NCBI GenBank assembly: GCA_015228935.1
Contig: JADGCO010000021.1
Span: 1 to 51,496, forward strand
Length of the DNA: 51,496 nt
Origin: Magnetococcales bacterium
Lineage (GTDB): Bacteria; Pseudomonadota; Magnetococcia; Magnetococcales; DC0425bin3
Reading direction: 5' to 3'
A program made the translations under genes and the position numbers. The notes under the pieces were generated by a model. That model saw only the letters and a program-made list of their open reading frames with translations. It made no database searches and had not been told where the DNA came from. Positions 1-51,496 of this stretch are shown one piece after another; position 1 is the stretch's first letter, and each line of letters begins with the position of its first letter.

Positions 1-63
1 CCCGCCAGGGGGAAGGGCGCAGCCCTTCCCCCTGGACCCCCATCCCAGTCTTTCAAACGTTCT
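1..63. repeat. Palindromic intergenic repeat, copy 1
   Basis: Positions 5-18 and 22-35 form a perfect 14-bp stem around a GCA triloop. The palindrome is followed by GGACCCCCATCCCAG and a tail TTTCAAACGTT. A diverged copy with the same order of stem, GGACC and TTTCAAACGTT tail lies at 18221-18283, also just upstream of a gene. The left end may be cut by the window edge. It could act as a terminator-like hairpin or be a REP-type mobile palindrome; the sequence alone does not decide. Confidence 0.75.
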
Positions 64-72
64 TTATCTGCC

Positions 73-1320
73 ATGAACCTGCACAGTCTGCTGGGCCTGT
101 TCGCCCTGGTCCTGATCACCTGGATCCTGTCGGAACAACGCCGGAAGGTTTCCTGGCGCATCGTGGTCTCGGGAGTCGCTTTGCAGATCGGCATCGCCTG
201 GCTGCTGCTCGCCTTGCCGACCTTGCAGGGGTTTTTTCTGGCCCTCAACAACGCCCTCTCCGCACTCCAGGATGCCACCCAGACCGGAACCACCTTCGTC
301 TTCGGCTATCTGGGCGGCGGCGCAGCCCCTTTCAAAATGGACCAGCCGCAAAACAGCTTCATCCTGGCCTTTCGTGCCCTCCCCCTGGTCCTCGTGATCA
401 GTGCCATCTCCGCCCTGCTGTTCCACTGGCGCATTCTGCCCCTGGTGGTCAAACTCTTTTCACACCTGTTGCAACGCGCCATGGGCGTGGGCGGTGCCCT
501 CGGATTCGGAGCGGCAGCCAATATTTTTCTGGGCATGGTGGAGGCCCCCCTCCTCGTCAAACCCTATCTGGAGCGGATGTCCCGCAGCGAACTGTTCGCC
601 CTCATGACCTCCGGCATGGCGACCATCGCCGGCACCATGATGGCCCTGTATGCCGGCATCCTCGGACCAATCCTGCCCAACGCCATGGGGCACATTCTCA
701 TCGCCTCCCTCATCAGCGCCCCGGCAGCCATCATGACCGCCCTCATCCTGATTCCCGAGACCGAATCCACCACCACCCAAGGCGAATATGTCCCCCCGAA
801 CCAGGACGCCTCAGCCATGGATGCCGTCACCCGAGGCGTCGCCGAAGGGATACAACTCCTGATCAACATTATCGCCATGCTTGTGGTCCTGGTGGCCCTT
901 GTGGCCCTGACCAATCGTCTTCTGGGCGGTCTCCTGCCGGACGTGGCCGGCCTCCCCCTGACCCTCGAACGTCTGCTGGGCTGGTTCATGGCCCCGGTCG
1001 TGTGGCTCATGGGCATTCCCTGGAGCGAGGCCCCGGCTGCCGGCATGCTCATGGGCACCAAAACCATCCTGAACGAGTTCATCGCCTACCTCAATCTCGC
1101 CCAAATGCCCCCGGAAACCCTCTCGCCCCGCAGTCGCCTCATCATGACCTACGCCCTGTGCGGCTTCGCCAACCTGGGCAGCCTGGGCATCATGATCGGC
1201 GGCATGGGAGCCATGGTCCCTTCCCGCCGCGACCAGATCGCCGCCCTGGGCATGCGCTCCATCCTCGCCGGCACCCTCGCCACCCTCATGACCGGGGCCG
1301 TCGTGGGGATTTTGCAATGA
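73..1320 (+). CDS. Concentrative nucleoside transporter (CNT/NupC family)
   Basis: This 415-residue, very hydrophobic protein fits the CNT family, inner-membrane symporters that take up nucleosides with H+ or Na+. An N-terminal three-helix region is followed by the family stretch around TTFVFGYLGGGAAPF (about residues 75-90), a gate segment (GAAANIFLGMVEAPLLVKPYL, about 145-165) and the conserved MTSGMATIAGTMM block near residue 180. The C-terminal half has the TKTILNEFIAYLNL and CGFANLGSLGIMIGG motifs that bind nucleoside in this family. Length is normal for bacterial CNTs. It stands alone, with the repeat at 1-63 in front and the AT-rich island starting right behind it. Substrate range cannot be read from sequence. 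Confidence 0.9.
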   Translation: MNLHSLLGLFALVLITWILSEQRRKVSWRIVVSGVALQIGIAWLLLALPTLQGFFLALNNALSALQDATQTGTTFVFGYLGGGAAPFKMDQPQNSFILAFRALPLVLVISAISALLFHWRILPLVVKLFSHLLQRAMGVGGALGFGAAANIFLGMVEAPLLVKPYLERMSRSELFALMTSGMATIAGTMMALYAGILGPILPNAMGHILIASLISAPAAIMTALILIPETESTTTQGEYVPPNQDASAMDAVTRGVAEGIQLLINIIAMLVVLVALVALTNRLLGGLLPDVAGLPLTLERLLGWFMAPVVWLMGIPWSEAPAAGMLMGTKTILNEFIAYLNLAQMPPETLSPRSRLIMTYALCGFANLGSLGIMIGGMGAMVPSRRDQIAALGMRSILAGTLATLMTGAVVGILQ

Positions 1321-1478
1321 GGATCGAAAGAACGAGTAAATTCAGAATTATTGACCGGGATCAAAGCACAAGCATCTCCGTCTTTTTCGAAGAAACTCGC
1401 GAAGTATATCGGCTAAATTTAATATTATTACGTAATCACAATGCGTCCTTACCTATAGTATGATTCTTTCGGAGAATT

Positions 1479-4469
1479 CTAAAATGGCCTACCACCCTGA
1501 CCGCCAACATGGATGAAGGAAGAGTCGAAATCTCTAAAATAGCGCCGAAAACGTTCCCCCTCAGGAATTTTTTGACCAGATATTCCCTGAATCTCCTGTA
1601 CAACATTTCGCGGTGTGTATTTACAGTTTGCGTGAGAAGGTGGAATATATAATTTCTGACTGGCAGTGACATACCATTCATTGGCTGCAAACGGATAAGC
1701 ATAATACGGGTAAGCAGGACCATCTATTAAAACAACTTTATATATTTCTTCTTTATTCCAACAATGATGAACGATACGATGGTTACCATCACAAACCAAA
1801 AATTCATTATTAACAGAATTTTCTTTATTTACTTCTCGAGTCTGGGTGCTTTCAATGACGGGTGGTAATACAGATAATAATTTCACGGAATTGACCATTT
1901 CTACGATCAGATACCCTTCCAAATTCTTAATGTCAAAACCAAGCGCATCCAGTTCGCTAGACAGCCTCTCAACCCGTTTTAAACCATCAATGAGAACATA
2001 ACGCTGAATCGGTCGTAATAAACCAAGTTTATTCTTTAGTTCCTTATCACTGAATACAACAATATTGTCTTTTTCTCGTTTAAGATAAGCATGGCTAATA
2101 CTACTGCCTAAGTATGGCTGCGAACCGTTTAAATCCATTTTTTTATTTAATTTCACTAACTCCAAACCTTTACTAAGATTTTGCGGATAACAGTTAATTT
2201 TTTCCTTTACCTCATCGCTAACATCTGGACAATTTTTATCAAATGTCATATTAGCAACCACTCGTTTAACGAGTTTTCCTTCATTGTTCAGGTTAAGCTC
2301 ACCAAGACATACCGTATTATGATAATAATCCCGATCTCCAATTCGAATATTTTCTGGTCCACGCATGTTATTCAAGCACGTTTCAACCCAACACATGACA
2401 TCAGCATTTCGTGCCACGATTGCAGGACAATTCCGCCACTCGTTCAGTGGAAACCAGACAATACCCCGATGTAGTGTAGGTTTGCCACGGCTTATTTCTC
2501 CTTCCCAGCGAAGCGCTCCTTTATTTAATGTTGACACATCTACGGTATGAATTCTATTCAGAATCTTGAAAAAACTTCGCTTATCCCCATCGCGATGGTC
2601 TGCTGCAAAATAGTCCAGGGTAGTGAGGGTATATTCGTACTTTCTAGGAATGCCATCCGTAGGGCTGAACCTTACAAAAGATTCATTTGCCACAAAACGC
2701 CGTTGCTTTGCAATATCCAAAATAGCATCCGAATTCAATTCCTTGAGCTTATTATCCAGTTCTTTCATAAGCTTTTCTTCATCTACATACAGGTATGGAT
2801 TAACATTACTCCTTGGATCGGTGGCTGCAATCATGTCCATCTTGATGCGATAGAGAAACTCCCGTATTTCGTGCGCCTTAAAGGCTGGCATTAATAAAGT
2901 ATCCCATGCACTAAAATCAGACATGCGAAGTGGGAAATGGTTATTAAGAAGAATGTCGTATCTGTTATTGCTTCTAACGTATCTTACCAGGAGAAGTAGA
3001 GAATAACTACTTGTTGGTCCTGGATGCGACTCAGGTAAAAGAGGAAAATTAATAGGTGCCTGTTCTTTGGAAAATAATTGCCCCAAACAATTATCTTGTT
3101 TGGAATTACTCCAAAACGCTTCAGGCAATGAACAACACTGCACGTATCCAAATTGTTTCCATACACTTTCTGACAAATTTTTGAACTTATTTACTGCGCT
3201 TTTGTCTCGCGATGTTTCCACCTTAGCCAATAAATCGACTGGTCTCCCACTTGGCAAATTTTCCCCGTCCAACCATGCATGGATTTCACGATACAAACGC
3301 ATTTCTCCTGGAGAAATGCGCGATGCAGAAACCATGGGAATGCTTTTTGGTCTGTCAGCTTTAGATGATTTCTTGAGAAATTCAATCCGCATCCCACCCG
3401 CCAAGAGATCAAGTTGAAGCAGTACACCGTTATTATCATTTTCTTTGGACGGGGGGCAAGAAATTATTTGGAGCATGTTACGCCGACTGCCAAGCATATC
3501 AAACGGATGGTAAGAGACATTCTGTAACGCATTCAGGTGACGATGCCCATGTAGGACCAAAGAGACCTGATAATCTTGAAGTTGCTCAATAACCCACTGT
3601 GTATCAACTAGAAATGTTAACTCTTTTTTATCGTAAGTTCGCTGAAAATTGGCGCTGGCATCAACCGGGAGCAAATGATAATGAAAAACTGTAATAATGT
3701 AGAGCGGTCGATCAGTAATAACTTCTGTTAACCACTTAAGCATATTTTTCGCCATCTCGATTTGACTTCTATTAACCCAACCAACGCTGGGTGAATCAGG
3801 TTCTTCACCTTGATTGTACTCAAAATGATTCGAGTCAAAACCAACGATAGCAACTACACCATTCATACGGCTGGTTAATGTCAATGATGGACAATTTACC
3901 ATTTTATACTTTTCATCTTCCATTAGATCAACTTTTAAAAAACGACTGGCAAATCGATTAATGTAACAACTAATCCGTGGCGGTATCATTTTACCGCTTG
4001 ATATCATGCTAGATTCTCGAAAACGTAATAAATCGTGATTTCCTGGCACAACCAGTACAGATTTCCTGATTCCATCCAAATTCTTAGCTACGTTATCAAT
4101 AAGTTTCTCAATAAATGCAACACATTTCCCAAATGAATCATGATATTTATTTTCAACCATCATATTTAAGTCTATTTTTTCAGTCCTCTTTTTCATCTCT
4201 ATCTTGGAGGATTCAATAAGTGATTTCCCGTACAGAAAATCTCCGCTGAACACGACCTGATCTAGTTTTCCCCATTTAAGCTCTTTGACTTTTTGATTAA
4301 CGCTTTCCGAAAGCTCTTTAAGAACTGCTTCTTGCTCAATAATCGTCGGATCAAGGTGCAAATCGCTTAACTGCAAAATATTAATCTTATTTTCATTGGT
4401 GTCAGCTTCGCAATCAATTTGAAGTTTTATAAGATTCTTAACTGTAACTGAATCATCATAAATAAACAT
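1479..4469 (-). CDS. Calcineurin-like phosphoesterase with C-terminal ParB/Srx-like domain
   Basis: The protein has 996 residues. Residues 30-315 hold a full metallophosphoesterase motif set: D36xH38, GD (76-77), GNHD (143-146), HYH (263-265) and HGHRH (307-311), so two-metal phosphoesterase or phosphodiesterase activity is expected. Residues 370-800 match nothing I recognise. Residues about 818-985 align with the small protein encoded next door (4505-5149): a YVL start, xFDIxNLEG, D-G-N-H-R at 894-898, YPYYAY at 920-925 and FRDF at 978-981. The DGxHR element resembles the nucleotide-binding motif of ParB/sulfiredoxin-fold proteins such as SerK. Start ATG 4469 has GGAG seven bases upstream. 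It is the last gene of a minus-strand set after the TS-like and small ParB-like genes. Base composition is far more AT-rich than the flanks, which suggests transfer. Exact substrate unknown. Confidence 0.8.
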   Translation of the reverse strand: MFIYDDSVTVKNLIKLQIDCEADTNENKINILQLSDLHLDPTIIEQEAVLKELSESVNQKVKELKWGKLDQVVFSGDFLYGKSLIESSKIEMKKRTEKIDLNMMVENKYHDSFGKCVAFIEKLIDNVAKNLDGIRKSVLVVPGNHDLLRFRESSMISSGKMIPPRISCYINRFASRFLKVDLMEDEKYKMVNCPSLTLTSRMNGVVAIVGFDSNHFEYNQGEEPDSPSVGWVNRSQIEMAKNMLKWLTEVITDRPLYIITVFHYHLLPVDASANFQRTYDKKELTFLVDTQWVIEQLQDYQVSLVLHGHRHLNALQNVSYHPFDMLGSRRNMLQIISCPPSKENDNNGVLLQLDLLAGGMRIEFLKKSSKADRPKSIPMVSASRISPGEMRLYREIHAWLDGENLPSGRPVDLLAKVETSRDKSAVNKFKNLSESVWKQFGYVQCCSLPEAFWSNSKQDNCLGQLFSKEQAPINFPLLPESHPGPTSSYSLLLLVRYVRSNNRYDILLNNHFPLRMSDFSAWDTLLMPAFKAHEIREFLYRIKMDMIAATDPRSNVNPYLYVDEEKLMKELDNKLKELNSDAILDIAKQRRFVANESFVRFSPTDGIPRKYEYTLTTLDYFAADHRDGDKRSFFKILNRIHTVDVSTLNKGALRWEGEISRGKPTLHRGIVWFPLNEWRNCPAIVARNADVMCWVETCLNNMRGPENIRIGDRDYYHNTVCLGELNLNNEGKLVKRVVANMTFDKNCPDVSDEVKEKINCYPQNLSKGLELVKLNKKMDLNGSQPYLGSSISHAYLKREKDNIVVFSDKELKNKLGLLRPIQRYVLIDGLKRVERLSSELDALGFDIKNLEGYLIVEMVNSVKLLSVLPPVIESTQTREVNKENSVNNEFLVCDGNHRIVHHCWNKEEIYKVVLIDGPAYPYYAYPFAANEWYVTASQKLYIPPSHANCKYTPRNVVQEIQGISGQKIPEGERFRRYFRDFDSSFIHVGGQGGRPF

Positions 4470-4504
4470 GGCTTTACTCCAAAATAAAACGACTTGTTAA
4501 AGAA

Positions 4505-5149
4505 TCAGGCTTTCAAAATTATTGGATTTGTTTGCTTACGCTGTTTTTGAATTCCATCAAAAATCGCGTTAAAATCCCGAAATAATGCTTTGTACTGTTT
4601 TGGGTCCCGATATTCTTTTTTTACAAAGCCTTCAGGAAGTTCGTTAAGTTCCAAAACCTCATCCCATCCCTTTTCTAAAGCATAGGCATAGTAAGGATAA
4701 TCCAATGGAACGTCATGGGCTAGCACTACATTTATTCTCTTGCGTAAACGCATAGCGACATAAATCCTGTGCATGCCGTCGTTAATTAAAGGAATAGTTC
4801 GCCCATCAGGCTCATGAGACATTTCTACCATTGGCGGAGTCAAGGGTATAGGCCCATCTTCACAATTGTGTATTTCTGGATTTTTCATCCAGAAAAAAAG
4901 CCCACCCTCAAGATTAAAAATATCTACACCTTGTGCCATAAAACCATTATGAAGTGCGTGCAATCGCTCGAAATCTTCCCGCAGCACATACTTTTGAGCA
5001 GGAAAAAGATTCCTCGGATCTATTTGACGCACCAATTCGAGACGAGCATGCTCATAAATAAGAGGTTGACCATAACCACACAACCGAGTTTTTGCAAATC
5101 TCTTCAGTAAATCAGCTTCGTTGATATGTTCTATACGGGTAATAACCAT
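4505..5149 (-). CDS. Small ParB/Srx-like DGMHR protein
   Basis: This protein of about 214 residues is a stand-alone version of the C-terminal domain of the neighbouring 996-residue phosphoesterase. Shared landmarks in order are a QKYVL segment, VDIFNLEGG, a NDGMHR motif, PYYAY and FRDF near the C-terminus. DGMHR corresponds to the DGxHR nucleotide-binding motif of ParB/sulfiredoxin-fold enzymes, so an ATP- or CTP-using activity is possible; this is inferred from the motif only. The start is chosen at 5149 because GGAG at 5156-5159 lies six bases upstream; ATG 5152 and TTG 5161 are in-frame alternatives. It ends 35 bp before the phosphoesterase start and probably shares its transcript. Confidence 0.75.
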   Translation of the reverse strand: MVITRIEHINEADLLKRFAKTRLCGYGQPLIYEHARLELVRQIDPRNLFPAQKYVLREDFERLHALHNGFMAQGVDIFNLEGGLFFWMKNPEIHNCEDGPIPLTPPMVEMSHEPDGRTIPLINDGMHRIYVAMRLRKRINVVLAHDVPLDYPYYAYALEKGWDEVLELNELPEGFVKKEYRDPKQYKALFRDFNAIFDGIQKQRKQTNPIILKA

Positions 5150-5488
5150 CATATTCTCCAATCTGTCTGCGAGAAAACAAACTCAACAAACAATTTTATA
5201 CACAAGCACATATCAGGCAATGCTAGAAAGAACTGGATAGCCCAAAAATTGACTAGATATATTAACTATAACAACAAACATGATAGTATGCTTCTCATTT
5301 CGTTTCAAATAGATATGGAAAAATCATCATTAAAGTTTATGCGCTAATTTTAAATTGTTTAGAAAAAGCCGTTAATTTCTTCTTCTATTCATGTTAATTG
5401 ACAAACCAGCAATCTTAATTACACGTTTGTCTGGTCAAAATTCTAGTCCGAAAACCAGGCAAAGCCAATATCAAAAAAGTTCCTCTTC
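5150..5488. other. AT-rich intergenic region before the small ParB-like gene
   Basis: No convincing gene on either strand. It contains the GGAG ribosome-binding site of the small ParB-like gene at its left end and, just downstream of the TS-like gene, an imperfect hairpin (5426-5463). The rest is AT-rich and may hold a separate promoter for the two downstream minus-strand genes, but I cannot name a clear one. Confidence 0.5.
5426..5463 (-). terminator. Possible hairpin terminator of the TS-like gene
   Basis: TTTGTCTGGT (5426-5435) and ACCAGGCAAA (5454-5463) pair over ten bases with one G-T, around an 18-base loop, 26 bp past the stop at 5489. No long T-run follows, so it is only a weak candidate. 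Confidence 0.3.
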
Positions 5489-7000
5489 TTACCCTTTCCG
5501 ACGACGCAAATCCTTATTCAAACGCGCCTCGGCTTGAGCTAATTCTCGACCCAAATAAAGAGCATGGTCAATGCGGGAAATAGCAACATCTGTTACCAAC
5601 TGCCGTTCAAGTTCCTCAGCGCTAGTGCCGGTATAGGTATGCAGACGCATACCCTCGTATTGGTGTTCCACAATGATTTGCTCTGCTTTAGTGTCCACCG
5701 AGATAAAAAAATCTCCGTGAGGATCTCGAATAATATTTGTTACTTCCGACGCTCCTCCTGCTTCCGATGATTGATAAGCACTTACTACTTTGGCCCGTTC
5801 CAGTCCGCCTCCTTGGGGGTTAACACTGATAGAGTGACTGATAACCGTAAGTGGTCCAGGTTTCATCCCCACACCTTCGGTGACAAAACGCTGGACCGCA
5901 ATGAGACCATAAATATTTTTCAGCCAACCGTCCAGAGCATTGTGGGTGCGAAAAATAGCGGTCAAAGTCAACCGCTGCTCAAAGCAACGAAAATAAAGAG
6001 AAACAAGACAAGGATGTCCCTTGGAGTCGGAAAGCACATCCCGTCCAGTATCCCAGAGGGCTACATATGCATGCCGAGACTCTGGATCAGATCTAAGCTT
6101 ATTCACTGTCCAAGACAACGTATCAGAAGAATACCCGTTCGTTGCGTTCCCGAAGTAAGTGCGTAACCGGTGACCATAGCCATAATACTGATCTTGAGGT
6201 AGTTCAGGGGAGAGGATGGAACTCTGATAGCGGGTGAATTCCTCTGGAGTAAAACCATATTTTAACAAGACCTCCGGCTCCTCTTCATGAGGTTGTTTAA
6301 TTACTACCTTCATATTAAGCAGCTCAATGCGATCCCCTTTATTTATTCTTCGATTGCGGTAACCGAATCGGTAGAGATGGTAAATCAAGGCTTTCCACGC
6401 TTGTATGGGAGTTTCCGCTACAATGTTGTGACCTTGAGGATCGGAGGGAAAACGAGGCACTTCGGAAATTGACATACTGGGGATCAGCACGTTACGGCGA
6501 TCTGGCCTGTTTCCCTTTTCCGGTGGAGACAGATTGGCAAAATAGCTCACCAATCCAGCTTTAGCGTTTGGCGCACCTGGTTCACCCAAATCGGTAATCA
6601 TCAGTCGTCCACCAAAGTCCTCCGGAACAACACCTCCGTCTAGTTTCTGGTTGGTACCAACAATCTGGTGGACGGACACTCCCAGTAACTCAGTAATCTC
6701 CAGACCATGTTGGAAAAAACCTGTCAGTGCAGGGCGGGAGGATCCCAAGTCAACTCCAAACAACACCAAGTAACAAATTTGCGGATTATAGAGCAAATTG
6801 CGTAACAGTTCAGGCAAACCATTACCGTACAGAGTGCCAAAAGCAGCGACGCGGGACGTAGATCGATCAAGATTAACGCCTGCATTTTCAAAATGTTTCC
6901 TGACTACAGACAAAGGAGACCACAAGGTGACCACACCCACATCCCCTTGACGGTTAACGACGTCAAGTTTATTCTCAAAATAAAGAGGAATAAAATCCAT
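5489..7000 (-). CDS. DUF4346/MtrA-like + thymidylate-synthase-like fusion protein
   Basis: The protein has 503 residues and two parts. Residues about 20-180 resemble the MtrA-like/DUF4346 domain (AAFGTLYGNGLPELLRNLL, then NPQICYLVLFGVDLG). Residues about 240-480 resemble thymidylate synthase: YGYGHRLRTYFG (273-284), SRHAYVALWD (308-317), HPC with C331 as nucleophile candidate, LYFR (335-338), then R351-D357 and KNIYGL (361-366) in the order of the enzyme's dUMP-binding segments, and a PGPLTVISHSISV strand. Related enzymes methylate or hydroxymethylate dUMP or dCMP with folate-type C1 donors. The N-terminal domain suggests a link to archaeal-type or modified-nucleotide enzymes rather than the cell's ordinary ThyA. 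Start ATG 7000 has AAGGTGG seven bases upstream. It heads a minus-strand set with two ParB-like proteins in an AT-rich island. Confidence 0.8.
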   Translation of the reverse strand: MDFIPLYFENKLDVVNRQGDVGVVTLWSPLSVVRKHFENAGVNLDRSTSRVAAFGTLYGNGLPELLRNLLYNPQICYLVLFGVDLGSSRPALTGFFQHGLEITELLGVSVHQIVGTNQKLDGGVVPEDFGGRLMITDLGEPGAPNAKAGLVSYFANLSPPEKGNRPDRRNVLIPSMSISEVPRFPSDPQGHNIVAETPIQAWKALIYHLYRFGYRNRRINKGDRIELLNMKVVIKQPHEEEPEVLLKYGFTPEEFTRYQSSILSPELPQDQYYGYGHRLRTYFGNATNGYSSDTLSWTVNKLRSDPESRHAYVALWDTGRDVLSDSKGHPCLVSLYFRCFEQRLTLTAIFRTHNALDGWLKNIYGLIAVQRFVTEGVGMKPGPLTVISHSISVNPQGGGLERAKVVSAYQSSEAGGASEVTNIIRDPHGDFFISVDTKAEQIIVEHQYEGMRLHTYTGTSAEELERQLVTDVAISRIDHALYLGRELAQAEARLNKDLRRRKG

Positions 7001-7098
7001 TATTTACCACCTTACAAACAACCACATGCGATCATGAACAACTGGCTGTCCGATTTGCTTTGTATTCAATGGTACTCTCCAGATTTCATCTTTGAGTG

Positions 7099-7212
7099 AT
7101 GAGTCCCCTGCAAAAAACCAAACCAGCCATTTCCACAAAACACGAGCCTCTTGAAATCAAGCCATTGCCAACCCGATTTTGACCCATCTTCAACTTTTTG
7201 CAAGGGACTCAT
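7099..7212. mobile_element. MITE-like element with 18-bp inverted ends
   Basis: ATGAGTCCCCTGCAAAAA (7099-7116) and TTTTTGCAAGGGACTCAT (7195-7212) are inverted copies with one mismatch, enclosing 78 bp without coding potential. The GAGTCCC...TTGCAAAAA type of end looks like an insertion-sequence terminus, so this may be a miniature or internally deleted element. The outer AT/AT pair could be a 2-bp target duplication. No transposase is present in the window. Confidence 0.5.
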
Positions 7213-7888
7213 AGACACGTCTTTGGAGGATCAGGAGATCCAAACATTACCCGCGTCACAATGCTAAATCCTTGTTCCGCATCGACAACAAACATAAGAA
7301 TCTTCTTTATTTTACAACAACATAATGCGGTGTATCTTCTCCGCAAGTATAACACCCCATCCAAAAAATGGGAGTATGTTGACTTATGGAACTATGTTTT
7401 TCTCTCCAATACTGCTCTTCTTGATCCCTTTTTATTTCTTCATCTCTATTCACTTCAATCTCCTCTCAATTAATAACATCACAACATACCCCAAGAAGAT
7501 TCATTCCCTCATCGTTCATGGACCGACTGAATCGCAGGGAACTCGATTTTATCGCCAACCAGTCTCTAGAAATGGTAATCCAGAAAGCATTGAATAGCAA
7601 GCATTTTATGTTACAATTTTTTATTACATTATAATCATTTAATATCATTTAACTGGCACGTCAATATTGGAAACCAAGGCTAGGCAATAAAAATGGCTCC
7701 TCCGCAACATACGATGTTAAAATCAGATGAATTATCAATATGTTATTTCTGGGTTGCGATCGCAAAATAAACAATATTTGACGGCGTAACATACATTAAT
7801 TATATTTAATAATGAAAATAAATACCATTAATTAGACGTTTTTATGTAAGAATATATTTTATCGTCATAGGCAATCCTGCTTGGTGGA

Positions 7889-7914
7889 CCAACCCTGCTG
7901 ATTTGACATGCTGA
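7889..7914. repeat. Short repeat shared with 23011-23036
   Basis: CCAACC-TGCTGATTTG-CATGC-GA recurs at 23011-23036 with three substitutions over 26 bases. Both copies lie at an edge of an AT-rich patch. Too short to classify. Confidence 0.4.
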
Positions 7915-8066
7915 AATTTTCGGTGGTGTCCATTAGTGACCTGACCGATGGCTTTGAAAGATTTTGAAAAACAACATGGTAGAACAAAACTGGGTATTCC
8001 TCCCTGGCCCGGAAAGATACCAACCTCATGTTTCTTTCTGATGGCACATGCTCTATCATTTCCGTT

Positions 8067-8198
8067 ATGATCATCGTGATTGATACAAGCGTCTTTGTCT
8101 GGGCACTGCTGAGCGCAGATGGTGCCAACCGGGAGGTGTGTCGAAGATGCCTCTTGGGCCAGTTCCAGCCAGCAGAATTGATTCAAAGGAGTTCATGA
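8067..8198 (+). pseudogene. PIN-domain toxin with internal deletion
   Basis: From ATG 8067 the frame reads MIIVIDTSVFVWALLS, then GANREV and CLLGQFQP. This is the N-terminus of the COG1569-type PIN toxins, including the first catalytic aspartate (D6) and the S/N-G-A-N-R-E element. After residue 35 it runs straight into AELIQRSS and a stop, which looks like the natural C-terminal tail. About 95-100 core residues, carrying the remaining acidic catalytic residues, are missing. The ORF stays open, so an in-frame deletion is likelier than a frameshift. Its TGA overlaps the ATGA in front of the antitoxin gene, as expected for an intact toxin-antitoxin operon. No RNase activity is expected. Confidence 0.7.
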
Positions 8199-8431
8199 TG
8201 GGAACCCTGACAATCCGTATTCCCGACGCCAAACATCAGCGGCTCAAGGAACTGGCCCGGCAACAGAACGTAAGCCTCGACAAGCTGATTGATGAACTCT
8301 CGACAGTGGCGTTGACCCAGTTCGATGCAGAAATCCGGTTTCAAACCATGGCTGCCCGGGGTTCAGTCACGAAAGGTTTGACGATCCTGGACCGCATGGA
8401 TCAGGCCTTTCTGCAAAAACAGGTGGATTGA
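8198..8431 (+). CDS. Antitoxin of a PIN toxin-antitoxin pair (RHH/HicB-like)
   Basis: A 77-residue protein. GTLTIRIPDAKHQRLKELAR is a ribbon-helix-helix DNA-binding start, followed by NVSLDKLIDELSTVAL and a C-terminal FQTMAARGSVTKGLTILDRMD tail, which is the typical toxin-wrapping part of antitoxins paired with COG1569 PIN toxins. Start 8198 is chosen because AAAGGAG (8185-8191) is six bases upstream; ATG 8195 is the alternative and overlaps the toxin stop. The toxin upstream is reduced to 43 codons, so this is an orphan antitoxin that could still autorepress or neutralise related toxins elsewhere. Confidence 0.8.
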   Translation: MGTLTIRIPDAKHQRLKELARQQNVSLDKLIDELSTVALTQFDAEIRFQTMAARGSVTKGLTILDRMDQAFLQKQVD

Positions 8432-8473
8432 GACTGACGGAAAGCCGGAGTTTCGCAAGGCAGCCATCCGGTT

Positions 8474-10039
8474 TCAACCGTTTTGATCAGGCCACTTCCA
8501 GAGTCCCAGATGGCCGCCATGACCGGGATGCCCATCCGGTATGCTCCGCACGGGAGGGGGCAAGGAAAAAGGGGGGGCGGTCAAATCAATCTTGCGCCAA
8601 TGCCCCACTGGAATGTCGGTATTGGCCACCCCGGGAAAGGTGGTGGCGAGAAGATAGGCCGTGCCACTGGCCCGGAATTGCGCCAAAGCCGCCTGGACAA
8701 GGGCATTGGGCAGATGGGTCATGGTATTCCGGCAAAGCAACAAATCCCCAAGAGGCAGAGTATCCTGGGTGATGTCGGCTGTATTGAAAAAATGGTTCTT
8801 GCGCATGCCGTACAGAATGCGATTGTTGGTGATCAGATCCTCAACGAGGTCAAACCCCAGATAGAGTTGCAGGCTGCCGGTGACGGCTTCCAGCCAGCGC
8901 ACATCCCCACAACCGGCATCCACCAGAAGACGCACATTCAATTGACGCCAAAGGGTTGCCAAAGCGTCGCGCAGGGTGGCCGTGACCTGGGGAGCGGAAC
9001 CGGAGCCGCTGCGGGTTTCCGGAGCCTGCCATTGATTGTGCTGATAGATGCGGGTAAAGCAGTGCCGCATGGTGACGGCTTCAGGTCGGGTGGAAGGGGG
9101 GTGCGGAAACCAGGCATCCATGGCACGCACGCCAATATGGCGTTTGCTAAAATCGACATCGGCAAAGGTTTCATACTCCGCCAGGGTCCGTACCTTGCCC
9201 AGACCATACCGTTCCAAATGCTGGATGGCCTCCGGGTCAGTACTCTCCTGGACACCCAGCACATGTTGCAGACGGGCCGTGGTCCGCTGGTTGAGCCGGG
9301 TCCAGTCGGCATGGTCATCCCAATGGCGATGTCGGCGGCGTTCGGTCCCATAATCGTGATACACGAGAATGTCATTGGGGGTGAACAGGTCATACCCCCA
9401 GGTCCAGAGCCGGACCGAAAGATTGATCTCCTCGCCATGGAAATAGAGAAACGGATCGTAAGGGACATCCCGAACCAGAGATGCCGGACCAAACAAAAAT
9501 CCCGCCCCGATGAAGGGAGACGGCAGGGGCCGGACCGGTCGCTGTTCCAAAGGGGTCATCTTGGCAATGGGAATCAGGGTGCCATTGTCATCGAAACGCC
9601 CGGCCTTCATGACCGGCAGACCGTTGCGCAGCAATTGGTCAGGAGGATGAAAAGCATTGGGATGGGTGGAAAGGATGGCGCGTTCCACTGCCAAGCCACG
9701 CCACATGGCCAGCAACCGCTCGTCCCAGCCGGGATCAAACCGGCAATGGCTGTCGATCTGGAAATAAAACGGCTCGCCGTCCCAGAATTTTTTTTGAATC
9801 CGATGCCGCGCCCAGCAGACGCCGAGACTTTTGCCCGCATCGACCACCTCGCCCCGTATGTACCGCTGCCAACGCCCGGGTATCTGCGTGAAGGTCGCAT
9901 CGTCGTCCGGAGCAACCTGCCACAAGACACCCACCCGGATCCGCTGCGGCTGTGCCGCCTTGGCAAACAGATCGGTCAGGGTCTGCACACAGTCAACATC
10001 CCGATAACTGGCGATGGAAACAAAAATGTCGGGATCCAT
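8474..10039 (-). CDS. GlcNAc-type glycosyltransferase fused to methyltransferase
   Basis: The protein has 521 residues. Residues 1-290 match the Skp1-GlcNAc-transferase-like family (PF11397): DIFVSIASYRDVDCVQTL at the N-terminus, FQIDSHCRFDPGWDE as the metal/nucleotide-sugar site, FIGAGFLFG, and YFHGEEINLSVRLWTWGYDLF followed by a conserved YHDYG. Residues about 355-515 form a class I SAM methyltransferase, with LLVDAGCGDVRWLEAV as motif I and LLLCRNTMTHLPN as motif IV. A transferase that adds a sugar and a domain that could methylate it (or a nearby group) in one chain suggests a cytoplasmic glycan-capping enzyme. It is transcribed away from the other glycan genes. Start ATG 10039 follows AAGG at an 11-base spacing. 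Confidence 0.8.
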   Translation of the reverse strand: MDPDIFVSIASYRDVDCVQTLTDLFAKAAQPQRIRVGVLWQVAPDDDATFTQIPGRWQRYIRGEVVDAGKSLGVCWARHRIQKKFWDGEPFYFQIDSHCRFDPGWDERLLAMWRGLAVERAILSTHPNAFHPPDQLLRNGLPVMKAGRFDDNGTLIPIAKMTPLEQRPVRPLPSPFIGAGFLFGPASLVRDVPYDPFLYFHGEEINLSVRLWTWGYDLFTPNDILVYHDYGTERRRHRHWDDHADWTRLNQRTTARLQHVLGVQESTDPEAIQHLERYGLGKVRTLAEYETFADVDFSKRHIGVRAMDAWFPHPPSTRPEAVTMRHCFTRIYQHNQWQAPETRSGSGSAPQVTATLRDALATLWRQLNVRLLVDAGCGDVRWLEAVTGSLQLYLGFDLVEDLITNNRILYGMRKNHFFNTADITQDTLPLGDLLLCRNTMTHLPNALVQAALAQFRASGTAYLLATTFPGVANTDIPVGHWRKIDLTAPPFSLPPPVRSIPDGHPGHGGHLGLWKWPDQNG

Positions 10040-10227
10040 TCAGAATATGCCTTCAAGGGACAACATCAGCCGGCATTGCCTGCACGGGAGGGGTAGGGTG
10101 AAAAGATATCGAAGAAATGGCTCTCAATTCAAGATAAAAACGATTTGGTTGTCATCCGGGGCAACGCGGTATACCATGCCCGGCACACACTCAACAGTAG
10201 AGGATTGAATCTCTGGAGCAGAACAAG

Positions 10228-12129
10228 GTGGCTCAGGTGATCCGTGACGCAAACTCCATGAAAAACTCCGAACGTCTGATCCTGGCCGCCTGTGCCCTGC
10301 CCCTGATCCTGCTGCTCGTCATACAAAGCCTGCCGCCGGAAAATGCCTATGCCATCGTGCAGGATTTTCTGGACAGTTTTCTGCCCTACTATGTTCTGCG
10401 GGCCAGATTGCCGGGACTCTTCCTCGATCCCAACTACATGGTGCCAGACCTGGCCGGAGGTATGCCGTTCAATGCCCTGGCCATGGGTGACTTCCATATC
10501 GCCTACAATCTGTACCACCTGTTCGACCCCTTTACCGCCTTCGTCGTGGAACGTTTCCTCGTGCATGGCGTGGCCTTCTTGGGCATGCTGCTCCTGCTGC
10601 GGGATCATCTCATCCCCCGGGGAGAGGCTTTCAATGCCTTCATTGTGGGCATTGTGGCGTTTTCCTTTGCCGTGATTCCCCACTCCATGACCCGGAGCGG
10701 CACCGTAGTCTACCTCCCCCTGCTGGCCTGGTCCGCCCTGAACATGTGGCGTGAGCGCCCAGGGATCTGGAACTGGATCGTCATAGGCATCTACCCCTTT
10801 TTTTCAGCCCTGGCCTGGGGAGGGTTCATGGCCTGCGGCTGGCTGCTGGCCGGTACCCTGCTTGGCATTGCCACGCACCACCCCGCCCGCCACCGGTTGG
10901 CCTGGGCCACCCTGTTCCTTACCCTCCTCTCCGTGGTGGCTGAATTCCGGCTTTTCTACCATTGGTTTTTTCCAGGATATTCGTATACCTCCTTCCGGAT
11001 TGCGTTCCGGATCGAAGGCATCTTCGACGCCCCCACCCGGATTCAATGGAGCAAGGTGCTGTCCGTCTTTCTCAACCATTTTTTCATTGGTCTGAAAACA
11101 CGGCATTTTTCCTACCATTTTCCCTGGGTGTTCGTCGGTCTGGCCATGGCCGCTGGTACCTGGATTGTCTCCAGACAAAAAATCGCGGCAAGAGGAAAAA
11201 TACTCGGAGCGGTGCTGGCTTTGCTCGTTGCGATCAGCTTTCTCTTCGCCGTCTTTGACAGCGAACAATTTCTGATGAAATGGTTCAAGCTGCCCCTGGA
11301 TCTGAAACGCCTGGACACAATCTCGCCCACACTCTGGTGGATCGTCTTTGCCCTGAGCATCCTCTCCATCCGGGAAACAGCCCGGCAGCTCGCCTGGCCC
11401 CATGTGGATAAAATCCTGGCCGGTTTTCTGGTGGTGGTGGCTCTCCATACCCTGCTGCAATTTTCCGGCATCAAGGAGGCCATCAAGGATGATCTGGGCA
11501 TCTCCCAGGAGATGGGCTTCCGGGCCGTCTTCGTCAAAGCCACGCTCGGCAACCGGACACTGCTCAAGGGCACGGAAGACAGCCACGTGACCCTCGGCAA
11601 ATTTCTGGGCACCGAAGTGTATCAGTCGGAAAATCCCCTCATCCTGTACGACCGTGGCACCATGCGGCTGCGCGACTATTTCATGCTGGATATTTTCAAA
11701 CAAATCAACCCGCTCATCCAGGCACGCTTTCCGGGTGGCAAACAGGCCACAAAAATATTGACCATCGGTATTCCACCCTCCATTGCCCTCTTCCATGGCT
11801 ATCCCATCCTGGGTGGCGTATTTTACGACTTTCCGCGCGCCTATTATGACGAGTTTGAAAAAATTCATGCCCGGGAAAAAGCCAAGGATCACCTCGACAG
11901 GAGAATTGAATCCCATGTCTATGCCTACGTGGCCAAAGCCAGCCGCAACCTGGCCGAGGTTTCATTGGATTATGACATGAGCCAGTTTGTGCGCATGGGG
12001 GGGCGCGTGGTCCTCTCCCGCTTCAAACTCGCCAATCCCCAAACCCTCCTTTTGGAGCCTGCCGGCCAATTCGGTCCCGTCCATCTGTACTTTCTGAAAG
12101 AGGGTCCTGACTGCCAGCCCTGCCCTTGA
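10228..12129 (+). CDS. Polytopic membrane protein, GT-C/DUF6044-like
   Basis: The protein has 633 residues and roughly a dozen hydrophobic segments. An early extracytoplasmic loop contains FLPYYVLRARLPGLFLDPNYMVPDLAGGMPFNALAMGDF, and a hydrophilic C-terminal region of about 180 residues follows (from about residue 450). The layout resembles DUF6044/YfhO-type proteins, thought to be lipid-linked-sugar glycosyltransferases acting outside the membrane. The family assignment is from recollection of the layout, not a clear motif. GTG 10228 has GGAG nine bases upstream; ATG 10258 is an alternative. It opens a plus-strand run of glycan genes up to 18139. Confidence 0.6.
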   Translation: MAQVIRDANSMKNSERLILAACALPLILLLVIQSLPPENAYAIVQDFLDSFLPYYVLRARLPGLFLDPNYMVPDLAGGMPFNALAMGDFHIAYNLYHLFDPFTAFVVERFLVHGVAFLGMLLLLRDHLIPRGEAFNAFIVGIVAFSFAVIPHSMTRSGTVVYLPLLAWSALNMWRERPGIWNWIVIGIYPFFSALAWGGFMACGWLLAGTLLGIATHHPARHRLAWATLFLTLLSVVAEFRLFYHWFFPGYSYTSFRIAFRIEGIFDAPTRIQWSKVLSVFLNHFFIGLKTRHFSYHFPWVFVGLAMAAGTWIVSRQKIAARGKILGAVLALLVAISFLFAVFDSEQFLMKWFKLPLDLKRLDTISPTLWWIVFALSILSIRETARQLAWPHVDKILAGFLVVVALHTLLQFSGIKEAIKDDLGISQEMGFRAVFVKATLGNRTLLKGTEDSHVTLGKFLGTEVYQSENPLILYDRGTMRLRDYFMLDIFKQINPLIQARFPGGKQATKILTIGIPPSIALFHGYPILGGVFYDFPRAYYDEFEKIHAREKAKDHLDRRIESHVYAYVAKASRNLAEVSLDYDMSQFVRMGGRVVLSRFKLANPQTLLLEPAGQFGPVHLYFLKEGPDCQPCP

Positions 12130-12153
12130 ACCGTTTACAACAGAGAAAATAAA

Positions 12154-12915
12154 ATGGGAATCAGTTATCTGTACTCTCGGACCTTTCACAGCAAATATAA
12201 AAATTTGACCGCGATCAATGACTATTTCTTGAACAAGGGAGGACCGCTCCGGTTCAAGAATCTTATCCTGGACAAGATTCAGGGGCTGGAAATCGAGTTT
12301 CCGCTCGACAAGACCTTTCTTGAACCCCACAATCCTTTGACCAATATTTTGACCGTCATGTTCTGGATCACGGAACGCCAAAAGCCGATTTTTCGCTACC
12401 TGGACCGAAAGCTTCCGAACAGTTTTCTGGAAATTGCCTGCGGATTCGGGGTCAGTCCCTGGCTTTTGAATCACCATATTCCGAACGTGGTGGGCCTGGA
12501 CAAAAATCCCCTGGCCATTTCCACCGCCAAAAAACTGTTTCCCGGGGTCAACTATGTGTGCGCCAATGCCCTGGAATATCTCCGGTCACAGCCCGATCTG
12601 CACTTTGACATCATCTTCGACGCCTATGGACCGACGCATCCCAAGGATACCCCGGAACTCTTTGCGGAAGTCCTGAAACATTGTGATTATTTCATCAAGC
12701 TCGGTTGCCGGCCAACCCGGGATTACGGCTTCAAGGGGTATCTGCGCGGCGATTACAAGGTCCCGGGTTACCATCTTTCCTTCAACACAACCATCCACGG
12801 CCAGGGCATGCATGGCATGGCCCCTGGGTATTTGCGACACTATTTATCCTGGGCCTATCTGAGAGAGCTTATACACTGTGTCAATGAACGGAAAGTCTAC
12901 TATATTCCGTTTTGA
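12154..12915 (+). CDS. SAM-dependent methyltransferase
   Basis: A 253-residue class I methyltransferase. SFLEIACGFGVSPWLL (about residues 89-104) is the SAM-binding motif I, NVVGLDKNPLAI the acidic motif II, and FDIIFDAYG motif IV. The C-terminal part (GQGMHGMAPGYLRHYL) is not a family I can name, so the acceptor is unknown. Its place between a membrane glycosyltransferase-like gene and a GT2 suggests a glycan or lipid-linked intermediate. A second reading frame across its last 32 bases continues into a 49-codon ORF joined to the next gene. Confidence 0.8.
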   Translation: MGISYLYSRTFHSKYKNLTAINDYFLNKGGPLRFKNLILDKIQGLEIEFPLDKTFLEPHNPLTNILTVMFWITERQKPIFRYLDRKLPNSFLEIACGFGVSPWLLNHHIPNVVGLDKNPLAISTAKKLFPGVNYVCANALEYLRSQPDLHFDIIFDAYGPTHPKDTPELFAEVLKHCDYFIKLGCRPTRDYGFKGYLRGDYKVPGYHLSFNTTIHGQGMHGMAPGYLRHYLSWAYLRELIHCVNERKVYYIPF

Positions 12916-13033
12916 GGCCTTGATCATCGAATCGGCCATAGAGTCTCTGCCGATGGCCGAAAAAATGATCATCGCCCGTTTTGAATTCTGGCTGCATGAA
13001 TCTTTCTGGAAAAAATACGGAGTGTGCGCATGA
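12884..13033 (+). CDS. Possible 49-aa small ORF coupled to the GT2 gene
   Basis: An open frame from ATG 12884 starts inside the methyltransferase gene in another frame and ends in TGA 13031-13033, overlapping the ATG of the GT2 gene (ATGA). It would encode a helical peptide with two similar halves, IFRFEALIIES and MIIARFEFWLHES. It fills the otherwise empty 114-bp gap exactly and makes an ATGA junction. There is no clear ribosome-binding site and the segment can also fold into a hairpin (12921-12972), so it may be chance or a remnant of a longer methyltransferase C-terminus. Confidence 0.35.
   Translation: MNGKSTIFRFEALIIESAIESLPMAEKMIIARFEFWLHESFWKKYGVCA
12921..12972. repeat. Two-part inverted repeat before the GT2 gene
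   Basis: TGATCAT (12921-12927) pairs with ATGATCA (12966-12972), and inside it TCGGCCAT (12932-12939) pairs with ATGGCCGA (12953-12960), separated by a symmetric four-base internal loop and closed by a 13-base loop. It lies 58 bp before the GT2 start. A regulatory RNA hairpin is possible, or it reflects the repeated peptide halves of the small ORF. Confidence 0.5.
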
Positions 13034-14016
13034 GTGAACACCCTGATGCCTCGGCCATTGACCTCAGCCTGATCATTCCGGTTTATAACGAAGAAGAAAA
13101 TGTTGGCAAACTGGCCGAGGAAATTCTCGCGGTTGCCAGAGATATTGGCAGATCCTTTGAAATCATCTTTATCGATGACGGCTCAAGCGATGGTACCGTC
13201 CAGAATCTTCTCCGTCTTGAAGAGTCGATCCCGGAGCTGAAACTGATCCGCCTGGCCAGAAACTACGGCCAATCCACGGCCTTGCAGGCCGGATTTGACC
13301 ACGCCCAGGGTGACATCATCGTCACCATGGATGGTGATTTGCAAAATGACCCACGAGATATTCCCATTTTATTGAATCATCTTGAATCCGAAAATGTCGA
13401 TGTAGTCTCCGGCTGGAGAAAAGTGCGCAAGGATCCCCTCCTGGGGGTCTTTTTTTCCCAGGTTGCCAATCGCATCATCTCCAAAAAGACCGGCATCCAT
13501 TTGAACGATTATGGCTGCTCCCTCAAGGTCTATCGCCATGAAGTGCTGTCCCGCTTGCGGGTGTATGGCGAGTTGCACCGTTTCCTGCCCGCCCTGCTCA
13601 GTGCGGTCGGCGCGGAAATTCGTGAACTCCCGGTCAATCACCGTCCCAGGATTCATGGCAAATCCAAATACAGTCTGGACAAAATATTCCGGGTTGTGCT
13701 TGATCTTCTGCTGATCAATTTTTTGCGTAAATATATACAAAGACCCATCCAGTTTTTTGGCCGGATCGGCTTTTATATCGGTGGGACCGGTTTCCTGATC
13801 TCTTCATACCTGGTCATTCTCAAACTCGTCTTCGGGCAGAACATTGGCGAACGCCCTCTGCTTCTCCTGGGAGTCATCATGGTTCTCATGGGAATCATGC
13901 TCATTGCCCATGGATTATTGGGAGAGCTTATTATTCGCATCATGCATGAAAAAGAAGGTATTTCACAGTATGAATTGAAATCCACCAAAAAATTCAGAAA
14001 AAGAAAATTGCAATAG
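13030..14016 (+). CDS. Polyprenyl-phosphate glycosyltransferase, GT2 (GtrB/ArnC-like)
   Basis: A 328-residue GT2 enzyme. It has LSLIIPVYNEEENV at the N-terminus, IFIDDGSSDGT, ARNYGQSTALQAG, and the metal-binding VTMDGDLQNDP with its DGD triad. HRPRIHGKSKYSLDKI precedes two C-terminal transmembrane helices. These features define the DPM1/GtrB/ArnC group, which moves a sugar from a nucleotide donor to undecaprenyl phosphate on the inner face of the membrane. Its lipid-linked sugar would feed the GT-C-like proteins of the same locus (10228-12129 and 16577-18139). Start ATG 13030 is supported by GGAG (13019-13022) at a seven-base spacing; GTG 13024 is in frame but too close to it. Confidence 0.88.
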   Translation: MSEHPDASAIDLSLIIPVYNEEENVGKLAEEILAVARDIGRSFEIIFIDDGSSDGTVQNLLRLEESIPELKLIRLARNYGQSTALQAGFDHAQGDIIVTMDGDLQNDPRDIPILLNHLESENVDVVSGWRKVRKDPLLGVFFSQVANRIISKKTGIHLNDYGCSLKVYRHEVLSRLRVYGELHRFLPALLSAVGAEIRELPVNHRPRIHGKSKYSLDKIFRVVLDLLLINFLRKYIQRPIQFFGRIGFYIGGTGFLISSYLVILKLVFGQNIGERPLLLLGVIMVLMGIMLIAHGLLGELIIRIMHEKEGISQYELKSTKKFRKRKLQ

Positions 14017-14023
14017 CGGCACC

Positions 14024-14599
14024 ATGGGCATGATCTCTTCACTGCAAATCCTCGAAACATGGCAGGATTGTGCAACCCTGGCAGCCAAGAGCGCCGCTTT
14101 TTCTGCCCTGAATGTGGCGTTTCGGAATGCCCTGACCTGTACAGGCTCATTGACCCGCCATTTGGAATCGGCCCTGGGAGAGCCGCTCCGGGTACGTCTG
14201 GAACAACAATCACTTCGCCAGGAGTGGCAGGATGACCCGATCCTCTGGAATGGCTCGCACCACCTGCCGACCGGAGAGGAAATTCTGGTCCGCGATGCCT
14301 GGTTGAGCATCAGGCAACAAGATGTGATCTTTGCCCACTCGGAAATGGTGCTGGCTGGCCTCGCCCCGGAACTGCGTACCGCCGTGGATCAGGGTGCCGA
14401 ACCCTTGGGTCTTTTGTTCCAGGGACAGGCAGGAGATGTCAGACGACAACGCCTGGAACTTGCGCGTGCCCTGGTACCGGAATTGGCCCGGCGCACCGGT
14501 CTGCCCGTGGATCAGATCTTTTGGTGCCGACGCTCCCTGTTCATGGCCGGCAATGTATTGCGGGCACGCATTCTGGAGCTGTTCATCAAATGGGAGTGA
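14024..14599 (+). CDS. ubiC: Chorismate lyase-like protein (UbiC family)
   Basis: A 191-residue protein fitting UbiC, which converts chorismate to 4-hydroxybenzoate plus pyruvate, the first step of ubiquinone synthesis. Family signs are TGSLTRHLE near residue 45, ILVRDAWL with the carboxylate-binding arginine, EPLGLLF, and the C-terminal WCRRSLF followed by ILELF with the conserved glutamate. Similarity to E. coli UbiC is modest and spread out. It starts seven bases after the GT2 stop and sits among glycan genes, so in this locus it could make an aromatic group for a glycan or lipid rather than quinone. Confidence 0.7.
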   Translation: MGMISSLQILETWQDCATLAAKSAAFSALNVAFRNALTCTGSLTRHLESALGEPLRVRLEQQSLRQEWQDDPILWNGSHHLPTGEEILVRDAWLSIRQQDVIFAHSEMVLAGLAPELRTAVDQGAEPLGLLFQGQAGDVRRQRLELARALVPELARRTGLPVDQIFWCRRSLFMAGNVLRARILELFIKWE

Positions 14600-14672
14600 T
14601 TGGCGGCAACGGGAAAAGAAATTTTATTCTGCCATTGTCCTGTCCATGGAGAGTCTGCAAGGAATATTTTCG

Positions 14673-15605
14673 ATGATGGATGCCCTGAAATTCGCCAGAA
14701 TCGCCCACATTCTCATCTGTCCCACATGCAGGGGTGATTTGATCCAGAGGGGCGAATGGACCCGAAACAACCTGGTCCTGGCGTGTGATGCCTGCCAGCA
14801 GGAATATCCGGTACGCCAGGGTGCCGTTCACTTCATCGCACCCGTGCGCACCCAGGATTCACTGGATGGCATGAAATACCATTTGAAACGCCTCCTGGGA
14901 CCCCTGTACTATCGCCTGATCCGACCTGCCGTATCTCCCAGTTTTCCCTACAATACACGCGGTTACCTGCTCAAATCCTGCCGGCCCCGGGAAGAGATTG
15001 TCCTCGATCTGGGCAGTGGCAATCTCCAGATTCACCCGGACGTCTATGCCATCGATGTCGTCGATTATGCAGCGGTGGACATTGTGTGCAGCATTCACCA
15101 ACTGCCCTTCCGGACCGATACGGTTGCCATGCTGTTGACCAACAATGTCATGGAACATATTCCGCATGTCCACCAGGCCTGGCAAGAAATTCAACGGGTG
15201 ACCAGGCCCGGCGGCGACAATGTCCATGTCGTGCCCTTTCTCTATCCTTTTCATGCCTCTCCCGACGATTTCCAGCGCTATACCCACGCCGGCCTGGCCC
15301 ATCTTTTTCCGGAGTGGCAGGTGATCCGCCAAATTACCGTTGCCGGTCCCCTCTCCCTGTTCAATGCCGTCATGACTGAATTTTTTTCCATCCTGCTCAG
15401 CTTCGGCCAGCAAAAATTGCGGGGTATTCTTTACCTGCTTTTGTGTCTGCCGTTGGCACCCCTGAAATTTTTGGACATTTTTTTTGTCGGCCACAAGCAG
15501 TTCATCTCCCTGGCTGCAACGATCCTGATTCATCTGCGCAAACCTGCCGCCCGGGAAACAGACATAAAGCCGCTCTCCACGGCAGGCAGCCATGGGATCG
15601 AATAA
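14673..15605 (+). CDS. Trm112-like zinc domain + SAM methyltransferase
   Basis: A 310-residue protein. Residues about 10-50 form a Trm112/zinc-ribbon-like module with CPTCRGDL and CDACQQEYPVRQG (two CxxC pairs). Residues about 105-210 form a methyltransferase: IVLDLGSGNLQIHPDV (motif I, slightly degenerate), AIDVVDYAAVDIV, the PFRTDTVAMLLTNNVMEHIP motif IV, and RVTRPGG. The C-terminal 80 residues contain two hydrophobic segments that may bind the membrane. Start 14673 follows AAGGAA at eight bases; ATG 14646 is in frame. The last 14 bases overlap the esterase gene, so the two are translationally linked. Confidence 0.8.
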   Translation: MMDALKFARIAHILICPTCRGDLIQRGEWTRNNLVLACDACQQEYPVRQGAVHFIAPVRTQDSLDGMKYHLKRLLGPLYYRLIRPAVSPSFPYNTRGYLLKSCRPREEIVLDLGSGNLQIHPDVYAIDVVDYAAVDIVCSIHQLPFRTDTVAMLLTNNVMEHIPHVHQAWQEIQRVTRPGGDNVHVVPFLYPFHASPDDFQRYTHAGLAHLFPEWQVIRQITVAGPLSLFNAVMTEFFSILLSFGQQKLRGILYLLLCLPLAPLKFLDIFFVGHKQFISLAATILIHLRKPAARETDIKPLSTAGSHGIE

Positions 15606-16590
15606 GGGCGTCCGCAGATGGCAGCATGACAAATGGCGACACCGAATGGGGGTGTTGCTGGCCTTGCTGCTGTTTGGGTTTCTGCTCTTGCACGGCTCCG
15701 GAGATGGTGTGCAGGAGATTGCCGATTTTACCCCCAATCCCGGTCATCTGCGGATGTATCTGTACACCCCCCGACAGATTGCTCCCCGCCCGGCACTGGT
15801 GGTTGCCTTGCATGGCTGTTACCAGACTGCGGCAGGTTATGCCCGTGCCAGTGGCTGGCTGACGCAAGCCGACCGCCTGGGATTAATTCTTTTGCTGCCG
15901 GAACAACGCTTCTGGAACAATCCCATGCGTTGCTTCAAATGGTTCGGGCACGCCGAAGCCGACGGTAACGGGGAAGTGGCCTCCCTGGTCGGCATGATCG
16001 ACCACATCATGGCCGAACGCCACATCCCTCCTGAACGGGTATTCATCACCGGTCTTTCCGGCGGCAGCGCCATGGCGGCACTCATGCTGGCCACCCGACC
16101 CGATTTGTTTGCTGGTGGGGGATTGATTGCCGGCGTCCCTGCCCGGTGCGCCAGCACGGTGTTCCAGGGTACCCTCTGCATGCTCCTGGGTCTGGATCAC
16201 ACGCCCCGGCAATGGGGCGATCTGGTACGCCAGACACGGCACCCGCCCCGCCAGTGGCCCCGCATCTCCATCTGGCAAGGAACCCGGGATTGGGTCATCC
16301 ATCCAGACAATGCCCGGGAACTTGTTGAACAATGGACCAATGTGCATGGCATCGATCCCGATGCCCAACACACTTCGGAAACCACAAACGCGCATCAACA
16401 GGACTCGTATCGTCTGAGCGATGGCACGGTCGTTGTGGAAAAACATCTTCTGAAACACGGACACGGACAACCCGTGGACCCGGGCCACGGCTGTGGCCAG
16501 GCCGGCTTTTTCTTCCCCGAAGCCGGGGTTTGCGCCAGTCACCAACTGACCCGTTTTTGGGGATTGGATACCGAACATGGCCAACCTTGA
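15592..16590 (+). CDS. PHB-depolymerase-type esterase (LpqC family)
   Basis: A 332-residue protein with an N-terminal hydrophobic segment (GVLLALLLFGFLLLHG, residues about 19-34) that would export or anchor it. The alpha/beta-hydrolase part has PALVVALHGCYQTAAGYA (oxyanion-hole region), ERVFITGLSGGSAMAAL with the nucleophile serine in G-L-S-G-G, and a C-terminal histidine-rich segment after residue 285. Members of the family hydrolyse polyhydroxybutyrate or feruloyl-type esters. In a glycan cluster a role in removing acyl or aromatic groups from a cell-surface polymer is plausible, and UbiC next door could supply an aromatic acid. It overlaps both neighbours by 14 bp, implying one transcript. 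Confidence 0.8.
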   Translation: MGSNKGVRRWQHDKWRHRMGVLLALLLFGFLLLHGSGDGVQEIADFTPNPGHLRMYLYTPRQIAPRPALVVALHGCYQTAAGYARASGWLTQADRLGLILLLPEQRFWNNPMRCFKWFGHAEADGNGEVASLVGMIDHIMAERHIPPERVFITGLSGGSAMAALMLATRPDLFAGGGLIAGVPARCASTVFQGTLCMLLGLDHTPRQWGDLVRQTRHPPRQWPRISIWQGTRDWVIHPDNARELVEQWTNVHGIDPDAQHTSETTNAHQQDSYRLSDGTVVVEKHLLKHGHGQPVDPGHGCGQAGFFFPEAGVCASHQLTRFWGLDTEHGQP

Positions 16591-18139
16591 AAAGCTTCCC
16601 AAATACGCATTCGGACTCGCGGCAATTCTCGTGTTGTTTTTGGCCTATTATATTCATCTCATGAACGGCCCGCTCACCAACGATGAAAGCATTTACATTT
16701 CCGCCGGGGCATTCGCTACCAAATATACTCTCTACAAGGATTTTTTTCACAATCATGGACCGGTCTATCCCCTCGTTCTGGCACAAATTTTCCGGTTTGT
16801 CGATGAGGGTTATCTGCATATTGCCCGCCTCTTGACAAGTATATTGGCAACCTGTTCAGTCATGGTTTTTTTCATGATTGCCAGACGCATCAGTCACTCC
16901 TGGATTGCCGCCTGGGCCATATCGCTTCTGCTGGTCACCTCCACCGTCATGTTGCGCGTGCTGAAAACGGCCAGGAATGACGCGCTGGCCCTGTTTCTCC
17001 TGCTTGTCGGCCTACTGCTCGTCCTGGAGGCTCTTTCCCGCACCAGAAACAAATCTGTTTTATATGTCATCAGCGGCATTTTTTTTGGGCTGGCTGTTGG
17101 TACGCGCATCAATTTTGCCTATTTTCCGGCAATTGTATTTTTATATATAAACTTTGTTGAAGGCCGCACCTTGAAATACAATTTGAAGACCGTATCAGGT
17201 CCCTTTGTTGCCGGGGGTTTGATCGGAATGCTTCCGGTCCTGTATTATTTCATGATGGCTGGGGAAGTGTTTATTGATGACGTGTTTTCCTTCAATATTC
17301 TCACCTCGGAGGTATATTATGCCGGCAAATCCATGTTTTCCTACAAAATAGGCACATTTTTAAAAATAATCGGTCAGGATGTCATATTGGCGGCTTTTGT
17401 GTTTACAGGTGTTGCATTTGTCGCTGCCATCCCCGGGGCGGGCCTGAGAGCATTCGGCCAATCTTTTCATCGGCAGCGGGGGTTTTTGTTTGTCGGATTG
17501 CTGATGATTGGCATTCCCGTGGCCCTCATTCCCAACCCAACCTACCATCAATACATCAACCCCCTGGTGATACCGGCTCTGCTGCTGATGGCCGCCGCCT
17601 GGGGTGCTGCCGCCATCACCCTGAAAATACACCGTGCCCAGGAGTTCATGTGGTTGGCCATCGTAATTTTGGCCTGCAAACCGGGTTTCCTGGGTTTGGT
17701 CGAAGAGGCTCTCCTGTTTTCCAGGGAAGCAAACCCGGTGGCTAATGTGCGCAAGGCGGCCCATGAAATCCAGGATATTTTGACTGACTGCAACCTGAAG
17801 GGAAAAGTAGGTGCATTGACTTTTTTTCCCGCTGCCGAAGCCGGAATGGTGACGTATAAGGAATTTTCCGGGGCCGAGTTTTTATACAGAATGGAAGATC
17901 ATATTGGAGAAAAAAAATTTTCCGCAATGAAAGGCGTTCCGAGACAACATCTGGATGATTTTTTCAAGAATGATCAACCTGCCGCGATTCTTTTGTGGGA
18001 TGACCCCTCCGAAGCCGGACTTCTCAACCATGCCAGGACGCATGGATATTTTGAAATCAACAAGAAAATAGCCAATCGGTTGCGTTTGTATCTTGCTCCC
18101 GGGTCCGGCAAGTGCAACCCGACCCGTTTCAATCAATAA
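16577..18139 (+). CDS. GT39/PMT-like membrane glycosyltransferase
   Basis: The protein has 520 residues and about eleven hydrophobic segments. The first periplasmic loop reads GPLTNDESIYISAGAFA, with the acidic D-E pair expected for the catalytic base of GT-C enzymes of the ArnT/PMT group, then FFHNHGPVYPLVLAQIF. About 110 hydrophilic residues form the C-terminus. Such enzymes use polyprenyl-phosphate sugars on the outer side of the inner membrane, matching the GT2 enzyme encoded at 13030-14016. Start ATG 16577 overlaps the esterase by 14 bp. Codon use becomes more AT-rich than in the upstream genes. Confidence 0.75.
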   Translation: MANLEKLPKYAFGLAAILVLFLAYYIHLMNGPLTNDESIYISAGAFATKYTLYKDFFHNHGPVYPLVLAQIFRFVDEGYLHIARLLTSILATCSVMVFFMIARRISHSWIAAWAISLLLVTSTVMLRVLKTARNDALALFLLLVGLLLVLEALSRTRNKSVLYVISGIFFGLAVGTRINFAYFPAIVFLYINFVEGRTLKYNLKTVSGPFVAGGLIGMLPVLYYFMMAGEVFIDDVFSFNILTSEVYYAGKSMFSYKIGTFLKIIGQDVILAAFVFTGVAFVAAIPGAGLRAFGQSFHRQRGFLFVGLLMIGIPVALIPNPTYHQYINPLVIPALLLMAAAWGAAAITLKIHRAQEFMWLAIVILACKPGFLGLVEEALLFSREANPVANVRKAAHEIQDILTDCNLKGKVGALTFFPAAEAGMVTYKEFSGAEFLYRMEDHIGEKKFSAMKGVPRQHLDDFFKNDQPAAILLWDDPSEAGLLNHARTHGYFEINKKIANRLRLYLAPGSGKCNPTRFNQ

Positions 18140-18220
18140 TCGATGAACGCAGGTAACCACTCAGAACCCCTTCATTAAAAGGATTTGACATGGAAGACTT
18201 TGTTGAGGCTCCGCCCCAAA

Positions 18221-18283
18221 CCCCGCCAAGAGGAAGGGCACAGCCCTTCCTCCTGGACCTCCTTCCCGGTTTTTCAAACGTTT
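18221..18283. repeat. Palindromic intergenic repeat, copy 2
   Basis: CCAAGAGGAAGGGC (18226-18239) and GCCCTTCCTCCTGG (18243-18256) pair in 13 of 14 positions around ACA. GGACC and the tail TTTCAAACGTT follow in the same order as in copy 1 (1-63). It lies 57 bp before ispH, just as copy 1 precedes the nucleoside transporter. The sequence GAGGCTCCGCCCCAAACCC just to the left may belong to a longer unit. Confidence 0.75.
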
Positions 18284-18339
18284 ACTCAAATAGGGGGGCT
18301 GAATAGTTACGAACGCAGACATATTTGCGGAGGAATCAC

Positions 18340-19263
18340 ATGCAGGTGCTGCTGGCGGAGCCACGCGGATTTTGTGCTGGAGTGGATCGGGCCATTGCCA
18401 TCGTGTTGCGCGCCCTGGAAAAATTCGGTCCCCCCATCCATGTGCGGCATGAAATCGTCCACAATCGCTGGGTCGTCGAAAATCTGCGCCGCAAGGGGGC
18501 GATCTTTGTCAAGGATCTGAAGGAAGTTCCCGACGGCAGTACCGTCATCTATTCGGCGCACGGCGTATCAAAAGCCGTGCAAGCTGAAGGAGGACGACGC
18601 AATCTGCATGTGCTGGACGCAACCTGCCCTTTGGTGGCCAAAGTGCATCGGGAAGCCGAGCGCCTCGCCAACAATGGCCACATGGTGGTCCTGATCGGTC
18701 ATCCAGGTCATCCGGAAGTGGAAGGCACCATGGGCCAATTGCCCCCTGGCCACATGCACCTGGTCTCCCGCGAAGCGGATATTGCCAAACTGCCCGACAA
18801 CAATAAATCATCCGTCGGTTACATCACCCAAACAACCCTCTCGGTCGATGAAACCCGCAGCATGGTGGCCATCCTGAAACAACGTTTTCCCAACATTCAG
18901 GAACCAGCTCGGGAAGATGTGTGCTATGCTACCCAGAATCGCCAGAATGCCGTCAAGTCCCTGGCAGAAAGGTGTGACCGCATCCTGGTTCTTGGCGCTC
19001 CAAACAGTAGTAATTCCAATCGGTTGCGTGAAGTGGCCGAACGATCCGGGGTGCGGGCTTATCTGATTGAATCCGCCAGCGACATCCAGGAAGCCTGGTT
19101 GACAGGGGTCAAGGTTCTTGGGATCACCGCCGGTGCTTCCGCCCCGGAAATACTGGTCGATGAGCTGTTGGAATTTCTGGGTGACCGGGTGGAAAGCGTG
19201 GACATTTTGTCCGTGGAAAAAGAAAATCTGGCTTTTGCCCTGCCCAGAATACTCCAGGATTGA
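18340..19263 (+). CDS. ispH: 4-hydroxy-3-methylbut-2-enyl diphosphate reductase
   Basis: A 307-residue IspH. It reduces HMBPP to IPP and DMAPP in the last step of the MEP isoprenoid pathway. The three cysteines that hold the iron-sulfur cluster are present: C12 (PRGFCAGV), C96 (LDATCPLV) and C195 (EDVCYATQNRQ). YSAHGVS, GHPGHPEVEGTMGQ, TQTTLSVDET, NSSNSNRL and ITAGASAPE complete the family pattern. ATG 18340 is chosen because GGAGG (18329-18333) is six bases away and the protein then starts MQVLLAEPRGFC as in homologues. It is not next to ispD and ispF, which lie at 43826-45169. Confidence 0.97.
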   Translation: MQVLLAEPRGFCAGVDRAIAIVLRALEKFGPPIHVRHEIVHNRWVVENLRRKGAIFVKDLKEVPDGSTVIYSAHGVSKAVQAEGGRRNLHVLDATCPLVAKVHREAERLANNGHMVVLIGHPGHPEVEGTMGQLPPGHMHLVSREADIAKLPDNNKSSVGYITQTTLSVDETRSMVAILKQRFPNIQEPAREDVCYATQNRQNAVKSLAERCDRILVLGAPNSSNSNRLREVAERSGVRAYLIESASDIQEAWLTGVKVLGITAGASAPEILVDELLEFLGDRVESVDILSVEKENLAFALPRILQD

Positions 19264-19396
19264 AGAAAACATTCTTGCAAATAAAAATTTATTATCAATA
19301 AATAAAAAATATTATTTGATTATTCTTCATTTGCTGTCAGACTGCGAACGTTCGTGCAGGATGAATCAGAAGATTGCCCGTCTGGAGGTTACGATC

Positions 19397-20689
19397 ATGC
19401 CAAACATGTGCCTCATACCCGGGAACGAGTTTTTGCTGAATTCACTCCGCGTTCTTTATGTGGAAGATGACCTGGAAATTTGTCAGGAAATGACGGAATT
19501 GTTGTCCAGATACGTCAGGCAGGTTTTTCCCTGTCAGGATGCCCGGACAGGATTGACATGTCACCGGGAACAGAATCCCGATTTGATCATCACCGATATT
19601 CGCATGGCTTTTGTGGATGGTCTGGACATGATTCGTCAGATACGGCAGTCGGATCCGGACATCCCTGTCATTGTCACCACAGCGCACAGCAGCGAGGATT
19701 ATTTTATTCGTTCCATCGAATTGGGTATCGACCGTTACCTTCTCAAACCGGTATTGCCCAAACAGATTCTGGAAGCCTTGACCTACTGTGCCAGGCGGCA
19801 ATGGAATCAGAGACAAAGAAATGCCGCTGCCCGTTATCAGGAATTCATTCTCGACCTGCACCCGAATCTGCTCATCGTTCTTGACCAGGAGCGGATAGAA
19901 TACCTGAATCAAACCTTTTTGAATTTTGCCGGCGTCAGCTCTCTACAAGAATTCAAGGAGCGATACAACAGTCTCGAACCTTTCCTTGACCCGCCTGCAA
20001 CATCTGCTGCGGAAGGATGGTCGTCGCGCCTGCTGCATCTGGCTTGCGCGGACATTCCTATTGTTTTCATGCATCATCCAGACGCTCCCAACTCCACGCG
20101 CCAACCTTTTGCCGTCTCTTGCAACAAACATGCGGAAAACAACAAAATTATTTATACCTTTGCCGATGTGACCAGCATTGAAAATCAATTGCGCGATCTC
20201 AGAAAAAAAGCCTTTCAGGATTCCCTGACCGGTATTTGCAACCGGGAAATGCTGGTCAACGTTCTGAATGGTGAATTCAAGCGGGCTGCACGTCATGGCA
20301 GCGCTCTGTCCATCATCATGATCGACCTGGATCACTTCAAGCGGGTCAATGATGCATTTGGTCACTTGGCCGGTGACCTTGTTTTGAGGGAAATGTCCCG
20401 CTTCATCAAGAATAAACTGCGTGGTTCCGATGTGCTGGCCCGCTGGGGTGGCGAGGAGTTCATGATTGTCACTCCCGGAACAAGCCTTGAGGCTGCGCAC
20501 ACATTGGCTGAAAAAATTCGCGAGCTGGTGGCGACGCATACTTTTCCACAAGTAGGTACCATGACGGCCAGCTTTGGTGTCGCCGAGTTTCGTGTGGGAG
20601 ATGATCAAACAAGCTTGACCAGCCGGGCCGACCAGGCCTTGTATACAGCCAAGCTGGATGGCCGCAACTGTGTTCGCAGTGCCCAATGA
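19397..20689 (+). CDS. Response regulator-diguanylate cyclase (REC-PAS-like-GGDEF)
   Basis: A 430-residue regulator. The receiver domain (about 15-130) has VLYVEDD, phospho-acceptor D67 in IITDIRM, VTTAHS and YLLKPV. A PAS-like segment follows (about 140-255, HPNLLIVLDQERIEYLNQTF). The GGDEF domain (about 270-430) has the active motif GGEEF at 351-355 and an inhibitory RxxD site at R342-D345 five residues before it, so it should make c-di-GMP from GTP with product inhibition. Start ATG 19397 follows GGAGG by eight bases. Its TGA overlaps the ATG of the histidine kinase, so the pair is translationally coupled and is the likely cognate partner set. Confidence 0.9.
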   Translation: MPNMCLIPGNEFLLNSLRVLYVEDDLEICQEMTELLSRYVRQVFPCQDARTGLTCHREQNPDLIITDIRMAFVDGLDMIRQIRQSDPDIPVIVTTAHSSEDYFIRSIELGIDRYLLKPVLPKQILEALTYCARRQWNQRQRNAAARYQEFILDLHPNLLIVLDQERIEYLNQTFLNFAGVSSLQEFKERYNSLEPFLDPPATSAAEGWSSRLLHLACADIPIVFMHHPDAPNSTRQPFAVSCNKHAENNKIIYTFADVTSIENQLRDLRKKAFQDSLTGICNREMLVNVLNGEFKRAARHGSALSIIMIDLDHFKRVNDAFGHLAGDLVLREMSRFIKNKLRGSDVLARWGGEEFMIVTPGTSLEAAHTLAEKIRELVATHTFPQVGTMTASFGVAEFRVGDDQTSLTSRADQALYTAKLDGRNCVRSAQ

Positions 20690-22863
20690 CGATTCGACGC
20701 AGCAGGCAACGCAGCCTGAACAAACTCCATCACCATGGCTTGCCTGGAAAGTCCAAAAACCGTTTTTCCGGAAGCAACAAACAAGCATCTCGTTCTGTCC
20801 GCAGCATACAGAGTACAGGCTCTTCTTGTCCTCTGACCGTTTGTCCTCTTGCCAGCAAGCATCCTTTTCAACAAACTCGTCAGCAATTGCATAATCATGC
20901 CCAGGATGTCGGATATTCTGGTCAAACAGAACTGGAACAGCTTGTCGAGATACGCACAAGGGATTTGCTGGAAGCCTACTTTAAAATCGACGAGCGACAA
21001 GAAGATCTGCGCAAAATTGCCTCCATCGTTTCTGCATCACTCGACCATATGTCCTTGCTGGATGTCAATTATGTCTATCAAGTGGTCAACAACAGTTATT
21101 TGGAGTATTGGGGAAAGACCCGGGAAATGATCATCGGACACAGTGTTTCTGACCTGCTTGGTCAGGAATTGTTTGACCAGAACATTCGTCCCCTTTTGGA
21201 TGAATGTCTCGCTGGTCATTCGGTCAACTACGAAGCCTGGTTTGATTTTCCCAGGCACGGTCGTCGTTTCATGAACGTCTCCTATCATCCCTATCATGAT
21301 CGCCATGGTGCCGTATCCGGTATCGTCGTGGTCTCCAGGGACGTGACCGAACTGAAAAAAATTTCTCTGGCCTTGCAGGAGAGCGAGCAGCGCTTTCGCA
21401 ATCTATTCGATGCCATGCCCAGTGGCGTGGCCGTCTACCAGCCAACTGACAATGGTGAGGATTTTGTTTTCAGGGATTTCAATAAATCTGCGGAACGTAT
21501 TTCTCGGTGCAGCGCCGCAACCCTCGCGGGGCAGCGGGTAACCGAAATGTTTCCCGGCATCAAAAAAATGGGATTGTTGCAGGCTTTTCAGGAAGTGAAC
21601 GCCAGCGGCAACCCCCGAACCTTCTCCATCTCGTTATATGAGGATGACCGCCTCAGCCAATGGGTCGAAAATTATATTTACAAACTGCCCAACGGCGAAC
21701 TGGTGGCCATTTATGATGATTGGACCGACAAAAAAAATGCCGAAGAGACCATCAGGAATTTGGCCAAATTTCCCAACGAAAATCCCTATCCGGTGCTGCG
21801 GGTCACCCGGGACGGGACGCTCATTTTTGCCAATCCAGGTGCCCGACCCCTCTTGCAGGCTTGGCAGTGTCAGGTTGGCGACAAATTGCCGGCCAGGCAA
21901 CGTGACCTGTTTCAACAGGTCATCGACTCCGGCAGGCACCAGGTTGTTGAAGAGTCGCTGGGCAAGCAGCATTTTTCCCTGAATCTGGTGCCCTTTCCCG
22001 AAGCCGGGTATGTCAATCTTTATGCCATGGACATCACGCCCATCAAGCATTTGTTGCGGCAGGTCGAAGAACAAAAAAAAGCCATGGAATTAATGAACCA
22101 GCAATTGGAATGGCGTGTCCGGGAGACCGTGCGGGAGATCCGTGACAAGGATGCCATTTTGATCCATCAGTCGCGACGGGCCGCCATGGGGGAGATGATC
22201 AACAACATTGCCCACCAATGGCGGCAACCCCTCAATACGCTGGCCTTGGTTCTCGCCAACATTGAAAGCGAGTGCAGAGAGTCTATCACGGATGATTCCC
22301 CATTATTCAATAAGATCAGTAAAGGATATCAAATAATCCGCCAGATGTCCCAAACGATTGACGATTTTCGATGTTTTTTCCGCCCTGAAAAAACCCCTCA
22401 CTCTTTCAATATTTGCAAAATTATTCAAGATGCTTTACTGTTGCTGGAGACGACATTTACCAATCTTGGTATTGCGTTGCAAATTATAATTGATCAACCC
22501 GTTATTGCTGTCCATGGCTATCCCAACGAACTTTCCCAGACTCTGTTGATTCTGTTATCCAACGCCAAGGATGCCATCCAGGAAAGCCAATCAAAGCCTG
22601 GAAAAATCACCATTCATGTCATCCAGAATACGCAAAACGGTATCGTCGTCGTGGAAGACAACGGCGGGGGGATACCGGTGGACATACTGGACAAAATTTT
22701 CGATCCCTATTTCACCACCAAGATGGATTCCCAGGGAACCGGCATTGGTCTTTACATGGCCAAAATGATTATCGAACGCAACATGCAGGGCCGGCTTTTG
22801 GCCAGCAACATTCCGGGCGGGGCACGTTTCGAGATCAGGTTGCCGTTGTCGGATCGGGTATGA
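20686..22863 (+). CDS. PAS-domain sensor histidine kinase
   Basis: A soluble 725-residue kinase with no membrane segment. Residues 1-95 are basic and low in complexity. Two clear PAS domains follow (about 105-225 and 235-350) and a third weaker one (about 355-445), then a helical linker. The dimerisation/phosphorylation domain contains MINNIAHQWRQPLNTL with H510. The ATPase domain has the N-box LILLSNAKDAIQE, VVEDNGGGIP, the F-box FDPYFTTK and GTGIGLYMAK. Start ATG 20686 overlaps the stop of the diguanylate-cyclase regulator (ATGA). Sensing is probably cytoplasmic, through PAS ligands or cofactors. If it phosphorylates D67 of that regulator, it would link the signal to c-di-GMP. Confidence 0.9.
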   Translation: MTIRRSRQRSLNKLHHHGLPGKSKNRFSGSNKQASRSVRSIQSTGSSCPLTVCPLASKHPFQQTRQQLHNHAQDVGYSGQTELEQLVEIRTRDLLEAYFKIDERQEDLRKIASIVSASLDHMSLLDVNYVYQVVNNSYLEYWGKTREMIIGHSVSDLLGQELFDQNIRPLLDECLAGHSVNYEAWFDFPRHGRRFMNVSYHPYHDRHGAVSGIVVVSRDVTELKKISLALQESEQRFRNLFDAMPSGVAVYQPTDNGEDFVFRDFNKSAERISRCSAATLAGQRVTEMFPGIKKMGLLQAFQEVNASGNPRTFSISLYEDDRLSQWVENYIYKLPNGELVAIYDDWTDKKNAEETIRNLAKFPNENPYPVLRVTRDGTLIFANPGARPLLQAWQCQVGDKLPARQRDLFQQVIDSGRHQVVEESLGKQHFSLNLVPFPEAGYVNLYAMDITPIKHLLRQVEEQKKAMELMNQQLEWRVRETVREIRDKDAILIHQSRRAAMGEMINNIAHQWRQPLNTLALVLANIESECRESITDDSPLFNKISKGYQIIRQMSQTIDDFRCFFRPEKTPHSFNICKIIQDALLLLETTFTNLGIALQIIIDQPVIAVHGYPNELSQTLLILLSNAKDAIQESQSKPGKITIHVIQNTQNGIVVVEDNGGGIPVDILDKIFDPYFTTKMDSQGTGIGLYMAKMIIERNMQGRLLASNIPGGARFEIRLPLSDRV

Positions 22864-23010
22864 CTGGTCGGACTTGCCATTCAGCAGGCGTTCACCAGAA
22901 TATTTTTGGTGATTTTTCGATATGATCATTTGTCTATTGCCTTCTTGCTCTCCATTCGCGTATCGTCTTGCGACTTGTGTACCGACTGCTTATGAGTGAG
23001 TGTAGTGGGC

Positions 23011-23036
23011 CCAACCGTGCTGATTTGCCATGCCGA
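23011..23036. repeat. Short repeat shared with 7889-7914
   Basis: Twenty-three of 26 bases match 7889-7914. It sits 27 bp before the first gene of the second AT-rich patch. Function unknown; it may mark a former insertion border. Confidence 0.4.
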
Positions 23037-23062
23037 CATGCCGATTTGACAAGGGGTAGCTT

Positions 23063-23626
23063 GTGGCCATATCTTCACTGAAAGACATTGTTGATCAACA
23101 ACCTGACATTCAACCAACACAACGCTACGTTGGGATTAATTGGAACGCACGTCGGGAAGCATGGATCGAACGGGTCGAGGGGCTTATCAACTCGATCATA
23201 TCTTTTGTTGAACCATTCAAAGGCTCCAAGCTGGATTATGAAAAAGAATATGAGCATCTTGACGAGTACCTTGTCGGCCCTTATAAAGCGCCATCTCTCA
23301 AACTGTTTATTGGTGCGAGTACGATCCTGATCAGACCAAGAGGCACGTTGATCATTGGCGGTATGGGGCGTGTGGACATGGACGGTCCAAAAGGGAGAGT
23401 CATGTTCATTCTGTCTCTCAACAACAAATTCCCATCAATATCTGTCAAAATTTCAGTCGGCGATCCTCCCTATGAAGACTCAGATGAATTACAACAGAGT
23501 GGCAATCTGTTAACCGCCGCCAAGGTGATCAGGGCGAAATGGCATCTTGTATATTCAAAGCATGAAAAAAATATGACTCCTTTTAATGAAAACTCCTTCT
23601 CTCAGGCACTTCAGGCGGTCTTGTGA
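23063..23626 (+). CDS. Hypothetical protein paired with HEPN-like gene
   Basis: A 187-residue soluble protein that I do not recognise. A mostly helical first third (YVGINWNARREAWIERVEGL) is followed by a beta-rich middle (LKLFIGASTILIRPRGTLIIGG, MFILSLNN, ISVKISVGDPPYED). The start is a GTG at 23063 with AGGGG about six bases upstream; no ATG fits. Its stop shares bases with the ATG of the next gene (TGATG), so the two are made together. Base composition is more AT-rich than the chromosome around it. As first gene of a pair with a possible HEPN RNase it could be an antidote or a partner in defence; this is inference from position only. Confidence 0.65.
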   Translation: MAISSLKDIVDQQPDIQPTQRYVGINWNARREAWIERVEGLINSIISFVEPFKGSKLDYEKEYEHLDEYLVGPYKAPSLKLFIGASTILIRPRGTLIIGGMGRVDMDGPKGRVMFILSLNNKFPSISVKISVGDPPYEDSDELQQSGNLLTAAKVIRAKWHLVYSKHEKNMTPFNENSFSQALQAVL

Positions 23627-24246
23627 TGCCGAACAGTCCATACGACAGCAGATACATGCCAGATTTGGATATGATCGAGCAGTTCCATGATGAATGCCGG
23701 AATGGGTTATGGACTAAATACGATAAGATAATTTTTTTCCTGAAAAATGGAGGTGTTGTAACGCATGAAATTGATGCGTATATTAAAAAAGTTCCCGGCT
23801 ATTTAACAATAACGTCTAATGAATTGATCCAATATATTGAGTATGACCGGAACAGAAAAATTATGGAATTGGATCTGTTAACGGTATTTGATTATTTGTC
23901 ATTCGCAGAGGGAAAGATCAGACTTCACATTGTTGAAAGAATGAAAGAAAAAAGAAATACTATCGTAAGCAGTAGCCTACGACAACTGGATCAAACATCT
24001 CCAGAAGGAATTGGCAAAGAGCCTCTTGAAAAGGTTCTGGAAATTTTCAAAAAACACGGTACATCAGTCAAAATTATTGGGGAATTCAAATGGGCCTTGG
24101 CAACCCGTCATTGGCTCGCTCATGGCAGATGGTGGACGCTCAAGTCAGGTGTTCCTCCAAGACCTGATAGTATGAAGATGCGCGTACAAAAAATCCTTGA
24201 GGTTCTGAAAATATTACCATCTGGGAAGATGACGAATTCTCCCTGA
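23626..24246 (+). CDS. HEPN-like protein (possible RNase toxin or defence effector)
   Basis: A 206-residue, largely helical, charged protein. Residues 161-166 read RHWLAH and continue into GRWW, an R-x4-H motif with the AHG context seen in many HEPN-fold RNases (toxins and defence effectors). The rest has no motif I recognise. ATG 23626 overlaps the stop of the preceding gene by one base; GTG 23623 is an alternative. A coupled pair ending in an HEPN-type protein next to a TIR gene in an AT-rich patch fits a small defence or toxin-antitoxin locus. The HEPN call rests on one motif and helical content. Confidence 0.55.
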   Translation: MPNSPYDSRYMPDLDMIEQFHDECRNGLWTKYDKIIFFLKNGGVVTHEIDAYIKKVPGYLTITSNELIQYIEYDRNRKIMELDLLTVFDYLSFAEGKIRLHIVERMKEKRNTIVSSSLRQLDQTSPEGIGKEPLEKVLEIFKKHGTSVKIIGEFKWALATRHWLAHGRWWTLKSGVPPRPDSMKMRVQKILEVLKILPSGKMTNSP

Positions 24247-24331
24247 CTTCGCAAAAAGTTGACACTATCAACCTCAGTCTGTTCAAAAGTCCTAGACGTA
24301 GCCAGAATGAACCGCTGTTACCTCTGCTTTT

Positions 24332-24985
24332 TTAACCGACACGTCCGTCACGACAACGCCCACATTTTCTTTTATTATCAACCGCACCTTCAATAATTCC
24401 CAATCCCTCAACACACCTGTAACAATAATAACTTGGACAATCACTACAATACCAGATATTTTCGTCTGAATATCCCATCCCACACACTGAACAATTGGCA
24501 CGTCTACCACCCTGAAATATTTTTGCATTCTCTATCTTTCTTCTTACCTGCTCTTCCGAATCTATCCCCAACTTGCTAAGAATAATATCTATTAATTCGG
24601 TGAATAAAATATTTCTAGAATCGATATAATTTATAGTATCTGGAAGACCAGGCAAAACAGTGTCATCAATCAATACTGGTAAAACATATCCAGGCCCCTC
24701 AAGGAGTGTTCTGGCATGAATACTTCTTCTTTCATGTTGAGTCCATTTCTTATCTTTATACGACTCAGAAACAAGCATCAAACAATATTTAGAACGATGC
24801 ATATAAATTTCACCTAACTCTTCATATAAATCTTCTCCCCACAATTCTGCCTTATAGAATTCATCGAAAAATACATTAATATTATTATCGTCTAAACGAC
24901 TAGCAATCTTTCTTGCAAAATCCCTTTCATTACCAGAGAATGAAATCGCAATATCAAATCTTATATCTTTAATCTTCTTACCCAT
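24332..24985 (-). CDS. TIR-domain protein with C-terminal eight-cysteine zinc finger
   Basis: The protein has 217 residues. Residues 8-135 form a bacterial TIR domain: FDIAISFSGNERDFARKIAS, VFFDEFYKAELWGEDL, then CLMLVSESYKDKKWTQHERRS, where E85 is the expected NADase glutamate, and VLPVLIDDT. Residues 165-211 carry four CxxC pairs (C165/168, 180/183, 188/191, 208/211), a spacing like cross-brace fingers of the RING, PHD or ZZ type. TIR enzymes of anti-phage systems cleave NAD+ or make cyclic ADP-ribose signals; here the finger could sense a ligand, nucleic acid or protein. It lies downstream of hppA on the same strand but is AT-rich and probably acquired. GGGAA lies eight bases before ATG 24985. 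Confidence 0.85.
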   Translation of the reverse strand: MGKKIKDIRFDIAISFSGNERDFARKIASRLDDNNINVFFDEFYKAELWGEDLYEELGEIYMHRSKYCLMLVSESYKDKKWTQHERRSIHARTLLEGPGYVLPVLIDDTVLPGLPDTINYIDSRNILFTELIDIILSKLGIDSEEQVRRKIENAKIFQGGRRANCSVCGMGYSDENIWYCSDCPSYYCYRCVEGLGIIEGAVDNKRKCGRCRDGRVG

Positions 24986-25154
24986 ATCAATGTTCCCAAA
25001 CAGAATGTAAACTATACGGACAATGTGTAAAACTAAAAAGTTGGATCACGTCAGGGCACTGGAAATTATCACCAAATACTCAATAAGAAGGCTTACATAA
25101 GAATACCCGGAGGATGCACACAGGCACCCCCCGGGCACAGGAAACGACTGGACC

Positions 25155-27194
25155 TCAGACCATCAAGGAGACGATGAGCAGGGCCACGATGTTGGTGATT
25201 TTGATCATCGGGTTGACGGCAGGGCCGGCGGTGTCTTTGTAGGGGTCGCCGACGGTGTCACCGGTCACGGCTGCCTTGTGGGCATCGGAACCTTTGCCAC
25301 CGAAATTGCCTTCTTCGATGTACTTTTTGGCGTTATCCCAGGCACCGCCACCGGTGGTCATGGAGATGGCCACGAAGATACCGGTGATGATGGTTCCCAT
25401 CAGGACGCCACCCAGGGCCTGTGGTCCGAGGATCAAGCCCACGAGGATAGGCACCAGAACCGGCAACAGGGAGGGAACGATCATTTCCTTGATGGCGGCT
25501 GCGGTCAGCATGTCCACGGCCTTGGCATAGTCGGGTTTGGCAGTTCCTTCCATGATGCCGGGAATTTCGCGGAACTGACGCCGCACTTCGACCACAACGC
25601 TACCGGCAGCGCGTCCCACCGCTTCCATGCCCATGGCAGCGAAGAGATAGGGCAGCAAACCACCGACGAACAGGCCGATGATGACCAGATGGTTGGAAAG
25701 GTCAAAAGCGGTCGCTTTTTTCAACACGATTTGCAGTTCGTGGGTGTAGTCGGCAAACAAGACCAGAGCAGCCAAGCCGGCGGAACCAATGGCGTAGCCT
25801 TTGGTAACGGCTTTGGTGGTGTTGCCCACGGCATCCAGGGGATCGGTGATGTTGCGGATTTCTGGGGGCAGTCCGGCCATTTCGGCGATACCACCGGCGT
25901 TGTCGGTGATGGGACCATAAGCATCCAGGGCCACGATCACGCCCGTCATGGAGAGCATGGAGGTTGCGGCGATGGCGATACCGTACAGTTCAGCCACGGA
26001 ATAAGATGCCCACATGGCCAAGCAGACGGCCAAAACTGGCGCGGCAGTGGCCTTCATGGAGAGGCCCAACCCGGCAATGACGTTGGTGCCATGCCCGGTC
26101 TGGGAAGCGGCAGCGATGAGCCGCACGGGAGAAAACTGGGTGGAAGTATAATACTCGGTGATCACCACCATGGCTGCCGTCAGGGCCAGACCAATCAAAC
26201 AGGCCATGTACAGGGCACCCACGCTATAGCCCATGGTGTTGCCGATCATGAGCCATTTGGTGATGGGATAGAAAGCCACGGCAGAGATGGCACCGGCAGC
26301 GATCACACCCTTGTAGAGGGCCGTCATGATTCTTTCGCCCTCATTGACTTTGACAAAGTAGACACCAATGATCGAGGCAATGATGGAAACACCACCCAGG
26401 GCCATGGGGTAAACCAGGGCATTACCAAATTTGGGCATCACGAGGGCACCCAAAAGGATGGTGGCCACCAGGGTCACGGCATAGGTTTCAAACAGGTCGG
26501 CGGCCATACCAGCGCAGTCACCCACGTTGTCACCCACGTTGTCGGCGATCACGGCCGGGTTGCGTGGGTCGTCTTCGGGGATACCGGCTTCGACTTTGCC
26601 CACCAGGTCGGCACCGACATCGGCACCCTTGGTGAAGATACCACCACCCAACCGGGCAAAAATGGAAATCAGGGAACCGCCGAATGCCAAACCGACCAGA
26701 GGTTTCAGCATGTGCGATGGATTGTCGCCGCCCGACTTCAACAAGATCATGAAGAACACGGCAACACCCAAAAGACCCAGCCCCACCACGAGCATGCCCG
26801 TGACGGCCCCGCCACGGAATGCCACTTGCAGGGCAGGGTTAAGTCCGCCTTTCGCTGCTTCGGCGGTCCGCACGTTGGCTTTCACCGACATCATCATGCC
26901 GAAGATGCCGGCCGCTCCGGAGAGACCCGCTCCCAGGGCAAAACCAATGGCTGTCATCATGTCCAAAAACATGGCGAGCAGCACGAAAACCGCACCGCCC
27001 ACATAGGCGATGGTGGTGTATTGCCGTGTCATGTAGGCCTTGGCCCCTTCTTCCACGGCGGCGGAAATTTGCTGCATCCTGTCGGTTCCCGCGCTTAAAC
27101 CCAGAATCCATCCCCGGTTTTTGAAGGCCCAGGCCACGGCCCCCAATCCGCAGAGGATGGAGAGGTTCAACGCGGTGCTATCTACGTTTAGCAT
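25155..27194 (-). CDS. hppA: Membrane H+-translocating pyrophosphatase
   Basis: A 679-residue protein with about 16 membrane helices. It uses pyrophosphate hydrolysis to pump protons. The active-site loop is [20 protein letters not shown] followed by [21 protein letters not shown] second site lies at [12 protein letters not shown], and a third near the C-terminus at [15 protein letters not shown]. The determinant [10 protein letters not shown] has lysine and threonine at the positions that mark the K+-independent class, where K+-dependent enzymes have alanine. It lets the cell recover energy from PPi released by biosynthesis. It precedes TIR on the same strand and follows adk. Confidence 0.96.
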
Positions 27195-27278
27195 CTGTTC
27201 TTCTCCCCACGTCTACTGGTATGAAATGACTGAAAACGGTCCGATCCATGCGGGATCGTCCCTCCAACAAAGGACCCA

Positions 27279-27920
27279 TTACCCCAGAATGGCACACAAG
27301 TCACTGAGGACCTTGTCCATGTTCTGCATGCCATCCACGGTTTTGAAGTTACCTTTCCTGCGATAGTAGTCGATCAAGGGCGAGGTCTGGCTGTGATAGA
27401 CCGACAACCGGTTGCGCACGGTTTTTTCATTGTCATCCGCACGTTGGGTCAACTGGCCGCTGCACTTGTCGCACTCCCCCTCTTTGGCGGGTTTTTTGAA
27501 CTGGATATGATATCCTTCGCCGCAGGACCCACAGGTCCGGCGACCCGTAATCCGGTTGACCAGAGGTTCGTCCTCGACGGCAATGTCGATGACGTGATCA
27601 ATGGTCTGTTTGCGGGCCGTGAGCATTTTGTCCAGGGCTTCGGCCTGGGGCACGGTCCGGGGAAATCCATCCAGCAAAAATCCCTTTTGGCAATCGGCTT
27701 CCCGGGTGCGGTCGGCGATGATTCCTACCACCACTTCGTCGGGCACCAGACCACCGCTTTCCATGGCGGCCTTGGCTTTTTTCCCGACTTCCGTTCCCGC
27801 CTTGACTGCCGCCCGCAACATATCCCCGGTAGACAACTGGGGAATGCCATATTTTTCGGCTATCTGTCGGGCCTGGGTCCCTTTGCCTGCTCCTGGCGGA
27901 CCCATGAGTATCACCTTCAT
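27279..27920 (-). CDS. adk: Adenylate kinase
   Basis: A 213-residue long-type adenylate kinase (ATP + AMP to 2 ADP). It has the P-loop GPPGAGKGTQ at residues 7-16, LSTGDMLRAAV, the AMP-site stretch LLDGFPRTVPQAE, and a LID domain with two CxxC pairs (CGSCGEGY and CDKCSG) that should bind zinc. The C-terminal RLSVYHSQTSPLIDYYRRKG is typical. It lies between sdhE and hppA on the same strand. Adk and pyrophosphatase side by side make sense for handling AMP and PPi from activation reactions. Confidence 0.97.
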   Translation of the reverse strand: MKVILMGPPGAGKGTQARQIAEKYGIPQLSTGDMLRAAVKAGTEVGKKAKAAMESGGLVPDEVVVGIIADRTREADCQKGFLLDGFPRTVPQAEALDKMLTARKQTIDHVIDIAVEDEPLVNRITGRRTCGSCGEGYHIQFKKPAKEGECDKCSGQLTQRADDNEKTVRNRLSVYHSQTSPLIDYYRRKGNFKTVDGMQNMDKVLSDLCAILG

Positions 27921-28028
27921 GACACGTCTCTCCTTGCCTGATTAGGGGTGGTTCCTTGCCGGGACGGACCGGAGATCACCCTTCCTGTATACCTGCTGCG
28001 CTTTTTGCCATGCGAATTGTATGTCACT

Positions 28029-28304
28029 TCAGTCGATGTTCTCCCGCTGTCTGGAGAGACGCGACAACAAGCCCCTGTCCACCTCGGGTGGGGGAGATCG
28101 AACTCCGGAAATCCAGTCGAGCAGATCATTATCCGTACACTGGAGGAGTTTTTCCAGGGCCAGACACTCTGTCAAGTCCATTTGTTCCAGATTCAGATGA
28201 CGACGCAGCAGCTCCTCCATCTCCAGCATGGAGCGTCTGCTGGTGAGAAAAACCAGCCGCCGACGCAGAGCAGGCAAACTTTCCGGGGAAAACATGATGT
28301 TCAT
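28029..28304 (-). CDS. sdhE: FAD assembly factor SdhE
   Basis: A 91-residue protein of the SdhE/YgfY (Sdh5) family, which helps attach FAD to the flavoprotein subunit of succinate dehydrogenase or fumarate reductase. The pattern LRRRLVFLTSRRSMLEMEELL, then ECLALEKLLQCTDNDLLDWISG, gives the helix bundle. In the canonical RGxxE loop the glycine is replaced by serine (RRSMLE), although this region contacts the flavoprotein. Its start overlaps the stop of the pentapeptide-repeat gene by four bases, so the two are co-translated. No sdhA is in the window. Confidence 0.85.
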   Translation of the reverse strand: MNIMFSPESLPALRRRLVFLTSRRSMLEMEELLRRHLNLEQMDLTECLALEKLLQCTDNDLLDWISGVRSPPPEVDRGLLSRLSRQRENID

Positions 28305-28939
28305 TCCCCATCAAAGCGGGGGAGTTGTTGTTCCCAATCCGTGGTATCGGTTTCTGATTTTGACCAGGGTGCCTTGCCGTAAAAAAGTGCTGCGTCGGTT
28401 TGCACATTGCGGATGATGGCATTATGGAGATCCGCTTTGCGAAAATCCGCAGCACGCAGATCGCAGTCGATCAAACGTGCCCCGGTCAATACGGCTTCGC
28501 GCAGATTGACCTGCCGCAACGATGCACCGGTAAAATCAGCGTCAGTGAAGTTTGTACCTAAAACCTGCCCGCCAGTCAAATCCGCTCGTTGCAATTGACC
28601 ATTTTCCAGTTGGCAGACGAGCATGTTCATGCCGGTCATGATGGCATCAGAAAAATCGCAGCGTTGCAACTGGGAGTGTTGGAAAAAAGCTTCCGCCAGA
28701 CGTGCCCGGCAAAAACGGGCACCGTTCAGGTCGGCCCATTGCACAAAAATGGCGGAGCAATCGCACCCATCAAGCAGGGTTTCCTGCAAGCGACTCCCGG
28801 ACAGGAGTGCCCCGGAGAGATTCAGGCCGGACAAATCCAGGCCGGACAAATCCAGGAAACTCAGGTCGGCATCCACGAGCGCACCGTTTTTTCCATGTGC
28901 GTCAAGCAATGCAGTTCGGTCCAGAAATCGTTGCAACAT
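28301..28939 (-). CDS. Pentapeptide-repeat protein
   Basis: A 212-residue protein in which residues about 25-180 follow the A(D/N)Lxx pentapeptide pattern: DLSFLDLSGLDLSGLNLSGA, ADLNGARFCRARL, DLTGGQVLGTNFTDADFTG, ADFRKADLHNA. Such repeats fold into a right-handed square beta-helix. Some relatives mimic DNA and protect gyrase, but many have unknown roles; no gyrase-type signature is visible. It is translationally coupled to sdhE, which is unusual. Confidence 0.85.
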   Translation of the reverse strand: MLQRFLDRTALLDAHGKNGALVDADLSFLDLSGLDLSGLNLSGALLSGSRLQETLLDGCDCSAIFVQWADLNGARFCRARLAEAFFQHSQLQRCDFSDAIMTGMNMLVCQLENGQLQRADLTGGQVLGTNFTDADFTGASLRQVNLREAVLTGARLIDCDLRAADFRKADLHNAIIRNVQTDAALFYGKAPWSKSETDTTDWEQQLPRFDGE

Positions 28940-29071
28940 GGGTGCGATGCCCCCTCCTGACTCTCATATACACATTAAATCCATACCAGGGGAATAAAAC
29001 ACCAGCCCATGGCAATCGCACTTGAAATCCGGCCATCGATCAGCCAAGTTTTTCACGCCTTGATCTGTCCT

Positions 29072-29210
29072 GGGAGCGCAGGCGTCTCGCCTGCCTTTGC
29101 GGGCGGGACGCCCGCACTCCCGCAGGGCCGTCTCGCCTGCCTTTGCGGCCGTCTCGCCTGCCTTTGCGGCCGTCTCGCCTGCCTTTGCGGGCGGGGACGC
29201 CCGCGCTCCC
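29072..29210. repeat. GC-rich tandem and inverted repeat block
   Basis: Three head-to-tail 21-bp units (CCGTCTCGCCTGCCTTTGCGG) occupy 29128-29190, and a fourth, nearly identical one lies near 29080-29100. The block is bounded by GGGAGCGC (29072-29079) and its reverse complement GCGCTCCC (29203-29210), with GGGCGGGACGCCCGC-type palindromes inside. It looks like an expanded intergenic palindrome rather than a CRISPR, since there are no spacers between units. Confidence 0.85.
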
Positions 29211-29240
29211 AGGCAAACCCGCGATCCATCCTCATGTACA

Positions 29241-29275
29241 GAGTCAGGAAGGGTCACATCAACCCTTCCTGACTC
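29241..29275 (-). terminator. Hairpin terminator after korB
   Basis: GAGTCAGGAAGGGT (29241-29254) and ACCCTTCCTGACTC (29262-29275) form a perfect 14-bp stem with a 7-base loop, 14 bp beyond the korB stop. No long T-run follows, so it may work as an RNA-stabilising hairpin as well as a terminator for the sucCD-korAB transcript. Confidence 0.7.
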
Positions 29276-29288
29276 CCATGGACCCGTA

Positions 29289-30164
29289 TCAGGGACGCGA
29301 AACATCGATGATTTTATTCAGATCATAGTCGGGATTGCCACCAACCTTGGTGACGATCTCTTCCAGACGATCCACCAAGGTTGGTTTTTTGATCTGATAG
29401 AGCAGGCCCATGGGGGCCTTGCCCTTGGGACGCCGGGCCAGCTCCATGGCCGCTCCGATATCCGTCACATCGTGTCCGGCTGGAATTTCTTCCACCAGAT
29501 CCCGGTAATGCTCCACCGTATCGATGTGATTGTAGGAAGTACACTGCGAAAAAAGGTTGACGTAGGCAAACCCCCGGTGTTCGATGGCTCCCTTGATCAA
29601 ATCCGCACACACTTTCGGTTTGCCGGCGAAGGCCTGGGCCACATAGGTTGCCCCATAGGTCAACATGTAGAGCAAAGGATTCAGGGGTTCGTCGGGTCCG
29701 CCATAGGGTGTGGTGTAGGCTTTCAGCTCCGGACGGGAGGTGGGGGAATACTGCCCCTTGGTCAGGCCATAGATGCCGTTGTCAAACAAGATGTAGCTCA
29801 TATCGACATTTTTCCGGGCCATGTGCGGCATGTGTCCGCCGCCGATGGAAAACCCGTCACCATCCCCGCCGGTCACCATCACCGCCAGATCCGGGCGGGC
29901 AATCTGGGCACCGGTGGCCACAGCTCCGGCCCGGCCATGCAGGGTATGCATCTTGTACGACTTGATAAAATACGGAGTCCGGGAAGAGCATCCGATACCC
30001 GAGATTGACATCATTTTGGTGGGATCGATACCCAATTCGGAAAGGGCACGGTAGATGGCGTTCAGAATCCCGTGGTGGCCACACCCGGGACACCACACCA
30101 CCGAAACTTCCGACTTGTAGTCCTTTGGTTTCATTTCGACTTGATGTAATGCGGCTGTGGACAT
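29289..30164 (-). CDS. korB: 2-oxoglutarate:ferredoxin oxidoreductase, beta subunit
   Basis: A 291-residue thiamine-diphosphate subunit. The N-terminal WCPGCGHHGI (C25, C28) and the cysteine of GIGCSSRTPYF near residue 57 supply cluster ligands. GDGDGFSIGGGHMPHMARKN is the ThDP/Mg2+ motif, followed by FDNGIYGLTKGQYSPTS. With KorA it interconverts 2-oxoglutarate and succinyl-CoA using ferredoxin. Its ATG shares a base with the korA stop (TGATG), so expression is coupled. The genes directly upstream make succinyl-CoA (sucCD), which favours the carboxylating, reductive direction or an oxygen-sparing TCA step. Pyruvate as substrate is less likely given this context but not excluded. Confidence 0.92.
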   Translation of the reverse strand: MSTAALHQVEMKPKDYKSEVSVVWCPGCGHHGILNAIYRALSELGIDPTKMMSISGIGCSSRTPYFIKSYKMHTLHGRAGAVATGAQIARPDLAVMVTGGDGDGFSIGGGHMPHMARKNVDMSYILFDNGIYGLTKGQYSPTSRPELKAYTTPYGGPDEPLNPLLYMLTYGATYVAQAFAGKPKVCADLIKGAIEHRGFAYVNLFSQCTSYNHIDTVEHYRDLVEEIPAGHDVTDIGAAMELARRPKGKAPMGLLYQIKKPTLVDRLEEIVTKVGGNPDYDLNKIIDVSRP

Positions 30165-31882
30165 CAGATCAACTCCTTGACTTTGTCAACAATCATGGAC
30201 GGATTGAATGGCATGCCGCCGCAAATGTTGTAGCGAATGGGATCAATGGAGGTTTCCGCACGGATGAAGTGGGCCAATTGTCCCTGGAAGTTGACTTCCG
30301 GCACCAGGATTTTTTTACAGGTAGCCGCGAAGGCTTCGTACTGCTTGACCGGCATGGGCCACATGAGCTTGGGGTAGAACCCTTTGACCTTGTAGCCAGC
30401 AGCCCGCAACCTTTGCACCGCTTCGCGCACCACACCAATGGTGCTGCCCCAGGTGATGATGCCCAGGTCGGCATCCCCTGAACCATCCACCTCTACCGGA
30501 CGATAGGTTTCCACAATCCGGTTGAGTTTGTTGAATCGTTTTTCGTGCATGGCCCAATGGTTGGCTGGATTCCAACTGGGGGCACCGGATTCGTTGTGTT
30601 CGAGACCCGTGGCAATATGCATGGCATTGGGAGTTCCCGGGTCGGCCATCGGGGAGATGTGATCCGGGGTGAATTCATACCGCCTGTAGGTTCCCTGTCC
30701 ATCCCACCGCTTGCGATTGACGATCTTGTAGGAGGCTGGATCCGGAGCCGGAACGGTTTGCGTTGAAAATGCCAGAGATCCATCCGACAGCAGAAGGACT
30801 GGACATTGGTACTCTTCGGCCAGGTTCAGGGCTTCGACAGTCATATCCACGCAATCGTGGACATCTTCCACCGACAAGACGACCCGTGCGGCATCGCCAT
30901 GGGAGCCATGAATGGCCAAAAAGAGATCAGACTGCTCATGTTTGGTCGGCAGACCCGTCGAGGGACCGCCGCGTTGCACATCGACGAGCATGACCGGCGT
31001 TTCACTCATGGTGGCCATGCCGAGCATTTCGCTCATGAGAGCCAAGCCCGGACCAGAAGTGGCCGTCATGGATTTCAACCCGGCATAGGAAGCACCCATG
31101 ACCTGGGAGATCGAGGCAATTTCATCTTCGGCCTGGATCAGGTGCTTGCCGCGTTTGGGCAGATGGGTGGCGACATATTTGGCAATTTCCGTGGCCGGAG
31201 TGATGGGATAGGCCGAGAAAAATTCCAACCCACCCAGGATGGCACCCAGGCCCACGGCGTCGTTGCCAGAGATCACGATGATATCCTTGGGAGCCTGGAC
31301 ATCGGCCAGTTTCCAGGGATCGACTTTTTTCACCTTGGCAGCCAGCTCTTTTCCCTTGCTGAACCCCTGGAGGTTGAAATCCAGGACTTCCTGACCTTTC
31401 TTCTTGAACTTTTTGGTCAAGGCAGCGATCAGGGTCGATTCATGAATATTGAACAACACCGACAGGGCACCCAGGGCCACCATGTTTTTGGACCGGATGG
31501 ATTTCATCTCCTTGGCGGCCTGGGTCATGGGGATCGGATAGCCGATCACCCCTGGCGGCAGCTCACCCGGTTCAAAATCCCCACCCGGATAGTCGTAGAC
31601 CACCGCAGTTCCGGGCCGCATGGCGCTTTTGTTCACTTCGAACGCCTCGCCGTTGAAAACACAGAGTACGTCAAACGTATCACCCTGATTATAAACTCTT
31701 TCCGAGCTGGCACGCACCTGATACATGGCGTAGCCACCCTTGACTTCTGCCGGAAAGGTCTTGAACGTATACACATCCAGGCCGGCACGGGCACAGGCTG
31801 CCGTGATGAAGTCGCCCGAGGATATGACGCCCTCGCCGCCCTCACCGCCGATGCGGATGATGAGGTCATTCTTCGTCGTCAT
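30164..31882 (-). CDS. korA: 2-oxoglutarate:ferredoxin oxidoreductase, fused gamma-alpha subunit
   Basis: A 572-residue protein. Residues 1-185 are the gamma domain (IRIGGEGGEGVISSGD, TFPAEVKGGYAMYQVR). Residues about 200-572 are the alpha domain, with NDAVGLGAILGGLEFFSAYPITPATEI, QAEDEIASISQVMGASYAG, TATSGPGLALMSEM and a DVQRGGPSTGLPTKHEQSDL block. The start is set at ATG 31882 (MTTKNDLI) since a GGGGAG site precedes it; an upstream TTG at 31900 is unlikely. It lies 61 bp after sucD and overlaps korB. No ferredoxin-like delta gene is beside it, so the enzyme is the two-subunit type. Confidence 0.93.
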   Translation of the reverse strand: MTTKNDLIIRIGGEGGEGVISSGDFITAACARAGLDVYTFKTFPAEVKGGYAMYQVRASSERVYNQGDTFDVLCVFNGEAFEVNKSAMRPGTAVVYDYPGGDFEPGELPPGVIGYPIPMTQAAKEMKSIRSKNMVALGALSVLFNIHESTLIAALTKKFKKKGQEVLDFNLQGFSKGKELAAKVKKVDPWKLADVQAPKDIIVISGNDAVGLGAILGGLEFFSAYPITPATEIAKYVATHLPKRGKHLIQAEDEIASISQVMGASYAGLKSMTATSGPGLALMSEMLGMATMSETPVMLVDVQRGGPSTGLPTKHEQSDLFLAIHGSHGDAARVVLSVEDVHDCVDMTVEALNLAEEYQCPVLLLSDGSLAFSTQTVPAPDPASYKIVNRKRWDGQGTYRRYEFTPDHISPMADPGTPNAMHIATGLEHNESGAPSWNPANHWAMHEKRFNKLNRIVETYRPVEVDGSGDADLGIITWGSTIGVVREAVQRLRAAGYKVKGFYPKLMWPMPVKQYEAFAATCKKILVPEVNFQGQLAHFIRAETSIDPIRYNICGGMPFNPSMIVDKVKELI

Positions 31883-31943
31883 TCGATCTCCCCTTTTCAA
31901 TTCTCCCTGGTTATTGCGGGAAAAACAGATAAAAAAGGGGGGA

Positions 31944-32816
31944 TCATCCCCCCATGGCTTTCAGCATGATGACACCCAGGTCCGACGGGCTCCGGGCGAT
32001 ATGGACGCCTGCCGCACCCAGGGCTGCAAATTTTTCTTCGGCGGTCCCTTTGCCACCGGAGATGATGGCCCCGGCATGGCCCATGCGTTTGCCTTTGGGA
32101 GCGGTCGCTCCGGCGATGAAACCCACCACGGGTTTGGTCACATGTTTTTTGATGTAGGCGGCGGCTTCTTCCTCGGCGGTGCCACCGATTTCACCAATCA
32201 TGACAATGCCTTCGGTTTGCGGATCCTTCTGGAACTGTTCCAGGCAGTCGATGAAATTGGTGCCATTGATCGGGTCGCCACCGAGACCGACGCAGGTGCT
32301 TTGTCCCAGTTTGACGGCAGTGGTCTGGGCCACGGCTTCGTAGGTCAGGGTTCCGGAACGGGAGACCACGCCAATCTTGCCGGGCATGTGAATGTGTCCT
32401 GGCATGATGCCGATCTTGCAGGCTCCGGGGGTGATGATGCCGGGACAGTTGGGTCCGATCAGGCGGGTCTTGCGGCCTTGCAGGTAGCGTTTGGCCTTGA
32501 CCATGTCCATCACCGGAATGCCTTCGGTGATGCAGACGACCAGATCGATGTCAGTGCTGGCGGCTTCCATGATGGCATCGGCAGCGAAGGGAGGGGGCAC
32601 AAAGATGACCGACGCATTGGCTCCGGTGGCCCGCACGGCATCGGCCACGGTATCGAATACCGGCAGGCCCAGATGTTTCGTTCCCCCCTTGCCCGGGGAG
32701 ACACCACCCACCATGTTGGTGCCATAGGCAATCGCCTGTTCCGAGTGAAACGTGCCATTTTTCCCGGTGAAACCCTGGCAAATGACCCGCGTATTCTTGT
32801 CTACATAAATGCTCAT
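31944..32816 (-). CDS. sucD: Succinyl-CoA synthetase, alpha subunit
   Basis: A 290-residue subunit. It has [19 protein letters not shown] (CoA-binding Rossmann start), GVSPGKGG, and [12 protein letters not shown]. The phosphorylated histidine is H247 in [20 protein letters not shown]. With SucC it couples succinate + CoA + NTP to succinyl-CoA. It starts three bases after sucC and precedes korA, forming a succinate to succinyl-CoA to 2-oxoglutarate module. Confidence 0.97.
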
Positions 32817-32819
32817 GAA

Positions 32820-33986
32820 TCAGGCTCCCTTGATAGAGGCGACCGCCTTCTCGGCTGCATCGTTCAGGTCGTTGGCGGCGATGATGGGCAGACCCGACGC
32901 GGCCAGGATTTGTTTTCCCTTGTCCACATTGGTTCCTTCCAGCCGGACCACCAGGGGCTTGTTCAGGGACACTTCACGTGCCGCTGCCACAATGCCCTCG
33001 GCAATCACGTCGCACCGCATGATGCCGCCAAAAATATTCACCAGGACCGCTTTCACGTTGGAGTCGGAAAGAATCAACTTGAAAGCCGCCGTCACGCGCT
33101 CGGTTGTCGCCCCACCGCCCACATCCAGGAAGTTGGCCGGGCTGCTTCCCTTCAATTGAATGATGTCCATGGTAGCCATGGCCAGACCGGCTCCGTTGAC
33201 CATGCAGCCGATGGAACCATCCAGGGCGATATAGTTCAGATCATGCTTGGAGGCTTCGATCTCCTTGGCATTCTCTTCGTTCAGGTCACGCAGTTCCTCG
33301 ATATCCTTGTGCCGATAGAGACCATTGGAATCAAAATTCATCTTGGCGTCCAGGGCGATCACATCCCCCTCGCCCGTGACCACCAGCGGATTGATTTCGA
33401 CCAGGGAGGCATCATTTTCCACAAAAGCGGTATACAGGCTGGTCATGAACTTCACGGCCTTGCCGATCTGCTTTTCTTTCAGTCCCAGACCGTAGGCAAG
33501 GTTGCGAGCCTGAAAACCGGTAAATCCAACAGCCGGGTCCACGGCTTCCTTCAGGATTTTTTCGGGATGTTTGGCGGCCACTTCCTCGATTTCCATGCCC
33601 CCTTCGGTGGAGGCCATCATGGTCACCCGGCTGGTGCCGCGGTCAATCACCATGCCCAGGTAGAGTTCCCGGGCAATGTTGCACCCTTCTTCGACATAGA
33701 TGCGTTTGACTTCCTTGCCGGCAGGGCCGGTTTGTTTGGTGACCAGGGTCATGCCGAGCATCCGCTGGGCCTGTTCCCGGACTTCGGCAACACTCTTCAC
33801 CACTTTCACACCGCCGCCCTTGCCGCGTCCGCCGGCATGAATCTGGGCTTTGACGACAAACACATTGCCACCCAACTCTTCGGCGGCTTTCACGGCTTCA
33901 TCCGGGGTGAACGCCACCCGGCCACGCGGAACCGTTACCCCGTAACGGGCCAGAATCTGCTTCGCTTGATATTCATGGATATTCAT
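32820..33986 (-). CDS. sucC: Succinyl-CoA synthetase, beta subunit
   Basis: A 388-residue ATP-grasp protein: [17 protein letters not shown] at the N-terminus, [17 protein letters not shown] (nucleotide-binding loop), [20 protein letters not shown], then [17 protein letters not shown] and [16 protein letters not shown]. It provides nucleotide specificity and the succinate site. First gene of the minus-strand sucC-sucD-korA-korB series; its promoter should lie in 33987-34200. Confidence 0.97.
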
Positions 33987-34647
33987 TGGGGCTCCTACCT
34001 CGTCACAAAAAAGTATTCATGCATTCGAACCGCGTGTCCGCCGGTCCCATGCCGCCGACCGGTCTGCAAAACCTCCTGGCCGTGCTGCCTGGCTTCAATA
34101 ACGGTTCACTCCAGAGTTTGTGCCCTTCGCCTGTTTTCCATTCGGTGCAGTGGAGAATAGGGGGGAATCGTCTTTTGTCAACTCCTGCTGTTGGCGATTT
34201 CTTCGGAATATTTCACTCTGAAACCCTGAAACAAATCGGGGCAGGAAGCCACCGGCCTCCCGCCCCATCCCTGGTCCTGCACCGTCCTGGTCTCCGGGGG
34301 CCAGGCTGCCATCAGGGCAACCAGATGAATTCCCGGATAAATCATCTATGGAAACCGTGTGCCGGTCAACTTCCCCCCCGGACCTGCCCGGCAAGTCGGA
34401 CATACGCCACGGATCAATCTTGACACACAGGCGCGGAGGATAACACTCCATACATTCCATCTCAAGGGATGCGCAATTTTTCACACCATCCACGCACACT
34501 TGGGGATATCCAGCAGCCGCAACCACATCCGCACATGACGAAAATCCCACACCACGACCCATCTGCATGTGCCGGAAAGACCTGGCAGCCATGACCATGG
34601 CCATGGCTGCCATTGACGGTTCAACGATATCCGGGACGCAAGGGGTT
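33987..34647. other. Intergenic region between icd and sucC
   Basis: No convincing gene. An open frame on the minus strand has a composition (many Gly, Ser, Pro, Cys) and lack of motifs that argue against a protein. The left part should contain the sucC promoter. The right part holds a perfect hairpin (34583-34612) behind icd. Confidence 0.5.
34583..34612 (-). terminator. Hairpin downstream of icd
   Basis: TGGCAGCCATG (34583-34593) and CATGGCTGCCA (34602-34612) pair perfectly over 11 bp with an 8-base loop, 35 bp after the icd stop. No T-run follows, so it is a candidate terminator or mRNA 3'-end stabiliser. Confidence 0.55.
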
Positions 34648-37428
<2,781 letters not shown>

Positions 37429-37863
37429 ATGACGACCATCACCTTTGACACCTTGAAATTCGTGCGCCGACTCAAGGATTCAGGAATTCCTGAGAACCAG
37501 GCCGAAGCCATATCCGAAGCTTTCAAGGATGCACAGGCCGCCCAGATTGAAGAATTGGCATCCAAACGGGATTTGAAGGAATTGGAAGGACAGCTTGCCA
37601 CCAAGGCGGATGTGGCCAAGGTGGATATTCATGTCCTGGAACTGAAACACGACTTGAAGGAACTGGAACTTCGCATGACCATCAAGCTTGGTGCCATGCT
37701 TCTTGCCGCCGTTGGTCTTGTGGTCACGGCCAACCGACTTTGGCCCATGCCCGTGCAATACGTCCCACCCCCTCACTCATTCCAGGAAATGCGCCCAACT
37801 GCCCCGGTACAACCTCAAGCCCCAGTCCTGCCACCAACGGTATCGACACCACCGACACGTTGA
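37429..37863 (+). CDS. DUF1640 (CCDC90-like) coiled-coil membrane protein
   Basis: A 144-residue protein with FDTLKFVRRLKDSGIPENQAEAI at the start, the DUF1640 signature shared with mitochondrial MCUR1/CCDC90 proteins. A long coiled coil (residues about 35-85, SKRDLKELEGQLATKADVAK) follows, then one membrane helix (about 86-105) and an unusual C-terminal tail of about 40 residues rich in proline and alanine. The ATG has AGGAGGA at eight bases, so expression is probably efficient. Bacterial roles are unknown. It stands alone. Confidence 0.85.
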   Translation: MTTITFDTLKFVRRLKDSGIPENQAEAISEAFKDAQAAQIEELASKRDLKELEGQLATKADVAKVDIHVLELKHDLKELELRMTIKLGAMLLAAVGLVVTANRLWPMPVQYVPPPHSFQEMRPTAPVQPQAPVLPPTVSTPPTR

Positions 37864-38134
37864 TTTTCTCTCCTGGCAGCCATCGTGCCGCCACTCCCCC
37901 ACCGGCTCATGCAATCGAAAAATATCTTGCCATGTTGGCGGAAAAAGGTGGAAAAGGATTTGGTGATGAAGCGCCGCCGTTTAAGCCTCCACATCGTTCC
38001 GTTTTTTGGAAGTGCTGCTCTGTCAAAGATCAGTTCATTCGACATCCAGGCCACCATGGACCGTCTGGAGAATCGGTATCAAAAAAGCGGGTGATTTTTT
38101 CTGGCGGAATTACACAGGAATTACACAAGACCAA
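37864..38134. other. Intergenic region downstream of the DUF1640 gene
   Basis: Open frames exist here but none has a recognisable start, motif or codon bias. Translations such as the segment around 37885-38094 look like a decayed fragment at best. The stretch ends at the terminator of the tRNA-Phe gene. Confidence 0.4.
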
Positions 38135-38137
38135 CAA

Positions 38138-38168
38138 AAAAGGGCTACAGCGCACTCTGTAACCCTTT
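38138..38168 (-). terminator. Intrinsic terminator of tRNA-Phe
   Basis: Read on the minus strand, AAAGGGTTACAG pairs with CTGTAGCCCTTT in 11 of 12 positions around a short loop and is followed by further T residues (38135-38138). It begins nine bases after the encoded CCA end. Confidence 0.85.
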
Positions 38169-38176
38169 GGTATATA

Positions 38177-38252
<76 letters not shown>

Positions 38253-38328
38253 ACACTGTTCTGAAACCAACCCGAAAAAGATCCCGGAAAAGACGAGCCA
38301 AGGAACGGTGCTTCACCAGGACGAATGG

Positions 38329-38358
38329 CTTATACTACGACTCCCGATAACGTGTCAA
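38329..38358 (-). promoter_or_regulatory. Sigma-70 promoter of tRNA-Phe
   Basis: On the minus strand TTGACA (38353-38358) and TATAAG (38329-38334) are separated by 18 bases. Transcription would start near 38320, giving a leader of roughly 65-70 nt before the tRNA 5' end. Confidence 0.65.
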
Positions 38359-38367
38359 CGTCCGTGA

Positions 38368-39321
38368 ATGCACATGACCTGGGAATTGCGTTTTTGTCTG
38401 GAATCTGACCGGCAGTCGCGTGTCCGTGAGCGGGTGAGCGATTTTCTTCTGGCAGGAAAAGCCACCGCAGTCACCATCATGGATGCCTCGGCCAAGGGAG
38501 TCTTGACCCCTGACACGGATTTTACCGACTGTCAGGTGGTGGCTTATTTTTTGCCGGATCATGATCCCCTGGCAACGGAACTGGAGCTGCGACTTTTTTT
38601 GTTTTCGCTGGGGGTGACCCGGGACCCGGCCCCACAGTGGCAACGTCTGGCCGATCAGGATTGGCAGGAAGGCTGGAAAGTCGGGCTTGGACCACAACCC
38701 GTGGGGCAAAAATTTCTGGTCGTGCCGTCCTGGATCACCCCGGCGTCGGACACGTCCCGGTTGATCATTCGTCTGGATCCGCAGATGGCTTTTGGCAGTG
38801 GCTCGCATGCCACCACCCAGGGTTGCCTGATCGCCATGGAAGAGCGTGCCGCAACCCACCCATTGGGGGATTTTCTCGACCTGGGTACCGGCTCCGGCAT
38901 CCTGGCCATTGGCGCGGCCCTGTTGCACGCCGGTTCCGTTACCGCCACAGACCCCGATCCGATTGCCGTCACCACCAGTCGTGACAATTATAATCGCAAC
39001 TGGCAGAATGGCTTTCCGGAATTTTTCTGTCTGGAAACCGACCTGCTTCCCCGGGGACGCTACCATACCGTGGTCGCCAATATTCTGGCCCCGGTCCTGT
39101 TGACGATGCTGACCGCCCAGGCAAAAATATCAACAAACGAGGAACCCTCTTTGGCACACATTCTGGTTCCTGGAGGTTTCCTCATCCTTTCGGGTATTCT
39201 TGTCGAACAGGAAGAGTTGATTGTGGCAGCTTGTGCCAGGGCAGGTTTGGAGCGCATCCAGACCCGGCATTGGGACGAATGGAGTGTCGTGACGGCCTGC
39301 AAGCCACAGACGCCATCTTGA
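38368..39321 (+). CDS. prmA: Ribosomal protein L11 methyltransferase
   Basis: A 317-residue PrmA. The N-terminal domain that binds L11 is followed by the hinge region QDWQEGWKVGLGPQPVGQKF. The catalytic part contains AFGSGSHATTQGCL, the SAM motif FLDLGTGSGILAIGA, and VVANILAPVLL, the PrmA version of motif IV. It trimethylates L11 in the cytoplasm. ATG 38368 and ATG 38374 are both possible starts. mtnA follows 74 bp later. Confidence 0.93.
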   Translation: MHMTWELRFCLESDRQSRVRERVSDFLLAGKATAVTIMDASAKGVLTPDTDFTDCQVVAYFLPDHDPLATELELRLFLFSLGVTRDPAPQWQRLADQDWQEGWKVGLGPQPVGQKFLVVPSWITPASDTSRLIIRLDPQMAFGSGSHATTQGCLIAMEERAATHPLGDFLDLGTGSGILAIGAALLHAGSVTATDPDPIAVTTSRDNYNRNWQNGFPEFFCLETDLLPRGRYHTVVANILAPVLLTMLTAQAKISTNEEPSLAHILVPGGFLILSGILVEQEELIVAACARAGLERIQTRHWDEWSVVTACKPQTPS

Positions 39322-39395
39322 CAAACCGTCTCCCAATATCCGAAACGGGAACAATTCATCATGAACCTGCCAGCAACAAACGTGCGGGGATACAC

Positions 39396-40448
39396 ATGAG
39401 TTTATTCGAAGTGGTGGGTTGGCATCAGGGAACAGTGCGCATGCTGGATCAGCGATTGCTGCCGGATCAGGAACTCTATCCGGAATATTCCAGCGCCGCC
39501 GAAGTGGCAGAGGCCATCCGGTCCATGGTGATCCGCGGGGCACCGGCCATCGGTTGCGCAGCCGCTTTCGGCGTGGCGGTCGAGGCGTACCGTCTCTCGC
39601 GGCAAGGCATCTCTTCCGGCTGGAAAGAAGCCCTGCTTCCCGGCTTCCAGGTCTTGCTGGAAAGCCGTCCGACAGCGATCAATCTGGCCTGGGCAATTGC
39701 GCGGATGCAGCGGGTCATGAACGCGCATCCAACACCCGCAGACCTGCCCGCCCGGTTGCTCGCCGAAGCCGAGGCGATCCATCGTGAAGATGTGGCCTCC
39801 TGTCGGGCCATCGGTCAGCATGGGGCCGCACTCGTCCAGGCACCCGACAATCGTCCCCTGACCATCATGACCCACTGCAATGCCGGTGCCCTGGCAACAG
39901 CCGGTTATGGCACGGCCCTGGGTGTCATCCGGGCCGCGCACGCCGCCCAAAAGTCCATCCGGGTGGTGGCTTGTGAAACCCGCCCCTATCTCCAGGGAGC
40001 GCGGCTGACCGCCTGGGAACTGGTCAAGGAAGGCATTCATACCACCCTCATCACCGACAGTATGGCCGGCCACCTGATGAGTCAGGGCGAAATCGACATG
40101 ATTGTCGTCGGCGCCGACCGCATCGCCGCCAATGGCGATACCGCCAACAAAATCGGCACCTATACCCATGCCGTATTGGCCAATCGCAACGGCATTCCCT
40201 TCCTGGTGGCCGCCCCCCTCTCCACCATCGACCTCCATACCTTGCGCGGCTCTGACATTCCCATCGAGGAACGTCCTTCCGAAGAGGTAACCCATTTTCT
40301 CGGTCGGCGAGTCGCCGCCGCAGGCGTCCATGTGCGCAATCCCGCCTTCGATGTGACTCCTGCTGAACTCATCTCCGCCATCATTACGGAAAAGGGGGTC
40401 GTCCGGGCACCCAATAAAGAAAAAATCAAGGCCTTGTTCAACACCTGA
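39396..40448 (+). CDS. mtnA: S-methyl-5-thioribose-1-phosphate isomerase
   Basis: A 350-residue MtnA of the eIF2B-related family. MVIRGAPAIGCAAAFG binds the phosphate. The catalytic cysteine is in MTHCNAGALATAGYGTALG, and the catalytic aspartate in VVGADRIAANGDTANKIGTY. PSEEVTHFLGR and NPAFDVTPAELISAIITE close the protein. It converts methylthioribose 1-phosphate to methylthioribulose 1-phosphate in methionine salvage. ATG 39396 has GGGGA five bases before it and gives the normal length. No other mtn gene is in the window, so the downstream route is unknown. Confidence 0.95.
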   Translation: MSLFEVVGWHQGTVRMLDQRLLPDQELYPEYSSAAEVAEAIRSMVIRGAPAIGCAAAFGVAVEAYRLSRQGISSGWKEALLPGFQVLLESRPTAINLAWAIARMQRVMNAHPTPADLPARLLAEAEAIHREDVASCRAIGQHGAALVQAPDNRPLTIMTHCNAGALATAGYGTALGVIRAAHAAQKSIRVVACETRPYLQGARLTAWELVKEGIHTTLITDSMAGHLMSQGEIDMIVVGADRIAANGDTANKIGTYTHAVLANRNGIPFLVAAPLSTIDLHTLRGSDIPIEERPSEEVTHFLGRRVAAAGVHVRNPAFDVTPAELISAIITEKGVVRAPNKEKIKALFNT

Positions 40449-40531
40449 TCAACAGAAGCTCCCAAACCGGCAGCATGTGAAAAGACTTTAAACAATCTTT
40501 GGATTCTCCCGTCAAGGACGCAAGACAAGCC

Positions 40532-41131
40532 ATGTCCGCTCAACAGTTGACCAGTGCAGAAAAACAGCAACGCGAATTCGTTCGCATCGATGACATGCTC
40601 CCCTTCGCCTGGGCCAAAATTCCTGAAGATGAGATCAAGAAAATTTTATTGCACTATGAAAAACACCGGGAATTCCCGGCCAAGACTGGTGATGTCAATG
40701 CACTTCTTTCCTCCATGGACATCAACGACAAATTGAAACTGCTCGAACGCGAGGAACCCAATCTGGCCAAAATTCTGTCCCGGTTGGACATGAAACTCAA
40801 CTTTCTCATTCGCCTGTTTCATCCGGGTGAGCAGCAACAACCCTTGATCCCCACCCCGATCAACCTGAGCGGAGGCGGCCTCGCCTTCTGGGAACGGGAT
40901 GTGCCCCTGGAGATTGGCGAGGTCCTGCATATCCGCATCGCCATCTCTCCCGACTCTTTGGCCGTCATCGAGTGTTACGGACGGGTGGTCCATGTGCGTC
41001 ACAAGGATCATGACGACCTGGACAAGGTGGCACTCAATTTTGAACCCATCCTGAGCCAGGATCGGGAAACCATCATCCAACACATTTTCAAACGCCAGGC
41101 CGAACGTCTGCGTGCCAAAAAGCAGGTTTGA
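40532..41131 (+). CDS. PilZ-domain protein, single module
   Basis: A 199-residue protein with the two c-di-GMP-binding signatures of PilZ: R14xxxR18 (REFVRIDD) and NLSGGG at 111-116. Between them lies a helical insert of about 80 residues (EIKKILLHYEKHREFP...KLNFLIRLFHP), which is not part of ordinary PilZ barrels. The same order is found twice in the next gene, so these form a local family. It should bind c-di-GMP and could pass the signal made by enzymes such as the regulator at 19397-20689. ATG 40532 is used; an in-frame TTG at 40499 is less likely. Confidence 0.85.
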   Translation: MSAQQLTSAEKQQREFVRIDDMLPFAWAKIPEDEIKKILLHYEKHREFPAKTGDVNALLSSMDINDKLKLLEREEPNLAKILSRLDMKLNFLIRLFHPGEQQQPLIPTPINLSGGGLAFWERDVPLEIGEVLHIRIAISPDSLAVIECYGRVVHVRHKDHDDLDKVALNFEPILSQDRETIIQHIFKRQAERLRAKKQV

Positions 41132-41138
41132 CCGCATC

Positions 41139-42869
41139 ATGGACAAGTCTCCCAAAAGTGCGCGGGACAATCCCTTCCCTGGAAACCGAGGCAAGGCCTT
41201 CAATCGTCTGGAACCGGATGTTCCCTTCTGGTGGCGTAAAATCACCCGTCATCTGATGACTGCCCGTACCCAACAGCTCCGGGTGGATGGCAAACTTCCT
41301 TTCAGTCGCATCAATCTGGAACAATTTTTTACGGATCATCTTCCAAAGCTCCGTAAAAGGTCAGCCAACGAGCAGTCCGCTCCCGCCCTGACAAAAAGAG
41401 TTGATATCCTGACCAGCCTGGAAGACAAGCTGGATGCATTCGTGGCCATGCTCCAACCAAAAAATGGTCAGGGACGCATTCATCAAACCCCGATTCCCAT
41501 CCAATTCGGTGGACAACGTTTTGCCTTCTGGGAAAAAGATCCAGACCTGCAAACCGGTGATCAAATCGAGATTCACCTGGGTCTTTTTCCGGATGATTAC
41601 ATATTGTTGCATGGTTACGCCCAGGTGATTCAGACCGCGACGGATCCGCAAAGCGGGTTGACCCGGGTTTTTTGTGAAATGGTGATCATGGGACATGATC
41701 CTGTACGTTCTGCCCACATCATGCCGCGCCTCCACAAGCAACCAGACGTTCCCAAGGCAGATGTGTCCCATGCCAGACCACTCCCCACCACTTCAGTTTC
41801 CACCACCACGGAAACGCCTGCCCAACCCGCACGTGACTTGACACGTGTCGAACCGGCTCCACCGGCAGCGCCCCTTTCAGCCCGGGAAATACAAACAAAC
41901 ACTCCCCTGGTCTCGGAACCTTTGTTTCAGGTTGACGCCGGGCCAACCGATGACAACGCGGCCAATCGTCGGCAGGCCTACCGAGTCAATGACGATATTG
42001 CATTCTCCTGGAAAGTTGTCAGTCACGAAGATATCGCAGAAGCCCAGAATTATTTCAGACAGCACGATCGTCTTCCCATACGCAACAAAGAATCCCGCAT
42101 TCGCGATCTCCTTGATCAATATGTTGCAAATCTGCAACGTCTGGACAAACGCTTCTCGCGTACCGAGGTCCTGCTCTCCTGGTTTCGTTTTGAGTTGCTG
42201 GCCTTGTTTCAACGCGCCATGCGTTCCAGTGACGAGGAAACGGTGTTGATGTGCGCCGTTCAACTTCATGAAATTTCGAATGAAATTGTTTCAAGACCCG
42301 AGTCGATCACCCCCCAGTTTGCGCAGGTGATGACGCTGATTCGCAAGCGTCTGGAACAGCAGCAAAAAAATTCCGTCCTGGATCCCCTTCTGGCGGCCAA
42401 CAGGATCAATGAGGGAAAGGATCTCATCCTTAAAACCAATCGGGAAATTGACAAAATCATTCAGGAAGTTGCCACGCTGACACCGGCCTTGACCCAAAAG
42501 GTCGAGCTGTTCCACAACAGCATGGGAGCGATCCAGCTTCCCCAGACGGCGGGGAAAATAAAACGATCTTCCGGCACGGAGCATATGACCAAAAGCCAAG
42601 TCAATCTGAGCGCCACTGGGGTGGCTTTCCGGACCAGCGAAACTTTTCTTGAAAAAGGGGATTATGTCCAACTCAACCTGGAACTGAGTCCCAATGGCAC
42701 CGACTTCATCACCTACACGGCCTATGGACAGATCGTCATGATCAAGCAGCTCTCCGTGGGAAAGCCTCTCCGTATTGCCACGCAATTTATTCTCATACCC
42801 AGAAAAATGGAAGAACATCTGGGTGCCCACATTGCCCGCCGGCAAAGAGAGTTGCTGCTGGTAAAATAA
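41139..42869 (+). CDS. Tandem PilZ-like protein with one degenerate module
   Basis: A protein of about 576 residues that repeats the architecture of the preceding PilZ protein twice. In the first half the entry motif is KAFNR followed by LEPDVPFWWRKI, but the NxSxxG site is replaced by QFGGQRFAFW, so c-di-GMP binding is probably lost. A proline/threonine-rich linker follows (about residues 200-265). The second half has RQAYRVNDDIAFSW (intact RxxxR), a long helical insert with charged residues, and NLSATGVAF (intact NxSxxG). ATG 41139 is seven bases after the upstream stop; GTG 41112, overlapping the upstream gene, is possible. Confidence 0.8.
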   Translation: MDKSPKSARDNPFPGNRGKAFNRLEPDVPFWWRKITRHLMTARTQQLRVDGKLPFSRINLEQFFTDHLPKLRKRSANEQSAPALTKRVDILTSLEDKLDAFVAMLQPKNGQGRIHQTPIPIQFGGQRFAFWEKDPDLQTGDQIEIHLGLFPDDYILLHGYAQVIQTATDPQSGLTRVFCEMVIMGHDPVRSAHIMPRLHKQPDVPKADVSHARPLPTTSVSTTTETPAQPARDLTRVEPAPPAAPLSAREIQTNTPLVSEPLFQVDAGPTDDNAANRRQAYRVNDDIAFSWKVVSHEDIAEAQNYFRQHDRLPIRNKESRIRDLLDQYVANLQRLDKRFSRTEVLLSWFRFELLALFQRAMRSSDEETVLMCAVQLHEISNEIVSRPESITPQFAQVMTLIRKRLEQQQKNSVLDPLLAANRINEGKDLILKTNREIDKIIQEVATLTPALTQKVELFHNSMGAIQLPQTAGKIKRSSGTEHMTKSQVNLSATGVAFRTSETFLEKGDYVQLNLELSPNGTDFITYTAYGQIVMIKQLSVGKPLRIATQFILIPRKMEEHLGAHIARRQRELLLVK

Positions 42870-42910
42870 TATTTTCCTTGCTGAAAACAAAACCCCGTCT
42901 AAACCGGAAA

Positions 42911-43726
42911 CTACCGGTGCAGGATCAATTCCGATGCCACCTTGACACCCAGGTAGGCGAGAATCAGAAAAGAATAACCAGCCGCCGTAAAATGCACGGC
43001 ACGCCGGCCACGCCAGCCGTGTCGTTCATGTCCGTAGAGCAGCAGACCGAATACCACCCAGGTGACCCAGGATAGAATCACCTTGTGATTCAGGATGAAA
43101 TAAATTCCCTGTCGCTGGTGGGAAAAAAATCCACCGGTCAGGATACTCAGGGTCAGCAGGACCATTCCCAGGCGCAAAATCCAGAACATGCGATCTTCGA
43201 GAACGCCCAGGGGTGGAAACATGCTGAACATGGGGCCGAATTTTTTTTTGCGCAGGGCATGCTCCTGGAAGGATTCCAGAACGGCCAGGACGGCGGCGAT
43301 GGTCAACAGGCCATAGGCGAGCAGGGACAAAGTCAAGTGACTGATCAGCAGAGGATCTTCGACATCCCGGAGAACGGGATGTTCAGAGGGAATCACCCGC
43401 GACAGCAGCAACAAGATGAGAATCAACGGCAACAGGATCAGGCCGACTGAACGGGCTTCATGGCGTTCCATGCGCCAGCCCACCAGAAACAACAAGCCCA
43501 TGAATATGGCCACCAGGTTCAGGGAGTGGGCCAGATCCACCGACAGCATGCCGCCGCCCCGAAACAAGGATGCCACCAGGAGCAGACCTTGTGCAGTCCA
43601 GCCGACAGCCACCACCCACCAACTGGCAAGGGATGGCTCCGTGATTTCCCGCAAATGATTACGTACAAATATCCAGGTGGCCGCGCCATAGGCCAGGACG
43701 GATACCCAGAACAATACGTTGACCAT
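42911..43726 (-). CDS. CcsA/YpjD-like cytochrome c assembly membrane protein
   Basis: A 271-residue protein with about eight membrane helices. It fits the CcsA/CcmC-like (YpjD) branch of haem-handling proteins, with conserved histidines in VDLAHSLNLVAIF, LISHLTLSLLAYGLLTIAAVLAVLE and FILNHKVILSWVTWVVFG. The tryptophan-rich haem loop of true CcsA is not obvious, so a role in cytochrome maturation is inferred from the family. ATG 43726 has GAGG nine bases upstream; ATG 43765 would add 13 residues. It is convergent with the PilZ genes and divergent from ispD. Confidence 0.75.
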   Translation of the reverse strand: MVNVLFWVSVLAYGAATWIFVRNHLREITEPSLASWWVVAVGWTAQGLLLVASLFRGGGMLSVDLAHSLNLVAIFMGLLFLVGWRMERHEARSVGLILLPLILILLLLSRVIPSEHPVLRDVEDPLLISHLTLSLLAYGLLTIAAVLAVLESFQEHALRKKKFGPMFSMFPPLGVLEDRMFWILRLGMVLLTLSILTGGFFSHQRQGIYFILNHKVILSWVTWVVFGLLLYGHERHGWRGRRAVHFTAAGYSFLILAYLGVKVASELILHR

Positions 43727-43825
43727 GCAAACCGCCTCATCTCTTTCAGGACTGCCCATTGACAAAGGTACGCCAATTATCTACTCCATCTCCAGGTCCA
43801 GTGCAAACCCGTTGCAGGATGATGC

Positions 43826-44551
43826 ATGGAAAAGAGCGAGTCATCAGGAGAAGAGACCAGACCTTGCACCATGATTGTCGTGGCCGCCGGGCAGGGCAAA
43901 CGTTTTGGGGGTGGGTTGCCCAAGCAGTACCGTCCGGTGGCGGAGCGTCCGTTGCTGGTTCACACTCTGACACATTTGCACGCCCATCCCCTGATTGATC
44001 GGATTGTACCGGTGATTGCCCCGGATGGTCTGGTTCTCTGGGAAAAAATCATGCGGCCCTGGCTGGAATCCCTGCCCAAGGTTGCCTGGCCTGTCGCCGG
44101 CGGCGCGGAGCGGCAACATTCGGTGCGCAATGGTTTGGCAGCCTTGGACCTGGCACCCGATGCCTGGGTGGGAATTCATGATGGTGCCCGCCCTCTCGTA
44201 CTGCCTGATCTTCTGGACCGGCTTTTCCAGGCCAGATCCCTGGCCGATGCCCTGCTGGTGGCTTTGCCGGCCCAGGATACCGTCAAACAGGTTTCACCCG
44301 GACAGCATATCATGACCACCCTGAATCGTCAGGAAATCTGGTTGGCCCAGACTCCCCAGATTTTCCGTTATGCCCTCGTGCAGGCTGCCCATGCGCAGGC
44401 CGTTGCATCCGGGTTCATAGGCACCGATGATGCGTCACTGGTGGAACATCTGGGTGTGGCGGTGCGGGTGGTGTCGGGTGATGTGCGCAACATCAAGGTG
44501 ACCCATCCCCATGACGAAACCATCGTCACCCTGTTTTTGCGCGGAGGCTGA
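43826..44551 (+). CDS. ispD: 2-C-methyl-D-erythritol 4-phosphate cytidylyltransferase
   Basis: A 241-residue IspD. IVVAAGQGKRFGGGLPKQY is the CTP-binding loop with the essential arginine and lysine. AGGAERQHSVRNGL, HDGARPLVLPDLL and the LNRQEIWLAQTPQIF block follow; TDDASLVEHLG and VTHPHDE sit near the end. It joins MEP to CTP. ATG 43826 is preferred since AGGA (43816-43819) is six bases upstream; ATG 43871 is the start of the core fold. The stop lies two bases before the first of the ispF-like minicistrons, and GGAGG at its 3' end serves them. Confidence 0.94.
   Translation: MEKSESSGEETRPCTMIVVAAGQGKRFGGGLPKQYRPVAERPLLVHTLTHLHAHPLIDRIVPVIAPDGLVLWEKIMRPWLESLPKVAWPVAGGAERQHSVRNGLAALDLAPDAWVGIHDGARPLVLPDLLDRLFQARSLADALLVALPAQDTVKQVSPGQHIMTTLNRQEIWLAQTPQIFRYALVQAAHAQAVASGFIGTDDASLVEHLGVAVRVVSGDVRNIKVTHPHDETIVTLFLRGG
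44543..44547 (+). promoter_or_regulatory. Ribosome-binding site serving minicistron 1 instead of ispF
   Basis: GGAGG ends six bases before ATG 44554. No comparable site precedes ATG 44622 or the ispF ATG 44690. The native ispF site therefore appears to have been left 136 bp upstream by the tandem duplication. Confidence 0.7.
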
Positions 44552-44553
44552 TC

Positions 44554-44625
44554 ATGAAAATCTGCATTGGACAGGAACTCCATGTTCACGCCCGGGTTGC
44601 CAGACGTTCCCTGGTGCTGACATGA
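44554..44625 (+). pseudogene. ispF 5'-end duplicate, minicistron 1 (23 codons)
   Basis: It starts MKICIGQELHVHARV and ends after 23 codons. Over 68 bp it is about 75% identical to the second copy and is colinear with the first 68 bases of ispF. The zinc-ligand aspartate of IspF (D in GFDVH) has become histidine, so it has no enzymatic value. Its TGA overlaps the ATG of the second copy (ATGA, 44622-44625). Confidence 0.85.
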
Positions 44626-44693
44626 ATATTCACATTGGACAGGAATTCCATGCTCACGTCTGGGTTCCCGGACAGCCTTTGGTGCCGGCATGA
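44622..44693 (+). pseudogene. ispF 5'-end duplicate, minicistron 2 (23 codons)
   Basis: It starts MNIHIGQEFHAHVWV and stops after 23 codons in TGA 44691-44693, which overlaps the ispF ATG at 44690 (ATGA). As in the first copy, the metal-binding aspartate is replaced by histidine. It has no ribosome-binding site of its own; ribosomes could arrive only from minicistron 1. Confidence 0.85.
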
Positions 44694-45169
44694 ATATGCG
44701 CATCGGGCAGGGATTTGATGTCCATGCCTGGGTGACCGGGCGGTCCCTGGTGTTGGGTGGGGTGCATATTCCCCATGCCCAGGGATTGTTGGGACACTCC
44801 GATGCCGATGTCCTCTTGCATGCCGTTTGCGATGCTCTTCTCGGTGCTGCCGGTCTGGGGGATATTGGCCACCATTTTCCCGATACCGATCCAACCTTCA
44901 AAGGCATTGACAGCACCCTGCTCGTCGAACAGGTCATGCACCAGTTGGTGCAAGCGGGCTGGCAGGTCATCAATCTCGACACGACCATCCTCTGCCAAAA
45001 ACCCAAACTCGCCCCTTACATGCCGCACATGCAATCCCGCATCGCCGCTTTGCTGCGGGTGGAACCAGCCCAGATCAACATCAAGGCCACCACCACGGAA
45101 AAAATGGGCTTTGTCGGCCGCCAGGAGGGAATGGCCGCCATGGCCGTTGTCCTGCTGGGTTCAAGGTAA
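44690..45169 (+). CDS. ispF: 2-C-methyl-D-erythritol 2,4-cyclodiphosphate synthase
   Basis: A 159-residue IspF of normal length. MRIGQGFDVHAW carries the zinc ligands D and H, HSDADVLLHAVCDALLGAAGLGDIGHHFPDTD adds the third ligand and the MEcPP signature, and NIKATTTEKMGFVGRQEG binds CDP. It cyclises CDP-ME2P, two steps after IspD. Start ATG 44690 (or ATG 44696, which gives MRIG as in E. coli) has no ribosome-binding site; it follows two ATGA-linked minicistrons made from its own duplicated 5' end. Together with ispH (18340) it is one of three MEP-pathway genes here. Confidence 0.95.
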   Translation: MNMRIGQGFDVHAWVTGRSLVLGGVHIPHAQGLLGHSDADVLLHAVCDALLGAAGLGDIGHHFPDTDPTFKGIDSTLLVEQVMHQLVQAGWQVINLDTTILCQKPKLAPYMPHMQSRIAALLRVEPAQINIKATTTEKMGFVGRQEGMAAMAVVLLGSR

Positions 45170-45220
45170 AGCAAAAAAAATGCCAAAAAACCAAAAAATT
45201 TGCCATGGCCCGCCCCCTGG

Positions 45221-45247
45221 GCTTTTTTGCAAACGGCGCAAAAAAGC
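45221..45247. terminator. Inverted repeat between convergent ispF and antiporter genes
   Basis: GCTTTTTTGC (45221-45230) and GCAAAAAAGC (45238-45247) pair perfectly with a 7-base loop. It lies between two converging 3' ends and could stop transcription from both sides. The following CCAGCCCCCTGGACCCCG resembles the right part of the palindromic repeats at 1-63 and 18221-18283. Confidence 0.5.
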
Positions 45248-45271
45248 GGAGCCAGCCCCCTGGACCCCGTT

Positions 45272-47272
45272 TCAGACAGGCCCATAACCAAAGCCATGAT
45301 CAGGGCCGGTTGTCTCTGTCTCGGCCAGGCGACGCAGGGCATTGCAGGCAATGGGAGTTCCGATGACGGCCACCAGATCGTTGGGCTTGAATTGAAAATC
45401 GGGATCGGGATTGGCGATCAGTTCTCCCAAGCGCAACACCCCAACGACAGACGCCCCGGTCTGTTCGCGAATCCGGCCTTCCCGGAGCGACCTGTCAATC
45501 AGAAAACTCGTGCCAGACACGGGGACCCATTCCAGATCAAATTGCGGCTGGGCGGTCTGCATCTGCTGGAGGGTTTGCAGGTCCAGGGCACCATTCCACA
45601 AGGGACCATAAGTATCCTGGCGAATGGTATCGCTGTATTTTTGGATGGTGGTCAGGGGAATGTGCTGGTGCAGCAAGGCCTGACGCACAAATTCCAGTCC
45701 TGCCTCGAATTCCGGATGAATGACCCCCACAGCCCCGGCATCGCGAATCATGTGCATGTGACTGATATCCGAAGTCCGGACCACGATGCGACACGACGGA
45801 TTCAGGTCATGGGCCTGACGAATCACGCCCAGAACCACGGCCAGACCGGGTGTGGTGATCAACAACATGTTGGCACGGGTCATCTTGGCGGCCTTGAGGA
45901 CCGGTCTCTGGGCCGCATCACCAAAAATGACCGGCAAACCCTCAACCTTCGCCAGTTCCATGCGACGTTGATCGAGGTCGATCATGACAAAAGGTATTTC
46001 CAGGCGTTGCAGGACCATGGCCAGTTGGATGCCGATCCGACCGCACCCCACGACGACAATGTGTTTTTCCAGGCGCGATTTGGGCAGATTGACGCTGTAG
46101 AGTGGTTCACGTCGAAAATGACGTCGTTGCAGGGCATACAGACGTGCGGTTTGTCCGGACACCATGGGCGTGAGGACCATGGTCATCACGGCAGCCGACA
46201 TGACCAGGGCATGAACCTCCTGGCTGATGCCGCCACTGGCAAGGCCCACCTTGGCCAGAACGAGGGAAAATTCGCCAATCTGGAACAGGCCGAGTCCAAC
46301 CGCCAGAGGCACGACATTGCCGTAGCCAAACACCCGGGCCAAAAAGAAAAAAATCGCCGCCTTGCCGACCCCGACCGCCACGACCAGAATGACGATTTCC
46401 CGCCCATGTTGCAGCAGAAAGAATGGATCCAGCAACATGCCCACAGAGACAAAAAAGAGCAGACCGAACAAATCCCGGAGGGGCACGATGTCGCTCAATG
46501 CCTGGTGGCCATGGTCGGATTCACTCAACACCATGCCCGCCACAAAGGCACCAAACGCCAGGGAAAGACCAGCCAGATAGGTGGCATAGCCAACGCCCAG
46601 GCCAATGGAAGTGACGGCCAGCAAAAACAGTTCCCGGGAACCGGATTTGGCCACCCGGGCCAGAATCCAGGGCAGAAAACGGGTGCCCAGAAGAATCATG
46701 CCCGACAGAAAAGCACAGGCCTTCACGACCGCCATGCTCAATATGGGAAGTCCTGCCGCTGGATCATTGAGTTTGGGCAGAATGATCATGAGAGGAATGA
46801 CGGCCAGATCCTGGACGATCAACATGCCGATCATCACCCGGCTGGAGAGCGTGCCAATCCACCCCTGGAGCATCAATGTCTTGAGAATCACCATGGTGCT
46901 GGAGAGGGAGATCAGGGCACCCAGCCACAAAGACGGCAACCAGCCCCAACCCAATAACCAGCCCACTCCATATCCATACGCAATGGTCAGGACCATCTGG
47001 ATGGGCGTGCCAATCAGGGCAATACGACGTACCGGTTGCAGCTCCTTGAGGGAAAACTCCAGCCCCAAGGCAAACAAAAGCAGCGCCACACCGATTTCGG
47101 AGAGCAGGTCGATATCGTGAACGTTGGAGACGGTCAGGATGCCGGTGTTGGGACTCACCGCCACCCCGGCCAGAATATAGCCAATGATCAAGGGGAGACC
47201 CAGACGCTGGGCGATGATTCCGCCGACCAGGGCGGCCAGCATGATCATGACAATATCGGTGGCAATGCCCAT
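45272..47272 (-). CDS. CPA2 cation:proton antiporter with TrkA-N and TrkA-C domains
   Basis: A 666-residue protein of the KefB/YbaL type. About 12 membrane helices (residues 1-385) contain [14 protein letters not shown] and [12 protein letters not shown], and [18 protein letters not shown] with the conserved ion-path residues. Residues about 405-545 are a TrkA-N/RCK domain with [18 protein letters not shown] and a DLDQRR acidic end, binding NAD(H) or a nucleotide. Residues about 575-655 are TrkA-C ([20 protein letters not shown]). It would export K+ or Na+ in exchange for H+ under nucleotide control. No KefF/KefG-like ancillary gene is beside it. It is divergent from the sensor gene at 47774. 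Confidence 0.9.
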
Positions 47273-47773
47273 TCAGGATCAATCCTTTGATAAAAACCGG
47301 TCCGATACATTCAGGTCTTGCGGCATGACCGTGCTGGTTCAGCATGAATCCGACAAACGACCTTCACTGATAAGCTGCTTTTCGTTCCTCCCAGGTTATT
47401 CCCTGGTGGTTTGCCCGCCCGCATGGTCCACCTCCGTTTCACCCGGCGATGGGAGACTCCCCCATTTCATGAAAAATGTCAAGGTGTTTCATATTGTTGG
47501 ATTCGGAGTCGGACGCGGTCGCCACCATCAAAGCTGCGCCCCGGCATTTTCAGGAATTGGAAGGAGCCGGGACAACTGCCCCTACCGGTTGGCGCATCCA
47601 ACCCGGTTTATGGCATTGAGATGGAGCCTCCTTGCGGATTATGATGGACTGGAGGAGTAAAATGCTGGACAATCCGGGCATGGAGAAGCCGTTTCCGTGT
47701 GACAGGGTGCCGCATCTTCGAATTGGGTAATGTTCTTATGGCTGAACGCGATTGATTTGTCACATCCGGAATT
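47273..47773. other. Intergenic region between antiporter and receptor genes
   Basis: A 500-bp stretch between two divergent genes with no supported gene. GGAGGAG stands before an ATG at 47662, but the frame is only 22 codons and has no recognisable features. Promoters of both flanking genes should lie here. Confidence 0.45.
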
Positions 47774-50700
47774 GTGAATTCACTTGTGTGCAAAAAATTT
47801 AATCTTTTGACCCTCTTCAAGTTCTCTGTCTGGCTCATTTTTCTGAGTATCGGATCAGGTCCGGGTCTAGCCGAAGAAAAGCGCCTCATCGCCCACATTC
47901 GCCATCGTCCGCCGTACATGATTGTTCAGGGACAATATTTCGGTGGATCCCTCAAGGAAATTCTCGATCTCGCAGCCCAACGAGCAGGATATCACGTCGA
48001 GTGGCAGGATGTCCCCTTTGCCAAAAGCATTGAAGCCCTGAAATCCGGGGAAGTGGATCTGGTGCCTCGCACCGTTGTCACCCCGGAACGACATCAGTGG
48101 GTTCGCTTTCTGCCACCCATCGGCTTCGAACAGCAGGATATCCTCTTCCTGACCCGCAAAGGCCGGGAAAAAACCATCCGCAACTATGATGACTTGAAAA
48201 ACCTCCGCATCGGCCTCAAAAAAGGCACCGCCTATTTTGAGCGGTTCAACAAGGATACCACCCTGAACAAACACCCGTTCGCGGGAGATGATTACGGCCT
48301 GCTCAATCAATTCATGAGCGGTGCCGTGGATACGGTGATCATCCTGGATCGCCGCGCCATGGACAGTACACTGGCAGGCATGGGATTCACCGATTTCGGT
48401 TATGCCCAGTACCGACTGATTCAAAACCTGGAGCTGAATTACGGCTTTTCCAAGGCCTCGACCCACCCCGAGGCCGCCGATGCCGTGGAACGGGAATTGC
48501 GGACCATGATGGCCAAAGGGGAGGTGGATACCCTGTTGGCCCAAGGCCTCATGGGACCTTCTGACACGGGACCAGTCTCCCGTTTGACCCCGGAAGAGAG
48601 TCAGTGGTTGTCAGAACACCCGGAACCCTTCCGTGTCCGTTATGAAGCGAATCGAGCGCCATTCCATTTCATCCAGGACCAGCTTCCCCAGGGGTTTTCC
48701 ATCGATTATCTGGATCTTTTAGCCACCAGACTGGCTCTTCCCCTGCAATATGTCGTCGCGGCTCCCGGTTCCAACGCCCTGCAACAGTTGCAAGATGGCA
48801 CAATCGAGATTGTCCTGGATCCACTGCCGGAGGGGAAAGAAAAAAAATCTTTTATTTTTACAGCGCCCTATCCAGGCAGTGCATCGGGCATGGCCTTGCC
48901 GGAAAAAATGACTCCTTTGCGGGATCTGTTGCAGAAGGCCATGTCCCGGATCACCACCGAAGAGATGAAACAGCTTCGGGAAAAATGGCCGGCGGTTTTC
49001 CAGCAGGAAATGGTCACAACAGCCTCTGCAAACGAATCCTCACCGCAATCGCGTCTCCATTTGTCACCCGAGGAAACCCTCTGGCTGCGCGACCATCCCC
49101 GGGTCCGATTGGCTGTGGAATCAAACCATCCACCCTTTGAAATGCTCCAGGATGGCAAATGGATCGGACTGACCGCTGATTTCATCGCCTTGTTGGCCAG
49201 GATGACAGGGATGGCACTGGAACCCGTGCCAAGAATCTCGGAGGCAGATGGACCCCAGATGGTTATCGGGCAACAGGCCGACGTGGCTTCTGCATTTCTG
49301 TTTCTGGAGGAACGGCGCGATCCCCTGCACCTGACAGAAGGATACATCACCTTTCCGGTGGTGATTGTCACCCGACGTGACGCCGCCTTCGTCAATGGCC
49401 TGGATGACCTGACGGGACTCAAGGTGGCCGTGGTACGAAACGGGCCAGAGGCTCGTCTGCTGGAAAAGCATCACCCCCTGCTCCGCCAGGTTCTGTTCAA
49501 CACCACGGCTGAGGCCATGCTGGCAGTGGATGCTCGCCAGGTGGACGCCCTGGTCGAAAATCTCGCCAAAGTGAGCCATACCCTGAATCACCTGCAACAA
49601 GACCGCTTGCACATCGCCTCCCCCACCGCCTACCAGGCCGGACTCTTCCTGGCTGTGCGTTCCGATTGGCCGGAACTGGCGGCAATTCTGCAAAAAGCCC
49701 TGAACCAGATCAGCCCCAGGGAAAAAAATGCCATCCGCAATGCCTGGATGGCCGTGCAGATGCAGATCGGTGTTGATCTCAAGCAACTGTTCATCTGGGG
49801 CGGACCATTGCTGCTGCTTGTCTTGCTGGTGATCGGCTTTGTGGTGGTCTGGAATCGCCGCCTGGGCAGGGAGATTGTCGAGCGCAAAGAGGCAGAATCT
49901 GCCCTGGAGGCCGCAGAGGAGTACAGCCGGTTGCTGCTGGAATCGGTGGGAGAAGGCATTTTTGGCGTGGACCAGGAGGGACGTTTTCACTTTATCAATC
50001 CCAGCGGCGCAGCCCTGCTGGGGGTAAAGCCGGAAGAGATCATCGGCCAAAGATTCTGTTTTCTGCAACACCATGGCGATTTCAACAGTGCCGCCTGTCA
50101 GAAGGAAGAGTGCCTCCTGCGACACTCCATTCTGCGGCAAGAAACCTCGCGCTGTACCGACAAACAATTTTTGCGCAAGGATGGCACCCCTCTGCCGGTG
50201 GAATACACCAGCCGGTCCATCCGCAAAAACGGCGTGCATGTGGGTACTGTGGTGGTTTTTCAGGACATTTCCGAACGTTTGCAGAGTGAACAACGCATCC
50301 GCATCCTGAGCAGCGCAGTGGAACAAAGCCCGGTTTCCATCATCATTACCGATCCGGAAGCCCGGATCGAGTATGTCAATCCCACTTTTGCCCGGATCAG
50401 CGGCTATCGTCCCGAGGAAGTCCTTGGGCACAATCCCCGTCTGCTCAAGTCCGGCCAGATGGATGAGAAGGTCTACCAGCAACTGTGGGACACCCTGCAC
50501 AGGGGTGAAAACTGGGAAGGAGAACTCCTCAACCGCAAAAAGAACGGAGAACTCTACTGGGAATCCACCACCATTTCAACGATCCTGGACCGCAACGGTC
50601 GGGTCAGGCACTATCTGGCCAACAAGGAGGACGTCACCCAGCGCAAGGCAGCAGCAGAGCAGTTGCAGGAGGCCCTTCGCCAGATCTCCAGCAGTATCCA

Positions 50701-51445
50701 GTATGCCAGCCGCATCCAGCGTTCCATCCTTGCCCTGCCCGAAAAGCTTGCCGAAACCCTGCCGGAACACTTCGTTCTGTGGGAACCACGGGACATGGTG
50801 GGCGGCGACATGTACTGGTATCGTCCCTGGGTCTCCGGCACCTTGCTGCTGTTGGGAGATTGTACCGGCCATGGAGTGCCCGGTGCTTTCATCACCCTGA
50901 TTGCCAACGGCGCACTGGATCAGGCCCTGTTGGAAACCCCACCCGGAGATACGGCCACCCTGTTGCAGCGTATGCACCAGTTGATCCAATCCGCCCTGGG
51001 ACAGGATCAAAAACAAGGGGAATCCAACGACGGGTTGGAACTGGGGGCCTGTTATCTCGATCCCTGTCAACCCCATCTGACCTTTGCCGGTGCCCGATTT
51101 TCCCTGTTTGTTGCCGAGGAGACAGAGGTCCGGGAGATCAAGGGCGTCCGGTCAGGCATCGGGTATCGGGAGGTGAATTGGAATGTCGAGTTCAAGAATC
51201 ATGAAATTCTTCTGCGGCCCGACTGGTGCTATTATATGACCTCCGACGGTTTGATCGATCAGGTTGGCGGAACCCCCAGGCGCGGTTACGGCAGGCAGAG
51301 ATTCATGCAGTTGATTGCCTCGCTGCGCTCCCACCCCATTGCCCGGCATGGCGACCTGATCAAAAATGCCCTGACGGCCTTCCAGGGCAATGAAACCCGG
51401 CGGGATGATGTTTCGGTGGTGGGATTCAAAGGGATCGTTCGTTAA
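47774..51445 (+). CDS. Periplasmic-binding/PAS/SpoIIE-phosphatase receptor
   Basis: The protein has 1223 residues. An N-terminal hydrophobic signal (about residues 10-32) is followed by two complete SBP_bac_3-like sensor domains (about 35-265 and 430-655) and a shorter, more diverged one between them (about 280-405). One membrane helix lies at about 670-692. In the cytoplasm come PAS 1 (about 715-835), PAS 2 (about 842-965), a coiled coil and a PP2C/SpoIIE-type phosphatase (about 985-1223). The latter keeps the metal-binding aspartates in MVGGDMYWYR, GDCTGHGVPGAF and RRDDVSVVGF. It should sense amino-acid-like ligands outside and dephosphorylate a partner, perhaps an anti-sigma-factor antagonist, inside. 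The start is GTG 47774; no better ATG fits before the signal. Confidence 0.88.
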   Translation: MNSLVCKKFNLLTLFKFSVWLIFLSIGSGPGLAEEKRLIAHIRHRPPYMIVQGQYFGGSLKEILDLAAQRAGYHVEWQDVPFAKSIEALKSGEVDLVPRTVVTPERHQWVRFLPPIGFEQQDILFLTRKGREKTIRNYDDLKNLRIGLKKGTAYFERFNKDTTLNKHPFAGDDYGLLNQFMSGAVDTVIILDRRAMDSTLAGMGFTDFGYAQYRLIQNLELNYGFSKASTHPEAADAVERELRTMMAKGEVDTLLAQGLMGPSDTGPVSRLTPEESQWLSEHPEPFRVRYEANRAPFHFIQDQLPQGFSIDYLDLLATRLALPLQYVVAAPGSNALQQLQDGTIEIVLDPLPEGKEKKSFIFTAPYPGSASGMALPEKMTPLRDLLQKAMSRITTEEMKQLREKWPAVFQQEMVTTASANESSPQSRLHLSPEETLWLRDHPRVRLAVESNHPPFEMLQDGKWIGLTADFIALLARMTGMALEPVPRISEADGPQMVIGQQADVASAFLFLEERRDPLHLTEGYITFPVVIVTRRDAAFVNGLDDLTGLKVAVVRNGPEARLLEKHHPLLRQVLFNTTAEAMLAVDARQVDALVENLAKVSHTLNHLQQDRLHIASPTAYQAGLFLAVRSDWPELAAILQKALNQISPREKNAIRNAWMAVQMQIGVDLKQLFIWGGPLLLLVLLVIGFVVVWNRRLGREIVERKEAESALEAAEEYSRLLLESVGEGIFGVDQEGRFHFINPSGAALLGVKPEEIIGQRFCFLQHHGDFNSAACQKEECLLRHSILRQETSRCTDKQFLRKDGTPLPVEYTSRSIRKNGVHVGTVVVFQDISERLQSEQRIRILSSAVEQSPVSIIITDPEARIEYVNPTFARISGYRPEEVLGHNPRLLKSGQMDEKVYQQLWDTLHRGENWEGELLNRKKNGELYWESTTISTILDRNGRVRHYLANKEDVTQRKAAAEQLQEALRQISSSIQYASRIQRSILALPEKLAETLPEHFVLWEPRDMVGGDMYWYRPWVSGTLLLLGDCTGHGVPGAFITLIANGALDQALLETPPGDTATLLQRMHQLIQSALGQDQKQGESNDGLELGACYLDPCQPHLTFAGARFSLFVAEETEVREIKGVRSGIGYREVNWNVEFKNHEILLRPDWCYYMTSDGLIDQVGGTPRRGYGRQRFMQLIASLRSHPIARHGDLIKNALTAFQGNETRRDDVSVVGFKGIVR

Positions 51446-51496
51446 CCCATCTTCGCAGCTTTTCCCATTTTTCGAGCTGCTTTTGAGATGATTTCA

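Follow-up and report, generated by a model that had tools for sequence, protein, structure and literature searches.

A thymidylate-synthase-like protein (hereafter TS-like) and a small protein of the ParB-CE family (PF24392) probably form the core of an alternative module for dTMP synthesis, which replaces ThyX and the canonical dUTPase in about half of the Magnetococcales and in some Desulfobacterota. Both are encoded in the window (the whole stretch of 51,496 nucleotides that was analysed), next to a gene that codes for a fusion of a phosphoesterase and a second ParB-CE domain (Table 1). The TS-like protein would methylate dUMP, with a reduced pterin as the one-carbon donor, to give dTMP, and ParB-CE, whose predicted fold is that of ParB and sulfiredoxin, would most likely hydrolyse dUTP, perhaps also dCTP, and so supply dUMP in the place of dUTPase. 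Outside the window, a HAD phosphatase and a dCTP deaminase (dCTP to dUTP) encoded in the same operon, or in phage a dCMP-deaminase-like protein, may take part in the same pathway. The role, thymidylate supply, is ordinary; the parts are unusual.

To our knowledge, dTMP synthesis and the removal of dUTP are near-universal. Many prokaryotes have no recognisable dUTPase, and it has been proposed that undescribed proteins fill this gap (PMC5122711); the distribution described below names ParB-CE as one concrete candidate family, and provides 33 genomes for testing. The papers searched included none on DUF4346, on ParB-CE or on their pair.

Table 1. Features of the cassette, of the proteins that it encodes and of the surrounding island (positions in the window)
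Feature	Position	Strand	Remarks
Metallophosphoesterase–ParB-CE fusion	1479..4469	-	996 aa, accessory gene; ORF list and Pfam
Calcineurin-like phosphoesterase domain of the fusion, residues 30-311	3537..4382	-	metal-site motifs DLH, GDF, GNHD, GHRH
ParB-CE domain of the fusion, residues 816-930	1680..2024	-	CDGNHR motif
Small ParB-CE protein (PF24392)	4505..5161	-	218 aa, INDGMHR motif; candidate dUTPase-like or dUMP-supplying enzyme
TS-like protein	5489..7000	-	503 aa; MtrA-like N-terminal domain, thymidylate-synthase domain, C-terminal PterinBD-DUF4346 domain
MtrA-like N-terminal domain of TS-like, residues 1-160	6521..7000	-	weak profile match
Thymidylate-synthase domain of TS-like, residues 199-393	5822..6406	-	C331, R351, N362, R309 invariant; N354 replaces ThyA D169
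PterinBD-DUF4346 domain of TS-like, residues 426-496	5513..5725	-	Pfam 63.6 bits, cut-off 29.6
AT-rich island around the cassette, foreign with respect to the background	1400..8130		GC profile; TS and ParB genes xenologous in trees

Replacement of ThyX and dUTPase

Among 48 Magnetococcales genomes, 25 encode the TS-like protein, 19 encode ThyX (PF02511) and none encodes both. The four genomes without either reach 76% completeness at most, and each of the 30 genomes that are at least 90% complete holds exactly one of the two. Both states are found inside one family (f1) and inside one genus (g7), so the swap took place more than once and does not go back to one ancient event.

Of the 25 TS-like genomes, 24 encode the small ParB-CE protein (the one that lacks it is 57% complete), whereas all 23 others lack it; its gene adjoins that of TS-like in 19 of the 25. 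On the contrary, the canonical dUTPase is found in 17 of the 19 ThyX genomes and in none of the TS-like genomes, these counts being those of the trimeric enzyme (PF00692) alone. TS-like and ParB-CE occupy the same pathway slot as ThyX and the trimeric dUTPase, but they belong to different protein families and the two sets are never found together: the genomes that are at least 90% complete hold either one or the other, and ThyX almost always comes with dUTPase. A ThyX genome that is 97% complete (G004) has neither the canonical dUTPase nor ParB-CE; the lack of dUTPase can therefore have other causes as well. Fisher values calculated from this survey overstate the significance, since the 48 genomes represent one order and are not independent samples.

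The same pattern was looked for in an independent set of eight Desulfobacterota and Eremiobacterota genomes that encode the TS-like protein, which were searched for ParB-CE, dUTPase and ThyX. All eight have ParB-CE; neither a dUTPase above the cut-off nor ThyX was detected in any of them.

The TS-like protein

The protein matches the thymidylate synthase family Thymidylat_synt (PF00303) with 29.1 bits (cut-off 24.3). The closest known enzymes are of the methanogen type (TIGR03283), whose cut-off of 174.55 bits is not reached (104.1 bits). Like ThyA, the TS-like protein has a Cys nucleophile (C331, aligned with the active-site Cys of ThyA), the Arg that binds phosphate (R351) and the Asn that recognises dUMP (N362), on a TS fold. 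These three residues and R309 are unchanged in all 37 TS-like homologues that were aligned; the choice of C331 as the candidate nucleophile, made in a reading of this DNA from sequence only, is borne out. N362 is the type of residue that selects dUMP; dCMP hydroxymethylases have an Asp instead. The predicted model is of modest quality (pLDDT 77), and its best matches by structure are TS-fold enzymes, among them an FAD-dependent dCMP hydroxylase. Searches of plasmid and phage records returned generic phage TS matches only.

The protein differs from ThyA in that the thymidylate-synthase domain is inserted between the MtrA-like and the DUF4346 domains, and in that the position of E. coli ThyA D169, an Asp which we take to be needed for cofactor handling, is occupied by an Asn in 36 of the 37 proteins and by an Arg in one. 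The MtrA-like nature of the N-terminus, also suggested by the sequence-only reading, finds weak backing in a profile match that is faint but specific (PDB 8q3v/5laa, E 0.003–0.01). The GHxTGQ segment of MtrA, whose His is presumably the cobalt ligand, is not conserved in this domain across the TS-like family.

The classical ThyA cycle needs DHFR. A profile search with PF00186 found no DHFR of this type in any of the 48 Magnetococcales genomes, whether they encode TS-like or ThyX; hence TS-like, in contrast to ThyA, may work differently, or another type of DHFR is present. Alternatives to this DHFR type are listed in PMC1971073. TS-like represents an uncharacterised thymidylate synthase architecture, which may work without the usual DHFR.

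Because TS-like and ThyX are mutually exclusive, and the active-site residues agree, we consider TS-like the likely thymidylate synthase of the genomes that encode it. Its reaction, judging from the replacement of ThyX, would be the methylation of dUMP to dTMP.

The small ParB-CE protein

The second protein of the pair scores 101 bits with the Parb-CE profile of Pfam (cut-off 23). Its start is listed as TTG; an ATG at position 5149 is a better fit to the family. It had been described from its sequence as Srx/ParB-like, and the predicted fold agrees: an AlphaFold2 model (pLDDT 89) retrieves sulfiredoxin and ParB–CDP among its best PDB matches, with good probability, none of them at E <0.001. 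ParB-CE thus shares a predicted fold and a GxHR-type motif with the ParB CTPase, with Srx and with 1vk1, a Pyrococcus protein which we assume to be SerK-like; however, it constitutes a separate Pfam family, and, unlike ParB, it is linked to pyrimidine metabolism and not to partitioning. A comparison of the ParB-CE profile with PDB sequences gave nothing meaningful, and plasmid records gave no match. In Pfam, the protein does not match the dUTPase family PF00692, so that any dUTPase role would be that of a non-homologous protein.

The neighbours of the gene bear on its function. ParB-CE lies within 1 kb of a weak match to the dUTPase profile in 17 of 24 Magnetococcales genomes; such matches in TS-like genomes are taken as dCTP deaminases, which was verified for one locus (L058) and is visible in the sequence of two others (L095 and L096), and Dcd in ThyX genomes was judged via this weak cross-match only. 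The operon order in several relatives is TS-like, HAD phosphatase, ParB-CE, then dCTP deaminase. In three of these 17 genomes (G011, G032 and G036) TS-like is on another contig. Viral contigs offer a range of arrangements: HAD, ParB-CE, a dCMP-deaminase-like gene and TS-like are consecutive in L126 (286 kb), ParB-CE and TS-like are 1 kb apart in L130, a deaminase-like gene is 3.4 kb from ParB-CE in L124, and ParB-CE has no evident TS or deaminase nearby in L128 and L131. The viral and operon neighbours suggest that ParB-CE follows dUMP-forming steps. HD-domain-like genes, assigned by eye, are also seen near ParB-CE in two Desulfobacterota genomes (L115, 4353-4982; L117, 3010-3582).

In T4-type phages, dUMP supply involves the dCTPase/dUTPase gp56, dCMP deaminase and TS. 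The operon of L126 has a deaminase and TS-like, and ParB-CE stands where the dCTPase/dUTPase is expected, although it belongs to a different Pfam family from gp56 and its activity is a candidate one.

Based on the phylogenetic profile and on the linkage to dCTP deaminase, we tentatively propose that ParB-CE is a dUTPase-like enzyme, and see this as a serious possibility rather than a probability. Somewhat more speculative is the wider idea that in ParB-CE the ParB/sulfiredoxin fold has given rise to a third type of dUTPase, not homologous to the others, which, with the MtrA–TS–DUF4346 enzyme and its non-classical pterin chemistry, would make up a dTMP pathway that is independent of ThyA, ThyX and the known dUTPases, and common to bacteria and large phages.

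Other explanations for the role of ParB-CE

The presence and absence data fit ParB-CE as a dUTPase and ParB-CE as a partner of TS-like, and cannot separate the two. As an obligate partner of the thymidylate synthase, ParB-CE would act for example in nucleotide-dependent activation or in redox or pterin recycling, and dUTP would be cleared by another enzyme such as MazG. That ParB-CE tracks TS-like so closely inside and outside the order, and so often adjoins it, is consistent with such a role, as is the fact that Srx-fold proteins carry out phosphate transfer. It may also be that a helper is needed, since the lack of a PF00186 DHFR in the order and N354 in the place of ThyA D169 suggest an unusual pterin chemistry. 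We nevertheless find it unlikely that ParB-CE is merely a partner: it keeps with the dCTP deaminase in the three genomes in which TS-like is on another contig, some viral contigs pair it with a deaminase with no TS-like detected nearby, and the exact loss of dUTPase is left unaccounted for.

The missing dUTPase would also be explained if the dCTP deaminase were bifunctional (dCTP to dUMP), in which case ParB-CE would have another role, for example in dTMP phosphorylation or regulation. The dCTP-deaminase-like matches do track the TS-like genomes, and bifunctional Dcd:dut enzymes are known (PMC5519681). However, the deaminase scores 207 bits with the monofunctional enzyme of E. coli, compared to 143 and 59 bits with the bifunctional enzymes of Mtb and M. 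jannaschii, respectively, and its being closest to the former means that a dUTPase is needed. Moreover, seven of the eight genomes outside the order have ParB-CE but no dCTP-deaminase-like or dUTPase match, in a search that detects dCTP deaminase weakly. We consider a bifunctional deaminase improbable, and favour ParB-CE as the enzyme that would take over from dUTPase.

Origin of the copy in the window

Relatives place the window in a Magnetococcales genome that is 100% complete, in which neither classical ThyA nor ThyX was found; TS-like is the only TS family found there. In this, in its replacement of ThyX across the order and in its dUMP-type Asn, it behaves like a housekeeping thymidylate synthase, an outcome that the sequence-only reading had itself named as one that would refute its proposal. 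This genome has a second TS-like and ParB-CE pair on another contig (C61; L006:11991-13517 and 13525-14178), in DNA of normal GC content (56–58% across both genes), where the phosphoesterase is lacking. The TS-like and ParB-CE copies of the window are 48% and 62% identical, respectively, to those of C61. Phylogenetic trees place the C61 pair with members of the same genus, whereas TS-like and ParB-CE of the window fall in another Magnetococcales clade, where ParB-CE joins the one that adjoins a fusion gene in genome G028 (support 98/60). These positions indicate that the island in the window is a second copy, acquired horizontally, to which the fusion is an accessory.

The three minus-strand genes are indeed where the sequence-only reading had placed them, in a dip of the GC profile: 37–47% across about 1.4–8 kb, against a genomic background that is mostly 55–60%. 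Pfam likewise recovers the domains that it had named in the three proteins, each with a score over the curated cut-off. A search for direct repeats at the borders of the island gave no convincing ends. A concentrative nucleoside transporter gene (Nucleos_tra2, 73-1320) directly adjoins the island and sits in high-GC host DNA; a HicB-like protein (PF05534, 8138-8431) is encoded at its right edge.

The phosphoesterase–ParB-CE fusion matches Metallophos and Parb-CE (62 bits for the latter, cut-off 23), both above the curated cut-offs, and has only a distant similarity to DS9_1_antiphage (NCBIfam NF053862; 78.7 bits, cut-off 420). It is found in two other Magnetococcales genomes, G028 (L093, 2048-5164) and G037 (L094, 6961-9984), and TS-like is absent beside it in both. 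The fusion of G028 is accompanied by a small ParB-CE and lies near rpoD/dnaG-like genes; that of G037 has no such companion, and a frame break splits off its phosphoesterase part. No fusion protein was found among the viral contigs, and searches of plasmid and phage records with the fusion returned phosphoesterase matches only.

The sequence-only reading had seen in the three genes a set that belongs together and processes pyrimidine nucleotides, and in this it is supported. The exact trio was seen in this window only, and on this ground a DNA-modification or defence trio was rejected; the pair of TS-like and ParB-CE recurs widely. A system that would make, activate and trim an unusual nucleotide, whether for the modification of DNA or for defence against phages, could be imagined from the AT-rich foreign island, from the distant similarity of the fusion to DS9_1_antiphage and from the grouping of the window's ParB-CE with the neighbour of the G028 fusion (the fusion and a small ParB-CE may move together as a single module), but it is improbable, since TS-like and ParB-CE are the order's housekeeping set, TS-like replaces ThyX order-wide and carries the dUMP-type Asn instead of the Asp of dCMP hydroxymethylases, the fusions of G028 and G037 have no adjoining TS-like, and PADLOC recognised no system. 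Of the window copy, only the fusion remains a possible defence part.

A second AT-rich patch of the window (22926-24985) contains a TIR-domain gene at 24332-24985 on the minus strand (PF13676, 66 bits; PADLOC PDC-S66, 50.6 bits, ThsB being weaker) and, on the plus strand, an overlapping pair of genes with no assigned function (23063-23626 and 23623-24246). It is possibly a TIR defence locus.
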